A DNA stretch of 32,116 nucleotides from positions 1-32,116 of the forward strand of contig CALLFZ010000040.1 in the NCBI GenBank assembly GCA_938010045.1, written 5' to 3'. The notes below the pieces were generated by a model. The model was not told where the DNA came from. It saw only the letters and a list, made by a program, of their open reading frames with translations, and did not search any database. This document shows positions 1 to 32,116 of the stretch, one piece after another (positions within the stretch are counted from its first letter, which is position 1; every line of letters starts with the position of its first letter). This DNA is from an uncultured bacterium (lineage in GTDB: Bacteria > Verrucomicrobiota > Kiritimatiellia > PWTM01). The translations under genes and the position numbers were made by a program.

Positions 1-3000
1 CGCCGCCTGAGAGAGCAGGATCATCGTGCCAGCGCCTTCCTTCGAGAACTCGGCACCACCAATCACCGCGCTCACCCGCATAGTCGCCGCCGCATTCGCA
101 ACGTTGAACCAGAGCGTGCCGCCACCGGCCGTGATTTGTCCGCCGCCGCTGCTGTCACTGATCTGAAACACCGTATTGCCATTCTGTAACACGCCGCCCT
201 GTGCAACCGTCAGCGTGTTGCCCCACACATCCAGGTATTGGGCCACCCCAATGGGTGTGATGGTGAGCGATTCGACGGAACGATTGTCGTCCAACTGGTA
301 CGTCGAATTGCCCGCCGTGAACTTCACGTGCTGGCCCGACTGGTTTACCGTTCCATTGAACTCCACCGTGGGCGGTACCATCGAGGTCAAGCCACGCGCC
401 GAGGAATACCACATGAAGTTCGTCGAGAACCAGGTCGCCCACGGCACGAAGCCGTCAGCGAGCCCCGCCACAAACACGCGCGACCCACTCTGCCCGTCGA
501 GATGGCCCAGCGTGCCCGCGCCAGTGTGTTGCACGACCAGACTGCCCTGCTGTAGGGCCAGGCCCGAAAAATTGAGCCCGAGGTTGGCCGTGCCGGTGCC
601 GTTCTCCATCAGCAAAGTCGCCGGCCCGCTAAGCAGCACGAGATTGCCAACCGTCTCGCTCCTAGTCGCGTTCGTCGGCCCACGCAAATTGAACGTGCCA
701 GGGCCGGCCAACACGATCGGCGTCGAATCTTGAATCCGGTCGGCGATGTTCACCCGCCCGTAGTCCACCAGGATCCGGCCGGTGCCACGAACCACCAACG
801 CCGAAGGGCCGTTGACCACCGCATTCGACTGGAGCACCAAGACGCCCGACTGCGCGATCAGGGGACCCGTCGAGTTAACCGCCCCGTTGAACCGCACGAT
901 GCCCGGGTTTATGGTCAACAGCCCGCCGTCGCCTCCGACCGTAGCGCTGAAACTCCAGGTACTGCCCGAGGCCACGTCCGCCAGCACGATACCGTTGGTC
1001 AACACCACCGAGTTCTGAAGATGATTTTGCGCTTCGCTGCCCGAGCCGGTGAACAAACGCGCCCCCCCGGAGAAGATGAACTGCTTGTTCAACGGTTGGG
1101 TTCCCCACAGCTGGAACGTCGCGTTCGAATGCACCATCAGATACCGGCTCGGGTCGCCCGCCGCCGAGGAGCCCTCGAGGGCGAAGGTGCCCTCTTTAAT
1201 TACGATGTCCGCGAGGTTGGTATCCACCCACACGCTGACGAAACTCACGTGTGACGGTCCGACCTTCGTGACGCTGAACGGTGAATTCAGCGTACTCACG
1301 AAGCCAGTGCCCGCCGTATTCCGCACGTCCCACCGGTTGTAGCCGCCCAAGGTCACGTTGTCCGCGATCTCGAGGAATCGCAACGCACTCATATTACCGC
1401 CGCCGTTATTCACGATCGCACCTTGCCCGCCGACACCCGCGCCGGAAACGGTCACAACGCGAAATTGATTCGAGATGCCGCGCAGATCCCAGGTGGCGTT
1501 GTTCGTTACGTACAGCCGCGTATTGTCTGCACCGAGTGTGCGATCGTGAATCGTGACGAGGGTCCCCTCCTCCACCCGAACCGCACCGATCCCGTTGTTG
1601 GTGTTCTGAAGCATCAATACGCCGGAATTCTTCTTGACGAGATCGGCCGCCCCCTCCAGCCCTCCGTATCCCACCCACGTGTACGACCGGCTGCCATCCA
1701 CCACGATCGCCCCCACACGCACACCCTCCTCGATGCCGACGAATCCACCGCGCTGACTGTCGTCGAACGTGACGGAGTCGATCGTGTAGAACCGCTCCAG
1801 CGCGCTGCCCGCTGTCCAAGACGCTGAGTTGGTGAGGTTCCATCGTCGGTTGACTCCGGCCCAAACGAGGTTTGACGCCGCTCCCGAAACGATCAGGCGC
1901 ACTTCTCCCGGCGTCAGCGTGTCCACCGCCACGCTATACCGCGTTCCCGGCGCATCGGCGGACACCGTGCCACCACCGGAGAGCGTCCAATACTGAACCA
2001 CCGTGTACGGCGTGCCCGTCGCCAACGGCGCCAACGGGGACACAACGATGCGGTTGGCCCCCACCACCTCCAAGCCCTGGAGATTCAGGAGATCGTTGAC
2101 ACCGGACCCGGGAGTCGTCGTACTCGACAAATCGAGAATCCACGTCGCGTTCGTGGCCCTCATGGTCCCCTGAACAGTCAGCGTTTGGGGGAGGTTCGTC
2201 ATACCCACGCTGAGCATCGCCCCGTGGTGGAGATTCACATCACCACCAATCTGCCCCACCCCGCCGAGTCCGAGAAGACCGTTTTGCACGGTCACCGACC
2301 CATCGAAGCGGTTCGTGCCGGCAAGGAACTGCAGGCCCCGCCCAATCTTCACAACCGAAATCGCGCCATTCACCCCGTCGTCAATCGTTCCGAAAAACAC
2401 GCCGTTCGCATCCGCAGCTCCGACTGTGAGCGTGGCGGGCGCGGCGACATTGTTGGAGATAAACCCATTGCCCCACAGACCATTCACGGTCTCGTCGTAG
2501 CCGTTCATCTCAAGCCAAGCGGTCCACTTGTTCGCAACCGGGTTCGCGAGATTGGAAATGACGAGGTCACCCCGGCCGGCGCCGTGCGGAATCACCTCGT
2601 GGTTCCCCAGCCGGAGCCGGGCCACGGAGGAATTGTCATTCCACCAAGATCCTCCACCCCCGACCCATGTACCGCCGGTGTAGTCGTTCGACTGGCTCAT
2701 CAGAAGCATATGGGCGCCGTCGTACGTGATCCCGAGCCGTCCCGCCCCCGTGATCGCCGAGTAGTTCGTTTGCGCCTTGCCCCAGCCGACGCGGAACCAC
2801 ACGCCGATTCCGCCCGGGAGCAAAGTGATGCCGCGATTGGTCGAAAACACGAGGTAGCTGTCGTAGTTCTGGACCGTGAGGTTTGAGTACACGACCGCGT
2901 TCGGCGTGAACGTGCCGGGCGTGGGACCATATGCGCCTTCGCCGAAGATCTGGTGCAGCCCACCTTCAATCTGCACAGATCCGGTGATGGTGGCGTTCGT

Positions 3001-3450
3001 ATTCCAGAGCACGAAATTGCCCACGCCGTACTTGCGAAACCCCTGCGTGCCATCGAGCCGCGCGCCAAGATGCAGGGTCCGATTCACCACCCCGATCGTC
3101 GGCACGCCGGCCGATACAGACAGCAGGAGCGCGCCCGTCGAGTAGGTACCGCCGCCGAGGTCCACGATGTTATTCGTCAGCCGCCAATCGTGGCTGGGAG
3201 TCGTGGCGTCTCCGAACAGCAAATGGCCGATCGTGATCTGATTGGTCAGCAGGACATCACGGAGGCCGGTGATGTTGACCGTCGCGAAGTTTCCGGTGGC
3301 ATTGACGCCGCTTGCGATGTCACCGCCAGCCCATCGGGCGGAGTCTGTCCAGTAGCCGTTCCCGTCAGATGTCCACGTACCGTGCGTCTGCCCCGACGCC
3401 GCGAGGGCCACCCCGCAGACCAATCCGACCATCCAGCGCACTCTGATCAT
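1..3450 (-). CDS. Secreted autotransporter-associated beta-strand repeat protein (partial, 3' end beyond window)
   Basis: An open frame of 1,150 codons reads from ATG at 3450 down to base 1 without a stop, so the C-terminus lies outside the window. The start follows a GGAGGA ribosome site 7 bases upstream. Residues 1-22 are a signal peptide (MIRVRWMVGLVCGVALAASG). The rest is rich in Gly, Asn, Thr and Val and contains degenerate units of the PATR type, each a K-x-G-x-G-x-x-x-L strand, an N-T-x-x-x-G turn and a V-x-x-G-x-L strand. Examples lie near residues 137-170, 361-391, 598-630, 724-757 and 1131 onward (KEGAGTMILL). Known relatives form long surface beta-helices, ending either in an autotransporter barrel or a PEP-CTERM type anchor; which applies cannot be seen here. 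A surface or adhesion role is inference. Cysteine is almost absent apart from the signal peptide, as is usual for this class. Confidence 0.9.
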   Translation of the reverse strand, partial: MIRVRWMVGLVCGVALAASGQTHGTWTSDGNGYWTDSARWAGGDIASGVNATGNFATVNITGLRDVLLTNQITIGHLLFGDATTPSHDWRLTNNIVDLGGGTYSTGALLLSVSAGVPTIGVVNRTLHLGARLDGTQGFRKYGVGNFVLWNTNATITGSVQIEGGLHQIFGEGAYGPTPGTFTPNAVVYSNLTVQNYDSYLVFSTNRGITLLPGGIGVWFRVGWGKAQTNYSAITGAGRLGITYDGAHMLLMSQSNDYTGGTWVGGGGSWWNDNSSVARLRLGNHEVIPHGAGRGDLVISNLANPVANKWTAWLEMNGYDETVNGLWGNGFISNNVAAPATLTVGAADANGVFFGTIDDGVNGAISVVKIGRGLQFLAGTNRFDGSVTVQNGLLGLGGVGQIGGDVNLHHGAMLSVGMTNLPQTLTVQGTMRATNATWILDLSSTTTPGSGVNDLLNLQGLEVVGANRIVVSPLAPLATGTPYTVVQYWTLSGGGTVSADAPGTRYSVAVDTLTPGEVRLIVSGAASNLVWAGVNRRWNLTNSASWTAGSALERFYTIDSVTFDDSQRGGFVGIEEGVRVGAIVVDGSRSYTWVGYGGLEGAADLVKKNSGVLMLQNTNNGIGAVRVEEGTLVTIHDRTLGADNTRLYVTNNATWDLRGISNQFRVVTVSGAGVGGQGAIVNNGGGNMSALRFLEIADNVTLGGYNRWDVRNTAGTGFVSTLNSPFSVTKVGPSHVSFVSVWVDTNLADIVIKEGTFALEGSSAAGDPSRYLMVHSNATFQLWGTQPLNKQFIFSGGARLFTGSGSEAQNHLQNSVVLTNGIVLADVASGSTWSFSATVGGDGGLLTINPGIVRFNGAVNSTGPLIAQSGVLVLQSNAVVNGPSALVVRGTGRILVDYGRVNIADRIQDSTPIVLAGPGTFNLRGPTNATRSETVGNLVLLSGPATLLMENGTGTANLGLNFSGLALQQGSLVVQHTGAGTLGHLDGQSGSRVFVAGLADGFVPWATWFSTNFMWYSSARGLTSMVPPTVEFNGTVNQSGQHVKFTAGNSTYQLDDNRSVESLTITPIGVAQYLDVWGNTLTVAQGGVLQNGNTVFQISDSSGGGQITAGGGTLWFNVANAAATMRVSAVIGGAEFSKEGAGTMILLSQAA

Positions 3451-3469
3451 CGCAGAATCCTCCGCTACA

Positions 3470-3503
3470 ATTCTATGGTTGAATCGCTGAATCGCTGTGT
3501 CAA
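3470..3503 (-). promoter_or_regulatory. Possible promoter of the beta-strand repeat gene
   Basis: On the minus strand a perfect TTGACA (3498-3503) is followed 22 bases later by TAGAAT (3470-3475). The hexamers are good but the spacer is longer than the usual 16-18, so the pairing is doubtful. An 8-base direct repeat GCGATTCA lies between them. It sits 20-53 bases upstream of the start codon. Confidence 0.2.
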
Positions 3504-3534
3504 GTCAAGACAAATTCGATGAGCCGAGCCAGGT

Positions 3535-3581
3535 GGCGCCGGCCGTTTCGCTGGCTGTGCAACGGGGAAACGGCCGGTGCC
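3535..3581. repeat. Long inverted repeat (15-bp stem, 17-nt loop)
   Basis: GGCGCCGGCCGTTTC at 3535-3549 pairs with GAAACGGCCGGTGCC at 3567-3581, with only one G-T wobble. No T-tract follows on either side, so a simple intrinsic terminator is unlikely. Its place between two divergent genes would suit a regulatory or REP-like element; which one is not decided by the sequence. Confidence 0.6.
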
Positions 3582-3897
3582 CCAGGAGGCGTTCTTCGCT
3601 TTCGCGCCGTGAGCTGCGGAACACGAATCCCGCGCCCCCAGCTCGCAGCGCCGCTGGTGTGGCCACTCACTCCTGTCGGGGACATTCCACTTCGGGTCCA
3701 TCCCGGCCAAGCGGATTGCGGCAGTCCATGGCGGTGCTGCGCTTCGCCGAGCAGCCCACTCCAACGGCGGCACGAGCGGCGCCCGGCGGGCACACGCTCG
3801 TTTTGGACCGCCGCCCCTCGAAACGGGAGCGTGTACTTCGCTCGGTCACTCCCCAGCGATCGCGGCCATGACAACTGCACGGCGAACGGCGGAGGGA

Positions 3898-3903
3898 TAT
3901 ACT
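3898..3903 (+). promoter_or_regulatory. Candidate -10 box for the ddl-fts operon
   Basis: TATACT matches the sigma-70 -10 consensus at five of six bases and lies 70 bases upstream of the chosen ddl start. No good -35 hexamer is found 16-18 bases upstream, so support is weak. Confidence 0.25.
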
Positions 3904-3973
3904 GCGCGGAATGAATAGCTCTGTTCAGTTCCGAGGACGGACTACGAGCATCGCCGGTTCGCAGAGGAGATCG

Positions 3974-4927
3974 ATGGCTCGAGAGTTTCACCACGTGGCC
4001 GTCCTGGCGGGTGGCCCCTCGTCCGAACGCGAGGTTTCGCTGCGTTCAGGTCGTGCGATCGCCGATGGGCTGGCCTCCCTCGGCCATGACGTAGACCTTG
4101 TGGTGGTGAACGGTCGCCAGTTCCGATTGCCTCCCCGCACGGATGCCGTTTTCGTTGCGTTGCACGGCGAATTCGGCGAGGACGGCGAGGTGCAAGAGAT
4201 TCTCGAGCGATTGGGAATCCCCTACACCGGTTCGTCGCCGGAGGCATGCCGCCGAATGTTCGACAAGTCGGCGGCGATGCGGACGCTCGAGGCAGCCGGC
4301 ATTCCGACGCCGCCGAGCGTGATGCTCCGGCACCCGTTGGGCCGCAGTCCGCTTCCACTGCCGGTGGTGGTCAAACCGACCCGCCAAGGTTCGAGCGTGG
4401 GATGCGCGCTGGTGCGGAAAGACAGCGAGTGGCCCGAGGCGATCCGAGCGGCACTGTCGCCCAACGGCGAGGCGCTCGTTCAGGCCTATCTCGGCGGACG
4501 CGAGCTGACCGTGGGCGTTTTGGGCGATCGCGTCTTGCCGCCGGTGGAGATCGTGTCGCCCGGTGGCATGTTCACCTTCGAGGTCAAGTACACGGCCGGT
4601 GCGGCGCAGCTGCGGTGTCCGGCGCCCATCCCGATGTCGCTGGATATGAAGCTGCGGCGGTTGGCGTGGCAGACGTTTCAGGCGCTGGGCGCGAGCGGGC
4701 TGGGGCGAATTGACCTGCGTTGCTCGGAGGACGGTCAACCGCACGTCCTGGAGCTGAACAGCATCCCGGGCTTCACGGCGACCAGCCTTTTTCCGCGCGC
4801 CGCGGCCGCCGCGGGCATTCCGTTTGCGGAGCTCTGCGAAACCGTGTTGAATCTTGCGAGACGGCGGCGATCGCGCGCGCGACGCGGTCCGGGGCGTCGG
4901 GCCACATGTGACTGTGTTCTGGGGTAA
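3974..4927 (+). CDS. ddl: D-alanine--D-alanine ligase
   Basis: Cytoplasmic ATP-grasp enzyme joining two D-alanines for the peptidoglycan stem. The 317-residue product shows the N-terminal P-S-S-E-R-E-V-S motif (residues 15-22), the ATP-binding strand VVVKPTRQGSSVG (131-143), the flexible loop FEVKYTAGAAQ (202-212), the R-I-D pair (245-247) and the C-terminal Mg-binding LELNSIPG (259-266). Length is normal for the family, with an extra Arg-rich tail from about 297. The start at 3974 is preferred over an ATG at 3911 because AGAGGAGA sits just upstream and homology begins here; the longer form would add 21 residues. Its stop TAA overlaps the ftsQ ATG by one base (TAATG), so the two are probably translationally coupled at the head of a division operon. 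Confidence 0.95.
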   Translation: MAREFHHVAVLAGGPSSEREVSLRSGRAIADGLASLGHDVDLVVVNGRQFRLPPRTDAVFVALHGEFGEDGEVQEILERLGIPYTGSSPEACRRMFDKSAAMRTLEAAGIPTPPSVMLRHPLGRSPLPLPVVVKPTRQGSSVGCALVRKDSEWPEAIRAALSPNGEALVQAYLGGRELTVGVLGDRVLPPVEIVSPGGMFTFEVKYTAGAAQLRCPAPIPMSLDMKLRRLAWQTFQALGASGLGRIDLRCSEDGQPHVLELNSIPGFTATSLFPRAAAAAGIPFAELCETVLNLARRRRSRARRGPGRRATCDCVLG

Positions 4928-5808
4928 TGCGCGGGGGCCTGTTCCATCGCTGGCTGGGCGGGCGCCGGGCGAACGTCGGCGTTCGCCGCGACGTGCGCCT
5001 CGGCTCGGCGCGCGCGTCGAGCGCCACGGTGCGGCCGTCGCTGGTTCGGTTGATGGCGGTGTTGACGGTGCTCGCCGCTTCGGTGTGGCTTGTCGGATGG
5101 GCCGTGGCCACCGGGATGCGGCAAGTCGCGGCGGCGCTCATGTATCAGAACCCGATGTTTGCGCTTCGCACGCTCGATGTGTCGTCGGACGGGCGTCTCA
5201 CGCCCGAGCTGCTGCGCGAGTACGCGCGGGTGCGGCAGGGCGAGAACGTCTTCGCGCTGGACGTGCGGCAAGTGCGCGAGAACCTGCTCAGCGTGCCCCT
5301 CGTCCGCGACGCTCAGGTCCGCCGGCGATTCCCAGACGGTCTTCAGGTGCGCGTGACCGAGCGCACGCCGCTGGCGCGGCTGCGAATGCCCGGCACCGAT
5401 CTGACGCTCGCCGTGGACGTCGAGGGCTGGACGATCGTCGGTGACGCGTCGGCCGCCGCGTTGCCGTTGTTGCGGGGGTTTTCCACGCCTGGCGTGCGGC
5501 CAGGACTTCAATTGGTCTCTCCGGAGCTTCGCGACGCGCTCGCGATGCTCGACCACTGCGCGCGCCGTCGCGCGCTGCTGGCGCTCACGCCGCGCGAGGT
5601 GCGCCGGTTCGATCCCGAAACGCTCGTGATGGTGCTGGACACCGGCGACGAGGTGTGGCTGCCGCGACGCCAACTGCTGGAACGCCTCGATGACCTTCCG
5701 GACCTTCTGCGGCACCTGCGCAATCGGCGTGGCGCGTCGACGGGGCCGTATCGCATCGACATGACCGGCGAAGTGAACGCCAGCGTCGCCCCATTGGGCG
5801 CAGGGTGA
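4927..5808 (+). CDS. ftsQ: Cell division protein FtsQ (POTRA domain)
   Basis: Bitopic inner-membrane protein that links early and late divisome proteins. The 293-residue product has an Arg-rich cytoplasmic N-terminus, one membrane helix at about residues 41-62 (LMAVLTVLAASVWLVGWAV), then a POTRA domain (about 76-145) ending in the typical VRVTERTPLARLR stretch, and a beta domain to the end. Assignment rests on this architecture and on its place between ddl and ftsA, since FtsQ is poorly conserved in sequence. The start overlaps the ddl stop, and only four bases separate it from ftsA. Confidence is high on architecture plus synteny. Confidence 0.92.
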   Translation: MRGGLFHRWLGGRRANVGVRRDVRLGSARASSATVRPSLVRLMAVLTVLAASVWLVGWAVATGMRQVAAALMYQNPMFALRTLDVSSDGRLTPELLREYARVRQGENVFALDVRQVRENLLSVPLVRDAQVRRRFPDGLQVRVTERTPLARLRMPGTDLTLAVDVEGWTIVGDASAAALPLLRGFSTPGVRPGLQLVSPELRDALAMLDHCARRRALLALTPREVRRFDPETLVMVLDTGDEVWLPRRQLLERLDDLPDLLRHLRNRRGASTGPYRIDMTGEVNASVAPLGAG

Positions 5809-5812
5809 GAAG

Positions 5813-7030
5813 ATGGCCGCCTCGGGTCCTCTGATTGCGCTGGAGCTCGGCACCCACCGGATTCGCGCGGTGGTCGGGGAGAATCGCGATGACGACACGC
5901 TCATGATTCTGGGCAGCGCGGAGGCGCCGTCGGTCGGAATCCGCAAAAGCCAGATCGTTGATTTTCCCACCGTCGTCGGGCTGTGCCAGCAAGTGATCGA
6001 AACAGCCGAGGCGGACTCCCACGAGCACATCGAAGAGGTGTATCTGGTGGTGTCGAACCCGGATGTCCGGGGTACCATCAACGCGGGATTTGTGCATATT
6101 TCGCCCAGTTCTCGCGAAATCACCGCGGAGGACAAGGACATGGTCGGCAGCATCGCCCGCAACCTCTCGTTGCCGCCCGATCGGACCGTCCTGCACAGTG
6201 TGAGCCAGGGCTACGCGGTGGATGGGCAGACCCACGTGATTAATCCGGAGGGGATGGGGGGCGAGGTCCTCTCACAGACGATGCTGATCATCCATGGCGA
6301 GACCACGCCCATCCAGAATCTTCAGAAGGCCGTGAAGGAGGCGGGGGTTGAGGTGTGCGATTCTGCGTTCTCGGCGCTCTGTGCGGGGCTCGCCGTGCTC
6401 TCGCCCGAACAGAAAACCGCCGGCGTCGCCGTGATTGACCTCGGGGCGGGCACGACCGGCTGCATCGCATATGCGAACCAGGTGCTCGCTCACGCCGGTT
6501 CGATCGGGGTCGGCGGCGACCATGTCACCAACGACATCGTCAGCGGCCTGCGGGTCACACCCGCAGTGGCCGAACAACTGAAGATTCAACATGGCAGCGC
6601 CGTGCCCCGTCCCACGTACCGTCACCGCGTCGTCTCGCTGCATGCCGATGGTCTGTTCCCCGAGCGGACCATTCGCGTGGCCGATCTGGATACGATCATG
6701 CACGCGCGAATGGATGAGCTGCTGCGCTGGATTCGCGCCGACCTCGACGCACGAGGTATCCTGCACCAGCTCGGCGCCGGGATCATTCTGACGGGGGGCG
6801 GCGCCGCGATGAACGGGATCACGACACTGGCCACGCAGGTCTTCAACATGCCGTGCGAAGTCGGCCGCCCTCATCGAGTCTCCGGCCTTTCGCAGATTAC
6901 CGCCGCACCGGGCTATGCGGCGGTGATCGGTATGTTGCGCTATGCCGCGCGAATGCGCAGTCAGCCGCCCCCACGCTCGAGCCTGAAACAGTTCCTGCTG
7001 CGAATGCTCACCGGAGAGCCGCCCTCATGA
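5813..7030 (+). CDS. ftsA: Cell division protein FtsA (actin-like membrane tether)
   Basis: Actin-fold ATPase that ties FtsZ filaments to the membrane. The 405 residues include the phosphate-1 strand (LIALELGTHRIRAVVGE, 7-23), the 1C subdomain diagnostic of FtsA (about 84-165), phosphate-2 VIDLGAGTTG near 203-212 and the adenosine motif GIILTGGGAAMNGI near 322-335. The last 17 residues (SSLKQFLLRMLTGEPPS) form the amphipathic membrane-targeting helix. The length is close to the usual 400-420. It overlaps ftsZ by four bases (ATGA), which usually means coupled translation and a fixed FtsA:FtsZ ratio. Pairing with an ftsZ that keeps its C-terminal peptide suggests the canonical tether works here. 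Confidence 0.96.
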   Translation: MAASGPLIALELGTHRIRAVVGENRDDDTLMILGSAEAPSVGIRKSQIVDFPTVVGLCQQVIETAEADSHEHIEEVYLVVSNPDVRGTINAGFVHISPSSREITAEDKDMVGSIARNLSLPPDRTVLHSVSQGYAVDGQTHVINPEGMGGEVLSQTMLIIHGETTPIQNLQKAVKEAGVEVCDSAFSALCAGLAVLSPEQKTAGVAVIDLGAGTTGCIAYANQVLAHAGSIGVGGDHVTNDIVSGLRVTPAVAEQLKIQHGSAVPRPTYRHRVVSLHADGLFPERTIRVADLDTIMHARMDELLRWIRADLDARGILHQLGAGIILTGGGAAMNGITTLATQVFNMPCEVGRPHRVSGLSQITAAPGYAAVIGMLRYAARMRSQPPPRSSLKQFLLRMLTGEPPS

Positions 7031-8190
7031 ACGCCGCCGCCCGACCCCTCGCGACGATCTGGGTCGGCCTTGGCCACGCCGGGTGCCGCACGCTAGCCTC
7101 CCTCCGGCGACAGCTGCCGGATATGCCCGACCTGGCCGTCGTCCATACGCGGGCAGAGGTTCTGGCGGAGACGGGCATCGAACGGGCCGTGCAACTGCCG
7201 ACGGGGCCGGCCGGCGGCACCGGCGGCGATCCCACAGTCGGCGAGCGCGCCGCAGCGGACGCGACCGGTGAGCTGCGCGCGCTTCTCGAGGGATATTCCG
7301 TCGTCGTGCTGCTGGTCGGGCTCGGCGGCGGCACAGGATCCGGCGCGGCACCAGCGGTGGCCCGTCTCGCGCGGGAGGCGGGCGCCTTCGTGTTGGCGCT
7401 GGCTACACTGCCGTTCTTGTTTGAAGGCCCTCGCCGCTACCAAGTTGCGCGTCGCAGCCTCGCTACGCTGCAGGAGTCGGCCGACGCGGTCATCCTGGTC
7501 CCCAATCAGCGGCTTTCGGAATGGGTTCCCGACGGCACGCCACTTCAAACCGCGTTTCAGATGACCGACCACTTCGTCGGCACCGCCCTCCGCTCGCTGT
7601 GGCATCTTCTCACCTCGGCGGCGTTCCTGCCGATTGATCTGTCGGACCTGCGCCGGATGGCGTCCGACCACACGGCCACGCTCGCGATGGCCTCCGTAGA
7701 AACGGCGGGCCATCTGCGAATCGAGTCGGCGCTCGACGAACTGTCCGCTTCGCCGCTGTTGGACCATGGAGCCGTGCTGCTCTCGTCGCCGGCTGTGCTC
7801 GCAGCCGTGTCGGGCGGAGCCGACCTGACGTTGCGGGAGGTGAATGGCCTGGCCAGCGGGCTGCGCGCCCGGATTCGTCCCGATGCGAGCCTCACCCTGG
7901 GCGCGATGGTGGATGAGACCCTTGCGGACGGGCGCATCGCAGTGACGCTGCTGGCCGCCGAGCCAACGGAAATGCCGGAACGACCCACCGCGCTCTCAAC
8001 GCCGGCCCGAGCCACCGTCACGGACGCCCCGTCCTCCGGTCGGCGTGCACGGCAGGCCAAGCTGGTGTTTGACTCCACCCATCCCGATCGTTTTGCGGGC
8101 GTCGCACCCACCGTGCGGGACGGCGTCAACGTGGATGTGCCGACCTACCTTCGGCGAAACATTCGATTGTCATCGCCGGTGCGCGGATGA
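7027..8190 (+). CDS. ftsZ: Divergent cell division GTPase FtsZ
   Basis: Tubulin-like GTPase that forms the Z ring. The 387-residue product keeps the tubulin signature GLGGGTGSG (98-106), the FEGPRR segment (132-137) and the T7-loop aspartates in IDLSDL (D204, D207) needed for GTP hydrolysis. It also keeps the C-terminal FtsA-binding peptide VDVPTYLRR (369-377). Other parts drift: the usual N-terminal VGVGGAGGNAVNRM is replaced by VGLGHAGCRTLASL (13-26), and the T3 loop RGLGAGANP by a PAGGTGGDP-like sequence (61-69). The ATG at 7027 overlaps the ftsA stop. A longer open frame upstream lies inside ftsA and is rejected. No other FtsZ is visible in the window. Divergent FtsZ proteins are known in Verrucomicrobia and relatives, so this is probably the working copy. 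Confidence 0.93.
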   Translation: MNAAARPLATIWVGLGHAGCRTLASLRRQLPDMPDLAVVHTRAEVLAETGIERAVQLPTGPAGGTGGDPTVGERAAADATGELRALLEGYSVVVLLVGLGGGTGSGAAPAVARLAREAGAFVLALATLPFLFEGPRRYQVARRSLATLQESADAVILVPNQRLSEWVPDGTPLQTAFQMTDHFVGTALRSLWHLLTSAAFLPIDLSDLRRMASDHTATLAMASVETAGHLRIESALDELSASPLLDHGAVLLSSPAVLAAVSGGADLTLREVNGLASGLRARIRPDASLTLGAMVDETLADGRIAVTLLAAEPTEMPERPTALSTPARATVTDAPSSGRRARQAKLVFDSTHPDRFAGVAPTVRDGVNVDVPTYLRRNIRLSSPVRG

Positions 8191-8377
8191 TGAGATTCGC
8201 CGGCTCGTGCGTGCCGACTCAGAGTGTGAACCGGAAGCCTTCGGGAGCTACCGTGCCGCCTAAACCCGCCGTGCTCACTCAGCCGCCGCCGTAGATCCGA
8301 CGTTCGGCGGTCAGGAAGCACGGAGAACGACAGCCGCATCGGCCGGCATGGAGCGAATCGCGAAACCCCGCCGGCTC

Positions 8378-8403
8378 GGGTCCGGCATGATTCCGCCGGA
8401 CCT
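8378..8403. terminator. Possible hairpin terminator after ftsZ
   Basis: GGTCCGGC (8379-8386) and GCCGGACC (8395-8402) form a perfect 8-bp stem with an 8-nt loop, extendable by a G-T pair. There is no T-tract, so it may be an RNA-processing or REP-type hairpin rather than an intrinsic terminator. It lies about 190 bases after the ftsZ stop. Confidence 0.3.
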
Positions 8404-8668
8404 ACAGCCACCTGCATTGCCGTTGGTCATTCTGAGAGCGCGAATTCGCAAACCGCCACGACTCCTTTGGGCGCAGCGGCCGCCCACCGCTACAACAACC
8501 GTGCGGCACCCGCGTGCACGGAACGAACCCGATTGCGCTGCGAGGGATCAACTGGAAATCCAGGCGCCGGCGAAGGGAGGCCAGTATCCTCTGCCTCACC
8601 CCCCGCGCAATTCGCCGGTGCCTCGCTCGGAACAGCACCCCCTGGAATCGCCGTTGGGGACCGCCGTT

Positions 8669-9238
8669 GGGGACAGGCGCCTCTTTGGCCATAATTGGCC
8701 ATAATGGGCGCAGGAAACCAAACGCAGGTTGGGGACACAACACCGCTCAAACGAACTCAAAGGCTGCCAGGGCCGCCATGTGCCTGCCCCCGTGGCTGCC
8801 AGGTGCCGCTCACCGTGGGGACTCGTCTGGCCCCGCGTCGTTTGCGGCGCCTGTCCGCGGTCTTCGATTGGGGACAGGCACATGCGTATATGACTCAACA
8901 ATTTCGCCATCAATCTACTGCGGCTTTTTGTCAGGTGCCTGTCCCCCGTTTTGTCGGGTGCCTGTCCCCTTTGGTAGCCGTGAGCGATCTCGAGCGGCTT
9001 CACGCTGAAACGCGAAGGCCGGGCAGCCAGGTCGCCGTCTGCGCGCGCGGGGCTGGCCCGATGGTTTCTAACCCCGGACGGCCGCCGGAATGTCAATGGG
9101 GATAGGCACGTCCTTGGGGGGCATGACATCCCGGCCGCGCACCTGGCGCGGTCCCCTCCGCGTCAGCCGCGATGGGGGCAGGCAGCCCGCTGGGCGCAGG
9201 ACGGGGACCGGCACAAGTCGCAGGACGGGGACCGGCAC
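8669..9238. repeat. Cluster of dispersed GGGGACAGGCAC motifs, both orientations
   Basis: Plus-strand copies or close variants start at 8669, 8870, 9098, 9174, 9203 and 9227. Inverted copies (GTGCCTGTCCCC or variants) lie at 8780, 8846, 8935 and 8958. Two inverted copies are only 23 bases apart. The same 12-mer recurs at 31539-32100, so it is a genome-dispersed element, not a local duplication. No transposase is encoded nearby. Confidence 0.85.
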
Positions 9239-9242
9239 AAGT
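9195..9242 (+). repeat. Exact tandem duplication of a 24-bp unit
   Basis: Two identical 24-base copies (9195-9218 and 9219-9242), each containing the variant GGGGACCGGCAC. Perfect identity suggests a recent slippage event inside the older repeat cluster. Confidence 0.9.
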
Positions 9243-9370
9243 GGAGGCACAAGTGCACACCTACCCGCATCCAGCCCCGTCCTCCCATCTCTCAAAACAA
9301 TGCGCCGCGCAAGGTCCCATAGCCCGTGGCCTCGGTGGGGGCACTGCTCTGGGCACCGCAGGCACCGTGC

Positions 9371-10402
9371 TCAGGCGCCGATTACTAACACCTTCGCGCC
9401 ACGAATCTTCCGTTCGTGTAGCTCGCGCAGCGCCGTGTTGGCCGCCTCGAACGGATAGGTCTGCGCCTCGGGCCGCACATCGAGCTGCGCCGCGACGGCC
9501 AGGAACTCCCGCACATCCGCGCGCGTGACGTTCGCCACCGAGACGATCTCCCGCTCCATCCACAAATCTCGCGCATAATCTAGGTCGCCCAGCCGCGCGC
9601 GATCGGCCGATTCCTTGCGGATCGCGTTGATGACCAGCCGCCCGCCCGGTGCCAGCCGCCGTAGCGCCGCGACGAGCGGTCCCCACGCCGGGGTCGTGTC
9701 AATGATTCGGTCCACCGCCGTCGGCGGCTCGTCCCACGTGTCGCCCGCCCAGGCCGCACCCAATTCCAACGCGAATCGTCGCTCCGCCTCGGAGCGAGCG
9801 AACACGTAGATCGGAGTCGCCGGCCACTGCCGGCGCACCACTTTCATCACGAGGTGGCCCGACGCCCCGAACCCAGTGAGCCCCAACACCTCGCCGTTGC
9901 GCAGGCCGCTCAGCTTCAACGCGCGCCATCCCACCGCGCCCGCGCACAACAGGGGGGCCGCCGCGACCGGATCGAGTGCGGACGGGATGGGATGGACGAA
10001 ATTCGCGCGCGCCACCGCGTACTCGGCATAGCCGCCGTCCACGTCGCGTCCCGTCGCGCGAAACTCGGGGCACAGATTCTCGCGACCGTCACGGCACCGC
10101 GCGCAGCTACCGCAAGCCGAGGCGATCCACGCCACGCCGACGCGACGACCGATCCAGTCCGCCGGCACATCGTCGCCGACGAGGTCCACGCGTCCGACGA
10201 TCTGGTGACCGAGCACTACCGGCAGCCGGGGTGGCGGAGCGCGGCCCTCGATCTCATCGAGCTCGGTGTGGCAGACCCCGCAGGTTTCGACGCGGAGCCG
10301 CACCTCGCCCGGCGCCAGCATCGGGTCTGCGCGTTCAATGAGGCGCAACGGCCCGGACGCCTCTCCGATCGCTCCGAGTCGTTCGAGCACCCACGCCCTC
10401 AA
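9371..10402 (-). CDS. Zinc-dependent alcohol dehydrogenase family protein
   Basis: Medium-chain dehydrogenase of 343 residues, NAD(P)-linked, oxidising alcohols or reducing aldehydes. Catalytic-zinc ligands are visible as C44 in CGVCHTE, H66 in VLGHQIVG and C153 in LLCAG. Four structural-zinc cysteines lie at C97, C100, C103 and C111 (CGSCARCRDGRENLC). A Rossmann segment GLTGFGASGHLVMKVV starts near 174; its G-x-G-x-S-G pattern replaces the more usual G-x-G-G-x-G. The closest family is the AdhA/AdhP-like group; substrate is not predictable. It is the last gene of the aroQ-to-adh operon, 22 bases after the pfkB-type kinase. Nothing in the sequence shows a direct link to the biosynthetic genes upstream, so it may simply have been added to the operon end. 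Confidence 0.88.
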   Translation of the reverse strand: MRAWVLERLGAIGEASGPLRLIERADPMLAPGEVRLRVETCGVCHTELDEIEGRAPPPRLPVVLGHQIVGRVDLVGDDVPADWIGRRVGVAWIASACGSCARCRDGRENLCPEFRATGRDVDGGYAEYAVARANFVHPIPSALDPVAAAPLLCAGAVGWRALKLSGLRNGEVLGLTGFGASGHLVMKVVRRQWPATPIYVFARSEAERRFALELGAAWAGDTWDEPPTAVDRIIDTTPAWGPLVAALRRLAPGGRLVINAIRKESADRARLGDLDYARDLWMEREIVSVANVTRADVREFLAVAAQLDVRPEAQTYPFEAANTALRELHERKIRGAKVLVIGA

Positions 10403-10424
10403 CGGCGTTGTCCTCTGAGCCGCA

Positions 10425-11348
10425 TCAACTCAGCCGGCACATCCGGCTCAACTCGGCCACCCGCCGCGCGATGGCCGCGCGCGTCGCGCGCGCCACCCAG
10501 TCCAGCCCGAACTCCTCCACCGCGAACGACGCCATCACGGTGCCATACACCATTGCGCGTCGCAGTGCGCGCTCGGACACGCGGCGATCGAGCGCGAGAC
10601 GGCCCACAAGGCCGCCCGCAAACGTGTCGCCCGCGCCGGTGGGATCCCGTGCGTCGGCCACGGGGTAGGCGGGCAGCAGGCAGATGCCCCGGCGATGCAC
10701 CAGCGCGCTGCCGTACTCTCCGCGTTTCACGATCACCCAGCGCGGCCCCATCTCCAGCAACTTCTCGGCCGCCGCGCGCAACCCGCGGACACCGGTGAGA
10801 TGCTCGGCTTCCGACTCGTTCACCGTGAGCAAGTCCACCCGCCGCAGAAGCCGGCGCACATCCTCGAGCGCGGTGCGAATCCATAGATCCATCGTGTCGG
10901 CCATGACCCACCGCGGGCGCCGCGCCATTTGGCCGAGGACGTGCAGCTGCAGTCCCGGCGCGATGTTGGCGAGAAACAGGAACGGGGCGAAGCGGCACGG
11001 CGGGGGCAGCTTGGGCCGGAACGTTTCCAACACATTCAGTTCCGTGCACAGCGTTCGCCGTTCGTTCATGTTTTCGAGGTACTCGCCGCTCCAACGGAAC
11101 GTGCGACCCGGCGCGGTCTGCAGACCCGAGAGCTCGATGCCGAGCCGCTCGAACCGCCGCCGCTCGGCGTCGGGAAAGTCGTCACCGACCACGCCGATCA
11201 TCGCAACGCGCGCGCCGAGCCGTGCGGCCGCCGTGGCGGCGTAGGCGGCCGACCCACCGATCACCTCCTCGCGCCGCTCGCGCGGCGTCGCGATCGTGTC
11301 CAGCCCTACCGACCCAACCACCACCACATCAGGAATCCGGGCGCTCAT
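10425..11348 (-). CDS. PfkB-family (ribokinase-like) sugar kinase
   Basis: A 307-residue carbohydrate kinase. It begins with the PfkB strand VVVVGSVGLDTIA (8-20), carries the glycine-rich substrate motif GGSAAYAATAAARLG (31-45) and ends its active site with DPTGAGDTFAGG, where the Asp of GAGD (about 241) is the catalytic base. The start at 11348 overlaps the gmhA stop by four bases (ATGA), so a longer frame starting at 11717 inside gmhA is rejected. Coupling to gmhA makes a heptose-7-phosphate kinase role (the HldA or HldE N-domain step) attractive, but the sequence is only family-level evidence and adenosine or ribose kinases share the motifs. Confidence 0.85.
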   Translation of the reverse strand: MSARIPDVVVVGSVGLDTIATPRERREEVIGGSAAYAATAAARLGARVAMIGVVGDDFPDAERRRFERLGIELSGLQTAPGRTFRWSGEYLENMNERRTLCTELNVLETFRPKLPPPCRFAPFLFLANIAPGLQLHVLGQMARRPRWVMADTMDLWIRTALEDVRRLLRRVDLLTVNESEAEHLTGVRGLRAAAEKLLEMGPRWVIVKRGEYGSALVHRRGICLLPAYPVADARDPTGAGDTFAGGLVGRLALDRRVSERALRRAMVYGTVMASFAVEEFGLDWVARATRAAIARRVAELSRMCRLS

Positions 11349-11929
11349 CTCGCAGACTCCGTCTCGCCGGCAAGCCGTTCCTCGATCCGCTCGCACAGGA
11401 GGTGTAGGATGAGCTGATGTGCCTCCTGAATCCGCGGGGTATGGCTCGACGAGGATACGCACAGAGAGGCGTCGGCCTCGCGCGCGAGCGCGCCGCCGTC
11501 GCCACCGGTCACCGCCAGGGTCCACAGTCCCCGTCGCCGGGCCGCCGCGACGGCGCGCAGCACGTTCGGGGAACGGCCGCTGGTGCTGAATGCGACCAGC
11601 GCATCGCCGGGCCGCCCGAGCGCCTCGACCTGACGTTCGAACACGGCGTCGAACCCGCAATCGTTGCCGATGGCGGTCAGCGCGGAGGTATCGGTGGTCA
11701 GCGCGATCGCGGGCCACGCGGCGCGGTCGAGCAGGAAGCGATTCACGATCTCGGCAGCCATGTGCTGGGCGTCGGCCGCGCTGCCGCCATTGCCGCAGAG
11801 CAACACCTTGCCGCCTGCCCGCAGGCAGTCGGCCAAGCGCTCGGACGCCGCCTCGATCGGCCCTCGGAGGCGCGTCAAACTCTCGTGCAACACCGCCAGC
11901 GCGTCGGCCGCGATCCGGTCCCAGTCCAT
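11345..11929 (-). CDS. gmhA: Phosphoheptose (sedoheptulose 7-phosphate) isomerase
   Basis: Converts sedoheptulose 7-phosphate to D-glycero-D-manno-heptose 7-phosphate, the first step to the heptose of the LPS inner core. The 194-residue SIS-domain protein shows LLCGNGGSAADAQHMAAE (43-60), the sugar-phosphate loop STSGRSPN (115-122) and the C-terminal EAHQLILHLLCE, with E60 and H171 in the positions of the GmhA active-site residues. The start at 11929 lies two bases after the amaP stop; an upstream frame reaching 12316 is a shadow of amaP. Presence of this gene implies an LPS-bearing outer membrane. The next gene, a PfkB kinase, would be a logical partner for the following phosphorylation. Confidence 0.93.
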   Translation of the reverse strand: MDWDRIAADALAVLHESLTRLRGPIEAASERLADCLRAGGKVLLCGNGGSAADAQHMAAEIVNRFLLDRAAWPAIALTTDTSALTAIGNDCGFDAVFERQVEALGRPGDALVAFSTSGRSPNVLRAVAAARRRGLWTLAVTGGDGGALAREADASLCVSSSSHTPRIQEAHQLILHLLCERIEERLAGETESAR

Positions 11930-11931
11930 CC

Positions 11932-12492
11932 TTAACCCACCTCCGGCGACCCGTCCACGGTCTCCGAGTTGCGGCCGTTCGGCGTGACGAATCCCGTCAC
12001 GTGCAGGCGAACCTCCCCGAGTTCGGCGATGCCGATCTCGTCCGACAATCGCCGGCGGACGAGCGACTGTATCTGGCGTGCGTACTCGACGGCGGACCGC
12101 CCCACCGGCAACCGGCAGGCGAGTTCGATTCGGACCCGGTCGCCCTCGCGGGTGGCGTGGCAGCGCACCGTCTCGACGCCCGTCAGACCGCCGGCGAGCC
12201 GCGCCACGTAGTCGCGCAGTGCGCCCATTCGGATGCGGACTTCGCCTCCCTCTCCCGCGTAGATCAATTCGTCGGCCCCGGGCGTGCGCGCGCGCAGACT
12301 CATCGCCGCAAGCCACGCGATGCCGACGATCAGAATGCCGGCTGGAGCCGCGACCTCGGGTCGGCGTTCGATCCGTTCATCCAGACCGCCGCGGCGTCGG
12401 GGCGCGGCCGCGGAAGCCGCCACCAGATACAGCCCGGCGGCCACCGCCACGGCCCACGTCAACGCGAACAGCGCGACGCGCAGCACCTTCAC
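11932..12492 (-). CDS. amaP: AmaP-like membrane anchor of the Asp23 protein
   Basis: A 186-residue inner-membrane protein with two predicted helices, about residues 4-27 and 48-66, separated by a short charged loop. The C-terminal half (80-175) is soluble and looks like a degenerate Asp23-type alpha/beta domain. AmaP in Gram-positive bacteria anchors the abundant Asp23 envelope-stress protein to the membrane. The assignment depends strongly on the four-base overlap with the upstream asp23 gene. It is sequence-divergent, so the symbol is by architecture and neighbour rather than strong motif match. Confidence 0.75.
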   Translation of the reverse strand: MKVLRVALFALTWAVAVAAGLYLVAASAAAPRRRGGLDERIERRPEVAAPAGILIVGIAWLAAMSLRARTPGADELIYAGEGGEVRIRMGALRDYVARLAGGLTGVETVRCHATREGDRVRIELACRLPVGRSAVEYARQIQSLVRRRLSDEIGIAELGEVRLHVTGFVTPNGRNSETVDGSPEVG

Positions 12493-12971
12493 GGGGAGGG
12501 CTCCACGGGCGGCGCACTGGGCCCCTCGTCTCCGTCGCGCCGGAGGGACGTCTCGGGCAATCGTACGCTTTGCACGATCACGTTCACGCTGCGCACCGAT
12601 TTACCGGTCAGCCGCTCGACGTCTTCGCGAACGCGGCTCTGCACCTCGAACGCGACCTTCGGGATACTCGCCCCGTATTCCACCACCAGCGCCACTTCGA
12701 TGACGAGGCTGTTCTCGCCGACCTCAACTCGCACGCCGCGCTCGAGCGGCTTGCGCCCCACCATGCCGGCAATGTCGTCGACCAGCGACCCCGCGAGGTC
12801 CGCCACGCCGGGCACCTTCAGCACCGCCTCGCGCGCGATCACGGCGATCACGCTGTTGTGGATATGGATCGCCCCCAGGTCGTGCACCTCCTCCGGACGC
12901 TCCTCCGGAAGCGGATACACCGGCGGATGCACGACGGGCTCCTCCCTCTCCGTTCGTCGTTCGTTCATCAT
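12489..12971 (-). CDS. Asp23/Gls24 family envelope stress protein
   Basis: A 160-residue soluble protein. After a charged, Pro-rich N-terminus, residues 32-140 match the DUF322/Asp23 fold: [20 protein letters not shown], then [22 protein letters not shown], then a [24 protein letters not shown] strand. Family members line the inner face of the membrane and are induced by envelope stress in firmicutes; in diderms the role is much less clear. It overlaps accC upstream and amaP downstream by four bases each, so it is tightly co-expressed with fatty-acid synthesis. A tandem ATG pair at 12966-12971 leaves the start uncertain by one codon. Confidence 0.9.
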
Positions 12972-14353
12972 GGCTCACCTCCGCCGCCGGACTGGCGGAT
13001 CAGAAAACTTTCCTGCATGAAGTTCTCGAGAAACGCGGTGTTGTACTCGCCCCGTGCAAACCGCGCGTCGCCGAGCAGTGCCTGGCCCAACGGAGCGGTG
13101 GTCGGCAGCCCCTCGAGCGTGAACTCCGCGAGGGCGCGTGAGAGGGTCGCGATCGCCTCCGCTCGCGTCGCGCCGACCGCGATGATTTTGGCGAGCAGGC
13201 TGTCGTAGTACGGCGGCACCGTGTACCCGCTGTACACGTGACTATCCACCCGCACGCCCCGCCCGCCCGGGAAGTGCACAAATTCGACCACGCCGGGCGC
13301 CGGCGCGAAATTTCGGTCGGGATCCTCCGCGTTCACGCGGAACTCGATCGCATGTCCCTGGGGCTCGATCTCGCGCTGGCCGATCGCAAGCTTCTCGTGC
13401 GCCGCAATGCGGATCTGTTCCTTGACCAAGTCCACGCCCGTGATCTCTTCGGTGACCGGGTGTTCGACCTGGATGCGCGTGTTCATCTCCATGAAGTAAA
13501 ACTCGTGGGTCTCTGCGTCGAACAGGAACTCGACGGTGCCCGCACCGCGGTATTTCACAAACTCGGCCGCGCGCACGGCCGCCCGGTGAATCCGCTTGCG
13601 CATGTCGGGCGAGAGCGCCGGGCTGGGGGCCTCTTCGATCACCTTCTGGTGACGCCGCTGGATGCTGCAATCCCGCTCGCCGAGGTGCACCACGTTCCCG
13701 TGCTGATCGGCGAGGATCTGCACCTCGATGTGCCGCGCGTTCTCGACATAGCGCTCGAGATAGACCGCCGGGTTGCCGAACGCGCGCTCGGCTTCCGCAC
13801 GGGCGGTCATGAACGACTGCGCGAGGCTCACGTCGTTGCGCGCCACGCGCATCCCCTTCCCGCCGCCGCCCGCCGCCGCCTTGATCACCACGGGGTATCC
13901 AATCTTCCGCGCCACCTGCACTGCCTCCTCCGGGCTCGTCACCAGCCCCTCGCTGCCCGGCGTCACGGGCACCCCTGCCTTCTTCATCGTGCGGCGCGCA
14001 GCGGCCTTGTCGCCCATCGCACGGATGTTTTCGGGCGTCGGACCAATGAACGCGATCTTGCAGCGTTCGCACACCTCCGCGAAATGGGCGTTCTCGGAGA
14101 GGAATCCGTAGCCGGGATGGATCGCATCCACGTCCGCCACCTCCGCCGCGCTGATGATGTTCGCGATCTTCAGGTAGCTTTCGGAGGCCGGCGGCGGCCC
14201 GATACAGATCGCCGTGTCCGCCATCTGCACGTGCAGAGCGTGTTCGTCGGCCTGCGAGTACACCGCGACTGTTCGGATGCCCATCTCGCGGCACGCGCGG
14301 ATCACCCGCACCGCGATCTCGCCGCGGTTCGCAATCAGGATGCGTTCGAACAT
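12968..14353 (-). CDS. accC: Acetyl-CoA carboxylase, biotin carboxylase subunit
   Basis: Carboxylates the biotin of AccB with bicarbonate and ATP, the first half of malonyl-CoA synthesis. The 461-residue product has the usual three parts: N-domain starting [23 protein letters not shown]-grasp domain with the glycine-rich [15 protein letters not shown] loop and the [15 protein letters not shown] catalytic segment, and the C-domain with FRVNAEDP. Length is normal, with an extra 12 or so C-terminal residues ending GGGGEP. The GGGGGA before ATG 14353 supports the start. It sits 16 bases after accB, the classic accBC pair. No accA/accD is in the window. Confidence 0.97.
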
Positions 14354-14369
14354 GCGGTCCCCCGGCGCC

Positions 14370-14837
14370 TCAGAGCGGTTCCACTTTGAACAGCGCCTGG
14401 CCGAACTGAACGGGCGTGGCGTTCTCCACGAGCACCTGGCGCACGATGCCGCGGCACTCGGCCTTGATCTCGTTCATCACCTTCATCGCCTCGATGATGC
14501 AGACGACCGTATTCTCGTCGACCTCCTGCCCCACCGTCACAAACGGGTCCGCGTCCGGCGCAGACGCGCGGTAAAACGTGCCGACGATGGGCGCCGTGAT
14601 CGTGTGCCAATGCCCCTCCTCCGGCTCCGCCGCGGGCGGCGGGGCTGCCGGCACCGCCGATACGGCCGGGGCGACGCCCCCCGGCGTCGCGGGCGGCGGT
14701 GCCGAAGCCGTCACGGCCATCTCCCCGCCGATCCGTCGCCGCACTTTGAGCCGAAATCCCTGGTCCTCCACCTCGAACTCCGCGAGGTCGTTGTCGCGGA
14801 TCATATCCAAAATCTTCCGAATCTCGCGTATGTCCAT
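14370..14837 (-). CDS. accB: Acetyl-CoA carboxylase, biotin carboxyl carrier protein
   Basis: Carries biotin between the two half-reactions of acetyl-CoA carboxylase. The 155-residue product has an N-terminal helical region ([18 protein letters not shown]), an Ala/Pro-rich linker at about 43-72 and a C-terminal biotinyl domain. The biotinylation motif EAMKVMNEI places biotin on K119, and the domain ends [12 protein letters not shown] as expected. The start at 14837 gives the family's normal length; an upstream extension to 14933 would overlap aroQ and lacks homology. It lies 13 bases after aroQ and 16 before accC. Confidence 0.95.
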
Positions 14838-14850
14838 CGCGCACCCCCGT

Positions 14851-15309
14851 TCACGCCGCGCCGGTGCCCGCCCGATGTTGGGACAGCCACCCGACCAGTC
14901 CGTCCAATGCCAGAAGGTAGCTGCTCGCGCCAAACCCCGCCACCGTTCCGACGCACGCCGCGGCCGTGACGCTGCGACGACGGAACTCCTCGCGAGCCGC
15001 CGGATGGCTCAGGTGGACCTCCACGCACGGCACCCCCGCCGCCCGCAGCGCGTCGTACAGCGCCAAGCTCGTGTGCGTGTACGCGGCGGGGTTGAAGAGT
15101 ATACCGTCAAACCGACCGGCCGCCTCGCCGATCCAGCTCACCAGCTCTCCCTCGCAATTGCTTTGCCGGACCTCGATCTCAACACCCAGTTCCGACGCCC
15201 GCCGCTCGAGCGAACGCCGAATGTCGTCGAGCGTCTCGCGCCCGTAGACGTCGGGTTCGCGCCGGCCCAGCAGCTGTAAATTCGGCCCATTCAGTACAAG
15301 AATCTTCAT
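14851..15309 (-). CDS. aroQ: 3-dehydroquinate dehydratase, type II
   Basis: Third step of the shikimate pathway, 3-dehydroquinate to 3-dehydroshikimate. The 152-residue length fits the dodecameric type II enzyme. Visible active-site residues are R16 or R17 and Y22 in [10 protein letters not shown]73 and H79 in [11 protein letters not shown]97 and H99 in VEVHLS, and the AREEFRRRS arginine segment. The start at 15309 ([15 protein letters not shown]) is where the family begins; a longer frame to 15513 is rejected. As first gene of the minus-strand operon it is followed directly by accB, an aroQ-accB-accC order seen in many bacteria. Confidence 0.95.
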
Positions 15310-15614
15310 CGGTTCGCCCGCGGATTCCGCTTCAGGATACCGGAGCGCCGGTCCCTGTCCAACCTGAACCACCGCTCGATGCGACGCGGGGGCGGGCGGC
15401 CATTTACTTCGCCCGACCATGCCCCCACCGCATCGCCGGCCACTCAGCGGCTCCCCCATGCGCCCACGCCGGCGCAAGCGACGCAGAGCCAGCCCGCACG
15501 CACCGCACCGCACCGAGACCGCTTGTCCCGAAGACGCAGTCGGTCGTACTGTCGCCGTGCAGCCGCCGCCGGAGCCCAGCCCAGCTCGCGGGGCGGCTGA
15601 CGGAGGACACTGAC
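15310..15614. other. Divergent intergenic region between aroQ and mscL
   Basis: About 305 bases with no supported gene or repeat. It must contain the promoters of the aroQ operon and of mscL, but I cannot pick convincing hexamers. The only clear signal is GGAGG at 15602-15606, the ribosome site of mscL. Confidence 0.6.
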
Positions 15615-15956
15615 ATGAGCATCGCGTCCGAGTTCCGCGAGTTCGCGATCAAGGGCAACATGGTGGATATGGCGGTCGGCATCATCATCGGCGGCGCGTT
15701 CGGCAAAGTGGTCACCTCGTTCGTCAACGACATCATCATGCCGCCGCTCGGACTGCTCGTCGGCGGCGTCCATTTCAGCGAGCTCTCGATCGTGCTCAAA
15801 GCGGCCGCCCACGGGGCGCCGGCGGTGAAGCTCAACTACGGCAACTGGATTCAAGCGCTGATGGACTTTCTGCTTGTCGCGGTCGCCGTGTTTCTGATGG
15901 TGAAGAGCCTCAACGCGCTTCGGCGGAGCGCTGAACCGCTGGTGCCCAAGCCATAA
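15615..15956 (+). CDS. mscL: Large-conductance mechanosensitive channel MscL (short C-terminus)
   Basis: Pentameric inner-membrane channel that opens under high membrane tension to release solutes during osmotic downshock. The 113-residue protein starts [20 protein letters not shown], has TM1 at about 14-40 including the pore-lining [23 protein letters not shown], a periplasmic loop (41-75) and TM2 at about 77-100 ([17 protein letters not shown]). It ends only 13 residues after TM2, so the C-terminal helical bundle found in the 136-residue E. coli protein is missing or reduced. GGAGG eight bases upstream supports the start. It stands alone, convergent with purF with seven bases between the stops. 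Confidence 0.95.
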
Positions 15957-15963
15957 GGCCGCG

Positions 15964-17367
15964 CTAGCCGCAACGGTTCCAACAATACGTGCAGAGCCGG
16001 CCGAGGGGCAGGCCGATCGCGGTGGCCATGTCCTCGATCCGTTGATAGCGTACGCTCGTGAGTTCGAGCTCGGCCGCGATGCGGCGGCACATCTCCTCGA
16101 AAAACGCCGAGTCGGGCTCCATCGCCTCGGAGGGGGGATCCCCAGCGGCCTGGCCGGTCATGTGTGCGATCACCCGCCGCGCGATCAGGTCCAATTCGCT
16201 GCGCGAACGCGAGAAATTTAGAAACGGGCACCCGAAGAGGAGCGGAGGACATGCCGGCCGCATGTGGACCTCGCGGGCACCGGCGCGGAAGAGGCGGCGC
16301 ACCGTGTCGCGCAACTGCGTACCGCGCACGATCGAATCCTCGCAAAACAGAATTCGCTGGTTGCGGATCAGGTCCGCGATCGGGATCAACTTCATGCGCG
16401 CCACGCGCGACCGCTCGTTCGGATCCTGCGGCATGAAGCTGCGCGGCCAGGTCGGCGTGTATTTCACGAACGGCCGTCGATACGGGATGCCGGCTTCCGC
16501 CGCATAGCCGAGGCCGTGCCCGACGCCCGAGTCCGGTATCCCGGCGACCTCGTCCACCTCGATCGTTTCGCGCCGCGCGAGGATCGCGCCGCTGCGGTTG
16601 CGCATGTCCTCGACATTCCGCCCCTCATAGGTCGAGGCCGGATAGCCGTAGTAGACCCACAGAAACGCGCAGATGCGGAGCGTCTCGGACGGCGGCACGA
16701 GAGTTTCAACGCCCTGCGGTGTAACCCGCACCACTTCGCCGGGACCGAGCTCACGGACCACCTCGAAGTCGAGATTCGGAAACGCGCACGTCTCCATCGT
16801 CACGGCCCACGCATCCTCGCGCCGGCCCAGAATCACCGGCGTGCGCCCCCATCGGTCCCGCGCCGCTACGATCGTGCCGTCCGTGAGCAGCAGCAACGAG
16901 CAGGACCCCTCCAGCCGCTCGTGCACCAGGCGGATCCCATCCACGAGGTCCGTCCCCTGGTTGATCATCATCGCGACCAGTTCGGTCAGCGTCACCTCCT
17001 CCGCACGAGATTCCGCGAAGTGGACGCCTCGCTGGAAGGCGTCGCGTTGCAGCTCGGCGGCGTTCCGTGCCGCGCCGACGGTGACCAGTGCGTAATGCCC
17101 CAGCCGCGAGCGAATCGAGAGGGGTTGGTCGTCCGTGTCACTGATCACGCCGATGCCGACCGGACCGCGCAGCCGCGGCTGCTCGGGTTCGAACTTCGTG
17201 CGAAACGGCGCGTTGGTGATGTCGTGGATGATCCGCGTGATCCGTCCGTCCTGCCACACCGCCATCCCCCCGCGCATCGTGCCGAGGTGCGAGTGGTAGT
17301 CCGTGCCGTACAGTAGGTCGCTCGAGCCGTCGGCGGTCGCCGACGCCACGCCGAAAAAACCGCCCAT
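15964..17367 (-). CDS. purF: Amidophosphoribosyltransferase homologue lacking the N-terminal catalytic cysteine
   Basis: PurF normally makes 5-phosphoribosylamine from PRPP and glutamine, the first step of purine synthesis. This 467-residue protein has both domains, but begins MGGFFGV where normal PurF has CGxFG: Gly2 replaces the Ntn-type nucleophile. A GGAGG eight bases before the ATG and an in-frame stop with no other start codon between make this start firm. The PRPP loop CEDSIVRGTQ (342-351) is intact. Cysteines C233, C380, C459 and C462 match the four Fe-S cluster ligands of the Bacillus-type enzyme. So the transferase half looks functional while glutaminase activity should be lost; it could use free ammonia or another amine. 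It lies 151 bases after the HAD gene, probably with its own promoter. Assignment to the family is firm, the reaction is not. Confidence 0.88.
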   Translation of the reverse strand: MGGFFGVASATADGSSDLLYGTDYHSHLGTMRGGMAVWQDGRITRIIHDITNAPFRTKFEPEQPRLRGPVGIGVISDTDDQPLSIRSRLGHYALVTVGAARNAAELQRDAFQRGVHFAESRAEEVTLTELVAMMINQGTDLVDGIRLVHERLEGSCSLLLLTDGTIVAARDRWGRTPVILGRREDAWAVTMETCAFPNLDFEVVRELGPGEVVRVTPQGVETLVPPSETLRICAFLWVYYGYPASTYEGRNVEDMRNRSGAILARRETIEVDEVAGIPDSGVGHGLGYAAEAGIPYRRPFVKYTPTWPRSFMPQDPNERSRVARMKLIPIADLIRNQRILFCEDSIVRGTQLRDTVRRLFRAGAREVHMRPACPPLLFGCPFLNFSRSRSELDLIARRVIAHMTGQAAGDPPSEAMEPDSAFFEEMCRRIAAELELTSVRYQRIEDMATAIGLPLGRLCTYCWNRCG

Positions 17368-17518
17368 GGAACAACCTCCGGAAGGCCTCTGGAACGGCGG
17401 TTAGCCTAGCGGCGCGACCTGCGGTGGACAAGTCGGCCGCGGCGCGCGATCCCGCGTCCCCGTCGTCGCCGCCGGTCCCCTTCGGGTGGGCGCCCCGTCG
17501 GCCGGTCTCTGCTCGCGC

Positions 17519-18157
17519 TCACTCGAGGCCCAACTGCCGCCGAACTGCCGCGACCGTCGCACGCGCCTCTCTGTGCCAGACGGCCAGGAGGCCACATTCG
17601 CGGGCCGCCACGCAATTATCGGGATCATCGTCCACAAACACGCACTGCTCGGGGGCCGCCCCGACGAGCTCAAGCCCGATCCGATAGAACCGGGGATCGG
17701 GTTTCGTGACGCCGATACGGTACGACAACACCTCGCCCGAGTGAACGGCAATCTCCGGAAACGCATCGAACACCCAGGGTACGTGCATCTCGCTGGTGTT
17801 GGACCAGTACCATAGCTGCACGCCCATCCCAACGAGTTCGCGCCACGCCTCAACGATCGCGCGTTCCAGCTGAAACATGCCGCGCCAGATCTCGACAAAC
17901 TCCTCATCTGTGCCAGCAAACGCTGTGCGGCGGCGGACATGGTCGAGAAACTCGGCCCGTGAAATCCGCCCCCGCTCATACTCGGCCAGCGCCGGGTCGC
18001 CGAGAAACGCCTCACGGATCCCCGCCGCCGTCCAACGCCATCGAGGCCGGCACCGCGCGGCCATTTGCGCCGCCGGCCGCGTCAGGTCCAGCCGTACCAC
18101 CACGCCCCCGAGATCCGATAAGAGATACCGGACAGGCCCCAACACACCGTCCCACAT
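17519..18157 (-). CDS. HAD-superfamily (subfamily IA) hydrolase
   Basis: A 212-residue haloacid-dehalogenase-like protein. Motif I is YLLSDLGGVVV, with nucleophile D15 but Gly17 in place of the second Asp of DxD; this DLGGV form is common in the YihX-like branch that includes sugar-phosphate phosphatases. Motif II is YWSNTSE, motif III the Lys of GVTKPDP, and motif IV VFVDDDPDN. A helical cap lies between about 25 and 95. The start at 18157 follows an AGGGAA site. It lies 37 bases after argC, so co-transcription is likely. Substrate is unknown; glucose-1-phosphate or a nucleotide would be guesses. Confidence 0.85.
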   Translation of the reverse strand: MWDGVLGPVRYLLSDLGGVVVRLDLTRPAAQMAARCRPRWRWTAAGIREAFLGDPALAEYERGRISRAEFLDHVRRRTAFAGTDEEFVEIWRGMFQLERAIVEAWRELVGMGVQLWYWSNTSEMHVPWVFDAFPEIAVHSGEVLSYRIGVTKPDPRFYRIGLELVGAAPEQCVFVDDDPDNCVAARECGLLAVWHREARATVAAVRRQLGLE

Positions 18158-18194
18158 CGTCGCCGGTTCCCTGAGCGTCCCCAGCGGCCGCTCT

Positions 18195-19253
18195 TCAGGG
18201 GCAGACCCCGAACTTCCATAGCCCCGTCGTTGGTGGCAGTCCGAACATCACGTTCATGTTCTGCACCGCGTTGCCGGCCTGCCCTTTCACGAGGTTGTCA
18301 ATATGCGAAATCACCCGCAGCGTACGGGTTCGCTCGTCCACGTCCACCACCAGGTGTGCGAAGTTCGAACCGCGGACGTGCGCGGTGCCGACGGTCGCTG
18401 AGCGATCGAAGACCCGCACGAACGGATGACCTCGGTGGTATTCGCGATAGGCGTCCATCACCGCCCCGGGCGTGACACCGTCGAGCAGGTCGCCGTAGAG
18501 GCACGAAAGAATCCCGCGACACATCGGCACGACCTGCGCGGTGAACAGCACCCGGTGGTTCACCCCCGAGATCCGGCGCAGCTCGTCCTCGATCTCGCAC
18601 ACATGCTGGTGACCGGTCAGGCGGTAGGCGTTCATGTTCTCGTACCGCGCCGGATAGTGGTAGGTCGCCTGCGGCTTCTTCCCTGCGCCGGACACCGCCG
18701 TCTTGCAGTCGGCGATGATGCGGTCGGGTCGGATCAGCCGGTAGTGGACGGCGGGGGCCAGACCCAGCAGTACGCTCACCGCAAAGCACCCCGCGTTGCC
18801 CACCAGCCGGCTCTCGGGTCCGAGCCGCGGGTTCTTCATTTCCGCCAGCCCGTACACCGTCTGCGGCAGCAGATGCGGCGACGCATGGGGTACGGTGCGA
18901 CCGGCCAGCCGCGCGTATTCCGCGTGCCGCGCGGGATCCTGAAACCGGAAGTCGCCACTAAAATCGATCACGCGCGCGCCGGCGGCGAGCTCGGCCTCGG
19001 CATACCGCATGCCCACCCCGTCGGGCGTCGCAAAAAACACGACGTCCGCCGGCTCCCTCGCGCGCGGGTCCTCGTAGGAAAGGATGGTCACATCACAGAA
19101 CCCGCGCAGATGCGGCCAGAGATCGCTCATCGCGACGCCGACATCCGCGGCCGCCGCCAGCGTCGTGATCCGCACCTCGGGGTGACCGAGCAGCAGCTCG
19201 ACCAACCCCACCCCGCCGTATCCACCTGCACCCACCACTTTGGCTCGGATCAT
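18195..19253 (-). CDS. argC: N-acetyl-gamma-glutamyl-phosphate reductase
   Basis: Third step of arginine synthesis: NADPH-dependent reduction of N-acetylglutamyl phosphate to the semialdehyde. The 352-residue protein opens with the Rossmann motif VVGAGGYGGVGLVELL (6-21), has the catalytic Cys156 in LVGNAGCFA, the SGAGKKP loop and the TGHQHVCEIE segment, whose histidines (H215, H217) match the usual H-R-H-x-x-E-I. The C-terminus shows the expected NLVKGQAGNAVQNMN motif. Length matches the longer type 1 ArgC proteins. It is first in a minus-strand group with the HAD gene and purF, and is divergent from tpx. No other arg gene is in the window. Confidence 0.96.
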   Translation of the reverse strand: MIRAKVVGAGGYGGVGLVELLLGHPEVRITTLAAAADVGVAMSDLWPHLRGFCDVTILSYEDPRAREPADVVFFATPDGVGMRYAEAELAAGARVIDFSGDFRFQDPARHAEYARLAGRTVPHASPHLLPQTVYGLAEMKNPRLGPESRLVGNAGCFAVSVLLGLAPAVHYRLIRPDRIIADCKTAVSGAGKKPQATYHYPARYENMNAYRLTGHQHVCEIEDELRRISGVNHRVLFTAQVVPMCRGILSCLYGDLLDGVTPGAVMDAYREYHRGHPFVRVFDRSATVGTAHVRGSNFAHLVVDVDERTRTLRVISHIDNLVKGQAGNAVQNMNVMFGLPPTTGLWKFGVCP

Positions 19254-19288
19254 GCCTCATTCACCTCCGCCGCCCGATCGGCAGCGCA

Positions 19289-19300
19289 AACCCTCGAGGG
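19289..19300. promoter_or_regulatory. Perfect 12-bp palindrome between argC and tpx
   Basis: ACCCTCGAGGGT lies in the 116-bp gap between the divergent argC and tpx genes. A perfect palindrome there could be an operator, but it is short and GC-rich DNA yields some by chance. Confidence 0.3.
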
Positions 19301-19369
19301 TAGCGTTCCCTCACTTGAAAAACAATCGAGCGAACGTACGCTGAAGCGATTCAACAGAAAGGAACCGCC

Positions 19370-19885
19370 ATGGCCACCGTTACACTGCACGGAACCCCCT
19401 GTCGCTTGGCCGGCGAGCTGCCGGCGGTTGGCACGGTCGCGCCGCCCTTCCGGCTCACTGCCGCGGATTTGTCCGACGTCGGCCTCGATCGGTTCGCCGA
19501 CCGCGTCAAGCTGCTCAACATCGTGCCCAGTCTCGACACCGCAGTCTGCGCGGCCTCGGCGCGCCGTTTCCACGAGGCCCTCGCCCAGTGGCCCACGGTG
19601 GTGCTGCTCAACATCTCGGCCGACCTGCCGTTCGCGCAGGCGCGGTTCTGCGACGCGGGCGGGCTCGACCGGATTGTGACGCTCTCCACGTTCCGTTCCC
19701 CGGCCTTCGGCGCCGAGTACGGCGTCCGCATCGAGGACGGACCGCTGGCCGGTCTGATGGCGCGCGCGGTCCTCGTGCTCTCGCGGGACAACCGCGTCGT
19801 GCACGCGCAGCTTGTGCCGGAGATCACGCAGGAACCCGACTACGACGCCGCGCAGCGCGCCGTCGAAACCATCGCGCGCGCTTGA
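19370..19885 (+). CDS. tpx: Thiol peroxidase (atypical 2-Cys peroxiredoxin)
   Basis: Reduces hydrogen and lipid peroxides with electrons from thioredoxin. The 171-residue protein matches Tpx throughout: peroxidatic C60 in PSLDTAVCAAS and resolving C94 in DLPFAQARFCDAGGL, the spacing expected for the internal disulfide. The GxxAPPFRLT segment (21-30) is also typical. Start at 19370 follows AAAGGAA by six bases. Monocistronic, divergent from argC. In known systems it is often under peroxide or oxygen control, but no operator is identifiable beyond the palindrome at 19289. Confidence 0.96.
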   Translation: MATVTLHGTPCRLAGELPAVGTVAPPFRLTAADLSDVGLDRFADRVKLLNIVPSLDTAVCAASARRFHEALAQWPTVVLLNISADLPFAQARFCDAGGLDRIVTLSTFRSPAFGAEYGVRIEDGPLAGLMARAVLVLSRDNRVVHAQLVPEITQEPDYDAAQRAVETIARA

Positions 19886-19900
19886 CGCCGGCCACACACC

Positions 19901-20035
19901 TCAGCGGGGCGGATCCGAGGGCGGTGGCCGTCGGCGCAATTCCCGGCGGCACCACTGGCGAATCCGCTCCAGGCGGGCGCGACGCCACGGTGGGCAGATT
20001 CGGCGCGCCCGGTGGCCATCGCCTCGACGTCCCAT
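19901..20035 (-). CDS. Possible 44-residue Arg-rich small protein
   Basis: ATG at 20035 is preceded by GGAGGTGG at a good distance, and the frame runs 44 codons to TGA. The product is strongly basic, about one third Arg, with a helical-looking middle (WRRARLERIRQWCRREL) and a Pro-rich tail. It lies 26 bases downstream of the amidase gene on the same strand. No family is recognised. A chance frame in GC-rich DNA is possible; the ribosome site is the main support. Confidence 0.3.
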   Translation of the reverse strand: MGRRGDGHRARRICPPWRRARLERIRQWCRRELRRRPPPSDPPR

Positions 20036-20061
20036 CGTCCACCTCCGGTCGGCTCCCCCAC

Positions 20062-21084
20062 CTAGGGCACCATCGCGAGGCGCGCCTTCTGCACCGCCGC
20101 GCCGTAATCAAGAATCCCTTGGGCGATCGCCCGCGCGATCCGGTCGCGATGCGCCGGGTCCGCCAGCCGCAGCGCCTCGTCCCGGTTGGACAAGAACCCG
20201 CACTCGACGAGCGCGGCGGCGCAGGGCGCGTCGCGCAGCACGGCGAACCGAGCGTGTCGGAGGCCGCGATCCTGAGCCTCGATGCCGCGCCGAAGCCGCC
20301 GCTGCAGCGCGAACCCGAGCACCGCGCTCGCCGCATCGTGATGGTTACCCGGCAAAAAGCGGTACGACGGGGCCGGCGACGGGTCGCGCGCGTTCGTCGA
20401 GGCCGCGCCCGGCTTCGATAGAATGTACGTTTCGACGCCGTTCGCCTGAGGGTCGGGCCCTGAGTTGCAATGGATGCTAATGAACACATCCGGCCGCCAA
20501 CGAGCCGCAATCCGCGCGCGCTCGTCCAACTCGATGAACACGTCCGACTCGCGCGTCATTCGAACTGTCCACACGTCCGACGGAAGGTACTCGCGCACCC
20601 GCAGCGCGATGTCGAGCGCGAGATCTTTCTCCGCCCACCCGTTCACCACCGATTCGGCGCCCCCGTCGCGGCCGCCATGGCCGGCGTCGAGCACCACGAT
20701 CCCGCTGCCGCGGCGCGCCAAATAACGGTAGGGTCGAAGGATGGGATCAATCAAGAGCTCGGCATCCGACTGATGGATCGCCCATCGGCCGCGGAGTTTC
20801 GCCACGGGGTATTGGAGCCACACCTGCACATCCATGAGCGATATGCGTCGGCTGGCCGATTCGAAGATCATCGAATGGTACATGCTTGAGAGCACCATCT
20901 GATGTTCGCCCGCCGGCGTGGCGCGCAAACCGTAAAGCCGGGCCATGTCGGAGAGTCGGATGTAGGGCTCTCCGCCAGCCTTCCATACGGGCAGAGTATC
21001 GTGCGCGGTCGTTCCCAATCCGACCAGCGTCGCGACCGCCGCGCCGGCCGCGCACCCGGCGCGACGGCACCCTAGGGCGTGCAT
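20062..21084 (-). CDS. N-acetylmuramoyl-L-alanine amidase (Amidase_3)
   Basis: Zinc amidase cleaving the bond between muramic acid and the stem peptide, exported to the periplasm. The 340-residue form has a signal sequence (about 1-29, hydrophobic CAAGAAVATLVGLGTTA), an N-terminal region (30-125) resembling a substrate- or stalk-type domain, and the catalytic domain from 128. Zinc and catalytic residues are H136 in DAGHGGRDGG, E152 in AEKDLALD, H205 in SIHCNSGPD and E294 in LVECGFLSN. The start at 21084 is chosen because AGGGGA lies about nine bases before it; an ATG at 21111 would add nine residues. Related to AmiA/CwlM-type enzymes; it may act in daughter-cell separation. It is divergent from the TPR gene. 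Confidence 0.9.
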   Translation of the reverse strand: MHALGCRRAGCAAGAAVATLVGLGTTAHDTLPVWKAGGEPYIRLSDMARLYGLRATPAGEHQMVLSSMYHSMIFESASRRISLMDVQVWLQYPVAKLRGRWAIHQSDAELLIDPILRPYRYLARRGSGIVVLDAGHGGRDGGAESVVNGWAEKDLALDIALRVREYLPSDVWTVRMTRESDVFIELDERARIAARWRPDVFISIHCNSGPDPQANGVETYILSKPGAASTNARDPSPAPSYRFLPGNHHDAASAVLGFALQRRLRRGIEAQDRGLRHARFAVLRDAPCAAALVECGFLSNRDEALRLADPAHRDRIARAIAQGILDYGAAVQKARLAMVP

Positions 21085-21275
21085 CGTGCGTCCCCTGGAA
21101 CCCGCCGTCATCTGTCACCAGCCATCGATCGAAAGGTTGCTACTAAAACCCGGCCGCAAAGCGGTTGCAAGTCCGATCGCCCCCCAGTAGTCTCGCCCCA
21201 TCGAACCGAACCAGCCCCGAGCCGGCGCGCCCGCGGGGCTGGCCGGCCGGACGTGAAGGTCGAGGTGAAACAAAC

Positions 21276-22697
21276 ATGCCCGAGGTGACACTGAACGAGG
21301 TGCCTCGCAAACTCCGCGAACTCGTGGACAAGGCGTCCGCGGCGATGGAGCGCGGCAACACCGATTACGCCGTCGAAATGCTGCTCAATGTGCTCGACAC
21401 CGAGCCGCGGTTGTTCGAGGCCCGCAAGCTGCTTCGCACGGCGCAGGTCGCGCGGTTTGTCGCGGGCGGCGGCGGAGCGGGCCGTCACCTGATGGCAACC
21501 CTCACGGGGCTTGGCGGCATGATCTCGGCCTCCGCCTTGCTAAAAGCCAAACCGCTCAAGGCGCTGCAGATCGCTGAACGCTTGATGAACAAGGACCCGC
21601 TGAACCGCCCCTTCGTCAAGCTCGTGGCCCAAGCCGCGATCGCGGCCGAACTGCCCCAAACCGCGATGCATGCGCTCGAGATCGCGCGCGAAGCCTACCC
21701 GAACGACGTCGAACTGCTGTTCCAACTCGGCACCCTCTACAAGGACAACGGCATCACCGACAAGGCGCGCGAGACATTCGAGGCCCTCTACCGACTGCGC
21801 CCCAACGACCCGCGAATCATCAAGGCGCTTAAGGACGCGCAGGCGATGGACTCCATGCACCGCGGCCGCTGGGTCGAGGTCGGCGCGAAGGGCGACTACC
21901 GGAAGGTCCTGCGCGATCAGGAGGAAGCGCTGCGGCTTGAACAGGCCGCGAAAGCGGTGAAGACGGCCAGCGACATCGAAAACTTGATCGCGGACCAACT
22001 CCAAAAGATCGAACGCGAGCCCGCGAACGTGAACTACCGTCGCGCGCTCGCGGATCTGTACGCGCGCGCGGAGCGCTATGACGAGGCGCTCAAGGCCCTC
22101 GAGGAGGCCGATCGCATCAGCGGCGGCGGCGATCCGCAGATTGATCGGGCCATCAGCCAGATTCGCGTCCGCCAGTACGACGCCGCGATCCAGCAGGCCC
22201 ACGCCGCGGGCGACCCGGCGCGCGCGGCCGCGCTCGAGTCGGAGAAGAAGGAATACCTCTTTACCAACGCGCAGGAGCGAGTGAAACGGTATCCGAACGA
22301 CCTCCAGTTTAAGTACGATTTGGGCGTCCTCCTCTTCGAGCGCGGCATGTTCACCGAAGCCATCCAGCAGTTCCAGCAGTCGCAGCGCAACCCGCAGCGC
22401 CGCATCCGCTCGCTCTACTACCTGGCGCGTTGCTTCGAGGAAAAAGGGCAACTCGATATCGCCGCGGAACAGCTCGAGAAGGCGGCCTCCGAGCTCTCTG
22501 TGCTCGACAACACGAAGAAAGACATCCTCTACGAACTGGGCATCGTGTATGAACGTATGGGCCGCGCGGACAAGGCGGTCGAGCTGTTCAAAGAGATCTA
22601 CGCGGTGGACATCGCCTACCGCGACGTGGCGCAGCGCATCGAGCGCTATTACAAGGCGCAGTCCTCTTCGCCCGGCGGCGCCACCGGCCCCGCCTAA
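21276..22697 (+). CDS. TPR-repeat protein
   Basis: A 473-residue protein of tetratricopeptide repeats with no catalytic domain. Clear TPR helices include ALKALEEADRIS, FTEAIQQFQQSQRN, LYYLARCFEEKGQLDIAAEQLEKA and ILYELGIVYERMGRADKAVELFKEIY. The N-terminal 80 residues end in a hydrophobic stretch (LMATLTGLGGMISASALL) that may be a membrane or buried helix. A Glu/Lys/Gln-rich section near 210-250 may be coiled coil. The start at 21276 follows GAGGTGA by about eight bases; the longer frame from 21165 is rejected. Likely a scaffold. It begins a three-gene plus-strand cluster, 19 bases before the lipoprotein gene. Confidence 0.88.
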   Translation: MPEVTLNEVPRKLRELVDKASAAMERGNTDYAVEMLLNVLDTEPRLFEARKLLRTAQVARFVAGGGGAGRHLMATLTGLGGMISASALLKAKPLKALQIAERLMNKDPLNRPFVKLVAQAAIAAELPQTAMHALEIAREAYPNDVELLFQLGTLYKDNGITDKARETFEALYRLRPNDPRIIKALKDAQAMDSMHRGRWVEVGAKGDYRKVLRDQEEALRLEQAAKAVKTASDIENLIADQLQKIEREPANVNYRRALADLYARAERYDEALKALEEADRISGGGDPQIDRAISQIRVRQYDAAIQQAHAAGDPARAAALESEKKEYLFTNAQERVKRYPNDLQFKYDLGVLLFERGMFTEAIQQFQQSQRNPQRRIRSLYYLARCFEEKGQLDIAAEQLEKAASELSVLDNTKKDILYELGIVYERMGRADKAVELFKEIYAVDIAYRDVAQRIERYYKAQSSSPGGATGPA

Positions 22698-22716
22698 GCG
22701 TCGGGAGCTGGCCAAC

Positions 22717-23676
22717 ATGCATCGTCGAACGTGGGCGGCATCGGCCGCCGCGGCCGTCGGGGCCGTGCTGATCGGTTGTGCCCCGCCCCCCAACGCCCGC
22801 GACCGTCCTGCCCCACCGCCCCGCTCGCCCAACGATCTCGTGTTGATGAGCTGGAATCTTCGCCGGTACTCGATCGAGGATCGCGACGGCGACGGCCAGC
22901 GCGCGGAACCGAAACCCGCCGCGGAACGTGCCGCCGCCGTCCGGCTCATCGCGCGCTGGCGCCCGGACGTGCTCGCGGTCCAGGAAATCGGTGTCGAGCC
23001 GGTCCTCGATGAATTCCGCCGGGCGCTTCGGGGCGAGGGAATGGACTATCCCGATGTCGAGCATCTGATCCGACCCGACAGCACCATCGGCCTCGCCGTG
23101 CTCAGCCGCCTCCCCATCATCGCGCGCCGTTCCCGCCTCGACGATACCTACCGGATCGGAACCACCAATCTGCCCATTCTCAGAGGCTTCATCGACGTGG
23201 AGCTCAAGGCCCCGAACGGATACCGTCTCCGGCTGTTCGTCGCCCACCTCAAATCCAAGGTGTTCCACCCGCTGGGCCAAACGGAAATGCGGCGCAACGA
23301 AGCCCGGATCATTGCTCAATATGTCCACGGCGCTCTCGAGGGGGAGCCCGCGCTGAATCTTCTGCTGCTGGGCGATCTGAACGATTCACCCGAGTCGGCG
23401 CCCGTGCAGCGGCTGCTCGGCGAAGACTCCCGACGACTCTATGATCTGCGTCCGTCCGACGAATTTGGCGATGTGTGGACCCACTTTGGGTCGACGGTGG
23501 ATGTGTACAGCCGAATTGATTACGCGCTGGTGAGCGCCGGCCTGCTCGACGAGGTGGTCCGCGACCAATGCCGTGTCGTACGCGATCCGGACGCGATGGT
23601 GGCCTCGGATCACCGGCCGATCGTAGTCTGGCTGCGAGCCGTCGAACCCCCATCCGCCACACCCGCCCGCCCATGA
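22717..23676 (+). CDS. Endonuclease/exonuclease/phosphatase family lipoprotein
   Basis: A 319-residue protein with a lipoprotein signal: basic N-terminus, hydrophobic core and a lipobox VLIG-C with acylated C21. A Pro-rich linker (22-38) leads to an EEP domain. Metal and catalytic motifs are visible: MSWNLRR (N47), AVQEIG (E90), the FVAHLKSK strand, GDLNDSPES and the C-terminal SDHRPIVVWL. Such domains cut nucleic acids or remove phosphates from lipids or proteins; an outer-membrane or periplasmic location suggests nutrient salvage, but substrate is unknown. GGGAG nine bases upstream supports the start. It overlaps the next gene by four bases (ATGA). Confidence 0.9.
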   Translation: MHRRTWAASAAAAVGAVLIGCAPPPNARDRPAPPPRSPNDLVLMSWNLRRYSIEDRDGDGQRAEPKPAAERAAAVRLIARWRPDVLAVQEIGVEPVLDEFRRALRGEGMDYPDVEHLIRPDSTIGLAVLSRLPIIARRSRLDDTYRIGTTNLPILRGFIDVELKAPNGYRLRLFVAHLKSKVFHPLGQTEMRRNEARIIAQYVHGALEGEPALNLLLLGDLNDSPESAPVQRLLGEDSRRLYDLRPSDEFGDVWTHFGSTVDVYSRIDYALVSAGLLDEVVRDQCRVVRDPDAMVASDHRPIVVWLRAVEPPSATPARP

Positions 23677-24374
23677 TCTACCGCAGCCCACACATCCGCG
23701 CGGTCGTGTTCGATTTCGACGGCACGCTCTTCCTCACCGCCGACGCTATCGTTCATTCCTTCCGCGCCGCGCTGGAGTCGGCCGGACGGCCCGACGTTGC
23801 GGCGGCCGACATCGAACGGCTGATCGGCCGGCCTCTCCACGCGATGTTCGCGACGCTGGCGCCCGACGCGACGCCGGCAGAACTGGACGCGCTCGTCAGC
23901 GCTTACCGCGTCGTCTTCGCACAGGTCGCGCCGGAACGATCGCGGCCTGCCCCGGGCTTCGATCAGGCGATCCCGGCTCTGCATGCGGCGGGGATCCGAA
24001 TGGCGATCGCAACCCACCGGATGTCCGACGGGGCACAGATGATTCTCGATCGGTTTCATGCCGCCCACTGGTTTGAGGCGATCATCGCGCTGGAACACAT
24101 CCGCCGGCCGAAACCCGCACCCGACCCCTTGTGGCAAGCTCTAGCGGCGCTCGGCGTGCCGCCGGATGAGGCGGCCGCGGTCGGCGATACGCCCGACGAC
24201 GTCCGCGCCGGCGTGTCGGCGGGCATGTGGTCGGTCGGAGTCGAGACCGGCGCCCACATGCGCACCTCGCTCGAGAGCGCCGGCGCACATGCCGTGATTC
24301 GCTCGCTCGCCGAACTTCCTGCGCTGCTGCTGCGATCGCCGACGGCCCGCGTTCGTCCAACAACCACCAATTGA
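23673..24374 (+). CDS. HAD-superfamily phosphatase (phosphoglycolate phosphatase-like)
   Basis: A 233-residue HAD hydrolase with all four motifs: VVFDFDGTLF (D14, D16), the Thr of IATHRM, the Lys of RRPKPAPDP and VGDTPDDV. The helical C1 cap between about 25 and 95 fits the Gph/PpaX/beta-phosphoglucomutase branch. Its start overlaps the lipoprotein stop as ATGA, so a longer frame starting at 23568 is a shadow. Phosphoglycolate is the most common substrate in this group, but pyrophosphate or sugar phosphates are possible. Converges on the pseudopilin gene with 16 bases between stops. Confidence 0.88.
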   Translation: MIYRSPHIRAVVFDFDGTLFLTADAIVHSFRAALESAGRPDVAAADIERLIGRPLHAMFATLAPDATPAELDALVSAYRVVFAQVAPERSRPAPGFDQAIPALHAAGIRMAIATHRMSDGAQMILDRFHAAHWFEAIIALEHIRRPKPAPDPLWQALAALGVPPDEAAAVGDTPDDVRAGVSAGMWSVGVETGAHMRTSLESAGAHAVIRSLAELPALLLRSPTARVRPTTTN

Positions 24375-24390
24375 TCGTCGACGGCGACCG

Positions 24391-24828
24391 CTATTCTGTG
24401 CGCGACGTCACGATGTCGTCGGCCGTATCGAAAATGCCGTCCGGCCCAGCCGAGCGCAGTTCATATGCATCCTCCCGTTCGCGTTCCTCGTTCCTGCCGT
24501 CGGGGAGATGCTTAAAACCCTTCAGCCGGTTGTACCGGTAAGGCTGCCCCCAGGGATCTGTCCTTGTTAAATCGCTGACGTAGTTGGTCAGACGCTGCCA
24601 GACCGCAGAGTTCGTCAGAACGCTCGGATACTTGTTGAAATCCATGATGTAGCGGTTGAGCGCGGTCTCGATCTTCTGCATGTCCGCCTTTGCGCGGTTT
24701 CGATCGGCCTGACGCTGCGCCAAGCCCGCGCCGGCCAGCACCATGCCGACGAGAACGACAATGATCCCGATCACCGCGAGGAGCTCGATCAGGGTGAATG
24801 CTCGCTCCAGCCGACATCGTCTGCTCAT
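24391..24828 (-). CDS. GspG-like type II secretion pseudopilin
   Basis: A 145-residue protein with a class III signal: short basic leader MSRRCRLERA, cleavage before F11 in A^FTLIELLAVIGI and the conserved E15 (Glu5 of the mature form), then a hydrophobic helix to about 34. The -1 residue is Ala instead of Gly, common in PVC bacteria. The C-terminal DPWGQPYRYN stretch and GPDGIFDTADDI are typical of the major pseudopilin GspG, the latter resembling its calcium site. GGGAGAGG upstream of 24828 supports the start. It stands alone, without other secretion or pilus genes, so whether it serves T2SS or another pilus-like system is open. Confidence 0.88.
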   Translation of the reverse strand: MSRRCRLERAFTLIELLAVIGIIVVLVGMVLAGAGLAQRQADRNRAKADMQKIETALNRYIMDFNKYPSVLTNSAVWQRLTNYVSDLTRTDPWGQPYRYNRLKGFKHLPDGRNEEREREDAYELRSAGPDGIFDTADDIVTSRTE

Positions 24829-25430
24829 GGCCGCCTCTCCCGTAGTCTCGGCTCCAATATGGCGCTCCCTCGCGGCGGCTGCAAGCCCACCGGTGGCCCC
24901 ATCCGGCAGCCCCGGGAGGGACGGGGCGTCCCGAGGTCGCCGGCCGTGCCCCCCCATGCCGTCCGGTCCGGCCGACTGCAGTCCGCACGCCGGTTCCTCC
25001 CGCCGACCCATGCGCCCGCCCGGCCGCGCGACCACCGGCGGAAGCCCGAACCATTCGCCATCGCCAACTGTCGCGCGGCCATGTCGCGTTCCCTTGAAGT
25101 CGGGATCACCGGATCAGAAAACATTCGCGAAACGCGTGGACGAAAGGTGCGCACAAAGATGCAACGTGGTTGCCACACAACTAGACATAACGACGGGCGA
25201 CTCTGTCACCGAGCCGATCCTCACGCCCTCCCGCATCCATCTGCTCCAGAATTGTAGCGCGGACGAACCGCACACCCATATTTGCGGCTGACAGGTCGGA
25301 CAGGCCCGCTGGTGGCCAGCCACTCCATCGCGGCGTTGGCCGCACGACGCGAGACCGCCGCCCTCTGGGCGAAGATCGCTCCCGCTGCCGACGCGCCGCC
25401 GCAGCGGATGACGCGATCGCTATTTTGCTC

Positions 25431-25565
25431 GACGTTCTCGCTAAGCCCGTGACGGTGCCCACACGACGGCACTTGTTCACCTCGCACCTCTTGCTCGGGC
25501 ACCCGAGCGTGGACACCACCATGATTCACATCCCTGTCGCGCCACACCTCCGCCGAGCTCTGTAG
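25431..25565 (+). pseudogene. Remnant of a tyrosine recombinase/integrase C-terminus
   Basis: In one frame the DNA reads AKPVTVPTRRHLFTSHLL, then LGHPSVDTTMIHIPV and a stop at 25563-25565. Phage and integron integrases have KPVTxHTLRHSFATHLL, about ten further residues, and then LLGHxxVxTTMIYTHV. So the catalytic R (of RH) and the LGH histidine are recognisable, the Tyr position reads His, and the residues between the two blocks are deleted. Upstream the frame stays open but nothing is recognisable. This is an inactive relic of a mobile element, perhaps an IntI-type integrase. Confidence 0.6.
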
Positions 25566-25685
25566 CGCTCGTTCGATGCGCTTCACTCTCAAAGGTTGTG
25601 CTCGCGCGTCGGGCGTCCCGCTGGGATCGCCGAATGATGGGGAGCTCGGCCACGAGCGTGATGGCCGCGAACCCATCGCAATCTT

Positions 25686-25877
25686 GTGACAGGACTTGCC
25701 GCGGATGCGCGCAGATGCTGGCACCCCGCGGCGCGAGACGAGGCCCAATCGAGGCCGGCGACCACAACTGGCCACGATACCGACTCCACGGATGAGCCGA
25801 TCTCGATCGGCCGGTTCGCGGATCCACTGGGCAATATCGCGAACCTCAAGAGAAGAATCCGTCTATGTTGTTCGTGA
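25686..25877 (+). pseudogene. Possible remnant of a VOC/glyoxalase-family protein
   Basis: The frame ending at TGA 25875 contains DEPISIGRFADPLGNIANL (from 25791). This resembles the closing strand of glyoxalase/VOC proteins (GRFAxFxDPxGNxxGL), where a metal or structural Glu/Asp sits nearby. The upstream part does not resemble the family and frames appear shifted, so it would be a fragment. The match is short and may be chance. Confidence 0.35.
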
Positions 25878-26169
25878 ACCGCAGCGAAATCATCCCCGCC
25901 TCTCACGCCCGGCCAAACGCCGCTGCATCGTCGGCAGCCTGCGACCGGAGGACATGCTTCCGACGCATCCTCCTCCCCTCTCCTCTCAAGCATCGCACCG
26001 CAGTTGGCCGCTCTCTTTCCGACACACGGCCGCCCGAGTCCGAGTAGTCCGTGTGGCCGGTCGGCGCACCGCAGCCGGCTCTCCTAGCTCAGCGCGACGA
26101 TCACGGCCAGTCCAAACACTCTTGTGGGAGAAGTGCTGTGCGGCTGACGAGTTCCAATCGTCGGACGAG

Positions 26170-27750
26170 TCAGGGCCGCTCAGGTGTGGCGTCCGCGCCG
26201 GCGGGCGGGGCTCGCCGATGGCGTGCACACAGATCCTGCAGCCAGCGCCAGTCCGCGGCTGCCAGATCGTTCTCGCGCAGCCGCCAACGCCAGTTGCCCG
26301 TCGCGACGCCGGGAACATTCATGCGCGCCTCACTGCCCAGTCCCAGCACATCCTGCATCGGCGCGATGGCCCAGTTCGCCGGCGAGCGCCATGCCACCTC
26401 GACCATCCGCCGGTGCGCGTCCTTGCCGTCTGTGCCGAGGTAGCGGGCGACGGCTTCGCGAAGCCGGCGATGCCGGTCTTCGCTCTCGGTGGAGCCCTCG
26501 CCCGGCGCGGCATGGAACCAGCCGGCCGCCGTGTCGTTATCGTGGGTGCCGGTGTAGATCACCGTGTCCGTCTCGCAGTCCTCCGGCACACGGGGCGGTA
26601 GATCGAGTAACCGTTCGAACGCGAACTGCAAGACCAGCATGCCCGGCAATCGGAACCGGCGGCGCAACGCCTCGACCTCGGGCGTGATCAACCCGAGGTT
26701 TTCGGCGACGATCGGCAGTCGTCCGAGACGACGGCGGACCGCGCCCAGAAGCTCCGCGCCCGGTACCGGTCGCCACTGCCCCGCCGCGGCGGTCGTCGCC
26801 GCCGCCGGCACCTCCCACACGGCCTCAAACCCGCGGAAGTGGTCGAGCCGCACGTGGTCGAACATCGCCACGGCGTGGCGGAGCCGCTCGATCCACCACG
26901 CGAAGCCGCTCGCCCGATGCTGCTCCCACGCGTACACCGGATTGCCCCAGAGCTGGCCCGTTGCGCTGAAGTAGTCTGGCGGAACGCCTGCGACAACTTG
27001 GGGCCGTCCCTCCTCATCCATTTTGAATAGTTCGCGGTGGCACCAGACATCCGCACTGTCACCGGCAACAAAAAAAGGGACGTCCCCGATCAGCTCGATG
27101 CCGGCGCGACGCGCGGCGGCCCGCAACCGGCGCCACTGTCGCGAGAACCAGAACTGCAAGATCCGATGAGTCTCGATCTCATCCCGAAGATCGCGCATCG
27201 CGCGCTCGAGGGCCGCGGGGTCTCGTACGCGGAGCTTCAGCGGCCACTCCCACCACGGTGCGCCGCCGTGGCGCTCGCGAAGCGCGTGGAACAGCGCCAC
27301 GTCTTGCACCCAGTCGCCTGCGCGGGCGAGCCAGCGGCCGTAGGCGAGATGCTCATCGGATCGCGCGCGCCGCCGCCACGTCCCCACCGCCGCGCGCAGC
27401 CGCTCCATCTTCCACGGACGAAGCGCTTCAAAATCTACCCGTCCACCGTCGCCGCCCGGCGCGCCCGCGATCTCGTCGGCCCCAACCCACCCCTCCGCCG
27501 CCAGATCGTCGAGCGAGAGAAGGAGCGGATCGCCCGCGAATGAGCTCGTCGCGTTGTACGGCGAATCGCCACCACCGGCCGGATGGATCGGCAGAACTTG
27601 CCAGAGCGCGATCCCGCCCGCGCGCAGCCGTTCGATCCACTCGTGCGCGGACGGTCCGAGGTCGCCGATGCCACCGGGCCCCGGCAACGAGGTCACATGC
27701 AGCAGAATGCCCGCCTGGCGTTTCGAGGCCGGAACCGCCCGCGCCGTCAT
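26170..27750 (-). CDS. malQ: 4-alpha-glucanotransferase (amylomaltase, GH77)
   Basis: Cytoplasmic enzyme that moves maltosyl or longer glucan units between maltodextrins, releasing glucose. The 526-residue protein begins with QAGILLHVTSLPGPGGIGDLG and has the family core: SPYNATSSFAGDPLL (63-77), nucleophile D303 in RLDHFRGFEA, acid/base E350 in AENLGLITPEVEALR, and D404 in YTGTHDNDTAAGWF. All three catalytic acids are present. It lacks the N-terminal carbohydrate-binding extension of E. coli MalQ and is of the shorter, Thermus-like type. It follows hypB by 34 bases on the same strand, so it may be transcribed from the hyp promoter. Confidence 0.96.
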   Translation of the reverse strand: MTARAVPASKRQAGILLHVTSLPGPGGIGDLGPSAHEWIERLRAGGIALWQVLPIHPAGGGDSPYNATSSFAGDPLLLSLDDLAAEGWVGADEIAGAPGGDGGRVDFEALRPWKMERLRAAVGTWRRRARSDEHLAYGRWLARAGDWVQDVALFHALRERHGGAPWWEWPLKLRVRDPAALERAMRDLRDEIETHRILQFWFSRQWRRLRAAARRAGIELIGDVPFFVAGDSADVWCHRELFKMDEEGRPQVVAGVPPDYFSATGQLWGNPVYAWEQHRASGFAWWIERLRHAVAMFDHVRLDHFRGFEAVWEVPAAATTAAAGQWRPVPGAELLGAVRRRLGRLPIVAENLGLITPEVEALRRRFRLPGMLVLQFAFERLLDLPPRVPEDCETDTVIYTGTHDNDTAAGWFHAAPGEGSTESEDRHRRLREAVARYLGTDGKDAHRRMVEVAWRSPANWAIAPMQDVLGLGSEARMNVPGVATGNWRWRLRENDLAAADWRWLQDLCARHRRAPPAGADATPERP

Positions 27751-27784
27751 AGCCCCACGTCGGGCCCCGAGGTGCGTGGCCCAC

Positions 27785-28627
27785 TCATACGGCGGCCTTC
27801 ACCAGATATTCGATCCATGCATCCATTCCCTCGCCTGTGCGCGCGCTCAGTTCGAAAGTGAACAGCCCCGGATGCACGGAGCGGATCGCCTGCAGAGCCG
27901 CCGCCCGGTCCCATCCCACCGCCGCCGCCAGGTCGAGTTTCGTGATCACCGCCAAACCGGCCCCCACAAAGACCGCCGGATACTTCAGCGGCTTGTCCTC
28001 GCCCTCCGTCACCGAGAGCAGAACCACCTTCATGTGCTCGCCCAGATCGAACGCCGCCGGACATACGAGATTGCCGACGTTCTCGATGAAGAGTAGCCGC
28101 ACGCCCTCGTCTACGACCTCGGACAGGCAGCGCGCAATTTGATCGGCGTTCAGATGACACGCCGAAAGCGTCTCGATCTGGCGTACCGGCGCGCCGCGCC
28201 CTTCGAGGCGGCGCGCGTCGCGGTCGGTCCGCACATCCCCCGTGATCACGGCGCAGCGCACGCGGCCGCGCAGGCGGTCGAGCGTGCGTTCGAGCAGTAG
28301 GGTTTTACCCGACCCAGGCGACGACACGAGGTTGAACGCCACGACACCGCGCTCGTTCAGCCACGCGCGATTGCGAGCCGCCAACTCCGCGTTCGCCGCC
28401 AGCACATCCGCGCCGACCTCGATTCGACGAGCAGCGCGGTCCTGCGAATGGGAATTCACGACGCCGGCGCCGTGCGAATGCGTCGTGCCGTCATCGTGTG
28501 AGTGGGAGAGCGCGTGGTCGTGAACATGCGGCTCATACCCATCATGCGAATGGCCGTGGTCGTGCGAAGGGTCCTGCGACGTCGGTCCCGCCGATCCGCT
28601 CTGTCCGCAACCGCAGGTCTCACACAT
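27785..28627 (-). CDS. hypB: Hydrogenase nickel-incorporation GTPase HypB
   Basis: GTPase that, with HypA, delivers nickel to [NiFe] hydrogenase (and sometimes urease). The 280 residues start with the high-affinity nickel motif CETCGCG (2-8), followed by a His/Asp-rich tail (about 20-60) likely to bind or store several Ni or Zn ions. The GTPase domain has the P-loop SSPGSGKT (102-109), GDVRTDRDA, C157-H158 and C189 (NLVCP) of the dimer metal site, and TKLD (229-232). GGAGG inside the hypA end serves as the ribosome site, three bases separating the genes. Confidence 0.97.
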   Translation of the reverse strand: MCETCGCGQSGSAGPTSQDPSHDHGHSHDGYEPHVHDHALSHSHDDGTTHSHGAGVVNSHSQDRAARRIEVGADVLAANAELAARNRAWLNERGVVAFNLVSSPGSGKTLLLERTLDRLRGRVRCAVITGDVRTDRDARRLEGRGAPVRQIETLSACHLNADQIARCLSEVVDEGVRLLFIENVGNLVCPAAFDLGEHMKVVLLSVTEGEDKPLKYPAVFVGAGLAVITKLDLAAAVGWDRAAALQAIRSVHPGLFTFELSARTGEGMDAWIEYLVKAAV

Positions 28628-28630
28628 GGT

Positions 28631-28999
28631 TCAACCTCCATCCAAAGCGGCCGCCGGCGTTTCCACATCGAGGGACTCCAATCGTAGCTGGCGGCCATCG
28701 ACGATCCGAACCCGGTCCGCCCCGCAATGGCCACAGCGAACGTCCGGCCACTCGACGGCGGTGGTGGCGCCGCAGACCTCGCACTCGACGCGCGCCGGGC
28801 ATCGCACCACCTCGAGCTGCGCCCCCTCGGCCTCCGTGCCGCGCGCCGCGACCGGAACGGCAAACGCCAGCGCGTCCGGGTCCACCCCCGAGAGTTCGCC
28901 CACACGAACGCGCAGTCGAACCACGCGCCCGCCGCCCGCTGCGCGCAAGGCTGCGAGCGCTTGCTCCAGCATGGCCTCGGCAATGGACAGCTCGTGCAC
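28631..28999 (-). CDS. hypA: Hydrogenase maturation nickel chaperone HypA
   Basis: Small zinc protein that binds nickel and hands it to the hydrogenase large subunit with HypB. Translation starts at GTG 28999, giving MHELSIAEAM with the nickel-binding His2; no ATG exists near the homology start, and a longer frame to 29329 is an hypE shadow. The 122 residues include the zinc site, C73-x-x-C76 and C89-x-x-C92 (CEVCG and CGHCG). Length is normal (113-120 typical) with a short C-terminal extension. It lies 11 bases after hypE. Confidence 0.95.
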   Translation of the reverse strand: MHELSIAEAMLEQALAALRAAGGGRVVRLRVRVGELSGVDPDALAFAVPVAARGTEAEGAQLEVVRCPARVECEVCGATTAVEWPDVRCGHCGADRVRIVDGRQLRLESLDVETPAAALDGG

Positions 29000-29010
29000 G
29001 GATGCGCGCC

Positions 29011-30027
29011 TCAACAGATCCGCGGCAGCAGCTCGCCGCGAGGCAAATCCACGAGGCGCCGTCCACCCACGCGGGTCGCCAGTACGACCGCGCCGGCCGG
29101 CCGCTCCACCACCACGCCAATGTCGGCAGCCTGGCGTCCATCCGCACGGGCTCGCCAGCGCCGCACAATCTCCTCCGCCACCTCGGCCGCACACACCGCC
29201 ACCACGCGGCCTTCGCACGCCACGTGCAGCACGTCGACGCCCAGCAGCTCCGCGAGCGCGCCGGTCGCGGGCGCCAAAGGGATCCGTTGCTCGACAATCT
29301 CGATCCCCCACGGCCGGCCAGTGACGCACTCATTCAGCACGGCGGCCAGACCGCCACGCGTCGGATCGCGCATCCAACGCACAGCGCCGGCCAGATCGGC
29401 CACGGTTTCGACCAACCCGATCACCGGCGCGCTGTCACTAACCGGCCCGCCACCGGCCACCGAAATCCGCTCGCGCGCCGCCAAGACCGCCAGGCCGTGG
29501 TCGCCAATCGTCCCGCTGACCAGCACCCGGTCCCCGGGGCGGATGGTCTCGCACGACAACGCATAGCCCGCGATCGGCTCGCCGATGCCCGCCGTATTGA
29601 TAAACAATCCATCACACTGCCCGCGGCCGACCACCTTCGTATCGCCCGTCGCGATTCCGACGCCGCAGGCGCGCGCCGCGACCGCAACGGAGCTCAACAC
29701 CTCGTCCACCTCGGCCAGCGGCAGCCCTTCTTCGAGAATCAGACTGAGCGAAAGCCATCGCGCACGCGCGCCGCTCACGGCCAGATCGTTGACGGTGCCG
29801 TGCACGGCCAGCGAACCGATGTCGCCCCCCGGGAAACGGCGCGGCTGGACAACGTAGCTATCGGTGGTGAACACCACCTCCGGGCCGGTCCATGCCAGCC
29901 GCGACGCGTCGGGCAGGTCGCGAAGAGGCCCCTCGCCGAACCGCGCACGGATATGGCGCTCGATGAACTCCGCCATCATCCGCCCGCCGCCGCCGTGGGC
30001 CAGTTGTACCCGGTCCTCCGCGCTCAT
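29011..30027 (-). CDS. hypE: Carbamoyl dehydratase HypE
   Basis: Dehydrates the carbamoyl group placed on its C-terminal cysteine to form the cyanide ligand of the hydrogenase iron. The 338-residue product begins in the family manner with VQLAHGGGGRMMAEFI, has the PurM-like ATP-binding core (FTTDSYVVQP, GDIGSLAVHGTVNDLAVSGA, GDTKVVGRG, DPTRGGLA) and ends exactly in PRIC, the modified Cys being the last residue. The start at 30027 overlaps the hypD stop; the longer frame from 30192 is rejected. Carbamoyl donation normally needs HypF, which is not in the window. Confidence 0.97.
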   Translation of the reverse strand: MSAEDRVQLAHGGGGRMMAEFIERHIRARFGEGPLRDLPDASRLAWTGPEVVFTTDSYVVQPRRFPGGDIGSLAVHGTVNDLAVSGARARWLSLSLILEEGLPLAEVDEVLSSVAVAARACGVGIATGDTKVVGRGQCDGLFINTAGIGEPIAGYALSCETIRPGDRVLVSGTIGDHGLAVLAARERISVAGGGPVSDSAPVIGLVETVADLAGAVRWMRDPTRGGLAAVLNECVTGRPWGIEIVEQRIPLAPATGALAELLGVDVLHVACEGRVVAVCAAEVAEEIVRRWRARADGRQAADIGVVVERPAGAVVLATRVGGRRLVDLPRGELLPRIC

Positions 30028-31145
30028 CCGGGGGCCGCAGCCTCCGCCCGCTCGTATTTGAACCACGCCGCACAACTGCCTTCGGAGCTTACCATGCAGG
30101 GGCCGACCGGCGAATCGGGCGTGCACATGCGGCGGAAGAGCGGGCACTGCGGCGGGTCCATCCGCCCCGCGATCACATCGCCGCACCGGCACCCCGGAGC
30201 ATCGCGCCCCGTACGCACCGTCACACCATACCGCCGCTCTGCGTCATACCGCGCGCGGTCCTCGCGCAATCGGTAGCCGCTGTTCGGCAATTCGCCCAGA
30301 CCGCGCCAACGCGCGGCGCACGGCTCGAGCCATTCCTCAATCAGCCGCTGCGCGCGCGGATTCCCCTCTTCCTTGACCACCCGCGCATATTCGTTGCGCA
30401 CCTCGGCGCGGCCCTCCGCCACCAACTCCACCAACGCCACAAGCGCCGCGAGAATGTCGAGCGGTTCGAAACCGGCAACGACGCAGGGCCGCCCGTGCCG
30501 CTCGGCGATGGTGCGATAGGCGGCCGCTCCAATCACGGTGCTCACGTGCGGAGGACACAGAAATCCGTCAATCGCCGTCCGGCCGTCCGCGAGCACCGCC
30601 TCCATCGCCGGTAGCACCCGTTTGAACGCCACCAGCGCCGACAAACCCCCGAGCCCCGCGTCGTGCGCGCGTTGGAGCGTCGCGAGCACCGGAGCGATCG
30701 TCGTCTCAAACCCAATCGCAAGCAACACCCACTCCCGCCCCGGCTCGGCAGCCGCCGCTCGCAGCGCATCGAGCGGCGAGTAGCACACCTGAACCCGTCC
30801 GCCGCGGGCGCGGCAAGCCGCCAGCGAATCGCCCCCGGCCGTGGGCACCTGCAACAAGTCACCAAACGTCGCGATGCCCAGGCCGCTCTCCGCCAACTCA
30901 ATCGCCGTCTGGATGTAGCCAGCGTCGGTCACGCACACGGGGCACCCGGGACCACTGATCAAACGCAACCCCTCGGGCAGCCGTCGCCGCAGACCATGCC
31001 GCCCCACCGCCATCGTATGCGTGCCACAGACCTCCATCACTGCGATGGCACCACGTCGCGAGCGAGCCACCGCCATCCTCTCGTGGAGCATCCGGACCAG
31101 CGCCTCGGCGGCGGCAGGCTGACGAAACCCATCGGAGTATCTCAT
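30024..31145 (-). CDS. hypD: Hydrogenase maturation Fe-S protein HypD
   Basis: [4Fe-4S] scaffold that, with HypC, assembles the Fe(CN)2CO unit. The 373-residue protein has the CGTHT motif (C40, H43), GPGCPVCVT (C68, C71), the IGFETT segment and FLCPPHVSTVIG. The C-terminal part carries several cysteines (GCRCGDVIAG, PPQCPLFRRMCTP and later) as in other HypD proteins, including the cluster ligands. Four-base overlap with hypE and a 25-base gap from hypC show one operon. The length is typical. Confidence 0.97.
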   Translation of the reverse strand: MRYSDGFRQPAAAEALVRMLHERMAVARSRRGAIAVMEVCGTHTMAVGRHGLRRRLPEGLRLISGPGCPVCVTDAGYIQTAIELAESGLGIATFGDLLQVPTAGGDSLAACRARGGRVQVCYSPLDALRAAAAEPGREWVLLAIGFETTIAPVLATLQRAHDAGLGGLSALVAFKRVLPAMEAVLADGRTAIDGFLCPPHVSTVIGAAAYRTIAERHGRPCVVAGFEPLDILAALVALVELVAEGRAEVRNEYARVVKEEGNPRAQRLIEEWLEPCAARWRGLGELPNSGYRLREDRARYDAERRYGVTVRTGRDAPGCRCGDVIAGRMDPPQCPLFRRMCTPDSPVGPCMVSSEGSCAAWFKYERAEAAAPG

Positions 31146-31170
31146 ACCCGTCGGGCACCGCCCCCGCCCC

Positions 31171-31419
31171 TCACACCGGGCCCGTCGCCGTGCCCTCGGC
31201 TGCGATCTGAGCTAGGCGATCGAACATCGCCAGCCGGGCTTCCGCCTCATGGGCATCAAGCCGCTCAATCGCAAACCCAGCGTGGACAATGACATGGTCG
31301 CCCGGTCGCGGGTCTTCGATCAGCGAAACGTCCACGTCCAGCCGAAGCCCGTCGCTCTCGGCCACCGCATGGCCATCCTCACCGATCTCCAAAAGCCGCA
31401 TGGGCACCCCAAGGCACAT
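31171..31419 (-). CDS. hypC: Hydrogenase assembly chaperone HypC
   Basis: Chaperone that carries the Fe(CN)2CO group with HypD and holds the hydrogenase large-subunit precursor. The 82-residue product starts MCLGVPM, with the essential Cys2, and continues with an OB-fold of short strands (VDVSLIEDPRPGDHVIVHAGFAIERL) and a C-terminal helix. There is no obvious Shine-Dalgarno sequence before the ATG, and a -10-like TAGAAT sits just six bases upstream, so the message may be leaderless. First gene of the hypCDEAB-malQ operon. Confidence 0.96.
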   Translation of the reverse strand: MCLGVPMRLLEIGEDGHAVAESDGLRLDVDVSLIEDPRPGDHVIVHAGFAIERLDAHEAEARLAMFDRLAQIAAEGTATGPV

Positions 31420-31425
31420 ACTGCA

Positions 31426-31455
31426 ATTCTACCATCCACGTTTCACCGCTGCAAA
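31426..31455 (-). promoter_or_regulatory. Candidate promoter of the hyp operon, possibly leaderless
   Basis: On the minus strand TTTGCA (31450-31455) and TAGAAT (31426-31431) are separated by 18 bases. The transcription start would fall at or next to the A of the hypC ATG (31419). Confidence 0.35.
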
Positions 31456-31538
31456 CGCTCCCCCGTGGCTCGGGCCGATTCCGCGGTTGGGGTGCTGGGG
31501 AATCAGCGGCCAATATCGGCGTCGGCGAATGTCTCCCG

Positions 31539-32100
31539 GGGGACAGGCAAATAGGACGGCCGTTGGGAACAGGTATCCCGTGGCCCTGGGACACCGGGCC
31601 TCCAGACGGATGGGGACAGGCACGTACTGTCGGCCGCGCACTCGGCGATAGGCGCCTCACGTCAGGCGCCGCGGAGTCCTCATGGGGACAGGCACCTCAC
31701 TGGACCTGCGATCGTCGAGCCGTAGGGTCGGCGTGGAACCCGGCCCTCCAACGGCTGCTGTAGTTCCACCGGTCCCCCGGCGGAAAATTTTGGGCGAGAA
31801 AGCTCCGGCGACAGTCATGGGGACAGGCACCTCGCTGGAACCTCGCTGGAACTGCGATCGCCGCGCCCTAGGCTCGGGGTGGAAGCCGACCCTCCAACGG
31901 CCACTGTAGTTCCGCCAGTCCCCCGGCGGAAGATTTGGGGCAGCGGAGGATGGGAGCGGATGGGGACAGGCACAGGCGAGATCCAACGGCCGCTGTAGTT
32001 CCGCCGGTCCCCCGCGGAAAATTTTGGGCGAGAAAGCTCCGGCGACAGTCATGGGGACAGGCACCTCGCGGACTGTTGGGACGGCGTTGGGGACAGGCAC
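31539..32100 (+). repeat. Array of GGGGACAGGCAC motifs, all in one orientation
   Basis: Copies or one-base variants start at 31539, 31612, 31684, 31819, 31962, 32053 and 32089, with a weaker GGGAACAGGTA near 31565. Unlike the first cluster (8669-9238), all copies face the same way. The shared 12-mer ties both regions to one dispersed repeat family. Confidence 0.88.
31681..32049 (+). repeat. Three tandem degenerate units (135, 143 and 91 bp) each with a hairpin
   Basis: Units begin with ATGGGGACAGGCAC at 31681, 31816 and 31959. Shared blocks in order are the head motif, TGCGATCG, a GTGGAA segment, CCTCCAACGGC, TGTAGTTCC and the hairpin, whose consensus TTCCGCCGG-TCCC-CCGGCGGAA is followed by A/T-rich AATTTT in two units. 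The first hairpin is at 31764-31785 with one mismatch. Unit 3 lacks about 50 bases of the middle; a fourth head begins at 32050. The structure resembles REP or MITE elements. Confidence 0.85.
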
Positions 32101-32116
32101 AACATCGGCCGCCGCT

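Follow-up and report, generated by a model that had tools for sequence, protein, structure and literature searches.

What is the repeat array that lies upstream of hypC in this bacterium, and what kind of enzyme could have spread it? The window analysed here (G000:C40:1-32116), a stretch of 32,116 nucleotides, belongs to a genome, G000, of 3.2 Mb in 49 contigs, the assembly being 98% complete. A sequence-only reading of the locus had proposed three tandem, hairpin-bearing units as non-autonomous elements that might be moved by a RAYT/Y1-type enzyme encoded elsewhere. The array and its surroundings contain the following features.

31171..31419, minus strand: hypC (Pfam PF01455, E 4e-22)
31475..31530, plus strand: partial LEFT module, model positions 4-51 (nhmmer E 4.7e-6)
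31539 (one mismatch), 31612, 31684, 31819, 31962, 32053 and 32089, plus strand: starts of motif copies (motif scan of the window)
31539..31550, plus strand: degenerate motif copy GGGGACAGGCAA (motif scan)
31611..31697, plus strand: C module between two direct motif copies, 31612-31623 and 31684-31695 (iterative nhmmer model)
31684..31818, plus strand: unit 1, 135 bp, consisting of motif, block and GTAG-REP hairpin (sequence reading, unit comparison)
31760..31785, plus strand: GTAG and hairpin of unit 1, arms 31764-31772 and 31777-31785, 8/9 paired, in D module 31748-31794 (by eye; D model)
31819..31961, plus strand: unit 2, 143 bp (sequence reading, unit comparison)
31906..31931, plus strand: GTAG and hairpin of unit 2, arms 31910-31918 and 31923-31931, 8/9 paired, in D module 31894-31940 (by eye; D model)
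31962..32052, plus strand: unit 3, 91 bp, first block mostly missing (sequence reading, unit comparison)
31995..32019, plus strand: GTAG and hairpin of unit 3, arms 31999-32007 and 32011-32019, 8/9 paired, in D module 31983-32028 (by eye; D model)
32053..32064, plus strand: motif copy (motif scan)
32089..32100, plus strand: last motif copy of the array (motif scan); the window ends 16 bp beyond

Since hypC lies on the minus strand, the array, whose start is 120 bp upstream of the start of this gene, is indeed upstream of it. Seven copies of a 12-mer, GGGGACAGGCAC, one of them mismatched, occur between 31539 and 32100, all on the plus strand, and the right edge of the array is out of view because the window stops so soon after the final copy. 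The whole window contains 20 motif matches at up to two mismatches, compared with a mean of 4.99 and a maximum of 10 in shuffled sequences. The steps between the motifs at 31684, 31819, 31962 and 32053 reproduce the unit lengths given before (135, 143 and 91 bp, in one orientation). The array that the three units belong to comprises seven motif copies, not three.

Units 1 and 2 have 105 nt in common at 85% identity; unit 3 retains 47 nt common to both and has lost most of the first block. In each unit GTAG is followed by hairpin arms of 9 nt with a single mismatch, located by eye at arm position 5, 8 and 7 in units 1, 2 and 3, which agrees with the hairpins of up to 9 bp and the differing mismatch positions noticed earlier. 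Folding of the whole strand of the three units gave stabilities not above those of shuffles (z -0.62, 0.92 and 0.49). Modules in the array are ordered as a partial LEFT, a C and then three D (GTAG-REP) modules. The three units are a local mosaic, in which the 12-mer alternates with GTAG-REP hairpins, placed after pieces of a larger repeat. Contrary to the earlier suggestion, they are not themselves the moved element; the element most clearly bounded by the motif is another module, 79 bp long and described below.

The palindrome in the units of the window is a GTAG-tagged REP. Its word TGTAGYTCCGSCG has 181 matches in G000 (99+82; reversed control 4), 0, 0 and 3 in the congeners G001, G002 and G003, and 116 and 96 in two relatives, G008 and G019.

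The motif proved to be a dispersed family and not a local peculiarity with few copies elsewhere: a genome-wide count, which the sequence-only reading had suggested, revealed 460 exact copies of the 12-mer in G000 (228 forward, 232 reverse; reversed-sequence control 0), most of them in intergenic clusters. With a leading T, the 13-mer still has 202+192 copies. Orientation is mixed, spacing is irregular, the copies occur as dimers or clusters, and contigs end within motif clusters. The 12-mer was counted 1, 30 and 0 times in three congeners. At least one 13-mer copy was present in 32 of the 387 genomes of the phylum examined; G002 had 15, G394 had 6 and the others except G000 at most 2. An Rfam search with six stretches returned no match up to E 1. 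DNA uptake sequences are defined by even spread over the genome and independence from longer repeats. This candidate was ruled out, the motif copies being clustered and bounding longer modules.

These modules were defined in the window together with 47 stretches around clusters, about 0.25 of the 3.2 Mb; 27 stretches came from the first 12-mer matches listed and 20 from places found by BLAST. The bare motif had also been considered as the mobile unit, a logo of 110 exact copies having kept only T and the 12-mer. This was rejected: the flat logo reflects a mixture of modules, because spacing analysis and core models resolved defined modules. The commonest distance between convergent neighbouring motifs, 66 bp, defines element A, 79 bp long, made up of TGGGGACAGGCAC, a 53-nt core and GTGCCTGTCCCCA, with 13-bp inverted ends. 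The window carries a copy of it in a second cluster (8528-9238), which reads LEFT, B, A:

8528..8676, plus strand: LEFT module (nhmmer E 4.5e-13)
8670..8791, plus strand: B module (module model)
8869..8947, plus strand: element A, TGGGGACAGGCAC with the 53-nt core and GTGCCTGTCCCCC, a strong hairpin by way of its ends (fold z -4.02)

The block flanking this cluster is inverted relative to the congener G001; as the window also has breakpoints that lack a cluster, no enrichment is claimed.

A model built on the core of A only gave 37 rows from the 48 stretches, 34 of them near full length. Among these 34, the 13-nt end is exact on the left in 18 and on the right in 15. For 13-nt windows of the core, measured on 30 ungapped cores, identity to the consensus was seen in a mean of 13% and a maximum of 23%. 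Exact ends were counted in 5 and 3 of the 12 elements from motif-listed stretches and in 13 and 12 of the 22 from BLAST; both samples favour the motif somewhat. No target duplication of at least 4 bp was seen at element A (0/34), a weak test as the flanks are nested repeats.

Such unequal conservation could mean that the host now uses the 13-mer as a binding site under selection, serving as a regulator, nucleoid or termination signal, and motif copies (at most one mismatch) lie mostly outside called genes (14 of 141 inside, at a coding fraction of 0.76 in 28 stretches, by crude gene calls that missed hypC and hypD). We regard this as highly improbable. The 13-mer is absent from one congener and has 15 copies in another, its mixed orientation and irregular spacing do not suit such a site, and recent loss of the enzyme would leave the same pattern of better-kept ends. 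The stretches were, moreover, in part chosen by the exact motif.

Modules are joined in the fixed order C-B-A: 60 neighbour pairs comprised 13 BA, 12 CB, 7 bc, 4 ab, 7 DD/dd and 17 others. The C module has 32 matches in 28 of the 48 stretches (iterative nhmmer model), and its folding is not above shuffles. LEFT (53 matches in 37 of the 48 stretches) precedes C and opens a large composite repeat; nothing was recognised by eye in the translated LEFT/RIGHT consensus. None of the A, B, C, D and LEFT modules was found in 74 stretches (333 kb) of three congeners, and in G002 the same motif accompanies different interiors. At L339:688-2074 copies of the LEFT-C-B-A composite follow one another head to tail at intervals of about 620-640 bp, giving three LEFT copies. 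At L336, L344, L347 and other loci additional copies of the element ends extend outward, spaced about 22-30 bp, which suggests slippage or repeated end-joining.

Could replication slippage and segmental duplication at hairpin-forming seeds account for most of the growth of the clusters, with no dedicated enzyme? Many direct neighbours, 22-30 bp apart, look like the motif duplicated with few adjacent bases, the locus with three LEFT copies is of the kind expected, and the window itself contains a 61-nt pair that is 98% identical. Slippage would, however, leave unexplained why modules stand in one and the same order, C-B-A, at dozens of dispersed loci, and we consider it improbable as the main process.

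We then turn to the enzyme. Neither G000 nor three congeners contain a match to PF01797 (Y1 transposase), which leaves all four genomes of the genus without one, and the domain was found in 45 of the 58 genomes of the relatives search. A home-made Y1 model detected one relic in G000, L057:10784-11086, which spans about the first 60% of the model, lacks the C-terminus and runs straight into a motif copy. Its HUH motif is broken, reading DLDHLL compared with the histidine pair of its relatives, NHYHLL. A search with the relic as query gave no match in G000 besides the relic, and none in the congeners. NCBIfam places it, below the cut-off, with REP-associated tyrosine transposases (E 0.0036), and its nearest sequences are the class's own RAYTs of about 350 aa (52% over 67 aa to G028). 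In a tree the relic falls in the clade of these RAYTs and outside the motif-flanked clade described below, a rough placement because the relic is filled in only 20% of the kept columns. As a proven mover it was rejected: the nearest RAYTs of about 350 aa have ends other than the 13-mer, and the relic stands outside the motif-flanked clade. The 3.5-kb region that holds the relic and two clusters (L057:9962-13505) corresponds to 288 bp in the congener G001; clean empty sites are unreadable because the congeners are about 75% identical and rearranged.

None of 32 Y1 ORFs of the relatives has the 13-mer pointing inward on both sides. Their genes do possess terminal repeats of their own, with an inverted exact word of at least 11 in 21 of 24 cases (mispaired flanks 12%). 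Eight of these 24 genes have GGGGWSAS pointing inward at both flanks, and the outward control finds it in one of 24. RAYT genes at L041, L044, L045, L234, L236, L240 and L241 have terminal repeats that start with GGGGTCAG or nearly so. Bac_DnaA_C gave weak matches in two of three Y1 proteins of relatives.

In other phyla, by comparison, the motif does flank some Y1 genes. A scan for TGGGGACAGGCACC across 84,980 species genomes gave at least 112 stretches, in which single matches mean little because, by our own arithmetic, chance matches of the order of 1900 are expected in a collection of that size. For the flank test, 24 genomes were picked by eye among the matches listed, for holding the motif; their 13-mer counts lie between 1 and 194, the control giving a single match over the whole set, and 21 of them contain PF01797 (71 matches). 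The 50 stretches fetched yielded 49 distinct Y1 ORFs; with the loci of relatives there were 85 ORFs, 81 of them distinct. With up to two mismatches and within 350 bp, the motif points inward on both sides of 7 of the 49 distinct Y1 ORFs, and 200 shuffled motifs gave none. The seven genes belong to six genomes, recorded as Prevotella, Clostridium (two genes), Atopobiaceae, Collinsella, Clostridia and Halobacillus. In a Y1 tree of 59 rows, to which the relic was added and from which rows shorter than 180 aa were left out, these genes and the one-sided L211 share a single clade of 13 rows with support 100/100. Three of the seven motif-flanked proteins show HTH matches below the cut-off. In an Atopobiaceae MAG, a contig end (L191:7641-7749) carries a direct repeat of five exact 13-mers with a period of 24 bp.

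Y1 genes with the motif at their flanks, missing within G000, thus exist in other genomes. Because the 12-mer family is dispersed and the 13-mer flanks RAYT-type Y1 genes elsewhere in inverted arrangement, a RAYT/Y1-type mover, as proposed at the outset, is the best reading; it is not shown in G000, as no intact Y1 gene was found there. Two other high-copy genomes do not show the link either. Nine Y1 genes of G418 (75 copies) include none flanked by the motif, and neither do the three Y1 ORFs of G402 (194 copies; ORFs recovered at four Pfam matches) when both sides are considered. Copy number and motif-flanked Y1 are therefore uncoupled in the highest-copy genomes, and for G000 the mover is something we infer. 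At loci of G402, G418 and some further genomes a short hairpin brings the motif together with GGGGACTGGCTC, a partner absent from the sampled stretches of G000. Hairpin elements with ends GGGGACTGGCTC and GTGCCTGTCCCC were seen at L130, L141, L150, L136, L166 and L092, in Desulfonatronospira and Planctomycetota MAGs.

An alternative is that the modules are still moved, or were moved, by an enzyme other than a Y1 transposase or by one residing on a plasmid or a lost contig, the likeness to TIRYT ends being convergent or inherited from an older system. The four genus genomes have no Y1 although two of them carry 460 and 30 copies of the 12-mer, G402 and G418 have no motif-flanked Y1, and with contigs ending inside clusters the assembly may lack a gene that repeats flank. 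The exact or near-exact 13-mer nevertheless flanks Y1 genes in six genomes, which no shuffled motif does; the missing target duplication (0/34) argues against the common DDE enzymes, and the completeness of the assembly against a missing gene. Such a mover is thus unlikely, if worth keeping in mind. A related proposal is that an ancient end of 12-13 bp, GGGGACAGGCAC, is recognised across several phyla and was amplified with changing interiors in a few genomes by an agent other than a motif-flanked Y1, e.g. a transposase that has escaped recognition, or replication or repair by the host acting on the end. The genomes meant would be those with tens or hundreds of copies, namely G000, a Desulfonatronospira and a Singulisphaera MAG. 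We find this proposal unlikely.

Preferred is a reading in which TIRYT-type enzymes (RAYT subclass 2.1, HUH/Y1 transposases) recognise the 13-bp end TGGGGACAGGCAC. The locus as a whole is probably a decayed mosaic of non-autonomous, single-strand-type TIR and GTAG-REP repeats, spread in trans by TIRYT/RAYT enzymes that have since been lost. A TIRYT once resident in the lineage would have cut and pasted motif-bounded modules in trans, moving them through hairpin-forming single strands and leaving no target duplication. Later local duplications, such as the 135-, 143- and 91-bp units, and losses may have built the patchwork, and the enzyme would then have disappeared, leaving a relic. A short motif tied to a specific RAYT/TIRYT clade in several phyla provides a concrete candidate recognition sequence. 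On this reading the genome also offers a natural case of two repeat families that multiplied within a single species and persisted after their enzyme was lost, informative about how repeats rise, mix and decay.

Among known systems, the closest are the TIRYTs, described by Di Nocera et al. 2013 (PMC3733652) as RAYT-like genes flanked by terminal inverted repeats that share GGGGWSAS, whose TIR repeat families form dimers and clusters and are moderately abundant. According to PMC6006769, most TIRYTs are RAYTs of subclass 2.1, which is its group 1, and carry HTH or DnaA_C-like domains at the C-terminus; PMC8049555 states that loss and gain of RAYTs may both occur. In the literature searched, no relevant paper was found with the 12-mer in a repeat context, and a Thiomargarita paper, in the best 12 of 24 places, does not have the motif in such a context.

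The end GGGGACAG fits, by eye, the consensus GGGGWSAS of PMC3733652 and PMC6006769, and the repeats are likewise single, dimeric and clustered. The likeness to TIRYTs and TIRtrons extends to the inverted motif around RAYT-like Y1 genes in other genomes and to the relatives' RAYTs of about 350 aa, with their TIRs and weak Bac_DnaA_C matches. On the other hand, G000 has no detected intact TIRYT, so that the motif does not flank a Y1 gene there; it has several distinct interiors per single end, arranged in ordered C-B-A composites; and it holds 460 copies, where PMC3733652 calls TIR families moderately abundant.

Element A resembles REPINs and MITEs in being short, non-coding and present in many copies and in the strong hairpin formed by its inverted ends, but its ends are 13-bp TIRs and not two REP palindromes, and unlike DDE MITEs it has no target duplication. 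The latter trait is shared with IS200/IS605-type (HUH) elements, a weak likeness given the nested-repeat flanks. The D modules agree with GTAG REPs and BIMEs in their GTAG foot, palindrome, high copy number and inverted pairs (CTGTAG...CTACAG). They differ in that G000 has only a relic and no intact cognate RAYT, and in that the copies in the window stand head to tail with the TIR motif and have one mismatch per hairpin. On the best reading, then, the locus is of a kind already known, TIR repeats of TIRYT type mixed with GTAG REPs. What is new is the large copy number in a genome where no intact enzyme was detected, the arrangement of modules in ordered composites, and the tie of this exact end to one Y1 clade in several phyla.
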